Of a stretch of DNA of 64,000 nucleotides, positions 1 to 64,000 are shown one piece after another. The stretch spans positions 372,001 to 436,000 of the forward strand of contig NZ_RKLR01000002.1 in assembly GCF_019599465.1 (NCBI RefSeq). Direction: 5' to 3'. Numbering within the stretch: the stretch's first letter is position 1; every line of letters starts with the position of its first letter. A program made the translations under genes and the position numbers. Source of the DNA: Haloarcula rubra. Lineage in GTDB: Archaea; Halobacteriota; Halobacteria; Halobacteriales; Haloarculaceae. The notes beneath the pieces were generated by a model that ran no database searches, was not told where the DNA came from, and saw only the letters and a list, made by a program, of their open reading frames with translations.

Positions 1-1
1 G

Positions 2-1405
2 ATACTGGAGAGTCGGCTGTTCCGCGGGCTGGCGGCCGTCCCGGCCGTGGCATCCCTGCTGGCGTTGACGAACCCGCTGCACGCGTTGCTGTGGGACGGC
101 GTCCGCCTGACGACGGTCGACGGGGCCTCGCTCGTCCAGTACACGTTCCAGCCGCTGGGGTACGTCGTCGTCTTCGTCGCCATGCTGTTCGTCGTGTTCG
201 GGACGGTGCTGGTGTTCGACACCGTCATCAGCTACGGCCCGCTGTACCGCCGCGAGGCCATCGCCGTCGGGCTGAGCCCGGTCCCGCCCGGCCTCGCGGT
301 GCTGGTGTGGGCGCTGGGCATCGGCCCGACGGCGAACCTGACGACGCTGGCGTTCCTCCCGCACATCGCGCTGGACGCCTACGCCTTCGTCCGGAGCGAC
401 ATGTTCGAGTTCCATCCGGCGACCCGGCGGGCGGGCGAGCGAGCGGCCATCGACGACATCGCGACGCCGGTGGCCATCGTCGACGTCGACGGCCGCATCG
501 TGAACCTCAACCCGGCCGCCGAGCGGATGCTGGCCGTCGAGAAGCGGTCGGTGCTGACCGACCCGCTGGACGGCCTCCTGGTCGGCGAGGCGTTCGCCGT
601 CGGCGAGGCCTACGACCGGTTCGCCGTGGAGAACGGCGGCCGGCGGGACGTCTACAAGGTCCAGCAGACGGAGTTGCGCGACGAGAGCGACACCCATCTG
701 GGGTACACCGTGGTCTTTCAGGACATCACCGACGAGATACAGCGCGAACGTCGGTTGGAGGTGCTCAACCGCTTCCTGCGGCACAACGTCCGCAACGAGA
801 GCGTCGTCATTCAGGCCCGCGCGGAGTTGCTGGCCGCCGAACTCGACGGCGACGAGGCAGACCACGCCGCGACTATCGAGCGGGCCGTCGACCGACTCGT
901 GGAGTCCGGCGACAAGGCCCGCACCCTCTCGGAGGCCAGCGTCGACGCCGACGACGTCGAACCGGTCGACCTTCGCGAACGCGTCGCGGACGTCACGTCG
1001 GCGCTCGCCGAGGAGTACGGGGGGACCGTCGACGTCGACGTTCCGGCCGCCCTCACACTCCGGACCCAGCCGGTCCTGCTCGGCGTCGTCGTGACCAACC
1101 TCGTCGAGAACGCACTCCAACACGTCCCCGGCGCCGCCGTCTCCGTCTCGGCCCACGCCGACGGCGACGACGTGGTGCTCACGGTCGCCGACGACGGACC
1201 GGGCGTCCCCGACCACGAACTGTCGGTGCTGGCCCGCGGCCGAGAGACGGACCTGGACCACGGGAGCGGTATCGGCCTGTGGCTGGTCCACTGGGCGGTG
1301 CAGACGCTGGAGGGGGACCTCGACTTCGACACGAGCGACGGGACGACGGTGACGGTCCGACTCCCACGCGACCGCGCCGTCGCCAGCGACCCCGCGGCGG
1401 CCTGA
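2..1405 (+). CDS. Sensor histidine kinase, 5' end cut by window edge
   Basis: Membrane-bound two-component sensor kinase. The frame is open to the left edge, so the true start lies outside; the first in-window candidate start (GTG at 47) falls inside the membrane region and is probably internal. In order I see hydrophobic segments (to about residue 115 counted from 47), a PAS domain (about 133-230, ending in the typical VVFQDITDE), an H-box LNRFLRHNVRNE with the phospho-acceptor His near residue 246, and a HATPase_c domain with N-box NLVENALQH, DDGPG and GSGIGLWLVHW. This is the haloarchaeal N-terminal 7TM-PAS-kinase layout. No response regulator is adjacent, so the partner is unknown. Family call firm; signal unknown. 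Confidence 0.9.
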   Translation: MLESRLFRGLAAVPAVASLLALTNPLHALLWDGVRLTTVDGASLVQYTFQPLGYVVVFVAMLFVVFGTVLVFDTVISYGPLYRREAIAVGLSPVPPGLAVLVWALGIGPTANLTTLAFLPHIALDAYAFVRSDMFEFHPATRRAGERAAIDDIATPVAIVDVDGRIVNLNPAAERMLAVEKRSVLTDPLDGLLVGEAFAVGEAYDRFAVENGGRRDVYKVQQTELRDESDTHLGYTVVFQDITDEIQRERRLEVLNRFLRHNVRNESVVIQARAELLAAELDGDEADHAATIERAVDRLVESGDKARTLSEASVDADDVEPVDLRERVADVTSALAEEYGGTVDVDVPAALTLRTQPVLLGVVVTNLVENALQHVPGAAVSVSAHADGDDVVLTVADDGPGVPDHELSVLARGRETDLDHGSGIGLWLVHWAVQTLEGDLDFDTSDGTTVTVRLPRDRAVASDPAAA

Positions 1406-1449
1406 CCCACCTTCGAACGACTTAACGGCGCCCGCACGGAGAGTCGGGT

Positions 1450-2553
1450 ATGCGCGTCAGCGAGGGGCAGGTCACCGTCTCGGTCCCCGAACAACCGGAC
1501 GCCGGCAAGGGAGCGGACGTGTTCTTCAACCCCGTGCAGGAACTGAACCGAGACCTCACCGTGGCGGCGCTGCGGGCCTACCGGGAGCGTGACGACCGCG
1601 TCGAGAGCTATCTGGACGCCACCGCCGCCAGCGGCATCCGCGGGGTCCGGGCGGCCGCCGACGGGTGGGAGACGACGCTGTGTGACGTCGACGACGACGC
1701 CGTAGCGCTCTGTGAGGCGAATCTGGAACGGAACGACCTCGCGGCCGAGGTCCGCCACCAGAACGCCAACGTCCTCATGCACTCGGAGGCCTTCGACGTG
1801 GTCGACGTCGACCCGTTCGGCACGCCCATCCCCTTCGCCGACGCCGCCGTGCAGGGGACCAAACACCTGCTCTGTGTCACCGCCACCGACACCGCACCGC
1901 TGTGTGGCGCTCACTTCGAGAGCGGCGTCCGGAGTTACGGGGCCGTCCCGCGCAACACCGAGTTCCACGCCGAGATGGGGATGCGCGTGCTCCTCTCGGC
2001 GATGGTGCGGACCGCCGCCCGCTACGACATCGCGGCCCGTCCCATCCTGAGCCACGCCACCAAACACTACGCCCGTACGTACCTCGACTTCGAGCACGGT
2101 GCCCGCGTCGCAAACGACTGCATCGACGAACTGGGCTACGTCCACCACTGCCAGCACTGCCTCTGGCGAACGCACGACTACGGCCTCATCGCCGACGCGC
2201 CCGACGCCTGTCCGGTCTGCGAGGAACACCTCCAGACCGCCGGCCCCATCTGGCTGGGCCAGACCTGCGACCCCGAGTTCGCCGCGTCCGTCGCCGACCA
2301 CCTCACCGAGGACATGGGCACCGCCGAGAAAGCGGCGGAACTGCTGGCGACACTCGGGGCCGAACTCGACACGCCGACCCACTACGACCAGCACCGCCTC
2401 TGCAAGCGGTGGGGTCGCGGTGCCGAGGCGATGGACACCTTCATCGAGAAACTCCGGGACGCGGGCTACGAGGCCTCTCGCTCGCACTACGGCGGAACGA
2501 CGTTCAAGACTGACGCCGACGTGGTCGAGATTCGGGACGCGACGGCGGAGTAG
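1450..2553 (+). CDS. trm1: tRNA (guanine-26-N2)-dimethyltransferase Trm1
   Basis: S-adenosylmethionine-dependent enzyme forming N2,N2-dimethylguanosine at position 26 of tRNA. The 367-residue length is typical of archaeal Trm1. Near the N-terminus is the substrate/start motif [11 protein letters not shown]. The SAM fold includes [15 protein letters not shown], and [12 protein letters not shown] (about 117-128) is the family's catalytic DPFG signature. A four-cysteine zinc site is visible: C234-x2-C237 and C254-x2-C257. The ATG at 1450 lies 44 nt after the kinase stop. Confident assignment. Confidence 0.96.
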
Positions 2554-2563
2554 CGCCGCCGGC

Positions 2564-2980
2564 CTATCGGCCGTTGACCTGCTTGTTCCCGCCACCGACC
2601 GACCGAACGAGGCCGTACGCCAGCAGGTACACCGGTCGCAGGAAGTAGTTCAACATCCCGGCCAGTCCGAGCAACCCACCCAGCGCCTGCACTTCCTCGG
2701 GGGTCGCGCCGAGTTCGAGGACGAGGGGGGCGGCGGCGAGGACCGGCGCCAGCCACAGCGAGTCCAGCAGGCTGTCGGCGTCGACGCCGAGGACGAACCC
2801 GACCTCGCCCTCGTCGGGGCGCGTGAGGTACAGGCCACCGCCCAGCGCGAGCAACACGACGACCAGCGGCAGTGAGGCCGGGACGCCGGCCACCCCCAGC
2901 GCGAGCAACAGGCCGGCCGCGACGAGCAACAGCACCGTCACCTGCATCGTCGCCGACCGGATTGCCATCTCCGTCTCCAT
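2564..2980 (-). CDS. Small integral membrane protein, unknown function
   Basis: A 138-residue protein beginning METEMAIRSATMQ, with three or four hydrophobic helices (VTVLLLVAAGLLLALGV, LPLVVVLLALGGGLYL, LAPVLAAAPLVLELGA, LLGLAGMLNYFL) separated by short acidic loops. It ends in a polar tail (GGGNKQVNGR). The frame stays open upstream but the sequence there is not protein-like, so the ATG at 2980 is preferred. It converges with trm1, 10 nt apart. No enzymatic motif is visible; it resembles haloarchaeal hypothetical membrane proteins. Confidence 0.75.
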   Translation of the reverse strand: METEMAIRSATMQVTVLLLVAAGLLLALGVAGVPASLPLVVVLLALGGGLYLTRPDEGEVGFVLGVDADSLLDSLWLAPVLAAAPLVLELGATPEEVQALGGLLGLAGMLNYFLRPVYLLAYGLVRSVGGGNKQVNGR

Positions 2981-3063
2981 GTCTCGGTGCTCGCTCGGGC
3001 CGGCTATAAACCCTGTGCGCGCCGGTCGGGTGGTAACCCATTTGAGGGGGCACCGACAAGGGC

Positions 3064-4506
3064 GTGTGCGTGTCGTCCCGCTACAATCCCGTCCGTGCCG
3101 TCCTGCTGTTGGTCGGCGGCCTCCTCGCTCGCGCCGGCCTCGTCGACCGTGAGCGAATCGCACGGGCGACGGACCTCTCCTGGCCCCGTATCGTCACGGG
3201 ACTGGCCCGGATGTCGAAGTCGACGGCCGACGTGGCGATGGTGGGGCTGGCGATCGGGCCGACGGCCATCGCCGGCGTCGGGTTCGCCTCGCCGTTCTGG
3301 GGGCTGGCGTTCGCGCTCGGCGGCGGCGTCGCCGGCGGAACCATCGGGATGGTGTCCCAGCGCTTCGGCGCCGACGCCCACGAGGAACTGGGACTGACGG
3401 TCACGACGAGCGCCGCCGTCGTCCTCGCCATCACGCTCCCGGTGGCGGCGGCCTACTGGCTCTATCCCGGGTTTCTGGTGGACCTCGTCGGCTCCGGGGC
3501 GGTTCCTGTGGGGTACGGCGAGCGCTATCTCGAGGTCGTCTCCATCGGCGTTCCGTTCGCCGCGCTGAACCTCGTCGGCAGTCGCACCCTCGTCGGGGCC
3601 GACGACGCCTACGCGCCCATGCTCGTCCGTGGCGGCGGGGCCGTAATCAACGTCGTCCTCAACGCCGTCCTCATCTTCGGCCTCGGGATGGGCGTCGTCG
3701 GGGCCGCCATCGGCACCGTCGTCGCGAACGTCCTCGTCACCGCCGCGTTCGCCGTCGGCCTCGCCCGTGGCGGCCTCCCCGGCGTCGACTTTCCGGTCCA
3801 GATTCCGCTCTCGCGACCGTTCCTCGACGCGTCGCTGGCCCGTGACCTCGCCGAGATGGGGGCGCCGCTGGTCGGGACGAACCTCGCTCGCACGGGCGCG
3901 CAGTTTCCCCGCCTGTTCATCGTCGGCCTGTTCGGGCCGACCGTCGTCTCGGCGTACGTCGTCGCCCTGCGGGTCCGGATGCTGCTCGACACGCCGAACT
4001 GGGGCCTGAGTCTGGCCTCCAGTAGCCTCGTCGGGCAGGCACTCGGCGAGGACGACGAACGCGAGGCCACCGAGTGGGCACGGACCGTCCTCCGCCTCGG
4101 CATCGCCGTCTATCTGCTCGTCGCCGCCGCGCTCACTCCTCTCTCCCGACAGATTAGCCGCCTGTTCGTCGACGAACCGGCCGCGCTGGGCGTGGTGACG
4201 GTGTTCGTCGCCGTCGCCTGCGTCAGCGTCGTCTTCCGTGGCGTCGACGGCGGCGCGACGGGGCCGCTCCGGGCCAGCGGCGACACCCGGTGGCCGCTGT
4301 ACTCCCAACTCGCCGGGATGTACCTGTTCGCGCTCCCCGTCGCCTACGTGGGTGTGCTCGTCCCGGCTATCGGCGTGTTCGCGCTGTACGCCTCCCTGCT
4401 CGTCGAGACGGCCGTCCCCGCCGCCATCACGTACTACCGGTTCGACTCCGGGACGTGGCGGGTGGTGAGTCGGTCCTACCGGCCCGACGCCGCGCTGGAC
4501 GACTAG
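3064..4506 (+). CDS. MATE family efflux transporter
   Basis: Predicted cation-coupled multidrug/toxin exporter in the cytoplasmic membrane. The protein has about 480 residues and twelve hydrophobic helices in two related halves, with MATE landmarks: a first helix region TDLSWPRIVTGLARMSKSTADVAMVGLAIGPTAIAGVGF (split by loop residues), the GGxxGGTIGMVSQRFGA segment, and the second-half start GAPLVGTNLARTGAQFPRLFIVGLFG. The start is GTG at 3064, with GTG at 3070 as an alternative two codons in. It is a different paralogue from the MATE gene at 9321 and has no regulator beside it. Substrate unknown. Confidence 0.9.
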   Translation: MCVSSRYNPVRAVLLLVGGLLARAGLVDRERIARATDLSWPRIVTGLARMSKSTADVAMVGLAIGPTAIAGVGFASPFWGLAFALGGGVAGGTIGMVSQRFGADAHEELGLTVTTSAAVVLAITLPVAAAYWLYPGFLVDLVGSGAVPVGYGERYLEVVSIGVPFAALNLVGSRTLVGADDAYAPMLVRGGGAVINVVLNAVLIFGLGMGVVGAAIGTVVANVLVTAAFAVGLARGGLPGVDFPVQIPLSRPFLDASLARDLAEMGAPLVGTNLARTGAQFPRLFIVGLFGPTVVSAYVVALRVRMLLDTPNWGLSLASSSLVGQALGEDDEREATEWARTVLRLGIAVYLLVAAALTPLSRQISRLFVDEPAALGVVTVFVAVACVSVVFRGVDGGATGPLRASGDTRWPLYSQLAGMYLFALPVAYVGVLVPAIGVFALYASLLVETAVPAAITYYRFDSGTWRVVSRSYRPDAALDD

Positions 4507-4562
4507 CGGGCCGCCGCGTGCGGGGCGCGGACATATTTGTACCGGCCGCCCGAGACATCGAC

Positions 4563-5807
4563 GTGGACCGCAATCGCGTCGTCGCCGTCGTCCGCGAACT
4601 CGTCACGACCGTCCGCGAGGACCAGATATCGTTTCTGGCGGCCAGCATCGCCTACTACCTGTTCGTCTCCGTCTTCCCGCTCCTCTTGTTGGCGCTGGTC
4701 GTCGGATCGATACTCGGCGGCGAGGCCTTCGCGAACAGCGTCGTCGGGGCCGTCGGGTCGGCGCTGTCGCCCGCCGCCGCCGACCTCCTCGAGGACGCCT
4801 TGACGAGTGCGACCGGCCGAAGCGGCGCGACGATACTCGGCCTCGCCGTGACTCTCTGGGGCGCACTGAAGGTGTTCCGCGGCATCGACATGGCCTTCTC
4901 CAGTATCTACGGTACCACCGACGTGGACTCGTTCCTCGACACCGTCGTCGACGCGGTGGCGGCGCTGGCCGGCATCGGACTGGCGCTCGCGGGCCTGTTC
5001 GCCCTCGGGTCGCTCGGCGCGTTCTTCGGCGTCGAGGTCGCCCTCGGCGGACTGGCGCTGGTCCCCGTCCTCACCGTCGCCTTCCTCCCGCTGTACTACC
5101 TCTTCCCGGACGCCGACCTCTCGCTCCGGGAGGCCCTGCCCGGGGCGTTGCTCGCCGCCGTCGCGTGGACGGTGTTCGGGACGGCGTTCAGCATCTACGC
5201 CTCACAGGCCGGGAACTTCCAGTTGTACGGCGTCATCGGCGGGGCGCTCCTGCTCGTGACGTGGTTCTACTTCGCCGGCCAGATTCTGCTGGTCGGGGCG
5301 GCGTTCAACAAGGTCCTGCTGGGCGATATGGACCGGCAACTACAACAGGAACCGCTCCGACGGTCCAGCAAAGCGATGAGTGAGGACGCCGACAGGCCGT
5401 CGGGTGAGACGCCCCCGCCGGACGCTACCGGTGCCGGCGACGACCTGACCGACGAGGAACTCGAACAGTTGCGCGAGGAGTTCGAGTCGTTCCGCGACGA
5501 CGTCGAGGACCGAACGCTCCACCGCGACGAGGTCAAGGACGACCTGCAGCGGTACGTCCGCCGGCGGATGCGACGGGGCCACGCCCGCGGGTGGGGCCCC
5601 TACGTCGTCCTCCTCTACGGGACGCTCATGACGCTCGGCGCGTTCTACTACCTGCAGGACCAGGCGATGTGGGCCGTGGCGGCGATGCTCGTCGTCTGGC
5701 TCTCGACGCTCGGCCTGTACGTCCTCATGTTGCTGGTCGGCGTCACGTTCCGCGTGACCGGACTGCCGGGCGTCGCCATCGACAAGGTCCGCGACTGGCG
5801 CAAATGA
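4563..5807 (+). CDS. YihY/BrkB-type (UPF0761) membrane protein with C-terminal extension
   Basis: Inner-membrane protein of the YihY/virulence factor BrkB family. The first 270 residues show the family opening (RELVTTVREDQISFLAASIAYYLFVSVFPLLLLALVVG, read in parts) and six hydrophobic helices with GALKVFRGIDMAF and VTWFYFAGQILLVGAAFN. The GTG at 4563 is chosen because sequence upstream is unlike the family. The family is usually about 290 residues; here roughly 130 more follow, made of a charged, probably coiled-coil stretch (DLTDEELEQLREEFESF) and two further transmembrane helices. Its stop overlaps the next gene's ATG (ATGA), suggesting co-translation. Molecular function is unknown for the family. 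Confidence 0.85.
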   Translation: MDRNRVVAVVRELVTTVREDQISFLAASIAYYLFVSVFPLLLLALVVGSILGGEAFANSVVGAVGSALSPAAADLLEDALTSATGRSGATILGLAVTLWGALKVFRGIDMAFSSIYGTTDVDSFLDTVVDAVAALAGIGLALAGLFALGSLGAFFGVEVALGGLALVPVLTVAFLPLYYLFPDADLSLREALPGALLAAVAWTVFGTAFSIYASQAGNFQLYGVIGGALLLVTWFYFAGQILLVGAAFNKVLLGDMDRQLQQEPLRRSSKAMSEDADRPSGETPPPDATGAGDDLTDEELEQLREEFESFRDDVEDRTLHRDEVKDDLQRYVRRRMRRGHARGWGPYVVLLYGTLMTLGAFYYLQDQAMWAVAAMLVVWLSTLGLYVLMLLVGVTFRVTGLPGVAIDKVRDWRK

Positions 5808-6694
5808 GCCGCGCTGTCGGCCTCACGGACCTCCTCTCGGCGCTCCCGGGCGTGGTCGTCGTCGCCTTCGCGCTGGTCACGCAACTCGGGGACTTCTGGT
5901 TCGTCGCCTCGGCCTGTCTGCTCGCCTACTGGGTCGGCGCGCAGACGCCGCGCCTCGGGCGGGGGTTGACCCGGGACCGAGCGGCACGCCTCCTCGGACT
6001 GCTCTCCTGTGCCGTCGCGCTCGCCGTCGGACTGAAACTGGTGTTCGCCCTCCCCCGACCGCCGGGCGCGGGAACGGCGCCGAACGCCCAACTCGTCCCG
6101 ACCGCCCTCCGCGGGGTCTACGAGGCGATGGCCACCGGCGACGGCTACGGCTTCCCGAGCGGCCACGCGACGACGGGCGTGCTGGTCTGGGGCGGGTTCG
6201 CCGCGACGCTCCGGGTCGGCACCCGCCGCGCTCGCTACGCCGTGGCCGCCACCGTCGCGACGCTGATAGCCCTCTCGCGTCTCGTCATCGGCGTCCACTA
6301 TCTGGTGGACGTGGTGGCCGGCGCCGCTATCGCCCTGACGGTTCTGTGGGTGGCGCTGACCCGCCTCCGTCGCCCCGAACGGGTGTTCGCGCTCGCCGCG
6401 GCGGCCGCGCTCGTCGGCGTCGCGGCCGGCGGACTGACCCGTGACGTGGCGGCCGGCCTCGGACTCGCGGCGGGCGGGGCGCTCGCGTGGCCGCTCCTGC
6501 CGACCGTCCCCGAACCGACCCGGCGGGGCGCGACGGTGACGGTCGTGCTGGGGGCGCTCTCGATAGCGGTCCTCGCGGTCGGTATCGGTGCCGCCGAGTC
6601 GATGCCGCCGGTGGTCGGACTGCTCGCGGGGACCGGGATGGCGCTGACGCTGGCGCTGCCGCTGGTCGGCGAGCGCGTCGCGGAAAAAATCTGA
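5804..6694 (+). CDS. PAP2-family membrane phosphatase
   Basis: Predicted lipid or isoprenoid-diphosphate phosphatase, 296 residues, membrane-embedded. All three PAP2 signature blocks are present: K78-LVFALP-R85-P, P118-S119-G120-H121, and SRLVIGVHYLVDVVAG (about 158-173), giving the catalytic Lys/Arg, His and His-Asp. Additional hydrophobic helices follow at the C-terminus. The ATG at 5804 overlaps the stop of the YihY-like gene by 4 nt, so the two likely form an operon concerned with the envelope. The substrate (phosphatidic acid versus polyprenyl diphosphate) cannot be told from sequence. Confidence 0.9.
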   Translation: MSRAVGLTDLLSALPGVVVVAFALVTQLGDFWFVASACLLAYWVGAQTPRLGRGLTRDRAARLLGLLSCAVALAVGLKLVFALPRPPGAGTAPNAQLVPTALRGVYEAMATGDGYGFPSGHATTGVLVWGGFAATLRVGTRRARYAVAATVATLIALSRLVIGVHYLVDVVAGAAIALTVLWVALTRLRRPERVFALAAAAALVGVAAGGLTRDVAAGLGLAAGGALAWPLLPTVPEPTRRGATVTVVLGALSIAVLAVGIGAAESMPPVVGLLAGTGMALTLALPLVGERVAEKI

Positions 6695-6707
6695 GGTCGG
6701 GTCCGGC

Positions 6708-8063
6708 TTAGAACTTCTCGAGGTACCGGTCGAGTTCCCACTGGGAGACGTCGACGAGGTACTCCTTGTGTTCCTGACGCTTGGCTTCGACGAAGTTCTC
6801 GAAGACGTGCTCGCCCAGCGCGTCGCTGACGACTTCGTCCTCTTCGAGGGCGTCGACGGCCTCGCCGAGGTTCTCCGGCAGCGTGGTGATGCCGTACTCC
6901 TCGCGCTTCTCCTCGTCGAACTCGTAGATGTTCTCGCGGACGGGGTCGTCGCACTCGAGGTCCTTCTCGATGCCGTCGAGACCGGCGTGGATGAGCGCGG
7001 CAAAGGCGAGGTACGGGTTACACGACGGGTCGGGGAAGCGGGCCTCGATACGCGAGGCGGCCGGCGTGCGGGCGGCCGGCTTGCGGATGAGTGCCGAGCG
7101 GTTGCGGTCGGACCACGCGACGTAGACGGGTGCCTCGTAGCCGGGGACGAGTCGCTTGTAGGAGTTCACGGTCGGGTTCGTGACCGCCGCGAGCGCGGGT
7201 GCGTGCTCGAGGATACCGGCGACGAAGCTCTTGGCCGTGTCGCTGAGGTTGAACTCGTCGTCCTCGTCGTGGAACGCGTTCTCGCCGTCCTCGGTGAACA
7301 GCGAGATGTGGGTGTGCATCCCGGAGCCGTTGATCTTCGGGATGGGCTTGGGCATGAACGTCGCGTGCAGGTCGTGTTCGGCCGCGATGGCGCGAACGAC
7401 GGACCGGAACGTGGCGACGTTGTCGGCCGTGGTCAGGGCGTCGTCGTACGTGAAGTTGATCTCGTGCTGGCCCTGTGCGACCTCGTGGTGGGACGCTTCG
7501 ATGTTGAAGCCCATGTCCTCGAGGCCGTAGATGATGTCACGACGGACGTCGGACGCGAGGTCCTTCGGCGCGAGGTCGAAGTAGCCACCGGCGTCGTTGG
7601 TCTTCGTCGTCGCGCGACCGTCTTCGTCTTCCTCGAACAGGAAGAACTCCGGTTCGGGGGCGGCGTTGACTTCGAAGCCGAGGTCGCTGGCGCGCTTGAT
7701 GGCGTCCTTCAGGACACCACGCGGGTCACCCGAGAAGGGCTCGCCGGTCGACGTGTTGATAACGTCACAGATGAGTCGAGCGCTGGAGCCGCCCTCGACG
7801 CTCTCGCGCCACGGCAGGACCGAGAAGGTCGACGGGTCGGGGTCCAGACGCATGTCGGACTCCTGGATGCGGACGAAGCCGTCGATGGACGACCCGTCGA
7901 AGTAGATGCCCTCCGTGAAGGCTTTCTCGGCCTGGTCGGCCGTGATGGAGACGTTCTTGACGGTACCGAGGATGTCTGTGAACTGAAGTCGCAGGAAGTC
8001 GACGTTCTCTTCTTCGATTTCGTCGAGTACCTCCTGTGCCTCAGCCGAGAGTTCGCTTGTCAT
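6708..8063 (-). CDS. glnA: Glutamine synthetase type I
   Basis: ATP-dependent ligation of ammonia to glutamate; central nitrogen assimilation enzyme, cytoplasmic dodecamer. The protein is 451 residues. Seen motifs include [18 protein letters not shown] near residue 50-70, [10 protein letters not shown] (metal-binding Glu), [21 protein letters not shown], the ATP/glutamate loop [19 protein letters not shown], and [17 protein letters not shown]. The region where bacterial GSI-beta carries its adenylylated tyrosine reads [15 protein letters not shown], so adenylylation is doubtful. The start at 8063 is set by alignment with the family opening ([16 protein letters not shown]). It is divergent from the Lrp gene, with a candidate operator between. 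Confidence 0.97.
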
Positions 8064-8075
8064 CTTTGGACACCG

Positions 8076-8093
8076 GGTAGGAACATTGCTACC
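8076..8093. promoter_or_regulatory. Candidate operator/promoter between glnA and lrp
   Basis: The 126-nt divergent region contains a short inverted repeat GGTAG-8 nt-CTACC (8076-8093). It lies between the glnA ATG (8063) and a TATA-like box (TATTTTAG on the minus strand, about 8095-8102). An AT-rich TATA-like stretch (GTAAAATTCTAAT, about 8155-8167) serves the rightward lrp gene. The dyad sits where a repressor would block glnA initiation; regulation by the adjacent Lrp is an inference. Confidence 0.4.
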
Positions 8094-8189
8094 ACTAAAA
8101 TACTGCCGTTTTACGCAAGGATTCCGAGGGTACCGCTCGCAGTTGGACATTCGTAAAATTCTAATCCCCGGAGGACGTGTGTGGGTGTA

Positions 8190-8648
8190 ATGACGTACGA
8201 AAATCTCGACCGCAAGTTGGTGAATGCGCTTCTGGGGGACGGACGGGCGAGTCTTCGAAGTCTCGGTGAGGACCTCGACGTCTCGGTGACGACCGTCTCG
8301 AACCACCTCTCCGCGCTCGAAGAGGACGGCATCATCAACGGCTACACACCGAAAGTCGACTACGACGCGCTTGGCTACGACGTCACGGCCATCATCCAAC
8401 TCAAGGTAGAGGGGTCCTCGCTCCCCGACGTAACCGAGAGCCTCAAAGAGCACAAGCAGATGATATCGGTGTACGAGGTCACCGGCGACTACGACATCAT
8501 CGCCGTCGGGAAGTTCATGGACACCGACGGGATGAACGCCCAGATAAAGGAACTGCTCACCGACCCCGAAATCAACGAGTCCAACACGTCGGTCGTGCTC
8601 AACACCGCGACCGAACACGAGCAGTTCGAACTGGACCTCCACGAGTAA
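8190..8648 (+). CDS. lrp: Lrp/AsnC family transcriptional regulator
   Basis: A 152-residue feast/famine regulator. The N-terminal winged helix-turn-helix is clear ([44 protein letters not shown], in parts, about 5-50), followed by the RAM effector-binding domain (about 62-140, with [14 protein letters not shown] and [16 protein letters not shown]). The ATG at 8190 is preferred over the in-frame GTG at 8181 because the protein then opens [10 protein letters not shown] like its relatives. It is divergent from glnA; pairing of Lrp with glnA is common in haloarchaea, so control of glutamine synthetase is a reasonable inference. Confidence 0.93.
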
Positions 8649-8701
8649 CCGCTTCTGCCGTTCGTTCTCCCCGGGGAGCCGCGGGGACCGATGGGTTCTT
8701 G

Positions 8702-8715
8702 ACTGACTGGTCAGT
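8702..8715. promoter_or_regulatory. Palindromic operator for the TetR-MATE unit
   Basis: Perfect palindromic half-sites ACTGAC-TG-GTCAGT lie 12 nt before the TetR start codon. The form (ACTGACnnGTCAGT) is that of classical TetR/AcrR operators, and the position lets the regulator repress its own transcript and the MATE gene fused to it by a start/stop overlap. Confidence 0.7.
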
Positions 8716-8727
8716 TAGTTACAGGTA

Positions 8728-9324
8728 ATGAGCGACGGCGACACCTCCGAAGAAATCATGGGCGCGACGTACCGCGCGCTGTGTGCCCACGGGTACGCCG
8801 ACCTGACGATGCAGGACATCGCAGACGAGTCAGAGAAGAGCAAAGCAGCCCTCCACTACCACTACGACAGCAAGCACGACCTCCTGTGTGCGTTTCTCGA
8901 CTACCTCTACGACGGGTTCGTCGAGCGGACGTCCGACGTCGAGGGCGAGGCCCCCCACGAGACGCTCCTCGCACTCGTCGACGCGGTGCTGGACAAGCCC
9001 GACGACGACAGCGAGGAGTTCGGGACGGCCATCCTCGAGATACGCGCGCAGGCACCCTACGAACCCCGCTTCCGTGAACGGCTGACGCGGTTCGACGAGT
9101 ACCTCGCGGACGAACTGACGGACATCCTCGAAGCCGGCGTCGCGGACGGCACCTTCGACCCGGAGATGGACCCCGACGACACCGCGCGCTTCCTCGTGAC
9201 GGTGCTGACCGGTGCCGCCACCGAACGGGTCACGGCCGGGCAGTCCGTCGAGTGTACGCGGCGGATGCTCGCCGAGTACGTCGAGACCCACGTGCTGGCG
9301 GCCGACCGGGAGGTCGAGGCGTGA
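8728..9324 (+). CDS. TetR/AcrR family transcriptional repressor
   Basis: A 198-residue all-helical regulator. The DNA-binding domain occupies about 10-60: YRALCAHGYADLTMQDIADE followed by the recognition helix SKAALHYHYDSKHDLL. The C-terminal ligand domain is divergent, as usual. Its stop overlaps the GTG of the MATE exporter (GTGA at 9321-9324), so the two are translationally coupled, and a palindromic operator sits directly upstream. The natural reading is a drug- or metabolite-induced efflux pair under autorepression; the inducer is unknown. Confidence 0.93.
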   Translation: MSDGDTSEEIMGATYRALCAHGYADLTMQDIADESEKSKAALHYHYDSKHDLLCAFLDYLYDGFVERTSDVEGEAPHETLLALVDAVLDKPDDDSEEFGTAILEIRAQAPYEPRFRERLTRFDEYLADELTDILEAGVADGTFDPEMDPDDTARFLVTVLTGAATERVTAGQSVECTRRMLAEYVETHVLAADREVEA

Positions 9325-10805
9325 CGGTCCGTGACCGGGTGACCGCCCTCGGCGAGCGACTGGGCGGCCTGTTCAAAGGACAGGAGGACCTGAACCTCAC
9401 CAGCGGCCCCATCGGCAAGCCCCTGCTGTTCCTCTCCTTTCCCATCGTCGTCACGAACCTCCTGCAGGTGGCGTACAACCTCGCGGACACGTTCTGGCTG
9501 GGGCAGTACTCCACGACGGCGCTGGCGGCCATCTCCTTCGCGTTCCCGATGATATTCCTGCTCATCTCGCTGGGGATGGGCCTCTCGGTGGCCGGGAGCG
9601 TCCTCGTCGCCCAGCACACCGGCGCTGAGGAACCCGAGGAAGCCGAGTACGCCGCCTCGCAGACGCTCACCTTCGCCGTCGGTGCCTCCGTCGTCCTCGG
9701 TGCCGTCGGCTTCTTCTTCGTCGAGGACTTCCTCTCGTTGCTCGGGGCCTCACAGCAGGTCTTGCCGGGTGCGACCGGCTACCTGCAGGTCGTCTCGCTG
9801 GGCCTCTCGACGATGTTCGGCTTCTTCGTGTTCATCTCGCTGATGCGGGGGGCCGGCGACACCGTCACCCCGATGCTCGTGATGTTCGGCACCGTCGTCC
9901 TCAACATCGTACTGGACCCCTTCCTCATCTTCGGGGTCTGGCTGTTCCCGGAACTGGGCGTCGTCGGGGCGGCCGTCGCCACCGTCTTCTCTCGTGGACT
10001 CGCGTTCGCCGTCGGCGTCGCCATCATGCTCCGCGGGAACCGCGGCATCCGCGTCAACCCCCGCGACATGGTGCCCGACCTCTCCTACCTCCGCAAACTG
10101 CTGGAACTCGGTATCCCGGCCTCCGTCGAGGGGACCGGACGGGCGCTGTCGGTCAACGCCATGCTGTTCATCGTCGGGACGTTCTCGGTCACCGTCGTCG
10201 CCGCCTTCGGCGTCGGCATCCGCGTGTTCTCGCTCGTGTTCATGCCCGCCATCGCGATGGACCGCGGCGTCGAGACGATGACCGGCCAGAACCTCGGCGC
10301 CGAGCGACCCGACCGCGCCGCGAAGGCCAACCACTTCGCCGCGAAGTTCTCCTTCGTCGTCCTCACGGCGCTCGGGGCGGTCACCATCTTCGCCGCGCCC
10401 ACGGTGGTCAGCGTGTTCAGCGACGACCCGGACGTGGTCCGTATCGGCGCGGAGTTCCTCCAGTGGGTCGCGCCCACGTTCGGCTTCATCGGCATCGTCC
10501 GCTCGTACTCCGGCGGGTTCCGCGGGTCGGGGAAGACGCTCACTTCGGCGGCGCTCGCGGTGACGATGCTCGGCGTCATCCGCCTGCCCGTCGCGTGGGT
10601 CGCCTCCCGACCGGTGGCGGTGCCGGCGTGGCTCGGCCCGACGGTGGTCGACCTCTTCGCGTTCTCGCTGGCCGAGCGGGGCATCTGGCTGGCCTTCGGC
10701 GTCTCGAACGTGCTGGCGGCCGGCATCGCCGTCGCGTGGTTCCTCCGCGGGACGTGGCGCGAGGCCGACCCACGGACCGAGGGTGCCGCTATCGCCGACG
10801 ACTGA
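9321..10805 (+). CDS. MATE family efflux transporter, TetR-linked
   Basis: 494-residue exporter with twelve hydrophobic helices. The start of the MATE fold is LTSGPIGKPLLFLSFPIVVT (about 28-47), then LQVAYNLADTFWLGQYS, GMGLSVAGSVLVAQHTGA, and the second half opening LLELGIPASVEGTGRALSVN. The GTG at 9321 is preferred because it overlaps the upstream stop; the frame runs further upstream through the TetR gene without protein-like sequence. Gene order implies expression is controlled by the preceding TetR. It differs clearly from the MATE gene at 3064. Confidence 0.93.
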   Translation: MTVRDRVTALGERLGGLFKGQEDLNLTSGPIGKPLLFLSFPIVVTNLLQVAYNLADTFWLGQYSTTALAAISFAFPMIFLLISLGMGLSVAGSVLVAQHTGAEEPEEAEYAASQTLTFAVGASVVLGAVGFFFVEDFLSLLGASQQVLPGATGYLQVVSLGLSTMFGFFVFISLMRGAGDTVTPMLVMFGTVVLNIVLDPFLIFGVWLFPELGVVGAAVATVFSRGLAFAVGVAIMLRGNRGIRVNPRDMVPDLSYLRKLLELGIPASVEGTGRALSVNAMLFIVGTFSVTVVAAFGVGIRVFSLVFMPAIAMDRGVETMTGQNLGAERPDRAAKANHFAAKFSFVVLTALGAVTIFAAPTVVSVFSDDPDVVRIGAEFLQWVAPTFGFIGIVRSYSGGFRGSGKTLTSAALAVTMLGVIRLPVAWVASRPVAVPAWLGPTVVDLFAFSLAERGIWLAFGVSNVLAAGIAVAWFLRGTWREADPRTEGAAIADD

Positions 10806-10870
10806 CGCGTCCGGCCGTGTGACGGCCGTCTGACGTACGTTGATGGGGGTGTACCGACAACCGCGTACCA

Positions 10871-12256
10871 ATGAGTACCGGCGCGCAGTCGGGGGCGGGG
10901 GACGGCGAGCGACTGCTCGCGGTGTTCGGTCGCCCCCTGTTCGCGGCGCTCGACGGCGACGCCCCGCGCGAGGCCGCCTGCGCGCTCTGTCTGCTCGCCG
11001 ACGCCGACGAGTCGCTCTCGCGGCCGCTCGCGACGCGGCTCCTCGACCACCTCGCGGACGCCGACGACCGCCGCCCCTTCCTCCGGACGCTGGCGACGCT
11101 CGCCGCGGACCACGGCGACGCGGTCGAGACGGCGCTGGCCGACGCCGGTGCGACCCGTCGCCTTCGGACCGCCGTCGAGGCGACCGAGGGCTGGTCGTTC
11201 GCCCAGCGGGCCGACGGCGGCAGCGTCACCGAGGCGGTTCGGCAGGTCGTCGAGACCGACGACACGCGGGACCCCGGACCGGGCGTCGCACAGCGCGGGG
11301 GCACCGACGACGGTCCGGCCGCCGACCCGGACCGCGCGGCCGAACGGGAACACCGCGGGGACCCGGCGGCCGTGGACCGACGCGACCGACTGGCCCGCGC
11401 CGAACAGTCCCGCGCGTTCCGGGCCATCAGCCTGTTCGGCGAGTTCGACGACCTCACCGTCGTCGAACCCGAGCAGGCGGTCCGGTACGGCTCCGTCCTG
11501 CGGACGCGCGCGACCCTCGACGGCGAGGAGCGCGGCGTCGCCCTGCGTCTGTTCGACCTGCCCGACGAGGCCGACGCCCGCACCGAGTTCGCGGCCAGCG
11601 TCGCCGAGTCGCTGGCTCGCTGGGACGGCGTCGCCGACCACGACGGACTGGTGACCGTCCACGACTGGGGCGACCACCCGCGGCCGTGGGTGGCGACGCC
11701 GTACCTCGACGGGTCGCTGGCCGACCGTGGCCGCCCGAGCGCGGAACGCGCGCTCCGCGAGATAGCGCACCTCGCCGGTGCGCTCGCGACCTGCCACCGC
11801 AACGGCCTCGTCCACGGTGGTATCGACCCCGAGGCCGTCGTCTACCCCACGTCGTCGCTGGAGGGGTTGCCGGCCCCGCGGCTGGACAACGTCGGCCTGA
11901 TGGACGCCGTGCGCGCCCACTTCGAGCCGTCGTCGTACCTCGACCCCCGCTACGCCGCCCCGGAGTACTTCTCGCGGGAGTACGGGAGCATCGACGCCGC
12001 CACGGACGTCTACGCGCTGGGGACGGTGTGTTACCGCCTGCTGACCGGTCACCCGCCGTTCGCGGGTGACTACGACGAGATTCGCCGCGGCGTCCTCGAG
12101 GAGCGACCGCCGGCCCCGACCGAGGTGAACCCGCGACTCCCGGACGCCGTCGACGACGTCGTCGCGAAGGCGACGGCGAAGGACAAACTCACACGCTACG
12201 AGACGGCCGCGGCGGTGCGCCGCGACTGCTGGCGGCTCGTACAGACACTCGGCTGA
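10871..12256 (+). CDS. Protein-kinase-fold protein, predicted pseudokinase
   Basis: 461 residues: an N-terminal alpha-helical region of HEAT-like character (about 15-110), a polar linker, then a Ser/Thr-kinase fold (about 190-455). The fold is recognisable from VALRLFDLP (beta-3), HRNGLVHGGIDPEAVVYP, LDNVG, YAAPEYF and DVYALGTVCYRLLTGHPPF. Key catalytic residues are replaced: the beta-3 Lys is R226, the HRD Asp is G317 (H315-G-G), and DFG reads D339-N-V-G342. The APE motif (363-365) and the alpha-F Asp are kept. Haloarchaeal databases usually call such proteins Ser/Thr kinases; I predict little or no phosphotransfer and a scaffold or nucleotide-sensing role. Probably monocistronic. Confidence 0.8.
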   Translation: MSTGAQSGAGDGERLLAVFGRPLFAALDGDAPREAACALCLLADADESLSRPLATRLLDHLADADDRRPFLRTLATLAADHGDAVETALADAGATRRLRTAVEATEGWSFAQRADGGSVTEAVRQVVETDDTRDPGPGVAQRGGTDDGPAADPDRAAEREHRGDPAAVDRRDRLARAEQSRAFRAISLFGEFDDLTVVEPEQAVRYGSVLRTRATLDGEERGVALRLFDLPDEADARTEFAASVAESLARWDGVADHDGLVTVHDWGDHPRPWVATPYLDGSLADRGRPSAERALREIAHLAGALATCHRNGLVHGGIDPEAVVYPTSSLEGLPAPRLDNVGLMDAVRAHFEPSSYLDPRYAAPEYFSREYGSIDAATDVYALGTVCYRLLTGHPPFAGDYDEIRRGVLEERPPAPTEVNPRLPDAVDDVVAKATAKDKLTRYETAAAVRRDCWRLVQTLG

Positions 12257-12261
12257 GTCGC

Positions 12262-12795
12262 CTACCGCTGGGCTCGCTCGAAGCGCTCGTCGACGAGGTA
12301 CACCGCTCCGTCACGCACCGTCACCGAGACGCTGTCGAGTGCGTCGCCGGCACACGGGCCCGCGGTACAGATACCCTCGTCGCGCTCGAACCGCGCCCCG
12401 TGCTTGTGACACACTAGCTGGTCGCCCGAGACGATAGCACCCGTGCCCGTGTCAAGCGGCACTTCGGGGCGATGTGGACAGGAGTTCCGCCACGCGACGA
12501 CGGCGTCGCCCGAGCGGTGGAGGATGCAGTCGACGCTCCGCCGCCCGTCGACGGCCCGGAACCGGAGCGTGCTATCGCGCGGGACCGCGTCCAAATCGAC
12601 GATGCGCCGTGGCTCGTCGTCGTCGGCCGCGTCGGTCGTCCCGGCTTCGCGCTCCGCCCGGTCGTCTGTGTCGGACGTGCCGAACTCGAACTGTACGGTC
12701 GCGTCGCCGGCCTCGACCTCGCCGGTCCCGTCGCGGACCTCGACGACCTCGGCGTCGTCGTCGTGTTCGACGGTCACCCGCACGTCGTCGGTCAT
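12262..12795 (-). CDS. Rieske [2Fe-2S] protein
   Basis: 177 residues with an acidic N-terminal region (1-60) and a C-terminal Rieske domain. The cluster ligands are evident: C106-P-H108 and C129-H-K-H132, with the usual proline-rich and GDQLVCHKHGA surroundings. No transmembrane helix or Tat signal is seen, so it is a soluble ferredoxin-type Rieske protein rather than a bc1-complex subunit. It converges with the pseudokinase gene 5 nt away. Electron partner unknown. Confidence 0.88.
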   Translation of the reverse strand: MTDDVRVTVEHDDDAEVVEVRDGTGEVEAGDATVQFEFGTSDTDDRAEREAGTTDAADDDEPRRIVDLDAVPRDSTLRFRAVDGRRSVDCILHRSGDAVVAWRNSCPHRPEVPLDTGTGAIVSGDQLVCHKHGARFERDEGICTAGPCAGDALDSVSVTVRDGAVYLVDERFERAQR

Positions 12796-12879
12796 GTCCG
12801 GCCCGTCGGAGCGTGTCGGGGATAACCGTGTCGGGAACGGTCCGCAACTGAGTTACCGCCGACGGTGTAACCCACCCAC

Positions 12880-13089
12880 ATGGACTCCGAGAACGTCACC
12901 GTCGACGTCGAAGTCGAAGTGGAGATAGACACCGAGGAACTGGAAGCCGAAGTCGAGGACGCCACCGAGTTCGAGGCGGCACTCGACGCCGACGGCGTGG
13001 AGATCGAACTGGAAGCCGAAGTCGAGTTCGAGGGCGACGAGACGGACGAGGCGGACGAAGAGATGGACGAGGACGACGAAGCGGAGTAA
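12880..13089 (+). CDS. Very acidic 69-residue protein with internal duplication
   Basis: Small protein composed largely of Glu, Asp, Val and Ala and almost devoid of basic residues (no Lys or Arg). A 21-bp sequence is repeated exactly at 12937-12957 and 13006-13026, in frame and 69 bp apart, coding for ELEAEVE each time, so the gene looks like a tandem duplication of about 23 residues. Alternating Val/Glu could form beta strands. A start at ATG 12880 is the only sensible one. Function unknown; it could be a real acidic microprotein or a fast-evolving ORF. Confidence 0.6.
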   Translation: MDSENVTVDVEVEVEIDTEELEAEVEDATEFEAALDADGVEIELEAEVEFEGDETDEADEEMDEDDEAE

Positions 13090-13098
13090 CTCGGCCGC

Positions 13099-14049
13099 TC
13101 ACAGGACGAGACCCGACTGCAACGCCGCGACCAGTAGCGTCACGGTCAGGACGCTCGCGAGCGTCGTCACCAGCACCGTCGCGCTGGTGAACTCGCCGGA
13201 GGCGACGCCGTCCCCGTCGCGGCTGAACGCGCCGACGAGGATGAGCGACGTGACGCTGGTCGGTGTCGCCAGCAGGAGGACGACGACGCGGGCGACGGTC
13301 GGGTTCGCGAAGCCGACCAGCAGGACGACGCCGGTGCCGACGACGGGGGCGAGCAGGAGTCGCAGGCCGCTCGCCGTCCCGACCGGGCGGAGCGTGTCGG
13401 TCCCGTCGACGTTCGAGAGCTGGATACCGAGGATGAGCAACATCACGGGGATGGAGGCGTTCCCGAGCAGTTCCAGCGTCGCCATCAGCGTCGACGACTC
13501 GGGCGGGACGACGCCCAGCCAGCGGACCGCCAGCGCGACGACGACGGCGTACACCAGCGGGACGCCGAACACCCGGCGCATGTCCGACAGCGGGTTGCTC
13601 TCGCTCCCCCGTGCGGCGACGTAGATGCCGAGCGTGTACAGCATGACGCCCTGTAACGCCGTCACCAGCACCGCCACGCTCCGCCCCGTCGCGCCGAACG
13701 CGAAGTCCGCGAGCGGGATGCCGTAGTTACCCGTGTTCGGGAAGACGGTGACGAGGACGAACGCCCCCAACAGCGGTTCGGTGTGGCCCGAGAGGCGGCC
13801 GACGAGTTCGGCGACGACCAGCATCGCCGCGGTGAACCCGAGGACGGCGACGACCACCTGTACGATGGTTCCACCGGACAGTTCGGAGGTGGTCAGACTG
13901 TGGACCACGAGCGCCGGCGCGAGGACGTACACCGTGACCGTGGTGAGCGCGTCTGCCTCGACGCCCTCGTAGCGGCCCAGCAGGAAGCCGACGGCCGCGA
14001 CGCCGACGACCGGGAGGATAGCGGACGCGAAGATGCCCAGCAGTGACAC
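13099..14049 (-). CDS. AEC (auxin efflux carrier) family transporter
   Basis: Ten-helix secondary transporter of the AEC/bile-arsenite-riboflavin superfamily, 316 residues. It opens SLLGIFASAILPVVGVAAVGFLLGRY and carries the family's crossover GNYGIPLADFAFG in the first half and LLLATPTSVTSLILVGAF in the second. The GTG at 14049 fits the family N-terminus; the longer frame adds non-conserved basic residues. It lies 54 nt downstream of a small zinc-finger gene on the same strand. Substrate unknown (likely an organic anion). Confidence 0.9.
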   Translation of the reverse strand: MSLLGIFASAILPVVGVAAVGFLLGRYEGVEADALTTVTVYVLAPALVVHSLTTSELSGGTIVQVVVAVLGFTAAMLVVAELVGRLSGHTEPLLGAFVLVTVFPNTGNYGIPLADFAFGATGRSVAVLVTALQGVMLYTLGIYVAARGSESNPLSDMRRVFGVPLVYAVVVALAVRWLGVVPPESSTLMATLELLGNASIPVMLLILGIQLSNVDGTDTLRPVGTASGLRLLLAPVVGTGVVLLVGFANPTVARVVVLLLATPTSVTSLILVGAFSRDGDGVASGEFTSATVLVTTLASVLTVTLLVAALQSGLVL

Positions 14050-14103
14050 GCTTCCACTCTCGGAGCGACGCCAAGAACCCTTTCGACTTCGCGCCGCCAC
14101 CCC

Positions 14104-14256
14104 TCAGCAGAGTTCGTACCGTGCTATCTCCCGCGACCCACACTGCCGACAGGCGTCGAGTCGCTGGTCCATCGTCACCCCGCAGATGCGACACTCGTAC
14201 AGGATACAGGACTGTGCACCGTGCAACGCTCGTTTGACCCACTTCACCACCGACAT
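14104..14256 (-). CDS. Small zinc-finger protein (50 aa)
   Basis: 50-residue protein MSVVKWVKRALHGAQSCILY followed by ECRICGVTMDQ and ACRQCGSREIARYEL. Two CxxCG knuckles give a four-cysteine zinc site, typical of the many haloarchaeal CPxCG-type microproteins. The ATG at 14256 is chosen since the upstream extension is unlike the family. Same strand as the AEC gene and may share its transcript. Function unknown; RNA, DNA or protein contacts are possible. Confidence 0.75.
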   Translation of the reverse strand: MSVVKWVKRALHGAQSCILYECRICGVTMDQRLDACRQCGSREIARYELC

Positions 14257-14586
14257 CGTGTTTCGCTCCGTCCCTCGGCGACTGTTGACCCGACCATGGC
14301 GGAGCCAACCAGCCCGGACAAAAAACTGTATGTACCGGTCGCTCACCGTTGCTGGCCAGCTATAGATATTTTATTACTAACTGATAGTTGACTATAGTTC
14401 TGTTAGCTGTTTTTCTATTATATCTGTATTCTGAGTACGTACGACGTAGCTGCTGACAACGCGTCGATGCGTCAGGTCTAGTCACCATCTCGACACACGA
14501 GACTACCGTGTGGCGCTGTGTCGCGTCCCGTCACACTGCCGTTCGCCGGCCGAACAGTGATGTTCCTCGCCGGACTCACTGGTGGC
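14257..14586. other. 330-nt gene-free region with an AT-rich patch
   Basis: Divergent promoter region between the zinc-finger gene and the thiolase. About 14361-14440 is strikingly AT-rich for this genome and contains an imperfect dyad AACTGATAG-4 nt-CTATAGTT (14379-14399). I see no RNA gene or conserved ORF in it. Confidence 0.6.
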
Positions 14587-15765
14587 ATGCAGGAAGCCTA
14601 CGTCGTCGACGCGGTCCGGACGCCCTTCGGCGCGCGCGAGGGGTCGTTCCGTGATACGCACCCACAGGACCTCGCGGCCGAACCGCTCGCGGCGCTCGAA
14701 GCCCGCAACGGCTTCGACGGACCTGCTATCGAGGACGTCGTCTACGGCTGTGTCGTCCCCGTCGGCGAACAGGGGCTGAACGTCGGGCGCATCGCGCCGA
14801 TGGTCGCCGGGTGGGGCGACTCCGTTCCCGGCGTCCAACTCAACCGAATGTGTGGCTCCGGTCAGCAGGCGGTGACCTTCGCCGCCGGGCAGGTCCGCGG
14901 CCGGATGGCGGATCTGCTGGTCGCCGGCGGCGTCGAACACATGACTCGCGTCCCGATGGGTAGCGACACGCCGGGCGAGGGTCACAGCTACGCCGACCCG
15001 GGCGGCGTGACGGATACCTACTTCGAGCACTTCGACGAACTGACCACACAGGGCGAGGGGGCGGAACGAATCGCCGAGCAGTGGCGGTTCTCGCGGACGG
15101 AACTCGACGAACTCGCCGTCGACTCCCAGCGCCGGTGGGGCGAGGCCGTCGCCGAGGACAGATACGCCGAACAGGTCGTCCCCGTCGAGACGACGCTCGA
15201 CGGCGAGGCAATCGAAGTCACGGAGGACGAACACCCCCGCCCCGGGACGGACGTCGAGACGCTCGCGGGCCTGCCGCTGGCCTTCCGCGAGGAAGGCGAG
15301 GGCGTCGTCCACCCCGGCAACGCGTCGGGCATCGTCGACGGTGCCGCCGCGACGTTGGTCGCCTCGGGCGCGGCCTGCGAGTCGTACGGCTGGGACCCGC
15401 TCGCCCGCGTCGTCGACAGCGTCGTCGTCGGCGTCGACCCGACGACGATGCTCACCGGGCCGATTCCGGCCACCGAGCAGCTACTCGCTCGCAACGACCT
15501 CGCTATCGACGACGTCGACCGCTTCGAAGTCAACGAGGCCTTCGCCCCCGTCGTCGCGGCGTGGCTCGAAGAGACGGGCGCCGACTGGTCGAAGACGAAC
15601 GTCTGGGGCGGCGCCATCGCTCACGGCCATCCGCTGGGGGCGACGGGAGCCGCACTACTGGGGAAACTGCCGTACCAACTGGCCGACTGTGACGGCCGCT
15701 ACGGCCTGTGTACGATGTGTATCGGCTTTGGACAGGGTATCGCGACGCTCGTCGAGCGAGTCTGA
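14587..15765 (+). CDS. Acetyl-CoA C-acyltransferase (thiolase)
   Basis: 392-residue thiolase catalysing condensation or thiolytic cleavage of acyl-CoA, cytoplasmic. The three catalytic regions are present: nucleophile C89 in NRMCGSGQQA, H348 in GGAIAHGHPLGATGAA, and C378 in CTMCIGFGQG. NEAFAP precedes the second block as usual. The ATG at 14587 gives MQEAYVVDAVRTPFGAREGS, the canonical thiolase start; the frame extends upstream without family similarity. Acetoacetyl-CoA synthesis for isoprenoids or PHA versus beta-oxidation cannot be decided; no partner genes adjoin. Confidence 0.95.
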   Translation: MQEAYVVDAVRTPFGAREGSFRDTHPQDLAAEPLAALEARNGFDGPAIEDVVYGCVVPVGEQGLNVGRIAPMVAGWGDSVPGVQLNRMCGSGQQAVTFAAGQVRGRMADLLVAGGVEHMTRVPMGSDTPGEGHSYADPGGVTDTYFEHFDELTTQGEGAERIAEQWRFSRTELDELAVDSQRRWGEAVAEDRYAEQVVPVETTLDGEAIEVTEDEHPRPGTDVETLAGLPLAFREEGEGVVHPGNASGIVDGAAATLVASGAACESYGWDPLARVVDSVVVGVDPTTMLTGPIPATEQLLARNDLAIDDVDRFEVNEAFAPVVAAWLEETGADWSKTNVWGGAIAHGHPLGATGAALLGKLPYQLADCDGRYGLCTMCIGFGQGIATLVERV

Positions 15766-15894
15766 CGGCGCGGTCCGTGGCGGGTCGCCGTCCGACGAGC
15801 CACCGGCTACGGCGTCGCGGAGAGATGAGAGAAGATTCGGTTCGCGAACGGTGCGTTAGACGGAGTGGGTGGTGTGAGTGGCCTTAGGCCGACT

Positions 15895-17592
15895 TCACAT
15901 CATGCCGCCCATGCCGCCGCCCATGCCGCCCATGCCGCCGCCCATACCGCCGGGGGCGCCACCGGGGCCGCCGGGCCCGCCTTCCTCGTCGTCGTCGTCG
16001 CCCTGGCCACCCTTGAGGTCGCCAGCGGCGATGACGTCGTCGATGCGCAGGATCATCACGGCCGCCTCGGTGGCGGACTCGATGGCCTGGGTCTTGACGC
16101 GGAGCGGTTCGACGACACCGTCTTCCTCCATGTCGACGACTTCGCCGGAGTAGGCGTCGAGGCCGGAGGTGACGGCACCGCCGTCGTGCTTGCTGCGGAG
16201 GTCCACGAGCGAGTCGATGGGGTCGTGACCCGCGTTCTCGGCGAGGGTGCGCGGGATGACGTCGATGGCGTCGGCGAACGCCTCGACGGCGAGCTGTTCG
16301 CGCCCACCGACGGAGTCGGCGTAGTCACGCAGACCCAGCGCGAGCTGCGTCTCGGGGGCACCGCCGCCGGGCAGGACCTTGCCGTCCTCCAGCGTGGCGG
16401 CGACGACGCCGAGCGAGTCCTCGATGGCGCGCTCGACTTCGTCGACGACGTGTTCGGTGCCGCCGCGGAGGATCATCGTGACCGCTTTGGCGTCCTCGAC
16501 GTCCTCGACGAAGATGCGCTCGTCGCCGGCGATGTCCTTCTGGGCGACGGAGCCGGCGAAGCCGAGGTCGTCGGCCTCGATGTCGTCGATGTTCGAGACG
16601 ATGCGGGCGCCCGTCGAGCGCGAGAGGGCCTCGATGTCGGACTTCTTCGCGCGTCGGACCGCGAGGATGCCCTCCTGAGCGAGGTAGTGCTGGGCCATGT
16701 CGTCGATGCCCTTCTGGCAGAAGACGACGTCGGCGCCGGCTTCTTTCAGCTTGTCGACCATCTCCTTGAGCTGTTTCTCTTCCTGGTCGAGGAACTGCTG
16801 GAGCTGGTCGGGGTCGGTGACGTTGACCTCGGTGTCCAGTTCCGTCTCGGGGACCTCGATGGCCGTATCGAGGAGCGCGACGTCGGCGTCCTCGACGGCG
16901 AAGGGCATGTTGTCGTGGACGCGCTCCTTGTCGACGATGACGCCTTCGACGAGTTCGGACTCGTCGGTGGAGCCACCCACGACCGTCTCGATCTGGATGT
17001 TGTCGGTGTCGACCGTGCCGTCGTCGTCGGCGACGGACTGGACCGCGCGGACGACGAGTTCGGCGAGGACGTCCTTCGAGGACTCGGCGCCCTTGCCGGT
17101 CATCGCGGTGCCGGCGACCTTCTCGAGAGTCTCGGTGTCGTCGGCCTCGACGTCGATGGCGTTCTCTTCGAGAATCTCTTTGGCCTTCTCGGCGGCCTGA
17201 CGGTACCCCTGAGCCAGGATGGTGGCGTGGATGTCCTGGTCGAGGAGTTCCTCGGCCTTCGACAGCAGTTCACCGGCGATGACGACGGCCGTCGTCGTGC
17301 CGTCCCCGACCTCGTCCTCCTGGGTCTGGGCGACTTCGACGATCATGTTGGCCGCCGGGTGCTCGATGTCCATCTCGTCTAAGATGGTGACGCCGTCGTT
17401 CGTGACGACGACCGACCCGGAGTTGTCGACGAGCATCTTGTCCATGCCCTTCGGACCGAGTGTGGTCCGAACGGCCTCCGCCACGGCCGTCCCGGCCGTG
17501 ATGTTCATGGACTGTGCGTCCTTCCCGGAGGTTCGCTGGGACTCCTCGGAGAGTACGATCATGGGCTGATTGCCCATCTGCTGTTGAGCCAT
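15895..17592 (-). CDS. ths: Thermosome (group II chaperonin) subunit
   Basis: ATP-driven protein-folding chaperonin of the CCT/thermosome type, 565 residues, forming a double ring in the cytoplasm. Motifs: [34 protein letters not shown], nucleotide loop [29 protein letters not shown], and the C-terminal [16 protein letters not shown] near 415. The last 30 residues are Gly-Gly-Met repeats, the flexible tail seen in haloarchaeal subunits and group II relatives. A strong TATA box sits 27-34 nt upstream, giving a nearly leaderless mRNA. Which of the two or three haloarchaeal paralogues this is cannot be fixed by eye. Confidence 0.97.
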
Positions 17593-17618
17593 AGTCAGAC
17601 GATGATTGAATGTGATTC

Positions 17619-17626
17619 TATATAAA
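17619..17626 (-). promoter_or_regulatory. TATA box of the thermosome gene
   Basis: TTTATATA on the minus strand, 27-34 nt before the start codon, preceded by a purine-rich BRE-like stretch. It is among the clearest core promoters in the window and implies transcription starting within about 10 nt of the ATG. Confidence 0.7.
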
Positions 17627-17784
17627 GCTTGTTGTGGCGGACGATGTATCGCCGTACTGTCTCCCGCTCTCGCCGGTGTGGCACTGTCTACCGTGCCGTG
17701 TTTAAATAGCCTCTCAGGGCCGTTTCGGGGGGTAAGCGTGAACTATCCATAGTATTTGTTAGGTGTTCACACGAACTGGGACAC

Positions 17785-17790
17785 GGAGGG
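17785..17790 (+). promoter_or_regulatory. Shine-Dalgarno sequence before the 53-aa zinc-ribbon gene
   Basis: GGAGGG, 7 nt before the ATG at 17798. A TATA-like TTTAAATA lies at 17701-17708, so the transcript would carry a 5' leader of roughly 60 nt. An SD-led leader is the minority situation in haloarchaea and fixes the start codon here. Confidence 0.6.
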
Positions 17791-17797
17791 AAGAGAC

Positions 17798-17959
17798 ATG
17801 GGCGTCCTCGACAACATCACCGACCTGTTCGCATCGGATTCGGTCGACAAGTACCGCTGTGACGACTGCGACGCGGTGTTCGAAGTCGAAGGTGGGACCC
17901 GGGACCCGCACTGTGAGTCCTGCGGGTCGGCGGCGGTGACGTTCATCAACCGCGTCTGA
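17798..17959 (+). CDS. Small zinc-ribbon protein (53 aa)
   Basis: MGVLDNITDLFASDSVDKYR, then CDDCDAVFEVEGG and HCESCGSAAV. Two CxxC pairs form a rubredoxin/zinc-ribbon knuckle. The ATG at 17798 has a good Shine-Dalgarno sequence, so the longer frame from 17756 is not used. Related microproteins are widespread in haloarchaea; the function is not known. It is divergent from the thermosome gene. Confidence 0.78.
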   Translation: MGVLDNITDLFASDSVDKYRCDDCDAVFEVEGGTRDPHCESCGSAAVTFINRV

Positions 17960-17988
17960 GCGGGTCGCGACGAGGCCGTCGGCGCTTC

Positions 17989-19056
17989 TCAGTACCCCAT
18001 CCCGAACCGACGGTGGCGCAGTTCGGGCGTGACCTGTATCCGGTCGACGTCCTGCCCGGTGCGGTACCAGACGAACGCCGCGCGCGTGAACAACTCCCGG
18101 CACTCGATGCGCACCTCGCGGGGGACGCCGTCGGTTCGCTCGTGGACGTCCTCGATAGCGGCCCGGGTGAACAGGTCCGGGGCCTCGCCGTCGTAGGGCT
18201 CACCCCGGAAGTACGCCAGCGAGCGAGCCACGTACTCCGCCACGTCGTCCGGGCCGAACGGTTCGATGTTCTCATAGTAGCGCAGTCGAGAGTCCAGCGT
18301 CCCGCGAATCTCCGCGACCCGGCGCTTCCCTTCGGGGGTCCCGGTCAGGAACAGGCGGACGCCGGCGTCGCCGGCGACCTGCAACGGCGAGAGCAGGTCG
18401 GCCTCTAGCACCTCTATCTCGTCGACGACCAGCAGGAGCGTCTTCCCGTGTTCGCGCACCCGCTGGACGACTTCACGGAGCGCCGTCTTCGCCTCCGCCG
18501 TCGCCCACGGGATACCGTTGCGAACCTGCGAGTAGCGCCCGAAGTCGACGGAGAAGCCGTCGGCGTAGGCCGCCTCCAGCACCGTCTGGTACAGCGCCCG
18601 TGCCGTCGTCTCGCGGGGGTTGTCCAGATGCGTCACGACGAAGTCGTCGTGTTGCGAGAGGTCCCGGAGGACGATCTCACGGAACGCCGACTTCCCGGTG
18701 CCGTAGGGACTCACGAGGCCGATGTGCTGGTCCTGCAACAGCCACGAGGTGACCTGGTTCAGCATCGCCGTGTCGTGGCGGACGTACAGCGGTTCGGGCA
18801 TGTGGTCCAGCCCCGCCTCCTCGGTGAACGGGAGGTCCGTCACGTCCTCGGGGTCGCCGCCCAGCGCCTCGCCGAACGCCAGCAGGCGCTGTTCGACCTC
18901 CCGTAACTGGTCCAGCAGGACGCCCTCGGACACCGACGCCGAGCGCTCGTCATCCTCGGCCCGAAGCCGCTCCAGCCGGTCCATCACGTCGCCGACGGTC
19001 TGGCCGCTCTCGCTGCCGGTGTCGGTCCCGCCGGCGCCGTCGCTGTCGTCTGACAC
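17989..19056 (-). CDS. ORC/Cdc6-like AAA ATPase
   Basis: 355 residues. An acidic, helical N-terminal part (1-85) precedes an ATPase core: Walker A 116-123 (SPYGTGKS), Walker B about 207-213 (LLLVVDE), sensor-1-like LFLTGTP (235-241) and a possible arginine finger in TLDSRLRYYENI (253-264), followed by a helical lid/winged region rich in TDGVPREVRIECRELF. The core resembles archaeal ORC1-type and ExeA-like AAA proteins but is shorter than haloarchaeal Orc1/Cdc6, and I do not see their canonical C-terminal winged helix. Likely a DNA-associated or regulatory ATPase; exact role unknown. Confidence 0.75.
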   Translation of the reverse strand: MSDDSDGAGGTDTGSESGQTVGDVMDRLERLRAEDDERSASVSEGVLLDQLREVEQRLLAFGEALGGDPEDVTDLPFTEEAGLDHMPEPLYVRHDTAMLNQVTSWLLQDQHIGLVSPYGTGKSAFREIVLRDLSQHDDFVVTHLDNPRETTARALYQTVLEAAYADGFSVDFGRYSQVRNGIPWATAEAKTALREVVQRVREHGKTLLLVVDEIEVLEADLLSPLQVAGDAGVRLFLTGTPEGKRRVAEIRGTLDSRLRYYENIEPFGPDDVAEYVARSLAYFRGEPYDGEAPDLFTRAAIEDVHERTDGVPREVRIECRELFTRAAFVWYRTGQDVDRIQVTPELRHRRFGMGY

Positions 19057-19134
19057 GGTGGTTCTTCACTGTGGTTGACGGGCCGCGGCGTTATATGTTA
19101 CGCCCGGACCGGAGGAAAAAGCCGCGTCGCCCGC

Positions 19135-19683
19135 TCACCCGGTGAACTGGTGGTACTCAAGTCCCTTGTGCTTCATCTCGTTGTGCTTGCGTTCGAGGAA
19201 GGAGTACACCGAGCCGTGGGGTGCGCCGTCCAGTAACATCTCGGCGGCCTCGCGGACCGCGTCGACCTGTTCTGGCCCGCCGATGATGCCCAGCGTCGAC
19301 CCGTAGATGACGACGGCGGCACCGGTCAGTTCCTGCATGAGTTCCCGGGTCCGACCACCCTCGCCGATGAGACGCCCCTTCTGGCGGCGGAGGTCGTTCT
19401 TGTTCCGGGCGGCGGCCTCGATGTCTATCATCTCGAACATCATCATGTCGTCGTCCAGCAGCGCCAGCGCGTCTTCGGGGGCGAACCCGCGGCCGATGGC
19501 CTTCACGATGTCCGGCCCTTTCAGCGCCGTCACGGGGTCGCCGACGGACTCGACCTTGACGGTGCCGTCCTCGGAGTCGATGTCCAGACGGACCTCCGCC
19601 CGCTCCTCGATTTCGCGCATGGTCTCACCACCTTCGCCGATCAGCACGCCGATTCGGTCCTGCGGAATCTTCACGTGTTTCAT
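19135..19683 (-). CDS. KH-domain RNA-binding protein, Pno1/Dim2-like
   Basis: 182 residues with two KH-type modules. The first contains IPQDRIGVLIGEGGETMREIEE (read in parts; GxxG loop about 16-20), the second RRQKGRLIGEGGRTRELMQEL (GxxG about 106-110), followed by VVIYGSTLGIIGG. This is the archaeal homologue of eukaryotic Pno1/Dim2, which assists 3' processing of small-subunit rRNA. It is the last gene of an eIF1A-RIO1-KH operon, an arrangement conserved in archaea and coherent with 30S maturation. Confidence 0.9.
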   Translation of the reverse strand: MKHVKIPQDRIGVLIGEGGETMREIEERAEVRLDIDSEDGTVKVESVGDPVTALKGPDIVKAIGRGFAPEDALALLDDDMMMFEMIDIEAAARNKNDLRRQKGRLIGEGGRTRELMQELTGAAVVIYGSTLGIIGGPEQVDAVREAAEMLLDGAPHGSVYSFLERKHNEMKHKGLEYHQFTG

Positions 19684-19791
19684 AATATGCTTCCGAGTAC
19701 GGGGTTCTGCCTGTTTAAGACTTCGGCGTCTAGTTTCGGCAGTGTCGCCGGGCAGACGGCCGACTGCAAAGCCACCAGCAAACCGCCCGAC

Positions 19792-20730
19792 TCACCCCTC
19801 GCGTCGGTCCTCTGGCGTCCCCTGTGGCACGGCGTCGTCGTCGCTCCCCGGGGCGGTGTCCTCGTCGTCTTTCGGCGTCGCGTACTCCCTGACGTAGGCG
19901 AGCAACTCGTCGGGTGTGGCGTCGACGCCCTGCCGGGCGAAGAAGTTCGCGACGTTCCGGCAGTCCCGTTCGAGGAACTCGTCGGCGTTGGGGTGGTGGA
20001 TGGTGACCGCCTGTCCCAAATCGATGATGTACAGTTGTCCCTCGTGGAAGACGACGTTGTACTCCGAGAGGTCCCCGTGGACCAAACCGGCGTCGTAGAG
20101 CCGTCTGACGTACTCCTTGACGACTTCGTAGGCCGTCTCCGGGTTCTCGATGTGGACTTCGTTGAGGCGTTTGGCCCGCCCCTCCTCGGTGCCGAGATAC
20201 TCCATCACGAGGACGTTCCGTTCGACGGCGATGGGTTCGGGCGTCCGGACGCCCGCACGACGGGCGCGCTTGAGGTTCGAGGACTCCTTGCGGACCCACG
20301 CGGTGACGACCTTCTTCTTGTCCGAGCCGATGCCCTCGAACCGGGGGTCGCCGTCGAGGTAGCCCCGCATGTCCTTGAAGTCGGAGGCGTTGATACGGTA
20401 CACCTTCACGGCCACCTCGTCGTCGCCCGAGAGCGCGGTGTAGACGTTGGCCTCCTTCCCGGTCGAGATGGGGCCGCCGAAGGCGTCGATGTGGCCGTCC
20501 TGTACCAGTTTGTACAGCGCGCCGTAGGTGGCGTCGTCGAAGACGCTGGCCTCGACCTTGAACTGGTCGGCGTCCTTGATTCGCTTCCGGAACTCGTTGA
20601 ACTCGCGGTCCCGCTTCCGGGCGATGCGGTCGGCCTCGGTGTCGGAGACGTCTATCTCCTCCCACTCGTCGCCGACGCCCTCGGCCTCGTCGGTGTCGAG
20701 CAGGCCGAACTCCGCCTCGCTGTCGCTCAC
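19792..20730 (-). CDS. rio1: RIO-type serine/threonine kinase Rio1
   Basis: 312-residue atypical kinase acting in small-subunit ribosome biogenesis. The flexible ATP loop reads STGKEANVY (89-97), the beta-3 lysine is in VAVKVY (K109), the catalytic loop is HGDLSEYN (H218-D220-N225) and the metal-binding loop is IIDLGQAV (D237). All catalytic residues are intact. N- and C-terminal tails are acidic and poorly conserved. It sits between eIF1A and the KH protein on one strand, with 42 and 108 nt gaps. Confidence 0.96.
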   Translation of the reverse strand: MSDSEAEFGLLDTDEAEGVGDEWEEIDVSDTEADRIARKRDREFNEFRKRIKDADQFKVEASVFDDATYGALYKLVQDGHIDAFGGPISTGKEANVYTALSGDDEVAVKVYRINASDFKDMRGYLDGDPRFEGIGSDKKKVVTAWVRKESSNLKRARRAGVRTPEPIAVERNVLVMEYLGTEEGRAKRLNEVHIENPETAYEVVKEYVRRLYDAGLVHGDLSEYNVVFHEGQLYIIDLGQAVTIHHPNADEFLERDCRNVANFFARQGVDATPDELLAYVREYATPKDDEDTAPGSDDDAVPQGTPEDRREG

Positions 20731-20772
20731 TGCTGAGCCTCCGTCGGCGCTGGCACGCGGTGCATCAGGGCG

Positions 20773-21060
20773 CTACTCCTGGATGTGTCCCTCCTCGCGG
20801 AGCTGGTCGGCGTCCTGCTTCTCGTAGCGCCACGTGATGTCGGCCTTCTCGTCCTGCCAGTCCCACGGCGAGACGAGGACGACGTCGTCCTCGCGAATCC
20901 AGATGCGCTTTTGCATCTTGCCCGGAATCCGGGCTGTGCGTTCGACGCCGTCCATACAGCGTACCTTGACGCGATTCGCACCGAGCATGTTCGTGACGAC
21001 GGCGAACACCTCGTCGTCGTCCGGCATCCGCAGGTCTTTTCGGCCCTCGTTGTCGCTCAT
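20773..21060 (-). CDS. eif1a: Translation initiation factor eIF1A
   Basis: 95-residue OB-fold factor that binds the 30S A-site region during initiation. Diagnostic segments are [40 protein letters not shown] and [19 protein letters not shown]. The ATG at 21060 gives the usual short acidic lead ([13 protein letters not shown]). First gene of the operon that continues with rio1 and the KH gene. Confidence 0.97.
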
Positions 21061-21166
21061 AGCAGAGTGTTCGGCCCCGGGAGGGTTAAGTTTTGTACGA
21101 TTACCAGTCGCCCGGCGACACGCCCGAGTGGTAAGGCACAAGGTCCGGCCACGGTAACCGGCGTCC

Positions 21167-21580
21167 ATGACTCTCAGGTTGCCCGCCGATGCCGACGACT
21201 GGGCGCAGGCGTGGCGCGACCGCATCAACGACCGCGAGGGCTTCGCCGAGGCGGCCGCCGACTTCGACGCGACGTTCTGCTTCGAGATTCAGACCGACGA
21301 GGTCTACGACGGCGACCCGATACGGTTTCTGGTCACTATCGGCGACGGGGCCTGCACGGACGCCCACGTCGTCGACGGCGACGCCGACTACGACTTCGCT
21401 CTGCGCGGCCCCTACGAGGCGTGGACCGCGATGTTGCAGGGCGAGTTGGACGTCTCCGAGTCCGTGATGAACGGCACCTTCGACGTGACCGGCAATACGA
21501 TGACGCTCCTGCGCCGACAGGACGCCGTCGCGGAGATGGTCGGCGCAGCACAGGGCGTCGACACCGAGTTCGAGTACTGA
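21167..21580 (+). CDS. SCP2 sterol-binding-fold protein
   Basis: 137 residues resembling the SCP-2 sterol carrier domain: [40 protein letters not shown] and [18 protein letters not shown] match the family's hydrophobic-tunnel strands and helix. Haloarchaeal members probably bind acyl-CoA or isoprenoid lipids rather than sterols; this is family-based inference. The start is ATG 21167; divergent from eIF1A. Confidence 0.8.
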
Positions 21581-21618
21581 CCGACGGGCTTTTGTCCGCC
21601 GGACGGGCGAACTCGGGT

Positions 21619-21816
21619 ATGCTCGACAAACTCGGTCTCTCCGGCGTCGCCGGCGTCGTCGTTCTGTTCGGCGGTATCGGTCTCGTCGCGTGGCAGAACC
21701 TGATTCTCGCGGCCGGTCTGGCCCTCGTCGTCGGCGGCCTCGGCCTCATCGTCTACGGCCTCGTCACGAGTCTGCTGGCCTCCTTCGGCATGGGGATGGG
21801 CGGCGGGATGCCCTAG
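21619..21816 (+). CDS. Small membrane protein (65 aa)
   Basis: MLDKLGLSGVAGVVVLFGGI begins the protein, followed by a second hydrophobic helix (LILAAGLALVVGGLGLIVYGLVTSLL in parts) and a Gly-Met tail (GMGMGGGMP). Two transmembrane helices with a cytoplasmic hairpin are predicted. Homologous short proteins are common in haloarchaea; none has a known role. Its stop overlaps the convergent kinase stop by 4 nt. Confidence 0.75.
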   Translation: MLDKLGLSGVAGVVVLFGGIGLVAWQNLILAAGLALVVGGLGLIVYGLVTSLLASFGMGMGGGMP

Positions 21817-22805
21817 GCGGCCCGCAGGTCGAACTCGAAGCGCGCCCCGCCGGCCTCGCTCTCGCCCGCCTCGACCGTCCAGCCGTGGGCTTCCGCGATG
21901 GTGCGGACGATGTACAACCCGAACCCCGTCCCCTCGGACGCGCCGCTCACGCCCGGTACGAACACCGACTCGCGGTCTGCGGGGTCGATGCCGGGGCCGT
22001 CGTCCTCGACGGCGAACCCGTCGTCCGTCGCCGCCAGCGTGACCGTCACGTCCGGGCCGGCGTGTTCGAGCGCGTTCCGGAACAGGTTCTCGAACAACCG
22101 CCGTATCCGGTCCGCGTCGGCCTCGACCGACAGCGACGGCGGCAGGGCGAGGACGGCGTCGCCCGTCTCGACGGTCGCCCACGCGTCGGCCGCGAGCGTG
22201 GGCAGGTCGACGGGTTCGACGTCGGCCGCGAGCATCCCCTCTCTGGACGCCGTTCGCACGTCGTCGACGATGCGCGCCATCCGCTCGTGGGCCGCACTGA
22301 CGGCGCTCAGCGCCTCCGTGTCGGACTCCTGCCGCGCCAGCGCGAGGTGGCCGTCCGCGACGGCCAGCGGGTTGCGCAGGTCGTGGGCGAGGATGTCGGC
22401 GAACTCCTCCAACCGCTCGTTCTGTTTCGCGAGGTGCCAGGTCTGTTCGTACCGGTCGGTCACGTCCCGGCCGATGCCGGCGAAGCCCAGCGCCGACCCG
22501 TCGTCGTCGGTGACGAGTCGCCCGGTCAACTCGAAGCGGATGCGCCCCTCCGTGGTCTGGCCCCACGCTTCGACCGACGTCTCGCCGGTCTCGAAGATCT
22601 CGTCGAGGGCGTCTTCGACCGCCGGCCGGTCGGCCTCCTCGAAGAAGTCCATCGGCAACATGCCGTCGAGGTCGTCGTCACTCAGCCCGAAGAGGTCGTT
22701 CAACCGGCTGTTCCAGTGGCTCAACCGCCCGCTCTCGTCGTAGACGTAGAAGACGTCGTCGAGCGTGTCTAACGCGCGTTCGAGAACCTGTCCGTCCCCC
22801 ACCAT
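21813..22805 (-). CDS. PAS-domain sensor histidine kinase
   Basis: 330-residue soluble kinase. A PAS domain (about 5-118; VFYVYDESGRLSHWNSRLND at its start) precedes a HisKA domain with the phosphorylated H141 in EFADILAHDLRNPLA and a HATPase_c domain with NLFRNALEH, EDDGPGIDP and GTGFGLYIVRTI. No membrane helix, so it senses an intracellular cue or a partner protein. As with the kinase at the left edge, no receiver-domain gene adjoins. Confidence 0.93.
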   Translation of the reverse strand: MVGDGQVLERALDTLDDVFYVYDESGRLSHWNSRLNDLFGLSDDDLDGMLPMDFFEEADRPAVEDALDEIFETGETSVEAWGQTTEGRIRFELTGRLVTDDDGSALGFAGIGRDVTDRYEQTWHLAKQNERLEEFADILAHDLRNPLAVADGHLALARQESDTEALSAVSAAHERMARIVDDVRTASREGMLAADVEPVDLPTLAADAWATVETGDAVLALPPSLSVEADADRIRRLFENLFRNALEHAGPDVTVTLAATDDGFAVEDDGPGIDPADRESVFVPGVSGASEGTGFGLYIVRTIAEAHGWTVEAGESEAGGARFEFDLRAA

Positions 22806-22855
22806 ACGACAAGTAGACCGCAGGCGCTCTTAACACTTCTCTCTAAATCACATCC

Positions 22856-22895
22856 TGAGCCGTCAACGGGCCGGTATTCGTCGGCTGACGGCTCA
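22856..22895. repeat. 10-bp inverted repeat, 20-nt loop
   Basis: TGAGCCGTCA (22856-22865) and TGACGGCTCA (22886-22895) are exact reverse complements. The hairpin lies 160 nt downstream of the DUF460 gene's stop and 50 nt upstream of the PAS kinase start, both on the minus strand. It could be an operator dyad or a transcript 3' structure; there is no adjoining U-run. Confidence 0.5.
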
Positions 22896-23054
22896 CGGGA
22901 GGGGTCGGCTGTTCCGAGGCGGACCGTCGCTCCCAACCGTGTCTCGCCGGCCACCGCGTCGCTTCGAGGGCCGTGCTTCCCGCGCCCCTCGCTACTCACG
23001 GTTCGCTCCGCTCACCGTCCGCACTCCGGACCCGTCACTTCGTTCTGGCTCTCG

Positions 23055-25028
23055 CTACTCCTCTACGGGTCTGTCGGCCCGGTGTTCGCTGATTATCTGG
23101 TCGACCATCTCCGCCTTCTGTGCTTGCTCCCGGTCCGCCGCCCGGTCCTCCCAGTCGGTGACGGCGGCCTCGACCTCCGCCTCGCGAGCGACGGCCAGTT
23201 CGTCTATCTCCTGCACGGTGACCATCTCGACGGGCGCCACCGGGACGTCGTGGTCGAACAACACCTCGTCGGCGGCGTCCGAGAGGTTACCGTCCCGCAG
23301 GACGACGCGGGGGTCGACTTCGGCGAGTCGCTCCGCCGTCGACCGCCCCGCGCCGGAGGCGTCACGGAGCATGACGACGTCGCCGGCCACGAGGCCGAAC
23401 TGGTCGTCGGCGGCCTCGATGGCGTCCCGAGTGAACTGCTCGACGACTTTCACCGGGACCAGTCCGGCCCGTTCGTCGGCGACGTCGGCGAAGTTCGAGT
23501 GGTCGAGTTTCCACAGCGACTTCAGGCGGTCGAGTTTGTCGGCCAGTTCCTCGCGTTTGGCCCGTTCGTCCTCGACTTTCCGTTCGAGGGCCTCGTTGCG
23601 CCGTTCGAGTCTGGTGACCTCGCGGTCCTTGCGGACCTCCCGGCGGCCCTCCTGTCTGGCCTTCTCCAGTTGCTCGTCCTTCTCGCGTAACTGCTCGTCT
23701 TTGTGCTGGATGGTGTCTTTCAGGTCGTCGACGTGGGATTCGAGGCGGTCGATGCGGGCCTCCAGCCGTTTTATCTCCTTCTCCTCGTCGCTCAACTCGC
23801 GGGGCTGGTGGCTCGACGACTCGTCGTCGCTCTCGTCGTCGCCCTCGATGTCCCGCAACACCGACTCGACGGACTCGTCGCCGGCGACGACGCGGGCGAC
23901 GACCGGCCCGACCTCGTGCTGTGGGGGGACCTTCCCGGCCACGCGCTCGAACTGGCTCTCGTGGTGGTCGAAGGCGTACAGCGCCGCCGCCATCGCGTCG
24001 CGTTCGTGGTCGTTGTCGTAGGCCTCCTCGCGGGTCCGATGTTTCTTCTCGTCGACGGGCAAATCCCGCTCCGGTTCCCACCCGGCGGCGTCGAACGACC
24101 GCCGGAACTTCTCGACCGTCTCGGGCATCGGCGTCACGTCGGCGGCGACGACGACCGGCCGCCCGCGTTCGATTATCCACTCGATTACGTCGGCCCGGTC
24201 GTTGGTCCGCGAGGAGTAGACGTCGAGCACCTCGCCGTCGAGGCCGACGATGGCGACGGCGGTGGTCGTCCCGGGGTCGACGCCGACGACGACGTGGTCC
24301 CGGCGTTTGGCCAGCGGCCGGAACTCGATGCCGTCCCGGCGGACCCGCTCTATCTCGATGCGGGTGTCGCCCGAGCGGTGCGTGGAGACGGGGATGTCCT
24401 GTGGCCGGGCCTGCACGCGGAAGACGGCGCTGGAGAACCCCCCGTACTTCTCGGTGACGTCGCGTTCGTACGCCAGCCCTGCCCCGTCGAGTTCGGACTC
24501 GACGTCGCGGGCCTGCTTCTTGACGGCGCCGTGGATGCGTCGGGTGTAGCGGTCCTCCGACCAGCCGCCCTTTCCGGTCGAGCGCCCCCGCGAGACCTTC
24601 ACCTCGGTGGTGTCGGTGAAGGCCGACACCTCCTGTCCGACGTTCGCGGCGGCGAGTCGGGCCGCGGCCTCCGCTTCCTTCATGGGCTTCTTCCCGTACG
24701 GCACGCCGTGGCGCTTGGCGACCCGCGAGAGCGGTTCCGGGCGCTCGTCGCCGGTCACCTGCACGAGTTTCGTCTCGTCGGGGAGCGAGCCCAGAAAGTG
24801 GACCAACTGGTCCTTGTCGGCCGCCAGTTCGTACATGTTGTCCGTCGCGAGGATGTCCGGCTCCACGTCGTCGACGAGCCGCCGGAGCTTCCGTCGGGAG
24901 ACCACGTCCCGCTCTATCTCTTCGCCGTCGAACACCACCAGCGCGTAGGAGGGGGCGTCACCGCGCACGTCGCCGCTCTGGATGTCCACCCCGAAGACGA
25001 CGGCGTCGAGCGCTGCCGTGCGATTCAC
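23055..25028 (-). CDS. DUF460 protein: RNase H-like core with long coiled coil
   Basis: 657 residues, full length for archaeal DUF460. The N-terminal half includes VVFGVDIQSGD near residue 10 and, at about 243-275, a second RNase H/RuvC-like strand pattern HVVVGVDPGTTTAVAIVG, with acidic residues (VVAADVTPMP, HERDAMAAALYAF) at positions expected for a metal site. A long charged coiled coil runs about 411-507, and a mixed C-terminal domain follows. Family known only as uncharacterised archaeal proteins; the fold suggests a nuclease or structure-specific nucleic-acid binder. The ATG at 25028 is preferred as it starts MNRTAALDAVVFGVDIQ. Confidence 0.85.
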   Translation of the reverse strand: MNRTAALDAVVFGVDIQSGDVRGDAPSYALVVFDGEEIERDVVSRRKLRRLVDDVEPDILATDNMYELAADKDQLVHFLGSLPDETKLVQVTGDERPEPLSRVAKRHGVPYGKKPMKEAEAAARLAAANVGQEVSAFTDTTEVKVSRGRSTGKGGWSEDRYTRRIHGAVKKQARDVESELDGAGLAYERDVTEKYGGFSSAVFRVQARPQDIPVSTHRSGDTRIEIERVRRDGIEFRPLAKRRDHVVVGVDPGTTTAVAIVGLDGEVLDVYSSRTNDRADVIEWIIERGRPVVVAADVTPMPETVEKFRRSFDAAGWEPERDLPVDEKKHRTREEAYDNDHERDAMAAALYAFDHHESQFERVAGKVPPQHEVGPVVARVVAGDESVESVLRDIEGDDESDDESSSHQPRELSDEEKEIKRLEARIDRLESHVDDLKDTIQHKDEQLREKDEQLEKARQEGRREVRKDREVTRLERRNEALERKVEDERAKREELADKLDRLKSLWKLDHSNFADVADERAGLVPVKVVEQFTRDAIEAADDQFGLVAGDVVMLRDASGAGRSTAERLAEVDPRVVLRDGNLSDAADEVLFDHDVPVAPVEMVTVQEIDELAVAREAEVEAAVTDWEDRAADREQAQKAEMVDQIISEHRADRPVEE

Positions 25029-25094
25029 GCACTCCGCTAGGTGGCGCGTGACTATAAATCTCGTTCCGGCGGGCGGGCTCCGACCGCCGGCGCG

Positions 25095-25799
25095 TTACTC
25101 GCCGTCGTGGGCATCGGCGCTCCCGAAGTCGGCGGCCTCGACCAGTCGCGCGAACGCCGCCCGTTCGCGCTCCTCTATCGTCTGCTGGGCCGACTCGTCG
25201 CGCATCCGCGCCTTCAGTTCCCGGAGCGCCCCGTGGTCGACGGCGGCCACCTCGTCGGCGACCGCTCGCGGGTCGTCGACGACGCGCGAGACCAGCCCCA
25301 TCCGGAGTGCGGCCTCGGCGTCGACGGTGCGGCCCGACAGGGCGAGGTCCAGCGCCTCGCCCTCGCCGACGATTCGTGGGAGTCGCCCCGTCCCGCCCCA
25401 CGCGCCGAACAGGCCGAGTTCGACGCCCGTCTCCGCGAACGTCGCGTCGGGGGTCGCCACGCGAATGTCACAGGCCAGCGCCAGCTCGACGCCGCCGCCG
25501 CGGGCCGCCCCGTCGACGCCGGCGACGACAGCGCCGTCGTACTGTTCGATGGCGGTGGCGACTCGCTGGCCCAGCGCGGCGAACTCGGCGGCGTCGTCGC
25601 CGTCGAGCGACTGGACGACGTCGAGGTCGGCCCCGGCACAGAACGCGTCGCCGGCGCCGTGGAGGTAGACGACTGCTTCGGTCGCTGCCTCGACGGCCGT
25701 CTCGAGGTCTCGGAGCGCCTCGCGGTCGAGCGCGTTGCGTCGCGCCGGCCGGTCGAGGGTCACCACGCGTACGTCGCCGTCGGCCGTCGTCCGGACCAT
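25095..25799 (-). CDS. Enoyl-CoA hydratase/isomerase family protein
   Basis: 234-residue crotonase-fold enzyme, a little short for the family. Oxyanion-hole segments are seen: HGAGDAFCAGADLDVV (about 46-61) and DGAARGGGVELALACDIRVA (about 90-109), then FAETGVELGLFGAWGGTGRL. The glutamates used by canonical hydratases are not evident at both positions, so isomerase or another crotonase activity is possible. The start ATG 25799 follows the pattern MVRTTADGDVRVVTLDRPARRNALD (in parts). It diverges from the 25860 gene with a 60-nt shared promoter region. Confidence 0.88.
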   Translation of the reverse strand: MVRTTADGDVRVVTLDRPARRNALDREALRDLETAVEAATEAVVYLHGAGDAFCAGADLDVVQSLDGDDAAEFAALGQRVATAIEQYDGAVVAGVDGAARGGGVELALACDIRVATPDATFAETGVELGLFGAWGGTGRLPRIVGEGEALDLALSGRTVDAEAALRMGLVSRVVDDPRAVADEVAAVDHGALRELKARMRDESAQQTIEERERAAFARLVEAADFGSADAHDGE

Positions 25800-25859
25800 G
25801 CGCAGTCTGACTCCGCTGTTTCCAAAGGTCTTTGCCCTTGCCGCCGCTAGGTCGCACCA

Positions 25860-26516
25860 ATGGAGGAAGTGGCGGCGGTCCGCCAAGCCGCGCTGGCGGC
25901 GGTCGACGACGTCGAGCCCGAACGTCTCCGCGAACGCATCACGGCACGCCTCGACGACGCCTCGCTCTCGCCAGGCGTGCTGACGCTGGTCAGCGCCAGC
26001 GCTGCCCGGGAGCACCCGGCAGACCCCTCTGACGGCGACGCCGACCGCGCCGCGGGCGTGCAACTCATCTACGAGGGACTCCGGCTCACCCGCCAACTCG
26101 CCCACGAGGACCCGTGGACGGACGGCGACCGCGACGCCGCCGACCTCGACATCCTCATCGCCGACATCCTCGTCTCGCGTGGGTTCTACCTGCTCGCTCG
26201 CACGGAGGCCGCCGACGCCGCCGTGCAGGTCGTCCGCTCGTTCGGCCACGACCAGACGGTCCAGCGGACCACCGGCGACGAGAGCCTCGACGCCGAACTG
26301 GAGGTCGACATCTGCGAACTCGCCGTCGTCGCCGGCGTCACCGCCGGCGGCGTCCACCCCACGCCGACGCTCCGGGAGTTCGCGACCGGCCTCGGGAGCG
26401 ACGGCCTGCCCGAGAACGGCCACCTCGTCGGCGAGGACGTCACGGACGCGCTGACGGCCCACACCCGGACCGACCACCCCCAGAGCGACGGGACCGAGGC
26501 CGCCGCCGACCACTGA
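25860..26516 (+). CDS. Haloarchaeal helical protein, faintly isoprenyl-synthase-like
   Basis: 218 residues, almost entirely alpha-helical and acidic. The segment GVQLIYEGLRLTRQLAHEDP and especially DLDILIADILVSRGFYLLAR recall the early helices of heptaprenyl diphosphate synthase component 1 and the trans-isoprenyl-synthase fold, but no DDxxD motif is present, so it cannot be a canonical synthase. I treat it as a conserved haloarchaeal protein of unknown function; the fold idea is weak inference. It ends 65 nt before tRNA-Thr. Confidence 0.7.
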   Translation: MEEVAAVRQAALAAVDDVEPERLRERITARLDDASLSPGVLTLVSASAAREHPADPSDGDADRAAGVQLIYEGLRLTRQLAHEDPWTDGDRDAADLDILIADILVSRGFYLLARTEAADAAVQVVRSFGHDQTVQRTTGDESLDAELEVDICELAVVAGVTAGGVHPTPTLREFATGLGSDGLPENGHLVGEDVTDALTAHTRTDHPQSDGTEAAADH

Positions 26517-26581
26517 GAACAATCGCCACGCCGGCACCGAATCGAAACGCCTAAAGACAATTGCCGGGTACATCGAACTGC

Positions 26582-26653
26582 GCCTGGGTAGCTTAGCGGT
26601 AAAGCGCGTCCTTGGTAAGGACGAGACCCCGGATTCAAATTCCGGCCTAGGCT
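26582..26653 (+). tRNA. tRNA-Thr (anticodon GGT)
   Basis: Complete cloverleaf: acceptor GCCTGGG/CCTAGGC with one G-U pair and discriminator T; D-stem GCTT/AAGC; anticodon stem CGTCC/GGACG with loop TTGGTAA (anticodon GGT, 26615-26617); five-base variable loop; T-stem CCGGA/TCCGG with loop TTCAAAT. No intron, and CCA is not encoded. It decodes ACC and ACU, ACC being a common threonine codon in this GC-rich genome. Confidence 0.97.
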
Positions 26654-26656
26654 TCT

Positions 26657-26709
26657 CCCGACCACACTTCTGCGAGGCGCTCCGTCGCCGAGCGACCGCT
26701 GTGGTCGGG
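26657..26709. repeat. 10-bp inverted repeat immediately 3' of tRNA-Thr
   Basis: CCCGACCACA (26657-26666) pairs perfectly with TGTGGTCGGG (26700-26709) across a 33-nt loop, starting three nucleotides after the tRNA. It may form a 3'-trailer hairpin involved in end maturation or termination, or be part of the adjacent tRNA-like relic. Confidence 0.55.
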
Positions 26710-26716
26710 GACCCCG

Positions 26717-26736
26717 GCAGCGGGATTCGAACCGAG
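26717..26736 (-). other. T-arm-like sequence beside tRNA-Thr (possible tRNA relic)
   Basis: On the minus strand this reads GGTTCGAATCCCGCTGCC, containing the universal T-loop GTTCGAATCC with following acceptor-like bases. The rest of a tRNA is missing and the T-stem does not pair well. Such 3'-tRNA fragments near an intact tRNA can mark past integration, but no integrase is in the window. Confidence 0.35.
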
Positions 26737-26816
26737 AGATGCCGCAGCGCGAACGGAGTGAGGGGCCGTCTTCGCGTCGCCGAAATCTCGGCCGAGACGT
26801 CGCCTGCCGCCCTGTC

Positions 26817-27260
26817 TCACTCCCGCTCTGGTTCGTTGGCCAGCGCCCGGTCGCGCAACTCCTCGCACTTCTTCCCCTTCACGGTCAACTCGGGCACCGG
26901 GACCGGTGTGCCGTCCTCGACGGCGACGAAGGTGGCGTAGGCGCTGGTGGTCTCCTCCGTCTCCCCGGTCCGTGGTTCCTCCCGGGACACCTCGATGCGG
27001 ACACGCACGCTCGTCCGACCGGTCGCGTAGGCGTACGACTCGACGAGCGCGGTGTCGCCGATGGGGATGGGACGCTCGAAGTCGACGCGGGACATCTGGG
27101 CCGTGACGCACGTCTCCTCGGCGGCGCGCATCGCGGACATGGCGCCGATTTCGTCCATCCACTTCATCACGATGCCCCCGTGGGCGCTCTCGTAGTTGTT
27201 GGCGTGGGTCGGCTGGACGCGCTCCCGGTTCACGATGTGGGTATCGGCGATGTTGGGCAT
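26817..27260 (-). CDS. Acyl-CoA thioesterase (hotdog fold)
   Basis: 147 residues resembling the YciA/BACH group of acyl-CoA thioesterases: THANNYESAHGGIVMKWMDEIGAMSAMRAA carries the N/HGG active-site helix, and VDFERPIPIGDTALVESYA and TSAYATFVAVED are the following strands. It hydrolyses acyl-CoA to free acid and CoA; chain length unknown. ATG 27260 gives the normal family start. It lies 42 nt downstream of the AIM24 gene's... upstream neighbour on the plus side, i.e. the AIM24 gene ends the same minus-strand run at 27303. Confidence 0.9.
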   Translation of the reverse strand: MPNIADTHIVNRERVQPTHANNYESAHGGIVMKWMDEIGAMSAMRAAEETCVTAQMSRVDFERPIPIGDTALVESYAYATGRTSVRVRIEVSREEPRTGETEETTSAYATFVAVEDGTPVPVPELTVKGKKCEELRDRALANEPERE

Positions 27261-27302
27261 GGAGCGGGATACAGCGCCCGCGGGTAAAAACGGGTCGTCG
27301 GG

Positions 27303-27971
27303 CTACTGCTGGGGACCGACTTCTTCGAAGGGCTGGACGACGACGAAGCCGTCGGGGTTCGTAAACTCCAGTTGGTACTGCTCGCCGGAGGACTGGCCGA
27401 CCATGTCCGAGAGGCTCCGGTTGACGCTGCTGGAGGGGGAGTTGTCGGCGCTCCAGGCGACGGTCGCCGCCGGGTCCGTTTTGACCGGCGGGGTGAGAAC
27501 GAGCGGGTCGCCGTGGGTCGTGATGGCGACGCTCCCGGGGCCTTCGAGGAAGACGTTCGTCAGGCCGCCGGTCGACGACCCGGCGAGGCTCCCGATGGTG
27601 GAGATGCTGTAGTCGACGCTCGACTCGAAGGCCAACACGTCGTTCCCGTTGACGGAGATGGACTCGCCCTCGTTCAGGTCCATTATCTGTATCTCCTTGG
27701 CCTGGTCGGCGACGTAGAGGTGGCCGGTCCCTTCGACCTCCATCACTGGGGTCCCCTCGCTGGTCGCTTTCGACTTGACGAAGCCGGTCAGGCCGCCCTC
27801 GGCGTTCGACTTCCCGGTGAAGGTGAGGTCGCCGTCGTAGGCGACCATCGCGCCGGCTTTCGTCAGGACGGTCCCGTCGACGGCGACGTCGAGGAGTTTG
27901 TCGTTCTCTAGCTGGAAGGTGTCGCCGCCCTCGTCCGGTCGGTTCGCGCTGATGAATTTGTCGACGTCCAT
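27303..27971 (-). CDS. AIM24/TIGR00266 family protein
   Basis: 222 residues of repetitive beta-strand character typical of the AIM24 fold: FQLENDKLLDVAVDGTVLTK, AMVAYDGDLTFTGKSNAEGG, EVEGTGHLYVADQAKEIQIM and GPGSVAITTHGDPLVL. The family occurs in all domains; the yeast member affects mitochondrial inner-membrane architecture, while prokaryotic members lack a defined role. The ATG at 27971 (MDVDKFISANRPDEGG) fits haloarchaeal relatives. It is followed by the thioesterase gene, same strand after a 42-nt gap. Confidence 0.88.
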   Translation of the reverse strand: MDVDKFISANRPDEGGDTFQLENDKLLDVAVDGTVLTKAGAMVAYDGDLTFTGKSNAEGGLTGFVKSKATSEGTPVMEVEGTGHLYVADQAKEIQIMDLNEGESISVNGNDVLAFESSVDYSISTIGSLAGSSTGGLTNVFLEGPGSVAITTHGDPLVLTPPVKTDPAATVAWSADNSPSSSVNRSLSDMVGQSSGEQYQLEFTNPDGFVVVQPFEEVGPQQ

Positions 27972-28090
27972 GGTATCGGGGCCGAGTGCTCGGCCACGAG
28001 CACCGGTTCGACGCGGGGCGTTGAAACCCTTCTCCCGCCGACCGTCGTCGGTTACCGTTCGGCGGCCGAGAGAGACGCCACCAGCGGGCG

Positions 28091-29065
28091 TCAGAACGGG
28101 AGCGGGAACGGCACCGACCCACGCGAGTACCCCTCGACGCGGCCGTCGGGGCGGTAGCGGAAGACGACGAGGGGTTCGTACCCGACGCTCGGCTTCTCGG
28201 CGTGGACTCGTCGCCACTCGTCGTCGTGGAACGAGGTGCAGTCGACGACCAGAACGGCCCCGGGGTGTGCGGCCAGTTGGTCGCGTGTCTTCGCGTCGCC
28301 AGAGGCTTTCAGCGCCCCGATGGCGGTGTCGACCTGTCGGCGGGTCGGCGGCCGGGGCCGGGTCACCTCGACGAGGGTGTCCTCGACGCGGAAGTCGACG
28401 GAGTGGCCCGACCCGAGTTCTATCTCGGGTTCGATGGCGTTGCCCGAGTCGACGAGCAGTTTCGCGGTGTTGAACTCCCCCATCGTCGCCTGCATCCGCG
28501 AGAGGTCGAACCCCTCGCTGGTGCCGAGTTTACTGGCCATCGTGTAGCGGTACTCGTCTAAGACGCCGGTCGCGAGAAAGTCGTCGTAGAACTGCAGTCC
28601 CTCGGACTGACTGGCGTCGGGAAAGCCGCCGGCGTGGTCGCGGAAGAACGTGCGGGTCGACTCCCGGCCGTCCTTCGAGAGGAAGACGGGGAGGAAGAAG
28701 TGCGCGACCGCCTCGTACTCGGTGAGCCACGGGTCCTCGACCTCTAACTGGGCGAGCAGTTCGCGCTGGGCCCACTCGGAGATGGGGTCGGGCGCCTCGT
28801 CGAACGTGCGTTTGTTCGTCCGCCAGAGCGTCTCCGGCGTCTGTGTGTTGCCCAGCCAGTAGGCCTCGGTCCCGTTCCAGCAGAACAGGGCTAGGTCGCC
28901 GTTGTCCATCTCTAGCCGGCGGGCGGCCCACCCCTCGGGCGGGGCGAACCACGGGCCGTTCAGTTCGGCGCCGAAGGTGTTCTGCAGCGGAGAGAGGAGG
29001 TCACGCCGGACGCGGTCCTCGCTCCAGCGCTCGGTCGAGTAGCGAAATCGAAGTGGGCCAGCCAC
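28091..29065 (-). CDS. Haloarchaeal DUF5784-like protein with PD-(D/E)XK-like motif
   Basis: 324 residues from GTG 29065 (AGPLRFRYSTERWSEDRVRR). The N-terminal two thirds are globular with many aromatic residues. The C-terminal third contains FNTAKLLVDSGNAIEPEIEL, then HSVDFRVEDTLVEVTRPRPP and GAVLVVDCTSFHDDEW. The spacing E...D-(8)-E-x-T resembles the core of restriction-endonuclease-like folds, with Thr in place of the usual Lys, so nuclease activity is uncertain. I recall this as a Halobacteria-only family. The in-frame ATG at 29200 would add 45 residues unlike the rest and overlap the promoter region. Confidence 0.72.
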   Translation of the reverse strand: MAGPLRFRYSTERWSEDRVRRDLLSPLQNTFGAELNGPWFAPPEGWAARRLEMDNGDLALFCWNGTEAYWLGNTQTPETLWRTNKRTFDEAPDPISEWAQRELLAQLEVEDPWLTEYEAVAHFFLPVFLSKDGRESTRTFFRDHAGGFPDASQSEGLQFYDDFLATGVLDEYRYTMASKLGTSEGFDLSRMQATMGEFNTAKLLVDSGNAIEPEIELGSGHSVDFRVEDTLVEVTRPRPPTRRQVDTAIGALKASGDAKTRDQLAAHPGAVLVVDCTSFHDDEWRRVHAEKPSVGYEPLVVFRYRPDGRVEGYSRGSVPFPLPF

Positions 29066-29222
29066 GGCCGTCAGTAGTCGGTCGGTGGTCTTGTGCGTTC
29101 CGCATCCCGGCGTCGGATGGGCCGGAACGGCAGCGAACGGCGTCGAGAGCGCCCGAGCGGCCACTATCTGAACGACCGTTACATTGATACGTACTAACAT
29201 GCAAGTTCGAGTGTGGTAACGT

Positions 29223-29396
29223 ATGTCTATGGGAGCGTATGACGACGACGAACACGAACGCCGTGAGCGCAAGAACAACGAGGTCGACCTGTCGGAGGAC
29301 GACGACCGCACAGCGTATCACGGGACCGTCGACTACGACAGCGGGGAGTCCACCGAAGAACTGCTGGACCAGTTCAAGCAGATCAACTCCGAGTAA
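29223..29396 (+). CDS. Small acidic haloarchaeal protein (57 aa), DUF5786-like
   Basis: Starts MSMGAYDDDEHERRERKNNE, continues with an acidic centre and ends STEELLDQFKQINSE. The opening MGAYDxDEHERRE and the closing helix LLDQFKQI are hallmarks I recognise from a haloarchaeal family of about 60 residues. Highly charged, no cysteine and no membrane helix. The first ATG (29223) is used; the second, two codons on, is equally plausible. Its 3' end overlaps the convergent membrane-protein gene by 14 nt. Function unknown. Confidence 0.8.
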   Translation: MSMGAYDDDEHERRERKNNEVDLSEDDDRTAYHGTVDYDSGESTEELLDQFKQINSE

Positions 29397-30117
29397 CGCC
29401 GGCCCTTCTCGACCGGACCTGTAGCAACGTCACCGACACGGCTGTGACCACCGTGACGGCCGCGACGTGTGCCAGCAGCGCCGCCAGCAACACCGGCTGG
29501 TTCAGGACGAACGGCACGAGCACGAGCTGGAGGACGCCGAACCCCCACGTCTCCAGGTCGGCCCGCTGGAAGACCCGTGCCGTCTCCGGGTCGAACCGGA
29601 AGCGCAGCGACCGCCAGAGGCCGGTGACGCTGGCCCACCACCCCGTGCCGATGCGGTAGCTCACGTCCCAGAGGATGAGCAGCGTCAGGTACACCACCAG
29701 TACCGGGGGGTCCTCGCCGAACAGCGTCGTCACCAGCGGCATCTCTCTGGTCTGTGGGTCGAAGACGAACAGGTGGGTCAGCATCGCGATGTACGCGAGC
29801 ACCGACAGCACCACCTCCATGTTCGAGGAGAACAGCAGCGCCCGGTAGGTGGGCGGGACGTCGATGCGGCGGATGAGCGTGCTGATGCGCAGCATCTCGA
29901 CGCTCCCGATGGTGGCGACGAAGACGACGGCCGTCGCCGCGATGGCGGCGTTCCAGACGTCGTAGTACCACGATAGCCCGACGACGGCCACCTCGAAGAC
30001 GACCAGTTGGATGGCCAGTGCCGCCCACGTCGGCAGCCGAATCCCCGGAAGCGCACCGACGATGCTCTCGTACACCCACGTCTCGCCGTACTCGGGGTGC
30101 GGACTCTCACCGCTCAT
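29383..30117 (-). CDS. Haloarchaeal multipass membrane protein
   Basis: 244 residues with about six hydrophobic helices (WAALAIQLVVFEVAVVGLSW, AIAATAVVFVATIGSVEM, MEVVLSVLAYIAMLTHLFVF, VLVVYLTLLILWDVSYRI and two at the C-terminus). The loop ISTLIRRIDVPPTYRALLFS and FRFDPETARVFQRAD are conserved-looking polar blocks, but no catalytic motif is apparent. The ATG at 30117 overlaps the stop of the upstream epimerase gene (TCAT on the plus strand), indicating an operon with it. Function unknown. Confidence 0.78.
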   Translation of the reverse strand: MSGESPHPEYGETWVYESIVGALPGIRLPTWAALAIQLVVFEVAVVGLSWYYDVWNAAIAATAVVFVATIGSVEMLRISTLIRRIDVPPTYRALLFSSNMEVVLSVLAYIAMLTHLFVFDPQTREMPLVTTLFGEDPPVLVVYLTLLILWDVSYRIGTGWWASVTGLWRSLRFRFDPETARVFQRADLETWGFGVLQLVLVPFVLNQPVLLAALLAHVAAVTVVTAVSVTLLQVRSRRAGVTRS

Positions 30118-31145
30118 TCGGACTCACCGCCCTCAGAGCGGGACGCCGGCGAGTTTCGTGTCCGCGACTCGCTGCCGTCTGGCGGTCGGTCCGACGAGGG
30201 CCGCTGCCCATCGGCCCGCCCGCCGCCGTCGGCGACGGCGGGCACGCGCCGGGTCCCTCTGGTGCCGTCGAGCGCCCGGCCGACGGCCTCGTCGAACGGT
30301 GTCAGCGTCACCGGGACGGCCTGCTGGATGCTGTCGTCGCTCGCCACCACGGGCGTCTTCAGGCCACGGATGAGCGGCTTGGCGACCGTCGAGGGGACGT
30401 CGGTCACCAGTCCGATGGACAGCGCCGACAGCCGCGGACTCAGTATCGGTATCGGGACGATGCGTGGCTCCGCGTCGTGCATCACCTCGCCGGTGCGGCG
30501 GAGTATCTCGGCGTAGGTCATCACCTCGGGGCCGCCGATTTCGTACGTCTCGCCCGCCGTCGACGGGGTCTCGAGGACGCCGACGAGGTACTCGACCACG
30601 TCCTCGATGGCGATGGGGTGACAGTCCGTGCGGACCCACTGCGGCGTCAACATCAGCGGGAGCCGTGCGTTCAGTTCCCGGATGAGACGGAAACTCGCGC
30701 TCCCGGTGCCGATGACGATGGCGGCCCGGAGCGCGGTCAGGTCGTACGCACCGTCGGCGAGGAGGTACTCGACTTCGCGCCGGGACCGGAGGTGCTCCGA
30801 GCGAATCTCCTCGTCCTCGCCGAGGCCGCCCAGATAGACGACCCGGTCGACGCCGGCGTCGTCGGCCGCGGCCCGGAAGTTTCTGGCCGCCCGACGGTCA
30901 CGCTCGGCGTAGTCGTCTCCGGCCCGCATCGAGTGGACGAGGTAGTAGGCGGCGTCGACGCCGTCCAGTGCGGCCTCGAAACTGCCCGGTTCCAGCAGGT
31001 CGCCCGTCGCCACGTCGACGCCGTCGGGCGGGTCGTACGTCGACGGGTCCCTGACGAGGGCGCGGACGTCGTGGCCGGCGGCGCGGAGTGCGGGGACGAG
31101 GTGGCTCCCCACGAACCCCGTCGCGCCGGTCACCAGCACGTGCAT
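30114..31145 (-). CDS. NAD(P)-binding Rossmann protein, NDUFA9/epimerase-like
   Basis: 343 residues of the extended/atypical SDR type. The dinucleotide motif GATGFVGSHLV (7-17) follows MHVLVT directly. Further blocks are VDAAYYLVHSMRAG, RVVYLGGLGED and TALRAAIVIGTGSASF, characteristic of the NmrA/NDUFA9-like SDRs that often lack the classical YxxxK and act as sensors, reductases or assembly factors. A disordered Arg/Ser/Gly tail begins near 290. The ATG at 31145 is preferred over a longer frame. It overlaps the membrane-protein gene by 4 nt. Confidence 0.88.
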   Translation of the reverse strand: MHVLVTGATGFVGSHLVPALRAAGHDVRALVRDPSTYDPPDGVDVATGDLLEPGSFEAALDGVDAAYYLVHSMRAGDDYAERDRRAARNFRAAADDAGVDRVVYLGGLGEDEEIRSEHLRSRREVEYLLADGAYDLTALRAAIVIGTGSASFRLIRELNARLPLMLTPQWVRTDCHPIAIEDVVEYLVGVLETPSTAGETYEIGGPEVMTYAEILRRTGEVMHDAEPRIVPIPILSPRLSALSIGLVTDVPSTVAKPLIRGLKTPVVASDDSIQQAVPVTLTPFDEAVGRALDGTRGTRRVPAVADGGGRADGQRPSSDRPPDGSESRTRNSPASRSEGGESE

Positions 31146-31231
31146 GCTCCACTCACAGCACGGCAAGGGGTTAAAATGCATCCCTGTCGTGCGAACGGGT
31201 CACGCGGACGGGTCGGTGCCCCGGTGTCCGG

Positions 31232-32092
31232 TCACCACCCGGGCGTCGGCGGCGCGCCGTCGTCGTCCTCGACGTCCCGCGCTACTCCGGGGTCCGGCGC
31301 TCGCTCGCCGAGTCCGTCGGCCGCCTCGGCCCACCGGTCGATGGCCCGGCCGGCCCACGAGTCGGCGGCCAGCACCGTCTCCAGCGTCTGCTCGTACCGT
31401 TCGTCGTTGACGACGAGCGTCCCCGGACTCGACGCGGTGGCGACGGCGACGAACTCCGCGCGGTCCGCGGCGGTGAGGGCGTCGTCGCGGAACCGCTCGA
31501 CGGCGCCCGAGACGCGGTCGGGTTCCGGGTGGGCGAACACGCGCTCACCCACCGCGCCCGGACCGAACAGCGGCGTCACGTCCGGTGGGTCGTCGTCGAG
31601 CAAGCGGCGGCCCCCGTGGACGGACTCGACGCGTTCACACTCCGTCTCGGTCTCCAAGAGGAGGTTCTCCCCGGGATAGGTACTGCACGCGTGGGGGTAG
31701 TGCTCACTGTCGTGGATGCGACACTGGAGCGTCGTCGGGTCCAGGAACGCGCAGGTCCGGAGCCACGTCGGCGGCCGGTCGAACGGCGCGACGGGCTTCG
31801 GCGGCTTGCGCAATCCGACGAAGAAGACGGGGCGGCCGTCGATGGCGGCCACGTCGACGCCGGAGAGCGTGACGCTCCGGTCGTCGTCCTCGGCCCGCCA
31901 GAGGCGCGGGCGCAGGGCGTCGCCGTACCCCGCGTCGACGAACCCGCGAACCTCCTCGCGGGAGAGGGGGACGAGGTTGTACGTGTCGTCGAGCGGCTCG
32001 AACGGCCCGCGCCGCTCGTGGTCGATGTCTCGGCCGGTGAGCGGGCGCCAGTCGATGCAACACCCCGCGCACCCTTCGCAGTCGACCTCCAT
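31232..32092 (-). CDS. YkgJ-type cysteine-cluster protein
   Basis: 286 residues. The N-terminal CEGCAGCCIDW and the later TCAFLDPTTLQCRIHDSEHY and HACSTYPGE form the CxxCxxCC...C...C...C pattern of the YkgJ family (putative Zn or Fe-S binding). The C-terminal half is acidic and lacks recognisable motifs. ATG 32092 places the cysteine motif at residue 5; an in-frame ATG at 32119 would add nine residues. Role unknown in any organism I can name. Confidence 0.87.
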   Translation of the reverse strand: MEVDCEGCAGCCIDWRPLTGRDIDHERRGPFEPLDDTYNLVPLSREEVRGFVDAGYGDALRPRLWRAEDDDRSVTLSGVDVAAIDGRPVFFVGLRKPPKPVAPFDRPPTWLRTCAFLDPTTLQCRIHDSEHYPHACSTYPGENLLLETETECERVESVHGGRRLLDDDPPDVTPLFGPGAVGERVFAHPEPDRVSGAVERFRDDALTAADRAEFVAVATASSPGTLVVNDERYEQTLETVLAADSWAGRAIDRWAEAADGLGERAPDPGVARDVEDDDGAPPTPGW

Positions 32093-32158
32093 ACCGTGTG
32101 CTTCGGTGTCGTGTGGCAAAAAGAAAAGGCCCTTATCGCCGTCCTCGCTAGAGAACCT

Positions 32159-32374
32159 ATGGCATCACAGCCCTGTGACGGCTGTGGCGAGAGCGTCTCG
32201 ATAGGTGGCGGTATCGCCAACATCTGGACACAGGAGAGCAGACCGACCGAGGGTATCGTCCTCGAACTCGGCGACGGCACCGAACACTTCCTCTGTTACG
32301 ACTGTATCGACAGGCTTCCCGACGACGCCGAGGTGACTGCCGAGGACGTGGCGGCGCTCTCCGAGGAGTCGTGA
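32159..32374 (+). CDS. Small zinc-binding protein (71 aa)
   Basis: MASQPCDGCGESVSIGGGIA starts the protein, with a second CxxC in EHFLCYDCIDRLPDDA. Two CxxC knuckles 40 residues apart form one zinc site; the rest is acidic. It is divergent from the YkgJ-like gene with 66 nt between starts. It belongs to the large group of haloarchaeal zinc microproteins with no known role. Confidence 0.78.
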   Translation: MASQPCDGCGESVSIGGGIANIWTQESRPTEGIVLELGDGTEHFLCYDCIDRLPDDAEVTAEDVAALSEES

Positions 32375-32487
32375 ATCGCCGTCGCTCGCTGTCGCTCGTT
32401 GTCGTCGTCGGCGCGACGCTGCCGCTCTGGACGTAGTGTTCGATAAAACGCGTCAGACGTGGTCGCTAACGCGACCGGAAATCTGCG

Positions 32488-32682
32488 TTAGTTGCGGACG
32501 ACGTTCGTCGCGCGGGGGCCCTTGTCGGCCTGTTCGATGTCGAATTCGATCTCCTCGCCTTCCTCAAGGTCCGGGCCGCCGACGTCTTCCATGTGGAAGA
32601 AAACGTCCTCGTCCGCGTCCTCAGTCGAGATGAAACCGTAACCGCCTGTGTCGTTGAAGAAATCAACCTTACCGTTTGCCAT
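32488..32682 (-). CDS. cspA: Cold-shock domain protein CspA
   Basis: 64-residue CSD/OB-fold RNA chaperone: ANGKVDFFNDTGGYGFISTE with RNP1 (GYGFIST, 14-20) and RNP2 (DVFFHMED, 26-33), ending GPRATNVVRN. It binds single-stranded RNA and DNA and is often among the most abundant haloarchaeal mRNAs. ATG 32682; a TATA element (TTATACATATA on the minus strand, 32704-32714) is 22-32 nt upstream, so the mRNA is leaderless or nearly so. Confidence 0.96.
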   Translation of the reverse strand: MANGKVDFFNDTGGYGFISTEDADEDVFFHMEDVGGPDLEEGEEIEFDIEQADKGPRATNVVRN

Positions 32683-32703
32683 TGCAAACAAACATACAGG
32701 GGG

Positions 32704-32714
32704 TATATGTATAA
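32704..32714 (-). promoter_or_regulatory. TATA region of cspA
   Basis: Minus strand TTATACATATA ends 22 nt before the cspA start codon, the usual core-promoter position for a leaderless haloarchaeal transcript. The XPD-type helicase is transcribed in the opposite direction from the same 168-nt region. Confidence 0.55.
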
Positions 32715-32850
32715 GGCTTCCGAGGGTACCACTCACACGACCGTCAGGGTGTGAACACGCCTCACGCCGTCGATGGGGCGGGACCCGTCGCCCGACGCTG
32801 CCGGCACCTGACAGGAAAGGTTTACCCCCACCGGTGCGTTGCCTTCTCGC

Positions 32851-34578
32851 GTGTACCCGGCGCGGATTCACGACGAGTTCCCCGCTCCGAGCTACCGCGG
32901 TAACCAGAAGGAGGGCCTCTCGGACGTCCGTGCGGCCTTCGAGAGCGGGAAAGACGTCGTCCTCGTGCGCGCGCCGACGGGAAGCGGCAAGTCGCTGCTC
33001 GCCCGCGCCATCGCGGGGTGTGCCCGCACCGCGGGGGAAGCGAGCGCCGAACAGGTCGTCGACGCCTACTACACGACGCCGCAGGTGTCGCAACTCGACG
33101 ACGTGGCCGAGGACGCCCTCCTAGAGGACCTCTGTGTCATCCGCGGGAAGAACAACTACGACTGCATCCTCCCCGGCGAGACGGACACGCCGGTCAATCA
33201 GGCCCCCTGCGTGCGCGAACGGGAGTTCGACTGTCAGGTGAAACACCGCTGTCCGTACTTCTCGGACCGCGCCATCGCCTCGAACCGCCGCATCGCCGCC
33301 ATGACGCTCGCGTACTTCATGCAGACGGCCGGTAGCGACGTGTTCGGCAAACGGGACGTGGTGGTCGTCGACGAGGCCCACGGCCTCGGCGAGTGGGCGG
33401 AGATGTACGCCACCATCGACCTCTCGCCGTCGACTATCCCGATGTGGTCGGACCTCGACGTGCCGGACCTCGACGGCCTCGACGAGGCCGTTTCCTTCGC
33501 CGAGCGCCTCGAACACGTCACCGAACGCCGCGTGAAGGAACTGCGGGGCAACGCCGAACTCACCCCCGACGAGGTGGCCGAACGCGACTCGCTGAACAAA
33601 CTCCGGAGCGACCTCTCGTGGTTCCAGGAGGACTACCGCGACCCGGAGAGCGCGACGACGTGGGTGGTCGATCAGGCCGACGGCGAGGGATCGCCGGTCA
33701 CCATCAAGCCGATGAACCCCGAGCGGTACCTGAAACACACCGTCTGGGACCGGGGCAACAAGTTCGCCCTCCTCTCGGCGACGATTCTGAACAAGGACGC
33801 CTTCTGTGCCAACGTCGGCCTCGACCCGTCGGACGTCGCTCTCGTCGAGGTGGGCCACACCTTCCCCGTCGAGAACCGCCCGCTGTACGACGTCACGCAG
33901 GGGAAGATGACCTACGACCACCGCGACGACACGCTCCCGAAGGTCGCCCGGCAGATCGTCCGCATCATGGCCCGACATCCCGACGAGAAGGGACTGATAC
34001 ACTGTCACTCCTACGCGATTCAGGAGCAGTTGGACGACCTGCTGACCGACTTCGGCGTCGGCCCGCGGGTCCGAAGCCACGACAAGGAAGACCGGGACGG
34101 TGCGCTGGCGGCCTGGAAGCGCAGCGACAACCCCGACGTGTTCCTCTCGGTGAAGATGGAGGAGGCACTCGACCTGGAGGGCGAGTTGTGTCGCTGGCAG
34201 GTCCTCTGTAAGGCCCCCTACCCGAACACGCGGGACTCGCGGGTCGCCCGGCGACTGGAGGACGGCCAGTGGGGCTGGTACTACCGGACGGCACTCAGAA
34301 CGGTGATTCAGGCCTGCGGACGCGTCGTGCGGGCACCCGACGACTACGGCGCGACGTACCTCGCCGACACGTCGTTACTGGACCTGTTCGAACGCGCCCG
34401 TCACGACATGCCCGACTGGTTCGACGAACAGGTGGTGCGGATGTCCGAACCGGACCTGCCCGACTTCGCGCCGGACCGGGCGCTCTCGGGCGTCAGTGCG
34501 AGCGCGAAACGCCGGCACGACCGCTCTCGCTCGCGGTCGGGCGGCGGCAGTCACCCCCTCTCGGACGTGTGGGACTAG
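32851..34578 (+). CDS. XPD/Rad3-type superfamily 2 DNA helicase
   Basis: About 575 residues; an ATP-dependent 5'-3' DNA helicase for repair. Walker A is APTGSGKS (41-48), motif II is DEAH (174-177), and motif VI is QACGRVVRAPDD near 489-500. Between motifs I and II five cysteines (C95, C105, C120, C128, C134) provide the ligands of the XPD 4Fe-4S domain. The arginine/serine-rich tail is likely disordered. GTG 32851 (VYPARIHDEFPAPSYRGNQ) is the probable start; TTG 32839 is an alternative. Divergent from cspA and overlapping a tiny convergent ORF by 4 nt. Confidence 0.92.
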   Translation: MYPARIHDEFPAPSYRGNQKEGLSDVRAAFESGKDVVLVRAPTGSGKSLLARAIAGCARTAGEASAEQVVDAYYTTPQVSQLDDVAEDALLEDLCVIRGKNNYDCILPGETDTPVNQAPCVREREFDCQVKHRCPYFSDRAIASNRRIAAMTLAYFMQTAGSDVFGKRDVVVVDEAHGLGEWAEMYATIDLSPSTIPMWSDLDVPDLDGLDEAVSFAERLEHVTERRVKELRGNAELTPDEVAERDSLNKLRSDLSWFQEDYRDPESATTWVVDQADGEGSPVTIKPMNPERYLKHTVWDRGNKFALLSATILNKDAFCANVGLDPSDVALVEVGHTFPVENRPLYDVTQGKMTYDHRDDTLPKVARQIVRIMARHPDEKGLIHCHSYAIQEQLDDLLTDFGVGPRVRSHDKEDRDGALAAWKRSDNPDVFLSVKMEEALDLEGELCRWQVLCKAPYPNTRDSRVARRLEDGQWGWYYRTALRTVIQACGRVVRAPDDYGATYLADTSLLDLFERARHDMPDWFDEQVVRMSEPDLPDFAPDRALSGVSASAKRRHDRSRSRSGGGSHPLSDVWD

Positions 34579-34664
34579 AAGAACGCGAACGCGAGTCCGT
34601 AGACGACGGCCGACCCGACCATCAGGAAGGCCAGAAAGACCGCCATCACCTGTTGTCTGTCCAT
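34575..34664 (-). CDS. 29-residue single-span membrane microprotein
   Basis: MDRQQVMAVFLAFLMVGSAV followed by VYGLAFAFF. A polar four-residue head precedes one uninterrupted hydrophobic helix. The coding sequence ends inside the helicase stop region (4-nt overlap, convergent). Comparable haloarchaeal microproteins of about 30 residues with MxRxQ heads are familiar to me, which supports it being real, but at this length chance cannot be excluded. Confidence 0.5.
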   Translation of the reverse strand: MDRQQVMAVFLAFLMVGSAVVYGLAFAFF

Positions 34665-34753
34665 GCACGCCGTTCGGCTGACGGCTAATTAGGCGTTACG
34701 ACGGGCCACGGACGCGGGCATACTGTTAAGACGACCCTACCGTACAATCAGGC

Positions 34754-35905
34754 ATGCGTCTCGCACTCATCGGGGTCGGTCAGGCTGGTGGCAAGGTCAC
34801 GGACGCCTTTCTGGAGTACGCCGACCGGACGGACAGCGATATCGTCGTCGACGCGCTGGCGGTCAACACCGCCAAAGCGGACCTGCTGGGCCTCCAGCGG
34901 GTCCCGGTCGGCAACCGCCTACTCATCGGCACCGACCGCGTGAAGGGCCACGGCGTCGGCGCCGACAACGAACTGGGCGCCGAAATCGCGCAGGCCGACA
35001 GCGAGGAGGTGCTGGACGCCGTCGCCGACGTCCCGACCCACGAGGTGGACGCCTTCATGCTCGTCGCCGGCCTCGGCGGCGGCACCGGGTCCGGCGTCGC
35101 GCCGTACCTCGCGAAGGAACTCGGCCGGCGGTACGAGGAACCGGTGTACGGGCTGGGACTGCTCCCAGCGAAGGACGAGGGCGGCATCTACATGCTCAAC
35201 GCCGCCCGGTCGTTCATGACGTTCGTCCGCGAGGTGGACAACCTCGTCGTCTACGACAACGAGACGATGAGCGGTGCCGGAGACAGTCTCGCCAGCGGGT
35301 TCGCACGGGCCAACGAGCAACTCGCCCGCCGCTTCGGCGTCCTCCTCGCCGCCGGCGAGACAGACGGCCGGGTGGTCCCCGAACAGGTGGTCGACGCCAG
35401 CGAGATCATCAACACGCTCGCCTGTGGCGGGGTCTCCTCGTTCGGCTACGCGGCCTCGCCCGTCGAGCGCAAGCGGGGGTTCTTCGGCGGGAAGAAGGCC
35501 GCCGACCCCTCCGACGCGACGCCACGCATCCTCTCGACGGTCCGGCAGGCCACGCTGGGTCGCCTCTCGCTGCCCTGCGAGATAACGAGCGCCGAGCGCG
35601 CACTCGTCGTCGTCGCCGGGCCGCCGGAACTGCTGAGCCGGCAGGGCGTCGAGAAGGCCCGCAACTGGCTGGAGGAGGCGACGGGGACGATGGAGGTCCG
35701 GGGCGGGGACTTCCCGGTCCCGGATGCCGACGAGGTGGCCGCCGCGGTGGTCCTCTCGGGGGTCAGCGACGTCCCGCGCGTCAAGGAACTGCAGGGCATC
35801 GCCATCGAGACCCAGCAGTCGATGCGCGAGTTGAGCGATCGCTCGGAGACGAAGCTCGCGGACCTGCTGTCGGCGCCCGAGGGCGACCTCGAACCGCTGT
35901 TCTAA
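34754..35905 (+). CDS. cetZ: CetZ tubulin-superfamily GTPase
   Basis: 383 residues. The GTP-binding T1 loop is IGVGQAGGKV (6-15) and the tubulin signature is GGGTGSG (108-114). The T7-region and C-terminal domain match CetZ rather than FtsZ: no long acidic N-terminal extension and a CetZ-like LPAKDEGGIYMLNAARS block. CetZ proteins polymerise at the membrane and control cell shape and motility development in haloarchaea. Which paralogue (CetZ1, CetZ2 or other) cannot be decided here. Convergent with the lipoprotein gene, 4-nt overlap. Confidence 0.93.
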   Translation: MRLALIGVGQAGGKVTDAFLEYADRTDSDIVVDALAVNTAKADLLGLQRVPVGNRLLIGTDRVKGHGVGADNELGAEIAQADSEEVLDAVADVPTHEVDAFMLVAGLGGGTGSGVAPYLAKELGRRYEEPVYGLGLLPAKDEGGIYMLNAARSFMTFVREVDNLVVYDNETMSGAGDSLASGFARANEQLARRFGVLLAAGETDGRVVPEQVVDASEIINTLACGGVSSFGYAASPVERKRGFFGGKKAADPSDATPRILSTVRQATLGRLSLPCEITSAERALVVVAGPPELLSRQGVEKARNWLEEATGTMEVRGGDFPVPDADEVAAAVVLSGVSDVPRVKELQGIAIETQQSMRELSDRSETKLADLLSAPEGDLEPLF

Positions 35906-36798
35906 CCCCGCATCTCCTCCGGATACCGGACCTCGGCCCACCAGTCGGCGTCGTCGTAGCGCAGGAGCCACGTCCCGCTGTACTCGGACACTTCGACGGC
36001 CACGTCGTCGTGGTCGCGGAACCGCTCGACGAGCGCCGTGAACGCTTCCGAGGGCGGGTCCTCGGACTCGGCCTCGCCGTTCTTGGCGTCGTCGAGGATG
36101 GCCCGCTGGTCGGCGGGCAGGGCGCCGAACGAGAACCGGAAGCGCTCGCGTGCGATGCTGGCCAGTCCGGTCTCGTCTTCGGCCAGCAATTCGGCGCGGT
36201 ACCGGTAGTCGGCGACCTCGACGTCACGGCTCTCGGGGACGGCGATGCCGAACGTCTCGCCGTCGCGCGTGACACCGTCGTACTCGGGTTCGGGGACGAC
36301 GACGGAGTCGGCGGCCTCGGCGTCCGTGTAGTGCACGCTGACGCCGAACGTCGCCCCAGAGTCCCGTCCGGTGTCGGGGTTCAGCAGGTGTCCGATTCTT
36401 TCTCTGTCGACCCTCGGCAAGTCGGTGAACGCGACGGTGTTCTCGGGGGCAGGGTCCGGGTCGAACGTCGCCTCGACGTTGTACCGCGTCTCGGTGCGAA
36501 CGTCGGTCTCCTCGTAGCTGACGTCGTAGTACGACCCCTCGTACTCGATGGGGTCGCTCGGTTCGAACGGCGGGTGCGTGTCGGTCACCGTCGCGCGGTC
36601 GGCGTCGCCTTCGATTGCGCCGACGGTGAGGTCACGGTACGAGTCGGGGAGATCGGCAGCGGGGAAAGCCCACTGCGCGGCGAGCGTGGTGTCCTCGCTC
36701 ACGTCCGTCAGGCGGATGGACCCACGGGGGTCCGAACAGCCAGCGAGGGGGAGGGTCGCGCCGACGGCGACGGCGGCGAGGAACTGGCGGCGTCGCAT
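35902..36798 (-). CDS. Tat-exported lipoprotein, unknown function
   Basis: 298 residues. The N-terminus MRRRQFLAAVAVGATLPLAG-C combines a twin-arginine signal (RRRQFL) with a lipobox ending in Cys21 (LAGC), the standard haloarchaeal Tat lipoprotein arrangement. The mature part is acidic with several Tyr/Trp-rich strands (YEGSYYDVSYEETDVRTETRY in parts; WWAEVRYPEEMRG at the end). It is therefore predicted to face the cell exterior, anchored by lipid. No known domain recognised; ATG 36798 is fixed by the signal peptide. Confidence 0.85.
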   Translation of the reverse strand: MRRRQFLAAVAVGATLPLAGCSDPRGSIRLTDVSEDTTLAAQWAFPAADLPDSYRDLTVGAIEGDADRATVTDTHPPFEPSDPIEYEGSYYDVSYEETDVRTETRYNVEATFDPDPAPENTVAFTDLPRVDRERIGHLLNPDTGRDSGATFGVSVHYTDAEAADSVVVPEPEYDGVTRDGETFGIAVPESRDVEVADYRYRAELLAEDETGLASIARERFRFSFGALPADQRAILDDAKNGEAESEDPPSEAFTALVERFRDHDDVAVEVSEYSGTWLLRYDDADWWAEVRYPEEMRG

Positions 36799-36839
36799 AC
36801 CGACACCTGTCGGACGGTTGGTGAATAGTTTGTGGTCGG

Positions 36840-37877
36840 TTACTCGACCCGGGCGTCGACGACGACGTGGGCGACCCCCTCGCTGTACCCCTTCACGCGC
36901 CGGGTGTCCAGAATCTCGACCGAGCGACCGGCGTCGTTCGCCGCCGCTTCCAACCGCTCGAGAGGGCGCTCGAAGACCAGCGCCTCGGGCGTCGCCTCGT
37001 GCATGTGGACGACGCCGCCGGCGGCCAGCGCTTCGAGTGCGCTGTCGAGGTACTCGTATGCGTCGTAGTACCCCATCATCACGCGGTCGGCGCGGGCCTC
37101 CCTCGCGAACTCCGGCACGACGTCCCGGCAATCTGCCCGGTAGGGCTGGACGTTCCCGTCGACGCCGTTTCGCATCACGTTCTCGACCAGATAGCGGAAG
37201 GCCGTCGGGTTGCGCTCGACGGCGGTGACGTTCGCGCCCGCGCGGGCCATCGGGAGCGTGAAGTAGCCGATGCCCGCGAACATGTCGAGGACGCGCTCAC
37301 CGGCCGAAACCACGTCGCCCATCCGCGCCCGCTCGGCCTTGTTCCCCGGCGAGAACATGACGTCGGCGAGGTCCAGTCCGTACTGGGTGCCGTGTTCGGT
37401 GTGGACCGTCTCGGTGTCGCCCTCGCCGGCGACGACGGTGACGTCGGGTTCGCGGTGGTCGCCGGCGATGCCGCCCCGGTCCAGCACCGTGTCGGCCTCG
37501 CCGTGCAGGGCGAGCAACGCCTGTCCGACCTCTTCGGGACGGGGGGCGTCGCCCACGTCGACGAGGACGACGCTTCCGACGACGGCCCACGAGGACGGTG
37601 CAGCGTCGAGTTCGTCGTCGGTCCAGCCACGGTCCCGGAGGTGATCGTCGAGCGTCCGCAGGCGTGGCTCGCCGACCTGCTGGACGACGTCGCGCACCCC
37701 GACCGACCGTGGCGGTGCCGTCACCGGGACGGCGACGCTGTCCGTGTCCCACGAGCGGACGCTCCGGTCCGGGTCGTAGACGCCCTCGTCGGTCAGCGCG
37801 TCGACGACGGTCTGGGCCCGCGGTTTCGCCACGACGACGGCGAGACGCTGGCCGCGGTCGGCGTCGTCTTCAGCCAT
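36840..37877 (-). CDS. taw2: Trm5/TYW2-type tRNA methyltransferase family, Taw2-like
   Basis: 345 residues. An N-terminal region (1-150) precedes a class I SAM domain with VLDMFAGIGYFTLPMA (about 195-210) and NVTAVERNP. The catalytic-region motif is RVMMGYYDAYEYL (about 262-275). MGY at this place is typical of TYW2/Taw2, which transfers the aminocarboxypropyl group in wybutosine formation at G37, whereas Trm5 carries an NLP motif. I therefore favour Taw2, acknowledging that annotation pipelines often call such proteins plain class I methyltransferases. Its start overlaps the end of nmd3 by 8 nt. Confidence 0.8.
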   Translation of the reverse strand: MAEDDADRGQRLAVVVAKPRAQTVVDALTDEGVYDPDRSVRSWDTDSVAVPVTAPPRSVGVRDVVQQVGEPRLRTLDDHLRDRGWTDDELDAAPSSWAVVGSVVLVDVGDAPRPEEVGQALLALHGEADTVLDRGGIAGDHREPDVTVVAGEGDTETVHTEHGTQYGLDLADVMFSPGNKAERARMGDVVSAGERVLDMFAGIGYFTLPMARAGANVTAVERNPTAFRYLVENVMRNGVDGNVQPYRADCRDVVPEFAREARADRVMMGYYDAYEYLDSALEALAAGGVVHMHEATPEALVFERPLERLEAAANDAGRSVEILDTRRVKGYSEGVAHVVVDARVE

Positions 37878-39003
37878 CGTCGCCGGTCCCGTTCTCGGGC
37901 AGGACGTGCAGGCCGGCGGCGCTCTTGAACACCGTCAGTTCGTCGGCGTCGGTGTCCAGATAGTCCGGGCGCGGAATCGTCACGCTCTCGAAGGTGTCGG
38001 GGTCCAGCACCTGCACGGCGTTCTCGTCCTCGACGGCGACGAGCGTCGTCGTCTGGCCGTCCTCGCGAAAGCCCAGTCGCTCGCCGTCGGGGGCCTCCCC
38101 CGCCTCGAAACTGGCCTCGTAGTGCTCGCCCGTCGCCAGTCGAACCCCTTTCAGGTTCCCCTGTACGGAGCGCACGAGGACCGGGCCGTCGCCGTCCTCG
38201 GGGTCGATTATCTCGCCCTGCTGGTAGCGGGGGAGGCGGACGGCGTAGGTCATCCGGTAGAGCTTCTGGCCGTCCTCGTCCTCGGTGATGAGGCGCTTCG
38301 AATCGGAGTACGAGCCACCCAACTGGGCGGTGATGCGTTTCGCGATGCCCAGCCCCATCTGGTTCGTCGAAATCTTCATGTTCAGCCCCTCCGGGACCTC
38401 CTTCTTCTCGGTGATGAACGCGTTGCGGTCCCCGGTATCCTCTCGGGTGGCGATGTACTCTTCGGCGATGGTCTTCGCGCGCTCGACTTCCTCGTCTGTC
38501 GGGTCCCGTTCGTCGGCCCGCACCTGCACGACGCTGGCGAACGAGCCACCCGCTATCTTCCCGCAGCGCTCGCAGGTCTGCCGGGAGATGCTGACGGGGA
38601 CGACGACTTCCTCGGTGACTGGCGTCTCGCGGACGACGCCGGAGAACTCGGCGTGCATCCGGATGTTGTTCTGGTCGACCTGTTCGGGGGCGACCTGCCA
38701 CGCGATAGACTGGGCGTCGACGTGGACGCCCAGCGCCTCGCTGACCTGTTCGACGGCGACGTCGGTGTAGTCCTCGGCGCCGACGTCGACCCAGCGGTTC
38801 CCCTTGTGGACCGCGCCACACTGCGAGCAGACGCGGACCTGTATCTCCTCGGGCGCGTCCACGAGGTCGAACTCGTCGAAGTAGCAGGCGTCACACAGCA
38901 CGCGCTCGGAGTCCCGCTGAGCGCCCGGGAGGTCGGGGCGGTCCTCGGGTGGCTCCGCCATCTCGTCGCCACAGCGCGGGCAGAAAGCTCCAGACCGACT
39001 CAT
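37870..39003 (-). CDS. nmd3: NMD3 family 60S/50S ribosome assembly protein
   Basis: 377 residues. The N-terminal zinc-binding region shows repeated CxxC pairs: C8-x2-C11, C37-x2-C40, C59-x2-C62 and, later, CERCGKIAGGSF. Downstream segments ITEKKEVPEGLNMKISTNQM and KLYRMTYAVRLPRYQQGEII match NMD3, the eukaryotic large-subunit export adaptor; archaeal members presumably act in large-subunit maturation. The gene is translationally coupled to taw2 (8-nt overlap). Confidence 0.95.
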   Translation of the reverse strand: MSRSGAFCPRCGDEMAEPPEDRPDLPGAQRDSERVLCDACYFDEFDLVDAPEEIQVRVCSQCGAVHKGNRWVDVGAEDYTDVAVEQVSEALGVHVDAQSIAWQVAPEQVDQNNIRMHAEFSGVVRETPVTEEVVVPVSISRQTCERCGKIAGGSFASVVQVRADERDPTDEEVERAKTIAEEYIATREDTGDRNAFITEKKEVPEGLNMKISTNQMGLGIAKRITAQLGGSYSDSKRLITEDEDGQKLYRMTYAVRLPRYQQGEIIDPEDGDGPVLVRSVQGNLKGVRLATGEHYEASFEAGEAPDGERLGFREDGQTTTLVAVEDENAVQVLDPDTFESVTIPRPDYLDTDADELTVFKSAAGLHVLPENGTGDDG

Positions 39004-39064
39004 TGTCTCCGGATACTGGACTCGGGCGGTTACGTATTGCGTTCCGCTCTGGCGGGACGTCGGC

Positions 39065-39958
39065 TTACTCCCCGAGCAGACTCGGCGCCGGAACGTCGGC
39101 GTCGGCGGCCTCGCGCCACGAGTGTGTCGGCTCCCACGCCAGCAGCCCTTGCGCCTTCGCCGTCGAGAGCGCCGACTGGTCGCCGTCGAGTTCGCACTCG
39201 GCCGGGAGTTCGCCCCAGAACTCCTCGACGAGGTCGGCGGTCGGCCGGCCGACGTAGTTGTCGGCGGCGGCCGCGTGGAACGCCTCGTGGCCTCCGAGGT
39301 CGGCCTCCAGTGCCGCGGCGACGAGCGAGGCCACGTCCCGCACGTCGACGTACGACCAGCAGTTGCCCGCCCCGCCGGCGAGGTCTCCCTCGGCGACGTC
39401 GCGGCAGGTGTACTCGCCGGGATACTGAATCCACGAGGGGCGAATCGAGGCCACGTCGACGCCGTCGCGCCGGACGACCATCTTCGCTATCTCCTCGCCG
39501 GCCACCTTCGACGTGCCGTAGGGGTCCTCGGGAGCCATCGGGTGGTCCTCGTCGATGGGGAGGTACGCGGGCAGCGGCGTCTCCTCGGCGAACGCGAGGC
39601 CGTAGGCGCTCTCGGAGGAGGCCCACACCACGTCGGCACCGACCCGTCCGGCGGCGTCCAGCACGTTGTACGCGCCGGAGACGTTGGTGTCGAAGACGCG
39701 CGTCCCGGCGTGCCGTTCGGGGGCCGGAATCGCCGCCCAGTGGACGACGGCTTCGGGGGCGTACTCCGCGAGGAGGTCACGGACCTCCGCCCCGTCGGTG
39801 ACGTCGACGGCTTTGAACTCGACGTGGTCGCGTTCGGGCACTTCCCAGCCCGGGTGGTCCAGGTCGACGCAGACGACGTGGTACTCGCCCGCGAGGTGGT
39901 CACATATCCAGCGCCCGGAGCGGCCGCGGCCGCCGGTGACGACGACTGTCTCGGTCAT
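39065..39958 (-). CDS. NAD-dependent epimerase/dehydratase (SDR)
   Basis: 297 residues. Dinucleotide motif TGGRGRSGRWI (8-18), VDVTDGAEVRDLL, then the catalytic SSESAYG and Y-x-x-x-K in DPYGTSKVAGEEI. Typical extended SDR acting on nucleotide sugars or uronic acids; the NVSGAYNVLDAAGRVGADVVWASSESAYG region (in parts) is like uronate dehydrogenase-type proteins but no firm substrate can be given. The start is ATG 39958. 61 nt downstream of nmd3's start on the same strand, probably a separate transcript. Confidence 0.9.
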   Translation of the reverse strand: MTETVVVTGGRGRSGRWICDHLAGEYHVVCVDLDHPGWEVPERDHVEFKAVDVTDGAEVRDLLAEYAPEAVVHWAAIPAPERHAGTRVFDTNVSGAYNVLDAAGRVGADVVWASSESAYGLAFAEETPLPAYLPIDEDHPMAPEDPYGTSKVAGEEIAKMVVRRDGVDVASIRPSWIQYPGEYTCRDVAEGDLAGGAGNCWSYVDVRDVASLVAAALEADLGGHEAFHAAAADNYVGRPTADLVEEFWGELPAECELDGDQSALSTAKAQGLLAWEPTHSWREAADADVPAPSLLGE

Positions 39959-40082
39959 AGCCGTCGTTACGGCCGCTCGCACAAATGCGTAGGGACACCG
40001 GCACACGGCGTCGTCTCGCCGCCGTGTGCCAGCAGGACACACGATAGCGGGGTTTTAGACCGTCCATCGCATACCTCCGGGT

Positions 40083-40964
40083 ATGCAGTGGCAAACCGAC
40101 TGGGGACTCCGCGGTCGGATGGCCTTGACGATGTTCCTGCTGTTCGGGCTGTACATCGTCTTCATCGGCCTCCTCAGTCTGTACTTCACGAACTTCGCCG
40201 CCATCGTGCTGGTGATGGCGCTGTTCATGGGCGCGCAGTTCTTCTTCAGCGACAAACTGGCGCTGTACTCGATGGGCGCCCGCGAGGTCGACCCCGACGA
40301 GTACCCCGAACTCCACCGGATGGTCGACCGCCTCTCCCAGCAGGCCGACCTGCCCAAGCCGAAGGTCGCCGTCGCGGACTCGCGCACCCCCAACGCCTTC
40401 GCGACCGGTCGGTCCCAGAAGAACGCGGCCGTCTGCGTGACAACCGGCCTCATGCGCATGCTCGACGACGAGGAACTGGAGGGCGTCGTCGCCCACGAAC
40501 TCGCGCACGTCAAGAACCGCGACGTGATGGTGATGACCATCGCCTCGTTCCTCTCGACCATCGCCTTCCTCATCGTCCGCTGGGGGTGGCTCTTCGCCGG
40601 CGGCCGCGACCGCGGCGGCCAGCAACAGGCCCCGGTCTTCGTCGCCATCCTCGCCTCGCTCGTGGTGTGGATAGTGTCGTTCCTCCTGATTCGGGCGCTC
40701 AGCCGCTACCGGGAGTTCGCCGCCGACCGCGGCGGGGCGTCCATCACCGGCAAGCCCTCGGCGCTGGCGACGGCGCTGATGAAGATAGACAGCGGGATGG
40801 AGAAGGTGCCGGAAGACGACCTGCGCGGCCAGTCGGAGATGAACGCGTTCTTCATCGTCCCCATCCGCATCGGCTGGATCGGCCGCCTGTTCAGCACCCA
40901 CCCCCAGACCGAGAAGCGCATCGACCGCCTCCGGGACATGGAACGCGAACTAGAGGGTCGCTGA
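40083..40964 (+). CDS. htpX: M48 zinc metalloprotease HtpX
   Basis: 293-residue membrane protease. Two N-terminal transmembrane helices (about 12-55), the zinc motif H138-E139-L-A-H142, two more helices (VMVMTIASFLSTIAFLIVRW, VFVAILASLVVWIVSFLLI), then the third ligand region REFAADRGGASITGKP. HtpX degrades damaged membrane proteins under stress. It is followed by pspAB with a structured repeat element in between; the HtpX-PspAB pairing is known from haloarchaea and suggests an envelope-stress module. Confidence 0.94.
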   Translation: MQWQTDWGLRGRMALTMFLLFGLYIVFIGLLSLYFTNFAAIVLVMALFMGAQFFFSDKLALYSMGAREVDPDEYPELHRMVDRLSQQADLPKPKVAVADSRTPNAFATGRSQKNAAVCVTTGLMRMLDDEELEGVVAHELAHVKNRDVMVMTIASFLSTIAFLIVRWGWLFAGGRDRGGQQQAPVFVAILASLVVWIVSFLLIRALSRYREFAADRGGASITGKPSALATALMKIDSGMEKVPEDDLRGQSEMNAFFIVPIRIGWIGRLFSTHPQTEKRIDRLRDMERELEGR

Positions 40965-41010
40965 GGAACCGGCGTCGTCGCTCTCGCCGTGGTGGTCACG
41001 ACTCTCTACA

Positions 41011-41146
41011 GCCAGAAAGCCCAGTGGAACGTCCGGCTGGTGGGACCGAAAGGGGCCAGTCGCTCGGCGTTCGAGACGAAGTAAGCACCGTGCGGAGCGA
41101 GGCGCGCAGCGAGTCGCAGTAGCCGAGCGACTGGGGGCTTTCTGGC
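41011..41146 (+). repeat. Structured intergenic repeat element, copy 1
   Basis: In order: outer box GCCAGAAAGCCC (41011-41022); GGGACCGAAAGGGGC (41042-41056); 5' arm CCAGTCGCTCGGC (41056-41068); loop box CGAAGTAAGCACCG (41077-41090); 3' arm GCCGAGCGACTGG (41122-41134); closing box GGGCTTTCTGGC (41135-41146). The 13-bp arms pair perfectly, and GAAAG (41048-41052) pairs with CTTTC (41138-41142) across a GGG/GGG mismatch. The closing box is also the exact complement of the outer box. It lies between htpX and pspAB. A second copy with different stems is at 60550-60727. Confidence 0.85.
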
Positions 41147-41213
41147 CGTTCCCGTCGACTCACGACGCTGCTAGCACGAAAACCGCCTTATCCCCGGCCG
41201 ACCACGTACGGGT

Positions 41214-41831
41214 ATGGGACTGTTGGACGGACTCAAGAGCGTCCTCGGCGTGAAGGCCGAGGCCGACGCCACCCGCGACGCCGACCCGGAGGACCTCTTC
41301 GGGATGTCGACGGCCTACGTGACGATGGAGGCCGACCTCGGCTACGAACCCACCGGCGACGCCGCTCTCTGTTTCGGCGACGTGGACAGCACGGACTTCC
41401 AGGACGCCAAAGACGAGGTGGAGACCATCCTCGAAGCCGGGGAGGCCGAGACGGGCACCGTCGCGGAGTTCACCGAGGACGGCCACGGCTACCAGTGGGT
41501 CGTCCTCCACGACGACGACTTCGAGGACCTCGTCACCTCTATCCACTTCGCCGCCGACACGCTCATCGAACGACGCTACGGGTCGCGGCTGTTGGCCGCG
41601 CTCTTCGGCTTCGAGGACGGGCGGACCGGCGACCCCGTCTACTGGGTGTACTCCTTCCGCCGTGGGGCGTACTACCCGTTCGCCCCGGGCCCAGACCGGG
41701 ACCACGAGCGCAACACGACGGCGGAGTTCAAGTTAGAGAGCAACCTCGACGGCGAACTCACCGTCGAAGGGGACAAGGAGTTCTGGTACCCGCTGTGGCC
41801 CGACCGTTCCGGGGACCACCCGTGGGAGTAG
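41214..41831 (+). CDS. pspAB: PspA-associated protein PspAB
   Basis: 205 residues, soluble and acidic: MGLLDGLKSVLGVKAEADAT, STAYVTMEADLGYEPTGDAA, GYQWVVLHDDDFEDLVTSIH and FYPLWPDRSGDHPWE-like C-terminus (ends EFWYPLWPDRSGDHPWE). I recognise this as the haloarchaeal PspAB family, encoded beside HtpX and implicated in PspA-type membrane-stress responses. A TATA-like CTTATCC about 27 nt upstream suggests its own promoter downstream of the structured repeat. Biochemical function not known. Confidence 0.83.
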   Translation: MGLLDGLKSVLGVKAEADATRDADPEDLFGMSTAYVTMEADLGYEPTGDAALCFGDVDSTDFQDAKDEVETILEAGEAETGTVAEFTEDGHGYQWVVLHDDDFEDLVTSIHFAADTLIERRYGSRLLAALFGFEDGRTGDPVYWVYSFRRGAYYPFAPGPDRDHERNTTAEFKLESNLDGELTVEGDKEFWYPLWPDRSGDHPWE

Positions 41832-41834
41832 TGC

Positions 41835-42275
41835 GTGGCTGACACCCCTGCCGTCTACGACCACTACCGACCGAGCGGGACCGACTACCCCGACGGCGTC
41901 TACCGCGTCGTCGGCACCGACGCCGACGGCGTGACGCTCCTCCGGGTCGGCGACGCGGACGGCCGGCGGCGGCACACGGGCGAGGTAGTGACCGTCCCGA
42001 CCGCCGCCCTCTCGGGGTTCGAGGCGGCCGAGAACCCGGACGGAAATCGGTCGCGGCAGGCCGTCGTCCGCTCGTCGCTCGACGGCCTCTACTGGTCGGC
42101 CCGCGCCTTCGTCCAGACGCTCGCGGAACGCCCGCTCCTGTCGACGGCCGCGCTCGCGCTCTTGCTCGCCGGCGAGTTCGGATCGGACGCGCTCTCGCTG
42201 TCCGGGCTGCAGGCCGGCGCACTCATCGTCGTCGGTGGTCTCGCGCTGGTCTACATCGGGAGCGGGCGTCTCTGA
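41835..42275 (+). CDS. Small protein with C-terminal transmembrane helices
   Basis: 146 residues from GTG 41835 (another GTG at 41831 is out of frame). The N-terminal half is a small beta-rich domain (YDHYRPSGTDYPDGVYRVVG, VTLLRVGDADGRRRHTGEVV), the C-terminal part holds two hydrophobic helices (STAALALLLAGEFGS, GALIVVGGLALVYIGSG). It begins 3 nt after pspAB and is probably co-transcribed, so a link to membrane stress is possible. No recognised family. Confidence 0.75.
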   Translation: MADTPAVYDHYRPSGTDYPDGVYRVVGTDADGVTLLRVGDADGRRRHTGEVVTVPTAALSGFEAAENPDGNRSRQAVVRSSLDGLYWSARAFVQTLAERPLLSTAALALLLAGEFGSDALSLSGLQAGALIVVGGLALVYIGSGRL

Positions 42276-42396
42276 CACCGACGCCGCCGCGTCGCTATCG
42301 GTCGGCCGCCCCCTTCCCTTCTAAACGTCCCGATACCGCTCTTCCTTGTCCCGTCGCCGTCCCTCTGTTTCACTTTCACCGCGCTGTTAACGGAGG

Positions 42397-42403
42397 TTTA
42401 TAT
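42397..42403 (+). promoter_or_regulatory. TATA box of radA
   Basis: TTTATAT centred 27 nt before the radA ATG, in a GC-rich context; implies a leaderless radA transcript. Confidence 0.65.
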
Positions 42404-42426
42404 GCCACCGGGCAGAACTCGTATCT

Positions 42427-43473
42427 ATGTCCGCAAGCGAGGACCTCGAAGACCTGCCGGGCGTCGGTCCGGCCACAGCAGAGAAACTCAAAGAGAACGG
42501 CTTCGACTCCTATCAGGGAATCGCCGTCGCCTCCCCCGGCGAACTGTCGAACACGGCCGACATCGGCGAGTCGTCGGCCGCCGACATCATCAACGCCGCC
42601 CGCGACGCCGCCGACATCGGCGGGTTCGAGACCGGCGCGACGGTCCTCGAACGCCGCGAGCAGATCGGGAAGCTCACGTGGGGCGTCGACGAGGTAGACG
42701 ACCTGCTGGGCGGCGGCGTCGAGACCCAGTCCATCACCGAGGTGTACGGCGAGTTCGGGGCCGGCAAGTCGCAGGTGACCCACCAGCTATCGGTCAACGT
42801 CCAACTCCCCGCCGAACACGGCGGGCTGGAGGGTAGCGCCATCTTCATCGACTCGGAGGACACGTTCCGCCCCGAGCGTATCGAACAGATGGTCAAGGGC
42901 CAGACCGACGAGGTGCTGGAAGACACGATGGTCCTCCACGGCGTCGCCGAGGAGGGCGAGGCCGACGCCACCGACGAGGCGATGCTCGACGCCCTCGTCG
43001 AGTCGGTCCTCGACAAGATTCACGTCGCGAAGGCGTTCAACTCCAACCACCAGATTCTGCTCGCCGAGAAGGCCCAGGAGATAGCCAGCGAGACCCAAGA
43101 CGAGGAGTTCCCGGTCCGCTTGCTCGCCGTCGACTCGCTCACTGCACACTTCCGCGCGGAGTACGTCGGCCGCGGTGAACTCGCCGAACGCCAGCAGAAA
43201 CTCAACAAGCACCTCCACGACCTGATGCGGGTCGGCGACCTGAACAACACCGCCGTCGTCGTCACGAATCAGGTCGCCTCCAACCCCGACTCGTTCTTCG
43301 GGGACCCGACCCAGCCAATCGGCGGGAACATCCTCGGCCACACCTCCACCTTCCGCATCTATCTCCGGAAGTCCAAGGGCGACAAGCGTATCGTCAAACT
43401 CGTCGACGCGCCGAACCTGCCCGACGGCGAGGGCGTCATGCGCGTCGAGGAAGGCGGCCTGATGAACGAGTAG
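42427..43473 (+). CDS. radA: DNA repair and recombination protein RadA
   Basis: 348-residue archaeal RecA/Rad51 recombinase that forms filaments on single-stranded DNA. An N-terminal helix-hairpin-helix domain ([20 protein letters not shown], 4-23) precedes the ATPase core with Walker A GEFGAGKS (108-115), Walker [16 protein letters not shown], and the L2/nucleotide region [20 protein letters not shown]. No intein interrupts it, though haloarchaeal radA genes sometimes carry one. Leaderless promoter. The downstream gap holds an inverted pair of ORB-like repeats. Confidence 0.98.
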
Positions 43474-43581
43474 GCCGCCAGCCCGGTTCGGCCTCGCAGT
43501 CCCCTTTTCGCGTTCGGTACCGACCAGCGCCGCGACCACCGACCGAGGCGGGGCGAGCGTGTGAGACGTCCCCGAGACCCG

Positions 43582-43595
43582 AACCCCCTCGTTTC
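43582..43595 (-). other. Candidate origin recognition box (ORB), left
   Basis: Minus strand GAAACGAGGGGGTT, preceded by TCGAGGT. It is the exact inverted partner of 43699-43712. GAAACGAGGGG followed by extra G is the conserved core plus G-string of archaeal ORBs bound by Orc1/Cdc6. Confidence 0.5.
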
Positions 43596-43698
43596 ACCTC
43601 GAACCCGCTCCCGTCGGGCGTCTGTCGGGCGTCAGACGCACCGGAGTGAAAGTGAATCAGGTGACGACGAATCGCCAGAGGGCTGTACATCTCCTGTC

Positions 43699-43712
43699 GA
43701 AACGAGGGGGTT
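43699..43712 (+). other. Candidate origin recognition box (ORB), right
   Basis: Plus strand GAAACGAGGGGGTT, preceded by CTCCTGTC (compare the Sulfolobus-type ORB CTCCACAGGAAACGGAGGGG). Inverted relative to the left box, with G-strings pointing outward. Confidence 0.5.
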
Positions 43713-43856
43713 GTGGGAGAAAACCACACGACGACGGCCCGATTCCACCCGTGACCGAGGGCTACGTCGTCGTCTGGAGATTCTGGTACGTCCACTCGGG
43801 ATGGTCGGCCGTCCGAGAACGCGGTCGTCGGTGCTCGGTGGGGAGGCGCGGGGAGG

Positions 43857-44909
43857 TCAGTCGCCGGCCGACTTCGTGCCGGTGTCTTCGAGGTCCTCGC
43901 CGCCGACCGAGGAGCGCAGGGCGTCCATCCCGTCGTCGCGGTCGACGCCGAAGTTGTCGGCGTACAGGTCCTGCACGCGCTGGAACTCCTCGTCGCTGAG
44001 CGGCGGCGTGTCGGGGGCGGCGGCCCACTCGTCGATGTCGTCGGTGGTGCGGAACGTCGGCGTCACGGAGGCGACCTCGTCGTGGGCGAGGAGCCACTGG
44101 ATGGCGGCCTGTCCCATCGTTCGCTCGCCGTCCCGTTCGAGGAACCGGATGGACTCGACCTTCTCCCACCCGGTCTCGTACCACTCGGTCGGGCGGTGCG
44201 CGCGGTGGTCGCCCTCGCCCAGTTCCGTCTCGGGCGTGACCTGCTCGTTCAACAGGCCCGAGGAGTGGGGGACGCGCGCGACGATGGAGGTGTCGGCGTC
44301 CCGTTCCCGGATAGTGTCGACGAAGTGCCGGCCGGGCGTCTGCTCGAAGAGGTTGAACACGGTCTGGAGGACGTCGAACTCCTCGGCGACGGCGGCGTCG
44401 CCTTCGGCCAGCCACCCGATGGAGGGGCCGAGCGCCCAGCCGATGGCCTCGACTTTCCCCTCCTCGCGGAGTTCGTCGAGCGTCTCTAAGACGTCTTCGT
44501 CCACTTCGTCGACGTTGGCGTTGTGGAGCATCAGCACCTCGACGTGGTCCATGTCCAGCCGGTCGAGCGAGCGGTCCAGCGCGGTGCGAACCCACTCTGG
44601 CGTGACCTTCTTCGGCAGTTCGCCGTGGCCGGCCTGCGGGTTGTTGTAGAAGTCGTAGCCCACCTTCGTGGAGACGGTCACTTCGTCCCGGACCTCGGCC
44701 AGCGCCTCGCCGACGAGTTCCTCGCTGTCGCCGTGGCCGTACACGTCGCCGGTGTCGACGAACGTGACGCCGCTGTCGACGGCGTGTTGGACCATCTCGA
44801 CGGCGTCCTCGCGCGTGCGGTCGCCCCACCAGTCCGTGCCGACGACCCACGCGCCGAACCCGACTTCCGAGACCTCGACGCCCGAATTCCCGAGGGTATC
44901 GTACTTCAT
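43857..44909 (-). CDS. Aldo/keto reductase
   Basis: 350-residue TIM-barrel NAD(P)H oxidoreductase. Start block MKYDTLGNSGVEVSEVGFGA, catalytic Asp/Tyr in FVDTGDVYGHGDSEELVG (about 50-67), Lys in VTVSTKVGYDF, His in VEVLMLHNANVDEVD (about 125), and NADPH-binding AIQWLLAHDEVASVTPTFRT near 268-287. Substrate undetermined; many haloarchaeal members act on sugars or aldehydes. It is convergent with radA across the ORB-containing gap. Confidence 0.95.
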   Translation of the reverse strand: MKYDTLGNSGVEVSEVGFGAWVVGTDWWGDRTREDAVEMVQHAVDSGVTFVDTGDVYGHGDSEELVGEALAEVRDEVTVSTKVGYDFYNNPQAGHGELPKKVTPEWVRTALDRSLDRLDMDHVEVLMLHNANVDEVDEDVLETLDELREEGKVEAIGWALGPSIGWLAEGDAAVAEEFDVLQTVFNLFEQTPGRHFVDTIRERDADTSIVARVPHSSGLLNEQVTPETELGEGDHRAHRPTEWYETGWEKVESIRFLERDGERTMGQAAIQWLLAHDEVASVTPTFRTTDDIDEWAAAPDTPPLSDEEFQRVQDLYADNFGVDRDDGMDALRSSVGGEDLEDTGTKSAGD

Positions 44910-44966
44910 AGTACCGTGTTGGGCGTCTCCGCACTTATCCGTCGTGGTTCACCAGCGACGCCCGCG

Positions 44967-45980
44967 TCAGCCGTCTATCGAGCGCGTCCGAATCCGCAAC
45001 TCCGGCGTGGCCACCGCCTCGAGCACCTCGACGGCGCCGTACTCCCGGCGGACCCACCACGCGAGCGCCGCCGTCCCGACGACGAGCAAGGGGAGCGCGA
45101 CGAGGCCGCCCTCGATGCCGAACGACCCGCCGGTCACGAGCGCCGGGCCGGTCGACTCGGTCCCGAGGAGTGCGGCGCCGGTGTCGAGGCCGCTGACCGG
45201 GAAGTTCCACAGCGAGAGGGTGTAGTTCCACGCGACGTGGAAGCCACAGGCGATGGCGAGTCGGCCCGTGAGGACGTAGCACGCGCCGAGCAGGACGCCG
45301 TACAGGGTGATGTTCGCGGTACTGAGCAGCGAGGCGCTCGGGTTGGCGAAGTGGAGTATGCCGAACAGCGCGCCCGTGGCCACGGTGGCGACGACCACCG
45401 AGCGCCACTTCCCGAGCGTGCCGGCCAGTCCCTCTGCGAGGTTCGTCAGGAGGTACCCGCGGACGAGAATCTCCTCGGTTGAGGCCTGTACCAGAAAGAA
45501 CGGGGCGAGCAGGGCGAGTCGGACCAGCGCCCCGGTCGACCCGAACGCGAACGTGTCGCTGGGACTGGTCGGCAGGACGCCCGTGACGGTGGTGAACCCG
45601 ACGGCGACCTGTCCGACGAGTGCGAGCGTCGGCAGTCCGAACCCGAGTGCGAGGCCGAACCCGGCGTCGCGCCACCACTGGCGGTCCGGCGCGAGGCCGT
45701 AGTCCGCGAGCGTCCGTCGGTCGAGGAGGTAGCCGACGCCGAGACCACCGACCGACAGCACGAGGAAGCCCCACGTCTGCTCGGCGATGGCGTAGAGGGC
45801 CGGCGTGAACCCTGTCGCGCGCTCCGGGGCGGGAACAACCCCGAAGAGGGCACTGAAGACGATGACGACGAATCCGGCGGTGAAGGCCCAGACGACGAGG
45901 CGCCACGGCGTGCGCAACCGTCGCTCCGCGGGGTTGACGAGGTAGCCCCGTACCTCCATGATGAAGTCCGACCTGACCAT
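44967..45980 (-). CDS. CPBP-family intramembrane metalloprotease
   Basis: 337 residues with about eight transmembrane helices. The ABI/CPBP motifs are present: EEILVRG (EExxxR), FGILHFAN (FxxxH) and HVAWNYT (HxxxN), which form the intramembrane metal site. Relatives include the prenyl-protein endopeptidase Rce1; haloarchaeal targets are unknown. The start at 45980 (MVRSDFIMEVRG) or ATG 45959 (MEVRGYLVN) are both possible; the first is listed. Confidence 0.92.
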   Translation of the reverse strand: MVRSDFIMEVRGYLVNPAERRLRTPWRLVVWAFTAGFVVIVFSALFGVVPAPERATGFTPALYAIAEQTWGFLVLSVGGLGVGYLLDRRTLADYGLAPDRQWWRDAGFGLALGFGLPTLALVGQVAVGFTTVTGVLPTSPSDTFAFGSTGALVRLALLAPFFLVQASTEEILVRGYLLTNLAEGLAGTLGKWRSVVVATVATGALFGILHFANPSASLLSTANITLYGVLLGACYVLTGRLAIACGFHVAWNYTLSLWNFPVSGLDTGAALLGTESTGPALVTGGSFGIEGGLVALPLLVVGTAALAWWVRREYGAVEVLEAVATPELRIRTRSIDG

Positions 45981-46114
45981 GCCGGGGTGTCGGCCGGCGT
46001 CGGTTTATACTGTTGGCTCCCGGACCGGGCGACGACGTGGTGGTGACACCGGTGTCACCGGCTATCGGACACGTAACGGAAACCCATATCTTTCCCGACG
46101 GCGACGTACGGGAC

Positions 46115-47017
46115 ATGACCAAGCGCCACGTGTCGCTACCACCGCTCGCCGAGGAGGGCCTCAGAGCGTTCATCGACGAAGTCGACGAACGGCTCTCGGG
46201 TGACGAGGACACCTGCGACGTGGTCACGGACGTCCTCGTCGACCTCCACGGGGACCGGGACGCGTACGAACGCTGGCAGTCCGGCGAAGACGTCTCGCCG
46301 GCCGAGAGAGTCCGTCTGCAGGGGTACGACCCGTGCAACACCACGCTGGAGAGCGAGTACTACGCAGAGAAGGACGAGGAGCGGTTCAAGCGCTCGAAAC
46401 ACCTCCAGTGGCTCTGGCGGCAGTTCGACGCGACGCCGATGGCCGACAACGTCGAGTTCGCGCTCCGCTTCCGGCGGATGCTGGCCGACCACCTCTTCGA
46501 GTCCTGCGGGGAGAACTGCCGCTTCTTCAAGGGTATCTCCTTCACGTACGGCCACAACATCGAAATCGGCGACAACGCCGTCGTCCACGACGACGTCCAC
46601 TTAGACGACCGCGGGAAACTAACCATCGGCGACCGGGTCTCTATCTCCGACGACTCGCACATCTACAGCCACGACCACGACGTCGTCGACCAGACCCACG
46701 TCGACAACTACCACACGATAATCGAGGACGACGTGCGCCTGACCTACGACTCGATGGTCCGGGCCGGGGTCCGCGTCGGCGAGAACGCCATCCTCGCCGC
46801 CAAGTCCATCGCCGGCAGCGACGTCCCCGCCCACCACATCGCCGCGGGGACGCCGGCCAAGTCCATCGCCATCAAAGACGGGTGGGAGTCGGTGGCCGAC
46901 CCGCTGGAGGACGCGAACGTCGACCGCCGCGAGGAACGACGACTCGACTACGACCTCCCCGAGGACTTCAGACCCTTCGACGAGTTCCAGCGGAACCTCA
47001 CGCCGCCGGACCGCTGA
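46115..47017 (+). CDS. Left-handed beta-helix acyltransferase
   Basis: 300 residues. A helical N-terminal region (1-150; includes GYDPCNTTLESEYYAEKDEE) is followed by hexapeptide repeats: FTYGHNIEIGDNAVVHDDVH, DRGKLTIGDRVSISDDSHIY, then IIEDDVRLTYDSMVRAGVRV and AHHIAAGTPAKSIAIK at the close, as in maltose/galactoside O-acetyltransferases. It transfers an acyl group from CoA to an unidentified acceptor. ATG 46115 gives a protein-like start (MTKRHVSLPPLAEEGLRAFI); the longer frame upstream is GC noise. Confidence 0.9.
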   Translation: MTKRHVSLPPLAEEGLRAFIDEVDERLSGDEDTCDVVTDVLVDLHGDRDAYERWQSGEDVSPAERVRLQGYDPCNTTLESEYYAEKDEERFKRSKHLQWLWRQFDATPMADNVEFALRFRRMLADHLFESCGENCRFFKGISFTYGHNIEIGDNAVVHDDVHLDDRGKLTIGDRVSISDDSHIYSHDHDVVDQTHVDNYHTIIEDDVRLTYDSMVRAGVRVGENAILAAKSIAGSDVPAHHIAAGTPAKSIAIKDGWESVADPLEDANVDRREERRLDYDLPEDFRPFDEFQRNLTPPDR

Positions 47018-47109
47018 GTCCCGACGCCACACCGAACGGACGGTTCTGTCAGTATCACTCCTGAAACTGCGGCCCGAACACCGAAGTAGCAGTTCGACGG
47101 AGGACGCGT

Positions 47110-47358
47110 ATGGAAACCTGGGTGTGGCTCACCGCGTACGTCGTCGGGTTCGGACTGTTGCAGGTCCTGCTCTACCGGTACTTCCGGCGGGGCGACCCAT
47201 CGCCCGAGACCACGGAGGGACGCGTCGACCGGACGGGCGGCCCCGGGCCGCAGGCGCCCGACTCGCAGGGCGTCGTCCACTGTGACCACTGTGGCACGGA
47301 CAACGAGGCCCACCGGATGGTCCGGTACTGCCGGTCCTGCACCGAGTCGCTCCGGTAG
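47110..47358 (+). CDS. Membrane-anchored zinc-ribbon protein (82 aa)
   Basis: One N-terminal transmembrane helix (VWLTAYVVGFGLLQVLLYRY, 4-23), a disordered Pro/Gly-rich linker, then a zinc ribbon CDHCGTDNE...YCRSCTESLR (C58-x2-C61, C74-x2-C77). The ribbon would sit in the cytoplasm. Conserved type in haloarchaea without known function. It precedes the Nmad3-like gene by 30 nt on the same strand. Confidence 0.78.
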   Translation: METWVWLTAYVVGFGLLQVLLYRYFRRGDPSPETTEGRVDRTGGPGPQAPDSQGVVHCDHCGTDNEAHRMVRYCRSCTESLR

Positions 47359-47388
47359 CCCTTTGCTCGCTCGCCGCGACGAACGTGT

Positions 47389-48093
47389 ATGCGGAGCGTC
47401 GCCATCAACGTCGGGGCCAACACCAACGAACCCGGCTTTCGCGGGCCGCTGTACCCCGACGGGACCTTCGAGTATATCCCGATTCCGGAGTCGAAACCGA
47501 CCGCCGTCCCGGTGCCGACCTACGCCGACCTCGATTTGGAGACGGACGTCGGCAGCGTCGCCGACCGACCGGTCCACTTCGACCCCGAGTTCCCCGAAGC
47601 CGGCGGCGAGCGCTACACCTACGGCGACGAACACGGGGTGAAGGCCGGCCCCATCTCCGAGTTGCGGGCCGGCGACTACCTCTTCTTCTACGCCACGCTG
47701 TCGACCACCGGCGACGCCGACTGGGCGCCGCCGTCGTGGGGCGCCTTCCTCGTCGGCCACTTCAGATTGGCCCGGGACGCCGTCACGGGCGAGGCGTACC
47801 GTTCGCTTCCGGCCGACGAGCGGGCCGTCTTCGCCTCGAACGCCCACGTGCGACGCGCCGAGTTCGACGCCCGCGTCCTCGTGCTGGGTGACCCCGACGA
47901 CTCGCGACTGTACGAGACGGTCGTCCCGCTGTCGGAACCGACCGGCGGGACGGACGCCAACTGGCTGGTCACCGAGCGCTCGTCGGACTCGGGGAAAGGG
48001 CCGTGGTGGCGCCGCCCGATGCGGTTCGACGAGTCGGGGACGGAGACGTTGCTGGACCTCACGGACGACCACCCGAGCGCTGTTGAGCGCTGA
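47389..48093 (+). CDS. Nmad3-like putative nucleotide-modification protein
   Basis: 234 residues. The opening SVAINVGANTNEPGFRGPLY-PDGTFEYIPIPE, then HFDPEF, and LRAGDYLFFYATL fit the layout of the Nmad3 domain (nucleotide-modification-associated domain 3), a predicted alpha/beta enzyme found with modified-base systems in phages and prokaryotes. Catalytic chemistry has not been established for the family. No other DNA-modification gene adjoins; the neighbours are a zinc-ribbon protein and a RAD55-like ATPase. Start ATG 47389. Confidence 0.72.
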   Translation: MRSVAINVGANTNEPGFRGPLYPDGTFEYIPIPESKPTAVPVPTYADLDLETDVGSVADRPVHFDPEFPEAGGERYTYGDEHGVKAGPISELRAGDYLFFYATLSTTGDADWAPPSWGAFLVGHFRLARDAVTGEAYRSLPADERAVFASNAHVRRAEFDARVLVLGDPDDSRLYETVVPLSEPTGGTDANWLVTERSSDSGKGPWWRRPMRFDESGTETLLDLTDDHPSAVER

Positions 48094-48107
48094 CCCGGCC
48101 GGGGGAG

Positions 48108-48125
48108 TTATCACGGGTGAAAACG
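48108..48125 (+). promoter_or_regulatory. 18-bp motif upstream of the RAD55-like gene
   Basis: TTATCACGGGTGAAAACG lies about 12 nt upstream of a TATA-like ACATATG (about 48136-48142). It matches 17 of 18 bases with 59444-59461, which is upstream of the archaellin TATA box in the opposite orientation. Confidence 0.5.
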
Positions 48126-48166
48126 GAGTACCAAGACATATGTCCAGACGTGCGCACGCTGGTGGT

Positions 48167-48853
48167 ATGCGTATCTCCAGCGGTGTGCCCGGCTTCGACG
48201 AACTCGTACAGGGTGGGTTGCTCACCGACCGCCTGTACGTCGTCAGCGGGCCACCGGGTAGCGGCAAGACGACCTTCTGCTCGCAGTTCATCACGCAGGG
48301 GGCCAAAGAGGGCGAGAGCTGTCTCTACGTGACGATGCACGAGACGAAGAAAGAACTGATGCAGGACATGGCCGGCTACGACTTCGGTTTCGACCGGGCG
48401 ATGCAGTCCGACGCCGTCCAGTTCCTCAACCTCGTCACCGAGAGCGGCAAACGGACCATCACGCAGTTCGGCACCGACGGCGGCCTGACCAACCGACTGG
48501 TCGCCTACATCGAACAGAACGACATCCAGCGTGTGGTCATCGACTCGACGATGCTCCTCCAGCACTTCATGAACGACGTCGACAGCGAGATTACGGGCTT
48601 CCTCTCGGCGCTGAAACAGACCGAGGCGACGACGTTGCTCATCTCGGAGATGACCGACCCCTCCTCGTACAGCGACGAACACTACCTCGCACACGGGGTC
48701 GTCTTCTTCCACAACTTCCTCGAAGGCGGGAGCATGACCCGCGGCGTGCAGGTCATCAAGATGCGCGGCACCGCAATCGACTGTGACATCCGCCAGATCT
48801 CCTTCAGCGACCACGGCCTGCAGGTCCACGCCGACACGAAGGTCGACGCATGA
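48167..48853 (+). CDS. RAD55/KaiC-like RecA-superfamily ATPase
   Basis: 228 residues. It opens RISSGVPGFDELVQGGLLTD, with Walker A GPPGSGKT (28-35), ETKKELMQDM and a Walker B-type strand RVVIDSTMLL (about 119-128). It is a single-domain KaiC/RAD55 protein like the gas-vesicle GvpD, ArlH and signalling ATPases of archaea. Start ATG 48167 is supported by a TATA-like element 27 nt upstream; ATG 48140 would add nine residues and lies on that element. It overlaps the next gene by ATGA, so the two are coupled. Confidence 0.85.
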   Translation: MRISSGVPGFDELVQGGLLTDRLYVVSGPPGSGKTTFCSQFITQGAKEGESCLYVTMHETKKELMQDMAGYDFGFDRAMQSDAVQFLNLVTESGKRTITQFGTDGGLTNRLVAYIEQNDIQRVVIDSTMLLQHFMNDVDSEITGFLSALKQTEATTLLISEMTDPSSYSDEHYLAHGVVFFHNFLEGGSMTRGVQVIKMRGTAIDCDIRQISFSDHGLQVHADTKVDA

Positions 48854-49260
48854 GCCGATACGAGCGCGAGTTCGACGCCGACTGGGCGACGCTGGGCAAG
48901 GACGAGGCCACCGACCGGGCCTACGCCATCGGCGTCGCGGAACGCCTCGGCGAGTACAACCGGGAGGAACTGGAGGCCATCTACGCCGAGATGGACTCGG
49001 CGTACCACCGGAGCATGGTCGAACTCGCGTACGACGAGGGACGCAACGAGGCCAAGGCGGCCGCCGAGAGCGGCGCCGACGACGCCGACGCCGTCTGGGC
49101 CGAACTGGTCGAGGGCGAACAGACGTTCGTCGAACCCGACGACGCGCCGACTGGCGGCCGCGACGGCCTCCCGCGAGCGCTGGAACCGACGGAACTGCTC
49201 GACCGGCAGTCAGTCGACAGCACCGAGGCCGTCGACCGGCCGGACTTTCTGGAGCGGTAG
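48850..49260 (+). CDS. Acidic haloarchaeal protein (136 aa), RAD55-linked
   Basis: MSRYEREFDADWATLGKDEA begins a mainly helical, strongly acidic protein with a central AYHRSMVELAYDEGRNEAKAA helix and a disordered C-terminal third. Its ATG overlaps the stop of the RAD55-like ATPase (ATGA), so the two products are probably made in fixed ratio and may interact. No known domain. Confidence 0.75.
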   Translation: MSRYEREFDADWATLGKDEATDRAYAIGVAERLGEYNREELEAIYAEMDSAYHRSMVELAYDEGRNEAKAAAESGADDADAVWAELVEGEQTFVEPDDAPTGGRDGLPRALEPTELLDRQSVDSTEAVDRPDFLER

Positions 49261-49277
49261 CGCACGGCCCCAACAAG

Positions 49278-49285
49278 ATTATAAA
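49278..49285 (+). promoter_or_regulatory. TATA box of the ribbon-helix-helix gene
   Basis: ATTATAAA ends 23 nt before the ATG at 49309; a clear core promoter separating this gene from the RAD55 pair. Confidence 0.6.
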
Positions 49286-49308
49286 CTAGACCGGACAAGC
49301 CGGCGCGT

Positions 49309-49548
49309 ATGAGCAAGATCAAGGTCGAGTTACCGGACCAGGTCGACTCCGACATCCAGCGTCTCGTCGAACAGGGCGAGTTCCTCAACCGCGACCAGGC
49401 CGTCGAGGACCTCCTCGCGCGCGGTATCTCCGCGTACAACACCACGACCGAGGAGTCCGAGACGACCATGGAAGACGACATGTTCGGCCAGACGGCGGCC
49501 GAACAGCAGGACCCCGCCCTCCGGGACGACGACGAGTTCGGCTTCTGA
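49309..49548 (+). CDS. Ribbon-helix-helix DNA-binding protein (79 aa)
   Basis: MSKIKVELPDQVDSDIQRLV starts with a beta strand (KIKVELP) and continues QGEFLNRDQAVEDLLARGIS, the two helices of a CopG/MetJ-type RHH domain. The C-terminal half is acidic. It would bind DNA as a dimer; haloarchaeal chromosomes have many such uncharacterised regulators. Own TATA box; leaderless or short leader. Confidence 0.82.
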   Translation: MSKIKVELPDQVDSDIQRLVEQGEFLNRDQAVEDLLARGISAYNTTTEESETTMEDDMFGQTAAEQQDPALRDDDEFGF

Positions 49549-49616
49549 ACGGCGCGACCGCTCGGCGGTGAGCGCGCGAAAAGGGTTGAGCTGGGGTCCG
49601 ACTGGGCGGTGTGGCC

Positions 49617-49904
49617 TCAGAACGAGACTTCTTCGGGGCCGTCCTCGCCCATGCAGATGGGGTCGCGGTCCGAGTACCCCTTCCGGCCGATGGCCTTGCT
49701 GGAGACGCCCGCGTACGCGGTCAGCCGCGCGTCTTCGGCCGTCTCGAACGTCTCCGGTGCGGACCGGCTGAGCGCGTCACGCAGCGTCTCCGTGCCGTTG
49801 GGCAACTCCAGTGTCATGTCGCCTTCGGCCTCGATGAGTTCTTCGGTGGTCATGGGGTAGTCGTACGCTTCGAACGCCTCTGCCGCGTTTGACATCATTC
49901 GCAT
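49617..49904 (-). CDS. Small haloarchaeal protein (95 aa), DUF2795/DUF5789-like
   Basis: The protein reads AAEAFEAYDYPMTTEELIEA, then DMTLELPNGTETLRDALSRS and RLTAYAGVSSKAIGRKGYSD. It is acidic and soluble, with the repeated helix-strand pattern I associate with haloarchaeal DUF2795/DUF5789-type proteins. The start at 49904 is supported by a TATA element (TTTATTATC, minus strand, about 49930-49938) that would make a leaderless transcript; ATG at 49895 is an alternative. Function unknown. Confidence 0.75.
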   Translation of the reverse strand: MRMMSNAAEAFEAYDYPMTTEELIEAEGDMTLELPNGTETLRDALSRSAPETFETAEDARLTAYAGVSSKAIGRKGYSDRDPICMGEDGPEEVSF

Positions 49905-50050
49905 ACTGCGGAGAAGTACATGGTAGATAATAAACCTTCACTATTGATAATGTTAATACACCTTAGTGCGTTTAAGGCACACGCGAGGGACGCTCACACG
50001 ACCCACGCCTCGGGAGGAAGTGGCTTGTCGCTGGGGCCGTACCGTCCCGT

Positions 50051-50824
50051 ATGGTCGTCGCGGACCTCCACGTCCACACCACGCGCTCCGACGGGTCGCT
50101 CGAGTTCGACGACGTACCGGCGGCCGCCCGCGCGGCCGGCCTCGACGCCGTCGCGGTGACCGACCACGACCGGGTCAATCCGCACCTCGACGGGCCGGTG
50201 ACCACCCACGACGGCGTCGAGGTGGTCCACGGCATCGAACTGCGCGTCGAGGCCGACCGGCAGCGACTGGACCTGCTGGGCTACGGCGTCGACCCGACCG
50301 ACGCGCTCGTCGCCGAGTGCGACCGCATCCAGCGGAACCGCCGCGAGCGCGGCGCGCGCATCATCGAGTGCGTCGAGGACCGACTCGGGGTCGCGCTCCC
50401 CGTCGAACCGCGTGCGGGGCTGGGTCGCCCCCACATCGCGCGGGCCATCGCCGAGGTGTCCGACTACTCCTATCAGGGCGCGTTCGAGCACCTCGTCGGG
50501 TCGGACTGCCCCTGCTTCGTCGCCCGCGAGGTCCCCGACTTCGAGCGCGGGGTGGCCCTGCTGACCGAGGCGTGCGGCCTCGTCGGACTGGCCCACCCCT
50601 GCCGCTACGACGACCCCGAGAGCGCGCTGGACCACTGCGCACACCTCGACGCCGTCGAGGTCGACTACCCGTACGGCTTCGCGGCCGACCTCGCCCTCGT
50701 CGAGGACGCCGTCGAGCACTACGACCTCGTCCCCACCGGCGGCAGCGACGCCCACGACGAGACGCTGGGGGTCGCGGGACTGGACGCGGCCGCGTGGCAC
50801 CGCGTCCGCGACGAAATCGTCTGA
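50051..50824 (+). CDS. PHP-domain metal-dependent phosphoesterase
   Basis: 257 residues. The four PHP motifs are visible: DLHVHTTRSDGS (5-16), VAVTDHDRV (35-43), H-containing HGIELRVEADRQRLDLLGYG (60-80), GLAHPCRY, and the final GGSDAHDETLG. These hold a trinuclear metal centre as in the nucleoside 3',5'-bisphosphate and histidinol phosphatases. The exact substrate is unknown. ATG 50051. Confidence 0.92.
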   Translation: MVVADLHVHTTRSDGSLEFDDVPAAARAAGLDAVAVTDHDRVNPHLDGPVTTHDGVEVVHGIELRVEADRQRLDLLGYGVDPTDALVAECDRIQRNRRERGARIIECVEDRLGVALPVEPRAGLGRPHIARAIAEVSDYSYQGAFEHLVGSDCPCFVAREVPDFERGVALLTEACGLVGLAHPCRYDDPESALDHCAHLDAVEVDYPYGFAADLALVEDAVEHYDLVPTGGSDAHDETLGVAGLDAAAWHRVRDEIV

Positions 50825-50878
50825 CACGCGGCACACGCAACCCGAGGGTTCAATGCCTTCGGGAACCAACTACCGTGC

Positions 50879-51043
50879 ATGCAGTGTCACTACTGCGACC
50901 ACGACGCGGACATCGCCGTCGAGAGCGACGGCGTCAAGGTCGGGGTCTGCAAGACGCACTTCCGCGAGCAGATGGCCGAACTCGAAGACGCCGACTGGCT
51001 CGACGAACTCGACGAGGAACTCGACATCGACCGGCGGGAGTAA
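50879..51043 (+). CDS. Small Cys/His microprotein (54 aa), DUF6757-like
   Basis: MQCHYCDHDADIAVESDGVK, then VGVCKTHFREQMAEL and a closing acidic helix. Ligands C3-x2-C6 and C24-x2-H27 make a CCCH zinc site. It matches a 50-60-residue haloarchaeal family I recognise. The ATG at 50879 follows the PHP gene by 54 nt. Function unknown. Confidence 0.8.
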   Translation: MQCHYCDHDADIAVESDGVKVGVCKTHFREQMAELEDADWLDELDEELDIDRRE

Positions 51044-51143
51044 GTCGGTACCCTCGTGGGACCGAGACGGTGCCGTCGCCCTCCCCACACTCCGGCCCGG
51101 TCGGACGGACCACTATTTTGTCGCCTCCTGCACAGGCTCGACC

Positions 51144-51611
51144 ATGGAGCAGGTCAGTCTCGACGCCGTCGACGACCGGATGGGGCCCGCCACCGTCAAG
51201 CGCGCCCTCTCGAACGCCCTCGACACGACAGCGTTGGCGCTCAACTACTACGAACTCGACCCGGGTGAGACGTTCGGGTTCGGGTATCACCGCCACCCCG
51301 AACAGGAGGAGGTGTTCTACGTCCAGTCGGGCACCGCCACCTTCGAGACGGAAGACGGCGACGTCGCCGTCGACGCCGGTGAGGCGATTCGGTTCGCTCC
51401 CGGCGAGTGGCAACTCGGACGCAACGACGGCGAGGAACGCGTCGTCGCGCTGGCGATGGGCGCGCCGAAAGACACCAGCGAGACGGAGATGGTCCGCCAC
51501 TGCGAGGACTGCGGCGAGCGGACGACCCAGCGCATCGAGATGACGGCGGACCGGGACGCGCTCGTGACCCTCTGCACGGAGTGTGACGCCCAGACCGGCC
51601 GGTTCACCTAG
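51144..51611 (+). CDS. Cupin-domain protein with C-terminal zinc knuckle
   Basis: 155 residues. Cupin motif 1 GFGYHRHPEQEEVFYVQSGT (His, His, Glu) and motif 2 VDAGEAIRFAPGEWQLGRND lie at about 45-90, giving a small metal-binding barrel. A C-terminal HCEDCGERTTQ...CTECDAQTGRF adds a CxxC/CxxC zinc ribbon, an unusual fusion that I see as haloarchaeal. TATTTT at 51114-51119 is 25-30 nt upstream of ATG, so leaderless. Substrate or ligand unknown. Confidence 0.85.
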   Translation: MEQVSLDAVDDRMGPATVKRALSNALDTTALALNYYELDPGETFGFGYHRHPEQEEVFYVQSGTATFETEDGDVAVDAGEAIRFAPGEWQLGRNDGEERVVALAMGAPKDTSETEMVRHCEDCGERTTQRIEMTADRDALVTLCTECDAQTGRFT

Positions 51612-51643
51612 ACTTACGTGTCGGGCCGCCGACGCTGTGGCCG

Positions 51644-51784
51644 ATGCTCTCCATCGGTCAGAAACTCGTCGCCCTGATTACCCTCGTGTTGCTCGTCGCC
51701 GTCGTCGCCGTCTTCTCGCCGGTGTTCGCCCTCGTCACGCTGTTCGTCGCCGTCCCGTTGGCTATCGCGATTCTCCGACGATAG
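51644..51784 (+). CDS. 46-residue membrane microprotein
   Basis: MLSIGQKLVALITLVLLVAV, then VAVFSPVFALVTLFVAVPLA and a short basic end (ILRR). Two tightly spaced hydrophobic helices form a hairpin. It follows the cupin gene after 32 nt on the same strand. Too short for similarity-based recognition, but composition and codon use are coding-like. Confidence 0.6.
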   Translation: MLSIGQKLVALITLVLLVAVVAVFSPVFALVTLFVAVPLAIAILRR

Positions 51785-51884
51785 CGGCGGTACGGCGTTG
51801 CCGCCGTGACGGGCCGTTCGGCCCGACGAGTGGCCCGTAGCGGAACGTCACCGTTTTGTCCGACGACGGGGACGTTCGGGCACC

Positions 51885-52379
51885 GTGGTCGAACCGTACA
51901 CCCGTCGGGCGTGGATTCGACAGGGCACCAGAGTGGGTGCGCTACTGTCTGCGCTCGGCGCGGTGGTCTGGCTCAGCGGCCTCCCCTTCCTCTTTCCGAG
52001 TCTCGGCCCGACGGCGTACCTCTTCGCGACGCGGCCGGCCGCCCCGGAGTCGTCGGCGCGACGGGTGCTCGGTGGTCACACGGTCGGTGTCCTCGCCGGC
52101 CTCCTCGCGTATCACGTCGTGGCGGGCGGCGTCGTCATCACCGCGTCGATGGGTGCCGGCACCGTCGGAACGTTTCGACTCGCTGCCAGCGGCGTCGTCG
52201 CCGTCGCGCTGACGACGGCGGGGATGCTCGTCACCGACACCGGGCACGCGCCGGCCTGCGCGACGACGCTCATCGTCGGTCTCGGCATCCTCTCCTCGCC
52301 GTTACAGGCCGGTATCATCGTCCTCGCCGTCGCCGTACTCGTCGCAGAACAGGCCCTCTTGACCCGACTGGGCGGCTAG
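51885..52379 (+). CDS. HPP-family membrane protein
   Basis: 164 residues with four or five transmembrane helices. The HPP signature region reads FPSLGPTAYLFATRPAAPESSARRVLGGHTVG (in parts), and a later GHAPACATTLIV fits the family's HPPxxAT-like end in degenerate form. HPP proteins of bacteria and plastids transport nitrite or other anions; this one is short and divergent. GTG 51885 start. It converges with the amidotransferase gene (4-nt overlap). Confidence 0.82.
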   Translation: MVEPYTRRAWIRQGTRVGALLSALGAVVWLSGLPFLFPSLGPTAYLFATRPAAPESSARRVLGGHTVGVLAGLLAYHVVAGGVVITASMGAGTVGTFRLAASGVVAVALTTAGMLVTDTGHAPACATTLIVGLGILSSPLQAGIIVLAVAVLVAEQALLTRLGG

Positions 52380-53089
52380 TCGTCGCTGGCGACGCGCGGG
52401 GCGTCGCCCTCCGCCGCCCGCCGGGTCCGCACGTAGTCGGTGAAGTTGTCGAACACCTGCTTGGCCTCACAGGCCGCCCGGTAGTTCGCCTCGGTGATGC
52501 CGTCCAACACTCGCTGGATGCGCTCGTCGGGGAGGTCCTTCCCCTTCGTCACCGTCTCGGCCGTCTCGGGGTCGTACTCGGGGTGGAACTGCACCGCGAA
52601 GACGTCGCCCTTCCGGAAGCCGTGGACGCCGTAGTCGTTCTCGGCGAACTGCTCGGCCCCGGGCGGAATCTCGGCGACGTGGTCCGAGTGGGTCGTGAAG
52701 ACGGTGAACTCCTCGTCGACGCCGTCGAGAAGCGGGTTCTCCCCGTCGTGTTCGACGGTCCGGTAGCCGATTTCGTACTCCGGCATCGCCTCCACCCGGC
52801 CGCCCAGCGCGTGGGCGAGCAACTGGTGGCCGAAACAGACGCCCAGGAACGGCACCCCTCGGTCGACGGCCTCGCCGACCCACGCTTCGAGGTCGGCGAT
52901 CCACGGCTCGTCCCAGTAGACGGAGGCCCGCGAGCCAGTGAGCAGACAGCCGTCGAACGCGAAGGTGTCGGGCAGTTCGCGTTCGGTCACGTCGTACTCC
53001 ACGAGGTCGGCGTCGAGTTCCCGCCGGAAGTTCCGGCGGTTGTCCTCGCCGTCGTGGGCCGCGTTGAGCATGGCGATGCGCAGACTCAT
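52376..53089 (-). CDS. Class I glutamine amidotransferase-like protein
   Basis: 237 residues of the GMP synthase-glutaminase-like family. The nucleophilic Cys is in FLGVCFGHQLLAHALGG, the His-Glu pair in AVQFHPEYDPETAE. The first motif is DGCLLTGSRASVYWDEPWI. Such stand-alone GATases may hydrolyse glutamine or glutamyl amides; no synthetase partner adjoins. ATG 53089 (MSLRIAMLNAAHDGEDNRRN) is the natural start. Confidence 0.92.
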   Translation of the reverse strand: MSLRIAMLNAAHDGEDNRRNFRRELDADLVEYDVTERELPDTFAFDGCLLTGSRASVYWDEPWIADLEAWVGEAVDRGVPFLGVCFGHQLLAHALGGRVEAMPEYEIGYRTVEHDGENPLLDGVDEEFTVFTTHSDHVAEIPPGAEQFAENDYGVHGFRKGDVFAVQFHPEYDPETAETVTKGKDLPDERIQRVLDGITEANYRAACEAKQVFDNFTDYVRTRRAAEGDAPRVASDD

Positions 53090-53148
53090 CGCTTCTAGGG
53101 AACGTGTGGACGACCAAAAATGCCTGCATCTACGGCAGGAACTGCCGT

Positions 53149-53586
53149 TCACTCGGACGCCAGCCACAGACCGACCCCCGCCAGCGCGCCGTATCCGACG
53201 GCAATCGCCAGCAGGGCGGGTCGCCACGTGGTCAGGACCCACGGGAGCGCGAGGCCGTACGCCACGCCGAGCAGTCCGCCCGTCGCCGTCCTGACGGCGT
53301 TCGAGCCCCGCCGCTCGCCGAGCGTCGTCGCTGCCCAGTCGACGAGCGCGGGGAGCGGTCCGAACGCGACGACCGGGAGCCACGCTCCGCGGCCGACACC
53401 GAGCAGCAAGACGCCGACCCCGAGCGCGATACCGGGGTAGATGCCCGAACAGCGGGCACAGAGGTGGAGCGTCCGTCCACCGACCGAGAGCCGGTGACAG
53501 CGATGCCGCTCCGCGGGGGTGTGATGCGAGAGGAGGAACGGGAGCGTCGCGGCCAGTCCGCGACGGAGTTCGCGACGGCGGTCCAC
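53149..53586 (-). CDS. DUF2085-type membrane protein
   Basis: 145 residues. A polar N-terminal region with HHTPAERHRCHRLSVGGRTL and LCARCSGIYPG, the CxRCxGIY/H signature of DUF2085, then three hydrophobic helices. Conserved His and Cys suggest a metal or heme site facing one membrane side. The start is GTG 53586, 10 nt after the stop of the TM2 gene upstream, so they probably share a transcript. Function unknown. Confidence 0.85.
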   Translation of the reverse strand: MDRRRELRRGLAATLPFLLSHHTPAERHRCHRLSVGGRTLHLCARCSGIYPGIALGVGVLLLGVGRGAWLPVVAFGPLPALVDWAATTLGERRGSNAVRTATGGLLGVAYGLALPWVLTTWRPALLAIAVGYGALAGVGLWLASE

Positions 53587-53596
53587 GCTCGCCGCC

Positions 53597-54100
53597 TCAG
53601 TCGCCGCCGTACTGGCGCTGAAACTCCTCGTCGGTCTTCGTGAGGTAGACGATGCCCTCGATGACGCCGACGAGCGCCGGGATGAAGGTCCACGAGAAAC
53701 AGAGGTAGAGGACTCCCAACCCGACGTTCCCGAGGTAGAAGTGGTGGACGCCGAGGCCGCCGAGCAGGATGGCGAAGATGCCCGCGGTGACTCGGTCCAC
53801 GTCGCGTCCGTCGCCCGACTCCCCCGCGTCGGTCACGTCGTCCTGTCGGGCGCCACAGTCCGGGCAGTACGCCGCGCTCGCGGCGATCTCGGTCCCGCAG
53901 GCGTGGCAGTACTTCGAGTCGTCGCCCGCCGGTTCGTCGAGTCGCTCTTCGGTTTCGGGGTCGTACTCGGCCATCGAGGCGGTGTCCGCCGTCTCGTCGG
54001 CCGATTCGCGCTCCTCGGGGTCGGGGGCGGTCGCTCTCTCGTCCGGCGTCTCGTCCGCCGGGTCCTCGTCGTCGGAGGGAGCGTCGTCGGCAGGGGACAT
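53597..54100 (-). CDS. TM2-domain protein with zinc ribbon
   Basis: 167 residues. The first 60 are highly acidic and disordered, a zinc ribbon follows (YCHACGTEIAASAAYCPDCG, about 64-83), and two transmembrane helices form the TM2 domain (AGIFAILLGGLGVHHFYLGN...FIPALVGVIEGIVYL) with the characteristic GxHxFYLG loop. TM2 proteins are membrane-associated with unknown function. ATG 54100. Confidence 0.88.
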   Translation of the reverse strand: MSPADDAPSDDEDPADETPDERATAPDPEERESADETADTASMAEYDPETEERLDEPAGDDSKYCHACGTEIAASAAYCPDCGARQDDVTDAGESGDGRDVDRVTAGIFAILLGGLGVHHFYLGNVGLGVLYLCFSWTFIPALVGVIEGIVYLTKTDEEFQRQYGGD

Positions 54101-54126
54101 ATCTACCGCAATCGACAGCGCACGGG

Positions 54127-54903
54127 TTAAAACTCGTGGTCGGTGTGCTCGTCGAGGAACGCCGTCAGACGGTCGGTGACCGCCCGTGCGTGTTCGACGT
54201 AACAGCAGTGCCGTCCCTCGACGGCCTCGGCGGTCCCACGGGGCAGGTCGTCCGCGAGTGACTCGGCCGCCGCGACGGGGACGACGGGGTCGTCGACGCC
54301 GTAGTACACCTCCGCCGGTTGGGTCACCTCGTACAGCGGCGGGGCCTCGAATCCGGTCGCTGCGGCGGCCTGTGCCCCGAACGCTTCGCCCGTCGCGTCG
54401 TCGGCCCGCCGCCACTCGGTGATGCGGTCGAGGAGGTCGGGGTCGGCCTCGCGAAACGCCGGGGAGAACGCGCCGTCGAGCGACGCCGTGTCGCCGGCGT
54501 CCAGCGAGAGCGAGCGGAGCGCGTCGCCGTCGACGGCGTCGCCCGAGGCCGCCGTACAGTACAGCGTCAGCGTCCGTGCCCGGGCGTACTCGTGGGCGTA
54601 CCGGAGCGCTATCATGCCGCCGAGGCCCGCGCCGACGAGGTGTGCGCTGCCGACGCCGTGGTCGGCGAGGACGGCCTCGAGGTCGGCCGCCAGCGTCGCC
54701 ACGTCGTACGGCCCCGCCGGTGTGTCGGAGTCTCCGGTGCCGCGCAGGTCCCAGACCACCGTCTCGTAGGGGCCGGCCAGCGCGTCGTAGTGCCAGCCCC
54801 AGAGCCACGCGCCGTAGCCCACGTCGCCGACGAAGACGACGGTCGGCCCGTCGCCGTCGGTCTCGTAGTGCAGCGACACGTCGCGGTTCGTTGCAGTCGG
54901 CAT
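54127..54903 (-). CDS. Alpha/beta-hydrolase-fold protein lacking the nucleophile
   Basis: 258 residues with a standard alpha/beta-hydrolase layout: GPTVVFVGDVGYGAWLWGWH (oxyanion region), VVWDLRGTGDSDTPAG, a nucleophile elbow LVGAGLGGMIALRYAH, then GVDDPVVPV (acid) and EGRHCCYVEHARAV (His). The elbow is normally G-x-S-x-G; here the position is Gly, so the Ser nucleophile is absent (about residue 100). It may be inactive, use another residue, or bind ligands. ATG 54903 chosen by the family start MPTATNRDVSLHYETDG. Surrounded by zinc-ribbon membrane proteins. Confidence 0.85.
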   Translation of the reverse strand: MPTATNRDVSLHYETDGDGPTVVFVGDVGYGAWLWGWHYDALAGPYETVVWDLRGTGDSDTPAGPYDVATLAADLEAVLADHGVGSAHLVGAGLGGMIALRYAHEYARARTLTLYCTAASGDAVDGDALRSLSLDAGDTASLDGAFSPAFREADPDLLDRITEWRRADDATGEAFGAQAAAATGFEAPPLYEVTQPAEVYYGVDDPVVPVAAAESLADDLPRGTAEAVEGRHCCYVEHARAVTDRLTAFLDEHTDHEF

Positions 54904-54947
54904 CGGGCGAGGTTCGCCCGGCCCGCCGGTGGCTCTTTCGGTCGGCG

Positions 54948-55847
54948 TCAGGGCGGCCGCGCGGTCGGCGGTACGTCCGTCTCGTCTGCCGCCGTCTCCT
55001 CGTCCGCCGCCCGGTCGACGGCGGGGACGACACCCGCGTCGGCCGCTTCGCGGTACTGATAGCCCCAGAACGCCCCGCAGACGTAGCCCGCGTACGTCGA
55101 GACGAACGCCGGCCCGACCAGCGTGAGTATCGACACCAGCCACAGGACCGCCGCCCCGAACAGCATGAGGACCCACGCGGCGAACGCCTCCAGATACCGC
55201 GTCGAGGTGGCGAAGGCCCCGGCGTAGCGACTGGAGAACGCCCGGGGGAACCGCCGGGTCGCGGCGTAGGCGGTCAGCACGGCCGGCGTGAGATACAGAC
55301 CGCCGAACGCGACGAGCGCCACGGCGAGGGCACGGACGCCTCCGGCGAGGCCGACCTGTTCGGCCACCGCCGCGACGGAGGCCCCGACGGCGACGGTCAC
55401 GCCGCCGAGGACGAGGAGGGCGACGGTGGCTCTGAGGCCGTCGACGAACAGGCCGAGGAAGTCGTCGAACTCCGGCGGGTCGGTCCGCCCGTCCGCGGCG
55501 GCCCCGGTCACCCGGAACGTGTAGCCGTACGTGAACAGGGCCAGAAGCGGCACCACCGACCCGACGAGCGCGAAGATGCTCCCCAGCAGGAACGGTTCGT
55601 AGCCGTCCCGAGCGGGGTACGAGAGGGCAAAAGAGAGGCGTCTACGCTCGAACGGGTCCGTCTCGTCGGAGGCCTCGGCCACCGACTCGTGGGCCGACTC
55701 GGCAGTCTCCGTGGCCGTCCGCTCCACTCGCTCGTCGGGTGGCGTCGCCGCCGACTCGCTGCCGGGGTCGTGGCGCTTCGTGCCACACTCGGGACAGAAG
55801 GCGTCGGCGGTCCGGACGGTGGCCCCGCAGGCCGTACAGTACGGCAT
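54948..55847 (-). CDS. Zinc-ribbon plus DUF4013-type membrane protein
   Basis: 299 residues. N-terminal zinc ribbon YCTACGATVRTADAFCPECG (3-22), a polar linker, then a hydrophobic domain of about six helices resembling DUF4013 (FALSYPARDGYEPFLLGSIF, GYTFRVTGAAADGRTDPPEF, FDDFLGLFVDGLRATVALLV). The FDDFLxLFxDGL segment is the DUF4013 hallmark. Function unknown. ATG 55847. Confidence 0.87.
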   Translation of the reverse strand: MPYCTACGATVRTADAFCPECGTKRHDPGSESAATPPDERVERTATETAESAHESVAEASDETDPFERRRLSFALSYPARDGYEPFLLGSIFALVGSVVPLLALFTYGYTFRVTGAAADGRTDPPEFDDFLGLFVDGLRATVALLVLGGVTVAVGASVAAVAEQVGLAGGVRALAVALVAFGGLYLTPAVLTAYAATRRFPRAFSSRYAGAFATSTRYLEAFAAWVLMLFGAAVLWLVSILTLVGPAFVSTYAGYVCGAFWGYQYREAADAGVVPAVDRAADEETAADETDVPPTARPP

Positions 55848-55935
55848 ATGCGATACTGTCTAGCGGGCAGGGGTATCGTTCTTTCCCCGCTGACGGACCG
55901 TGGTACTAACCCCGGACCGTGTCGGACGGCGCCGC

Positions 55936-58719
55936 TCAGACGTTCGCGACGGACTGGAGAATCTCCGCCGCGTCGTCCAGGGCGTCGTCCAGCGCGTCGC
56001 CGTCGGGGCCGCCGCCCTGTGCGAAGTCCGAGGGGCCGCCGCCACCGCCGCCGACGCGGCCGGCGAGTTCGCCGACGACTTCGCCGGCGTCCACGTCGAC
56101 GCCGTCGGGGACGGCGACGACGAACTGTGCGCCGTCGCGGCCGGACCCGAGGACGGCTATCTGGCCCTTCTCTACGAGGGCGTTGGCCTGTGCGCGCAAC
56201 TCGTCCATGTCGGCGTCGATGCGCTGGACGACGGCGGTGGTCCCGTCGACGTCCACCTCCTCGGTGTCGGCGCCGCCGGACGCTCGCGCCTCGGCGAGTT
56301 GCTCCTTGAGGTCCTCTATCTCCTTGCCGCGGGCCTTCCACTCGTCGAAGAACCGGGCCGCGGTGTCGGGGACCTCTTCGGGCGCGACGTCGAGGACGTC
56401 GGCGGCCTCGTAGAGGGCGTCCTCGGTGCGCTGGGTCGCCTCGACGGCCGCGTCGCCGGCCGCGAAGGTCAGGCGGATGACGCCGTCCTGAATCCGCTCG
56501 GTGCCCAGCAGTTTGATGCTCCCGATGTCGCCGGTACGGGCGACGTGGGTGCCGCCACACGCCTGGATGTCGTCGGCGACTTGGATGAGTCGAATCTGCT
56601 CGCCGGCCGGGATACCGCCCTGATACAGGTCGAAGCCGTGCTTCTCCTCGGCCTCGTTGCGGTCGGGCCACTGCTGGGTGACCGGGACGTTGTCCTGGAC
56701 GAGGTCGTTCGCGTACCGCTCTATCTCCTTGACCTGCTCGCGGGTCACCGACTCGTAGTGCCGGACGTCGATGCGCGAGGAGTCGACGCCCTTCTGGGCA
56801 CCGGCCTGCCGGACGTGCTCGCCCAGCACCTGCCGGGCGCTGTGGACGACGATGTGCGTCGCCGTGTGGTGTTGCATCAGGCGCTTGCGGCGGGTCGCGT
56901 CTATCTGCCCGCGGACGAACTCACCCTTCCCGGGGTCGGTGTCGCAGGTGTGGAGGACGACGCCGTCGTGGCGCTGGACGTCCTCGACTTCGGCGGTCAC
57001 GTCGTCCGTCGAGAGGGTCCCGTGGTCCGGCGGTTGGCCACCGCCCTCGGGGTAGAACATGGTCTGGTCGAGCACCACGTCGAACTTGCCGTCGTCGCGG
57101 TCGAACACCTCCAGCACGACCGCCTCGAACTCGGTGCGCTGCTGGTCCTCGTAGTAGAGTCGGTCGGTGTCGGGCAGTTCGGTCAGTCGGTCGGCGTAGG
57201 GGACGCCGGTCTCGTCGGTCGCGGCCGTCTCGCCGCCGTGGCGGTCCGCGACGACGGAGTAGAAGTCGTCGGGCACGTCGACGGCGACGCCGCGCTCCTC
57301 GGCTATCTCCTCGACCATGTCTGGCTGGATGCCGTGGGAGTCGTACAGTTCGACCAGTTCGTCGGTCGGAATCGGCTCGCCCGTCTCGGCGTACTCGTCG
57401 GCGAGTTGGCGGACGCGGCGGCCGCCCCTGTCGAGCGTCTCGCGGTACTTCTCGACCTCCGTGCGGACGATGTCGCGGATGGTGTCGCGGTTCTCGTAGT
57501 CTAGCCGCTCGGCCTGCATGTCGACCAGTTCGTCCAGCGGGGCGTCGACGCCCACGCCGTCGACCAGTCGCTTGGTGCGGCGGAGGACCATCCGAGCCAG
57601 ATAGCCCGTCCCGACGTTCGAGGGGACGATGCCGTCGCCGAGCATGTACGCCAGCGTGCGGCAGTGGTCGGCGATGGCGTAGATGTCCTCAAGTGGCCCC
57701 GTCAGGTCGCGCAGTTCCTCGACGCTGACGCCGACGTGGTCGGCGATGGTGTCACGTTCGGCCTCGATGTCCTCGGCCTCGTCGATGTCCATCCGGCCCG
57801 CGAGTTTCGCGGCGTCGTGGACGATGGCCTCCTCCTCGTCGGTGAGTTCGACCCCGGCGTTGTCCTTGAGGAACTGTATCATGTCGGGGTAGACGGCCTC
57901 GTAGACGGTGGGCGTGCCCTGTGAGACCCACGTCCACCGCTCCAGCCCGTAGCCGGTGTCGACGACGTAGGTGTCCATCTCCGAGTAGCGGTTGCCGTCC
58001 TTCATCTCGTACTCGCCGTCGGGGTCCTGCTCCAGGGACATGAAGACGAGCGTCGCCAGTTCCGCGCCCTCGTAGATGACCTCGAAGGCCGGCCCGGCGT
58101 TGCCGCCGCCGACCCACGGGTCCTCGATGAGGGTGAGTTCGTCCACGTCGGCGCCCAGTTCCTCGAACAGGTCGACGCAGTACGCGACCGTCTCTTCCTT
58201 CCAGTAGACTTCACCCTCGTAGGCGTACTCCTCGGGGTCCTCGATGTCCTCCTTCGCGTTGAACGCGTGGTGGGCCATCATCTCGAAGGCCATCGTGTGC
58301 CGGCCCGTCTTGCCGACGTTGTCGATGTCCTGCATCCGGATACAGGGTTGGGAGATACACAGCGGGTTCGCCGGCGGGGGCGTCGTCCCGCTCGTGACGA
58401 GCGGCTGAAAGTCGTAAATCGAGGCTTGGGTCAACAGGACGTCGTCGCGCCAGCGGTTCGCGGCGACCGGATACGGGTCGATGCGGGTGTGGTCGCGCGC
58501 TTCGAAGAAAGAGAGGAACTCCTCGCGCATCTCCGAGAGGGTGAACTCCTCGTCGAATCCGGGGTTGTCGATGAAGCCGTACTCCGCACAGGGCGGTTCG
58601 CCACAGGTGTCGCGGTCCGCGCGCGACCAGAACATGTCGCCACACTCCGCGCACTCCTGTCGACGGAATCCGGCCTCGTCGAAGTAGTCGAGTTGGTAGG
58701 CCTCGTCGAGGTCACTCAT
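55936..58719 (-). CDS. alaS: Alanyl-tRNA synthetase
   Basis: 927-residue archaeal-type AlaRS. The N-terminus has an extra zinc site ([22 protein letters not shown], in parts) seen in archaeal enzymes. Class II motif region [16 protein letters not shown] and [14 protein letters not shown] identify the aminoacylation core. The editing domain has [11 protein letters not shown] and [10 protein letters not shown], and the C-terminal end is the glycine-rich C-Ala segment ([15 protein letters not shown]). Attaches alanine to tRNA-Ala and clears mischarged Ser/Gly. ATG 58719. Monocistronic as far as visible. Confidence 0.98.
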
Positions 58720-58766
58720 TGGCGTAGTGTTGGCCCAGCAGCGGGTAAAACAGTTCCGAAGGGGGG

Positions 58767-59393
58767 CTACACCGTGACGGCCGACTCGCCGGAGAGCGTC
58801 TTCGGGACGACGATTCGCTTCACCGTCGTCGCACCCGAGGCGGTCGTGATGCGGACCGTCGCCGTCTCGCCCTCGGACAGTCGCTGGCCGAACACGTCCT
58901 CGCTGTCGAGGACGTCGGCGCTCTCTAAGTCCAGCGTGATGGTGAAGCGGTCCTCCGTCGAGTCCAGCACCGGCGACGACGCGGGTGAGTCGTCGTCCTG
59001 AACCACCGAGACGCCGAACCGGCCGTCGGGGTTCCCCGAGGCCCCGTTCTCGGCCAGTTGGTAGTACGACCCGCTCGGCCCGACCCACTGCACCGTCGCC
59101 TGCCCGAGGTCGACGTTGCCCGCTCCGGGGGCCTTCTTCACCGTGATGTTCACCACGCCGACCGCGTTGTTCTCGAAGTGACTCCCGGTCGTACTGACCA
59201 CCTGTACCCGGTTCGTCGTCGAGTCGCTCGCCCCCTGTCCGGTCGCCTCCGCCGAGCTCTGCAGGTAGCCCGACGTGTTGATGAGGACGCCGGCGGCGAT
59301 GGCCGCGACCAGCACCATCGCGATGAAGACGATGAGTGTCCCGATACCCACCTGCCCGCGCTCACCCCGGCGTCGGTTGCTCGAACTGTTCAT
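58767..59393 (-). CDS. Archaellin (archaeal flagellin)
   Basis: 208 residues. The class III signal peptide is RRRGERG with cleavage after G13, followed by the near-invariant archaellin helix [20 protein letters not shown] (14-33) and [20 protein letters not shown]. The rest is beta-rich and acidic, as in filament-surface domains. No other arl/che gene is in the window, so this is a stand-alone filament subunit gene. TATA (TTTATA, minus strand, 59425-59430) is 32-37 nt upstream, and an 18-bp motif shared with the RAD55-like gene lies beyond it. Pilin of another system is less likely given the VGIGTLIVF core. Confidence 0.92.
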
Positions 59394-59424
59394 TCAGTTA
59401 CTGATAGCTAGCCGACTACTCTCG

Positions 59425-59430
59425 TATAAA
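59425..59430 (-). promoter_or_regulatory. TATA box of the archaellin gene
   Basis: Minus strand GGTTTATACGAG contains TTTATA 32-37 nt before the start codon, predicting a leader of about 8 nt. Confidence 0.6.
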
Positions 59431-59443
59431 CCTGCGTGAGCAA

Positions 59444-59461
59444 TTATCGCGGGTGAAAACG
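59444..59461 (+). promoter_or_regulatory. 18-bp motif upstream of the archaellin promoter
   Basis: TTATCGCGGGTGAAAACG, 14 nt upstream of the archaellin TATA box (reading CGTTTTCACCCGCGATAA towards the gene). Seventeen of 18 bases match 48108-48125 ahead of the RAD55-like ATPase. Confidence 0.5.
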
Positions 59462-59482
59462 ACGGTTTCGGGTCGGGACTAG

Positions 59483-60460
59483 CTACTGGCCTTTCGCGAG
59501 GGTGGCCAGCATCGCCTCCAACTGCACCGTCTCGTTGGCCCCCTGCGTGATGCGGTAGTCCGTCTCCCCGACGCGTTCGAGGATGCGCACCGCCGCCTCG
59601 TCGTCGACGTCGAACTCCCACACCGACCGGTGTAACTGGTCGATGACGTCGCCGCCGGCGATGCCTTCCTCGGTGAGCAGTCTGTCGAGGGTCGCACGGG
59701 CGGCGGTGAAGTCGCCGTCGAGCGCCGACTGGACCATGTCGTGAATCTCCTCGGGCCGGGCCGTGGAGGTGATGGCGTACACCGCCGACTCGTCGACCAC
59801 GTCGCCGCTGACCGACGCCGCCTGCAGGCCGTTGATGGCCTTGCGCATGTCGCCGGCGGCGGCGTAGACGAGTGCGTCCACGCCGTCGTCGGTGAGTTCG
59901 ATGTCCTCCTCGGCGGCGATGTGGCGAATCTCCTGTTCGACGGCGTCGTCCGACAGCGGCGAGAACCGGAAGACGGCACAGCGGGACTGGATGGGGTCGA
60001 TGATCTGACTGGAGTAGTTACACGAGAGGATGAAGCGGACGTTGTTCGAGAACTGCTCCATCGTCCGGCGCAGCGCGGACTGGGCGTCGCTGGTCAGCGC
60101 GTCGGCCTCGTCCAGGAAGATGATGCGGTACTCGTGACCCCCGAAACTGGTCCGCGCGAAGTTCTTGATGCGGTCCCGGACCACGTCGATACCCCGCTCG
60201 TCGGAGGCGTTCAGTTCGAGGAAGTGCTCGCGCCAGTTCTCACCGTACAACTCGCGGGCGATGGCCGTCGCACAGGTGGTCTTGCCGGTGCCCGCCGGCC
60301 CCGAGAACAACATGTGCGAGAGGTCGTTGCGCCGGACGTAGCTCTGTAGTCGGCCCACGATGTCCTCGTGGCCCATCACGTCGTCCAGAGAGTCCGGACG
60401 GTACTTCTCTATCCACACCTCTTCGCGTCCCGCCCGCGACTCGGACTCGGCCTCACTCAT
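59483..60460 (-). CDS. rfcS: Replication factor C small subunit
   Basis: 325-residue clamp-loader ATPase of the AAA+ family. Walker [11 protein letters not shown] (about 53-62), Walker [12 protein letters not shown] (about 113-123), the SRC box ([11 protein letters not shown]), sensor 1 [10 protein letters not shown] and the C-terminal collar helices are present. With the large subunit it opens and loads PCNA. No intein is seen, although haloarchaeal rfc genes sometimes contain them. The start ATG 60460. Confidence 0.97.
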
Positions 60461-60816
60461 GGTCGGTCGGAGGCGCGGGCTAGCCTTAAACGCCCCGCTA
60501 GCAGTGTTCGGACTCGGCGTCAGTGACGGAGTAGTATCGCCTGCGAACCGCCAGAAAGCCTCGGCCGGCTACGCTTCCGCGGCTCGCTGTGGTCCTCGTC
60601 ACTCACTGCGTTCGTTCCTGCGGTCCTTACTTCGCCGGGGTTCGCGTAGCCGGCCGCCCCTCTTCGGTCCCGCCCGCTCGGTTGGTCCACGGGGCGCGCG
60701 AGCCGAGACGCCCGGGGCTCTCTGGCCGTACGTAGCCGAACTCCGAGCGATATGCGGTCCGGTTTCGCGTCTCCCCAGCCGACACACTCAAGCCGTCCAT
60801 CCCGATACACGGAGGT
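60461..60816. other. 356-nt intergenic region holding repeat copy 2
   Basis: Between the start of rfcS (minus) and samp2 (plus), so it must contain two divergent promoters. About half is the structured element listed separately. No small ORF with protein character is seen in it. Confidence 0.55.
60550..60727 (-). repeat. Structured intergenic repeat element, copy 2
   Basis: Read on the minus strand in order: GGCCAGAGAGCCCC (60727-60714); GGGACCGAAGAGGGGC (60671-60656); 5' arm GGCCGGCTACGC (60655-60644); loop box CGAAGTAAGGACCG (60634-60621); 3' arm GCGTAGCCGGCC (60574-60563); closing GGCTTTCTGGC (60560-60550). The 12-bp arms are perfectly complementary but share no sequence with the arms of copy 1 (41011-41146), while the boxes are conserved. 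Confidence 0.85.
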
Positions 60817-61017
60817 ATGGACGTCACCGTGGAGGTGGCCGGCGAGGAGACCCACGACCTCACGGTCGAGGACGACGCCACCTACGCCGACCTGCTGAAG
60901 CCGCTGGACCTCTCGCCGCACGCGGTGTCGGTGCTCGTCGACGACCGGACGGTCCCGACGAACCAGCCAGTCGAGGACGACCACGTGCGCGTGGTCCGTC
61001 TCATCAAGGGCGGCTGA
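60817..61017 (+). CDS. samp2: Ubiquitin-like small archaeal modifier protein SAMP2
   Basis: 66-residue beta-grasp protein ending in LIKGG, the diglycine tail needed for conjugation and sulfur transfer. The body MDVTVEVAGEETHDLTVEDD, TYADLLKPLDLSPHAVSVLV and VEDDHVRVVRLIKGG closely follows characterised SAMP2. Activated by the E1-like UbaA elsewhere in the genome (known from Haloferax), it modifies proteins on lysine and supplies sulfur for tRNA thiolation. ATG 60817. Confidence 0.95.
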   Translation: MDVTVEVAGEETHDLTVEDDATYADLLKPLDLSPHAVSVLVDDRTVPTNQPVEDDHVRVVRLIKGG

Positions 61018-61067
61018 CCCGGCGGTCGGAACCGCCCGTTTTTGCCCGTCGAACCCCACGCTACGGT

Positions 61068-61559
61068 ATGTCTCTCGAGGCGACCGACTTCTCCCTGCCC
61101 AACGTCGGCCCCGGCCCGGACCCGCTCTCGCTGTCGGCGCTCGCCGCAGACCACGAGTTCGCCCTCCTCCTGTTCCAGCGGGACCACTACTGTACGAACT
61201 GCCGGGAGCAGGTCCAGACCGTCGCCGGGCGGTACGACGAGTTCGTCGACCGGGACGCCGAAGTCGTCTCCATCGTGCCGGAACCCGAAGACCGCGTACG
61301 GGAGTGGCAGGACAGCTACGACCTACCGTATCCGCTCGTCGCCGACCCCGATGCGACGGCCGGCGATGCGTACGACCAGCCGGTCCGCTTCGGCTTTCTG
61401 GGTGACTGGAGCGACTTCCTCGGCCGGATGCCCGAGGCCGTCCTCGTCGACCTGCGGGACGGCCCCGAGGTAGTGTGGTCCTACCGGAGCAAGTCGACGT
61501 TCGACCGGCCCGGCGTCGACGACCTGCTGGACGCCATCGACGACGCCCGGACTCGCTGA
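61068..61559 (+). CDS. Peroxiredoxin, AhpC/TSA-like
   Basis: 163 residues of the thioredoxin-fold peroxiredoxin family. The peroxidatic Cys region is HYCTNCREQVQ (C42, C45), giving a CxxC that could resolve as an internal disulfide, as in the redoxin/DUF899-like group. Other blocks are FALLLFQRDH, VVSIVPEPEDRVREWQDSY and YPLVADPDATAGDAY. It detoxifies peroxides or reduces disulfides; reductant unknown. It lies 51 nt after samp2 and 3 nt before the GNAT gene on the same strand, apparently an operon. Confidence 0.88.
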   Translation: MSLEATDFSLPNVGPGPDPLSLSALAADHEFALLLFQRDHYCTNCREQVQTVAGRYDEFVDRDAEVVSIVPEPEDRVREWQDSYDLPYPLVADPDATAGDAYDQPVRFGFLGDWSDFLGRMPEAVLVDLRDGPEVVWSYRSKSTFDRPGVDDLLDAIDDARTR

Positions 61560-61561
61560 CG

Positions 61562-61930
61562 ATGTTCGTGCGCGAGGCCACGGTCGCCGACCTGCCGGAC
61601 GTGATGAACGTGCTCGACGGCGCGGCGCTCTCTATCGACGTCGCGACGGTCCGAGAGAGCATCGCCGAGGACGGCGTTCTCGTGGTCGTCTCCGAGGACG
61701 GCGAGCGAGTGCTGGGTTCGCTCGTCCTCGACGGCGAACACGTCGCGGCCGTCGCGGTCCGCCGTCGTCGCCGCGGACAGGGCATCGGGACGGCGCTGGT
61801 CGAGGCCGCCGCAGACCGGCGGGAACGACTCACCGCCACGTTCGACGCCGACGTGAAACCGTTCTACGAGGGCCTCGGGTTCACGGTCGAACCCGTCGAG
61901 GAACCCGGCCGCTGGCGGGGCGAGCGGTAG
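61562..61930 (+). CDS. GNAT-family N-acetyltransferase
   Basis: 122 residues. Motif A with the acetyl-CoA pyrophosphate loop is VAAVAVRRRRRGQGIGTALV (about 62-81; RGQGIG), and the C-terminal FYEGLGFTVEPVEEPGRW is motif B. Small GNATs of this kind acetylate amines or protein N-termini; target unknown. It starts 2 nt after the peroxiredoxin stop, so it is co-transcribed. Confidence 0.9.
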   Translation: MFVREATVADLPDVMNVLDGAALSIDVATVRESIAEDGVLVVVSEDGERVLGSLVLDGEHVAAVAVRRRRRGQGIGTALVEAAADRRERLTATFDADVKPFYEGLGFTVEPVEEPGRWRGER

Positions 61931-61961
61931 GTGTAACCGCCGGTAGCGCGACGGCGCCCGC

Positions 61962-62414
61962 TCAGTTCGCCCGGCCCGCCAACTCCTCGATACGCAACTC
62001 GTAGAGCGTCAACTCGAGTTCGTCCAGTGCCTCGTCGAACACCCGGATGGGGGCGAACCGGTCGTTGATACTGACGGCGTCGTAGGCCGGGTCGTCGGGC
62101 GGAACCACTCGAATCGGCCCACGGGCGAGGACGCTCCAGCCGTGCTGTTCGGCGTCGTCGCCCGTGGCTTCGGCCTCGTAGACGACGTACGTCGCGGTGT
62201 CCGTCGTCTCGACGTAGGCGGCCTTCCTGCTGTCGGGCGTCTCGCCCAGTCGGACGTACAGCGACCCGTCCTCGTAGTGGTGAAACACCGGAATCGCGTA
62301 GGCGTCGCCGTCGTCGGCCAGCGCGAGGACGCCGCTCGTGGCGTCGCGCAGTCTGCTCTCGACTTCGGCCTCGGTCAGCCCCTCGGTGTAGGCGAACTCG
62401 ACGTCGGGGTCCAT
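61962..62414 (-). CDS. Pyridoxamine 5'-phosphate oxidase-like flavoprotein
   Basis: 150 residues, split beta-barrel of the FMN-binding PNPOx-like type: GVLALADDGDAYAIPVFHHY, SLYVRLGETPDSRKAAYVET and GWSVLARGPIRVVPPDD are the usual strands and FMN-contact regions. Members reduce or bind F420, FMN or heme; haloarchaeal representatives are numerous and mostly uncharacterised. ATG 62414, directly upstream of no other gene on its strand but 24 nt after the phosphohexomutase stop. Confidence 0.88.
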   Translation of the reverse strand: MDPDVEFAYTEGLTEAEVESRLRDATSGVLALADDGDAYAIPVFHHYEDGSLYVRLGETPDSRKAAYVETTDTATYVVYEAEATGDDAEQHGWSVLARGPIRVVPPDDPAYDAVSINDRFAPIRVFDEALDELELTLYELRIEELAGRAN

Positions 62415-62438
62415 GCCGGACCAACGCGGCCCGGCGAG

Positions 62439-63827
62439 TTAAACCAGCGGGACGACCAGTTCGCGGCCGGCGCGCAGGAGTTCCGTCACGCGCTGGTCGC
62501 TGCCGGCCTCTGCGTAGACCCGGAGTTTCGGTTCCGTCCCCGAGGGGCGGACCAGTACCCACGTGTCGTCGGCCAGCCGAATCTTGAACCCGTCGACGGT
62601 GTTGACGCCGGCCACGTCGACGCCGGCCACCGAGTCGGGGAGTTCGTCCTCCAGCGCGTCCAGCACCGGGCCCTTGCGCTCGTCCGGGCAGTCGACGCTG
62701 ACCCGGCCCTGATGAATCTCGCCGTGTTCGTCGAGCAAGCGGTCGACGCGGGCGTCCAGCGATTCCTCGGCCTCGGCGGCGGCGGCCACGAGCGCCAGCA
62801 ACACGCCGTCCTTGTTGCGGAGGTGGTCGGTCAGACCGAACCCACCCGATTCCTCGCCACCCATCAGGGCGTCGTGGTCGGCCATCGCCTCGGCGACCCA
62901 CTTGAACCCGACCGCCACCTCGTGGGCAGACTGGCCGTGGGCCTCGGCCACCCGGTCGACGATGCTGGAGGTGGAGACGGTCCGCACGACGTCGCCGGAC
63001 CGCGACTCCAGCAGGTAGTCGTACAGCGCCGCGAAGAAGAGGTTCGCGTCCAGATAGCCGCGCTCCGGCGTCACGATACCGATGCGGTCGGCGTCGCCGT
63101 CGTTGACGATGCCGAGGGCGGCGTCGCCCTCGCGCACGCGTGAAATCAGTTCCTTGACGTTCTCGGCCGCTGGCTCCGGCGACCCGCCGCCGAACTCGGG
63201 GTCCTGCTCGTCCCGCAGGGCGGTCACGTCGGCCCCGGCACGTTCGAGGAGCGCGTCGGTGACGCCCCGACCGCTCCCGTGCATCGCGTCGTAGGCCACC
63301 GAGAGGCCCGAGAGGTCGGTGTCGGCGTAGTCGATTGCGTGGTCGGCGTAGTCGGCGACGAGGTCGCCCTCGGTGACCGACCCCCACTCGTCCTCGGGGA
63401 GGGGGTCCGGGTCGCCGAGGTTCTTGACGATATCCTCGGTCGCATCCGGGAGCGCGGGCGCACCCGACCCGGGGACGAACTTCACGCCGTTGTACTCCGG
63501 CGGGTTGTGACTGGCCGTTATCTGGAGCGCCCCGACGAGGCCGCGCTCTCTGACCGTCCACGCGACGACGGGCGTGGGCGTGTCACGGTCCGGGACGAGC
63601 ACGTCGAACCCGTTGGCACACAGCACGCGGGCCAGTTCCTCGGCGAACCCGCGCGACGTCTCGCGGGCGTCGTAGCCGACGGCCACCGTCCCGCTCTCGC
63701 CTCGCTCCCGGAGCGCCGTCGCGACTGCCTGCCCGACCATCCGCACGCGCGGTGCGGTGAACTCGTCTAACGTCGCTCGCCACCCGTCGGTCCCGAACGC
63801 TATCGCCGCGGCGTCGTCCTCGTCCAT
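62439..63827 (-). CDS. Phosphoglucomutase/phosphomannomutase family protein
   Basis: 462 residues of the alpha-D-phosphohexomutase superfamily. The catalytic phosphoserine is S106 in ITASHNPPEYNGVKF, the metal loop is NDGDADRIG, the sugar-specificity loop GGEESGGFG and the phosphate-binding loop RPSGTEPKLRVY. The GEESGG sugar loop fits PMM/PGM; glucosamine mutase activity cannot be excluded. It supplies activated hexoses for glycosylation and glycolipids. ATG 63827. Confidence 0.95.
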   Translation of the reverse strand: MDEDDAAAIAFGTDGWRATLDEFTAPRVRMVGQAVATALRERGESGTVAVGYDARETSRGFAEELARVLCANGFDVLVPDRDTPTPVVAWTVRERGLVGALQITASHNPPEYNGVKFVPGSGAPALPDATEDIVKNLGDPDPLPEDEWGSVTEGDLVADYADHAIDYADTDLSGLSVAYDAMHGSGRGVTDALLERAGADVTALRDEQDPEFGGGSPEPAAENVKELISRVREGDAALGIVNDGDADRIGIVTPERGYLDANLFFAALYDYLLESRSGDVVRTVSTSSIVDRVAEAHGQSAHEVAVGFKWVAEAMADHDALMGGEESGGFGLTDHLRNKDGVLLALVAAAAEAEESLDARVDRLLDEHGEIHQGRVSVDCPDERKGPVLDALEDELPDSVAGVDVAGVNTVDGFKIRLADDTWVLVRPSGTEPKLRVYAEAGSDQRVTELLRAGRELVVPLV

Positions 63828-63870
63828 GCTGGATACCTCTCGGCGAGATGTGAAAAATTCTCGCGTCGTC

Positions 63871-64000
63871 TCACGGGTCGAACGCCGCCTCGGCGTCCGA
63901 GGATTCCACGAGCCGTTCCTTCTCGGCCCGGGAGAGCTGTTTGATGTCGTACTCGCGGCTCATCGCCGCGGATCTGGACTCGAACTCCTCGACGTGGACG
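63871..64000 (-). CDS. GIY-YIG nuclease-family protein, C-terminal end only
   Basis: Only the last 42 codons are in the window; the start lies beyond the right edge. The sequence ends VHVEEFESRSAAMSREYDIK, QLSRAEKERLVES, which is the C-terminal half of small GIY-YIG proteins (YhbQ-like, about 90 residues), where AMSREYDIKQLSRAEKE is diagnostic. The catalytic GIY-YIG segment itself is outside, so activity cannot be judged. Confidence 0.8.
   Translation of the reverse strand, partial: VHVEEFESRSAAMSREYDIKQLSRAEKERLVESSDAEAAFDP

Follow-up and report, generated by a model that had tools for sequence, protein, structure and literature searches.

The attC sites of integrons consist of conserved end boxes around a hairpin that varies in sequence but keeps its pairing, and they are used as single strands. 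Among dispersed palindromic repeats, the REP families surveyed in PMC3733652 are assigned to bacterial phyla. The SMR-A and SMR-B elements of Haloquadratum walsbyi are about 110 bp long, have inverted terminal repeats and no known transposon or mobiliser, and occur in tens of copies; the SMR types are described as strongly conserved, their copies commonly exceeding 95% identity, and SMR-A as inserting into PATEs and IS605-type transposons (PMC3119063).

The element considered here occupies positions 41011-41146 of the window, that is, of the whole stretch of 64,000 nucleotides of Haloarcula rubra DNA that was analysed. It is probably a copy, now decayed, of a composite palindromic repeat that is dispersed in the class Halobacteria, mobile and similar to BIMEs. 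The earlier note had placed it between htpX and pspAB, and both neighbours have the corresponding Pfam matches. The features of the region, and a second copy in the window, are as follows.

40083..40964, plus strand: htpX, the upstream neighbour, Peptidase family M48 (Peptidase_M48; Pfam PF01435, E 7.7e-40)
41011..41022, minus strand: outer box GCCAGAAAGCCC (R'), an inverted right-hand end box with perfect 12-bp pairing
41023..41041, plus strand: spacer, whose counterpart in the close relative G022 (L070) has the opposite orientation
41042..41055, plus strand: left box GGGACCGAAAGGGG, family consensus GGGACTGAAAGGGG
41056..41068, plus strand: 5' arm of stem P2, paired perfectly with 41122-41134 (13 pairs)
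41069..41121, plus strand: inner part, a type 1 interior containing short helices and the conserved internal loops GACGAAGTAAGCAC...GCGCAGCGAGTC; the inner helices covary
41122..41134, plus strand: 3' arm of stem P2, covarying
41134..41146, plus strand: right box GGGGCTTTCTGGC (R), comprising the closing box and one G in common with the stem
41214..41831, plus strand: pspAB, the downstream neighbour, PspA-associated protein B (PspAB; Pfam PF22742, E 9e-74)
60550..60671, minus strand: another complete single copy of the family, matched by the covariance model with E 3.4e-16 (G000:C22:432550-432671)

The second copy is flanked at 59483-60460 by a replication factor C gene and, on the other side, by a small reading frame at 60817.

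The outer box, the 13-bp stem and the closing box are all present as the earlier note had described them. R' and positions 41135-41146 form a terminal inverted repeat with 12 of 12 perfect base pairs, in line with the exact complementarity of the outer and closing boxes claimed before. The statement that the closing box has two partners holds. Both pairings exist and exclude each other, but they are not balanced: when each is enforced, the outer pairing yields -73.0 kcal/mol and the continuation of the inner stem -65.8 kcal/mol, a gap of 7.2 kcal/mol, the 13-bp inner stem being present in both folds. The GAAAG/CTTTC continuation of the inner stem is real (41048-41052 pairs with 41138-41142), but a GGG/GGG mismatch separates it from the stem.

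One inverted repeat alone is weak evidence, since in the GC-rich window 10 inverted repeats are perfect over 12 bp or more within 160 nt, compared to 0-7 (mean 2.7) in ten dinucleotide shuffles. The segment as a whole does fold as a structured element: on the plus strand it outdoes 199 of 200 shuffles (z -3.1), and on the minus strand all 200 (z -5.7). It is through its relatives, that is, the covariance-model matches in its own genome and the covariation, that the element is far beyond chance.

A search of the same genome with this segment produced more copies on several contigs, sharing the boxes and having different but self-complementary stems. The repeat unit, of about 95-165 bp, consists of the left box GGGACTGAAAGGGG, a copy-specific hairpin and the right box GGGGCTTTCTGGC; the hairpin stems vary between copies yet remain paired. 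Twenty copies of type 1 align well, with mean column identity of 65%. In this alignment two-sided changes occur in 16 of the 27 specified pairs, and in P2 at 12 of 13 pairs. There are 92 two-sided cells, whereas column shuffles give 26.6 (sd 4.0) and slid controls no more than 14. The fraction of paired cells, 97.8%, is inflated, as the pairs were specified with folds of the same sequences; this does not inflate the two-sided changes relative to shuffles. The short helices within the conserved purine-rich loops covary as well. The covariance model built from the 20 copies, five of which come from the genome of the window, has nine matches in this genome (E from 7e-19 to 5e-5), two of them in the window, at 41042-41146 and 60550-60671. 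In Rfam 15 there are no matches at the gathering score: the window segment has none up to E 5, and its relatives match only microRNA models below the threshold.

Copies of type 2 have the boxes and the outer stem in common with type 1, whereas their interior contains CNNCTAT/ATAT loops. In G286, which has 62 exact boxes, the inner stems of the copies inspected are highly variable but matched. The P3 stems of type 2 contain 201 Watson-Crick, two G.U and one A.C pairs. Stems that are almost free of mismatches even when totally different might be neutral palindromes that have no function and do not move, their arms staying perfect because template switching corrects one from the other. However, correction of arms does not explain why unpaired boxes and internal loops are conserved throughout the class. 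In addition, counts of the left-box 14-mer far exceed those of the reversed pattern, and this is the least probable of the explanations considered. A type-2 copy with similar flanks is seen in several species of the genus (L009, L044, L047, L048, L055, L065) and is probably a single orthologous copy that has long been retained. The hairpins of some copies (L004:1541-1600, L042, L097, L059) contain pairs of small palindromes (TTCGAAAGRCGC..GCGYCTTTCGTGATGACGAGAGAGC..GCTCTCTCGAACCAC) that look like a second small repeat targeting the first.

The exact left-box 14-mer GGGACTGAAAGGGG was found in 87 of 146 genomes of the taxonomic family of the host, with up to 127 occurrences per genome, and in 215 of 391 genomes of the class Halobacteria, representing 62 of 86 genera. 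The reversed pattern, taken as a control, occurs 0 or 1 times per genome and strand. The statement in the earlier note that similar elements are scattered in haloarchaea was correct, and no function assigned to them was located. In a phylum-wide sample outside the class, the 14-mer occurs only as rare singletons, the same as the control, which is the chance level. Within the class the distribution is patchy, many genomes and whole genera lacking the repeat. The named genomes of a collection contain the 15-mer at 118 loci, of which 78 pass the paired-hairpin test; all sixteen bacterial loci are among the 40 that fail it. Copies of the family are found on haloarchaeal plasmids as well. Spread by viruses was considered and rejected: the 16 matches of the 15-mer in IMG/VR have no right box, and phage records gave no match.

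None of 148 placed copies overlaps a gene, as predicted by a simple gene finder based on codon usage. Single copies lie along co-directional genes in 44 cases and against them in 20, and in divergent and convergent gaps in 30 and 12 cases, respectively. No replication-strand bias was seen by eye in G286, where the strands are mixed along the chromosome. Strictly intergenic location and near-perfect palindromes could be expected of a DNA structure recruited by the host, such as a cruciform or a protein-binding site, for chromosome organisation, recombination or marking of transcription-unit boundaries. This is improbable, as copy number varies from 0 to 127 irrespective of the genome size, and convergent gaps are not enriched.

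Thirty htpX loci of the genus, including the one in the window, were compared and fall into five states.

Complete double element (3 of 30): L093, L096, L097
Downstream hairpin only (3 of 30): window, L072, L083
Upstream hairpin only (3 of 30): L086, L090, L095
Boxes or spacer only (5 of 30): L069, L070, L084, L085, L094
No recognisable element (16 of 30): in several of these, what comes after htpX is another gene or a different neighbour

The complete double elements consist of head-to-head hairpins bounded by the same box as R'. Locus L072 is an intermediate of hairpin loss, with R' fused to an inverted left box. Given this intermediate and the locus states, the outer box of the window is a remnant, the end box of a mirror-image half that has been lost. 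The earlier note had suggested an attenuator or switch, and two exclusive pairings in the window between co-directional genes would suit a cis-acting regulator of the htpX-pspAB transcript. However, the folds differ by too much for an even choice, the two-partner layout is not kept at orthologous loci, more than half of which have no recognisable element, and the same element lies beside unrelated genes in this and other genomes. Such a regulator is highly unlikely. The two-partner pairing is, as judged from the compared sequences, a by-product of the palindromic architecture, the second partner being a leftover end box.

The interior of the element in the window aligns to that of G022 only when flipped, while the HtpX proteins are 96% identical. 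For the spacer the alignment score is 42 in the flipped and 14 in the unflipped orientation, shuffles giving at most 22. Flipped interiors are also observed in L093 relative to L086, and in L090 and L094 relative to L083, L095 and L096. These alignments demonstrate an inversion of the element interior in place between relatives.

In the family at large, units occur alone, head-to-head around a spacer of about 20-25 nt, or tail-to-tail. The left boxes often form divergent pairs 37-46 nt apart, which correspond to two head-to-head hairpins with the right boxes as terminal inverted repeats. Units are also reiterated in tandem together with flanking DNA. In G286 (L225-L253, L249, L262), the left box is preceded by tandem units of about 30 bp (CCGGTGACACAATCCACCG), and downstream the right end (GTAGCGAGCGGGCGGGGGCTTTC) recurs every 54-58 bp, the intervening sequence being partly unique. 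In several genomes the left box adjoins, on its upstream side, a further recurring module, GCGCGAGGGACGA..hairpin..GTCGGCTGGGGAGG (L249, L257, L268, L269).

At the junction of genes that were named GNAT and mutase by reading their translations, the element is present in G286 (one copy), G365 and G447 (two copies each), and absent from the short intergenic regions of G264, G275 and G282. No target duplication is recognisable at this junction, the only one inspected, where the boundaries of the insertion are not definable. An acetyltransferase-like gene beside an empty site (L270, G264:C2:557702-558327) is inverted singly relative to G286, G275 and G282. Two pairs of distant copies in G286, L249/L255 and L239/L240, have the unit in common and diverge right after the GGGGCTTTC box. 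The copies L239 and L240 are 8 kb apart and inverted, with near-identical flanks and outer stems, and their inner hairpins are completely different and well paired. We cannot explain this difference otherwise than by a candidate exchange of the inner hairpin as a block.

The P2 stems show a preference of strand. On the GAAAGGGG strand of 122 distinct stems there are 42 G.U and 11 A.C pairs (35 stems vs. 7, p 1.5e-5, related stems being not fully independent). In head-to-head pairs the counts are 14 and 1, and the two hairpins favour opposite strands. The count was limited to P2 after the first counts had been seen: whole hairpins have 33 G.U and 63 A.C, dominated by conserved mismatches of the internal loops. 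The P3 and P4 stems of type-2 hairpins are too perfect to reveal strand polarity. The excess of G.U suggests that the GAAAGGGG strand folds, as RNA or as single-stranded DNA, strand-biased mutation being the alternative. Since the two hairpins of a pair point in opposite directions, it is unlikely that one transcript reading through both is the form commonly selected.

One possibility is that the repeats are a family of structured non-coding RNAs, protein-binding or regulatory, with the hairpins transcribed from the GAAAGGGG strand and the copies being paralogous RNA genes. The strong covariation, the conserved internal loops, the excess of G.U over A.C and the prevalent orientation along co-directional genes agree with this. 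On the other hand, many genomes and whole genera lack the repeats, copies are freely lost, duplicated and inverted at one site, head-to-head hairpins prefer opposite strands, and the inner stems of type 2 have only two G.U pairs of 210. Overall, a family of RNA genes is unlikely.

A mobile repeat accounts for copies that are dispersed, patchy, strictly intergenic and in part borne on plasmids, for the mosaic locus states with inversions in place, for presence and absence at an orthologous junction, and for the divergence of the G286 copies right after the right box; dimers and tandem reiteration are known for REP clusters (PMC3733652). On the other side, no insertion was caught at the strain level, no target duplication could be defined and no transposase or partner was located, and the conserved internal loops with covarying helices are equally compatible with a function in RNA.

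In a mechanism that may be proposed for such a mobile repeat, a putative trans-acting enzyme would recognise the box and the hairpin as a single strand, and the same enzyme would copy the single-stranded box with the hairpin into intergenic DNA. A hairpin could be lost by deletion between the C4/G4 runs at its base, and interiors might flip when the inverted end boxes recombine or serve for template switching. In the broadest form, the repeats would be class-wide mobile hairpins of haloarchaea acting as a single strand, RNA or DNA, by a mechanism unlike that of RAYT or classical transposases, with inner hairpins swapped as blocks and interiors inverting between short end boxes. We propose this form tentatively, as it is rather doubtful.

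The candidates considered gave no mobilising partner. Of eight Y1_Tnp loci none is flanked by repeats on both sides, a single box lying about 1.4 kb off in L282, and G169, with 66 boxes, has no Y1_Tnp match. An autonomous transposon was sought between facing boxes in four intervals, L156 from a Halobacteriales MAG and L254, L255 and L256 from G286; in this non-exhaustive set they contain ordinary genes and no recognised transposase.

No archaea-related description of the box sequences was found in the literature searched; an earlier description in subscription journals or supplementary tables is possible. The archaeal family is abundant and sharply defined, previously unlisted and absent from Rfam, and its life history can be read from pairing, hairpin loss and inversion in place. 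As Haloarcula, Halorussus, Haladaptatus and Natrinema are culturable carriers, movement, transcription and a partner protein are testable. More generally, 'structured intergenic elements' of haloarchaea may be repeats and not gene-specific riboregulators.

Compared to the known systems, the family resembles REP/BIME of the GTAG and CGTC families in several respects: the hairpins lie between genes next to a conserved tag that is not paired, their stems show alternative complementary residues as well as G.U pairs, dimers are both head-to-head and tail-to-tail, units are reiterated in tandem along with the DNA that flanks them, and the spread among species is uneven (PMC3733652). It differs in the size of the unit, about 95-165 bp vs. 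20-40 bp in REP (PMC3733652), in the long tags, one on each side (GGGACTGAAAGGGG and GGGGCTTTCTGGC, where REP have GTAG or CGTC), in the complex covarying interior, in the lack of linkage to RAYT and in the archaeal host. With SMR it shares haloarchaeal hosts, similar size, inverted end boxes and copy numbers in the tens. However, its copies have common boxes and folds and different stems, as seen from the mean column identity of 65% among 20 copies and from inner stems that differ within one genome, SMR being compared by description only; unlike SMR-A, the placed copies are in intergenic DNA. Similar to MITEs, the repeats are short, non-coding and dispersed, with inverted terminal repeats, but the copies are not homogeneous in sequence, no parent transposon with these ends was recognised in the four inspected intervals, and no target duplication is recognisable at the one junction inspected. 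Unlike integron attC sites, the haloarchaeal family has no gene cassettes or arrays and has other boxes, so that the likeness is that of the working principle only.
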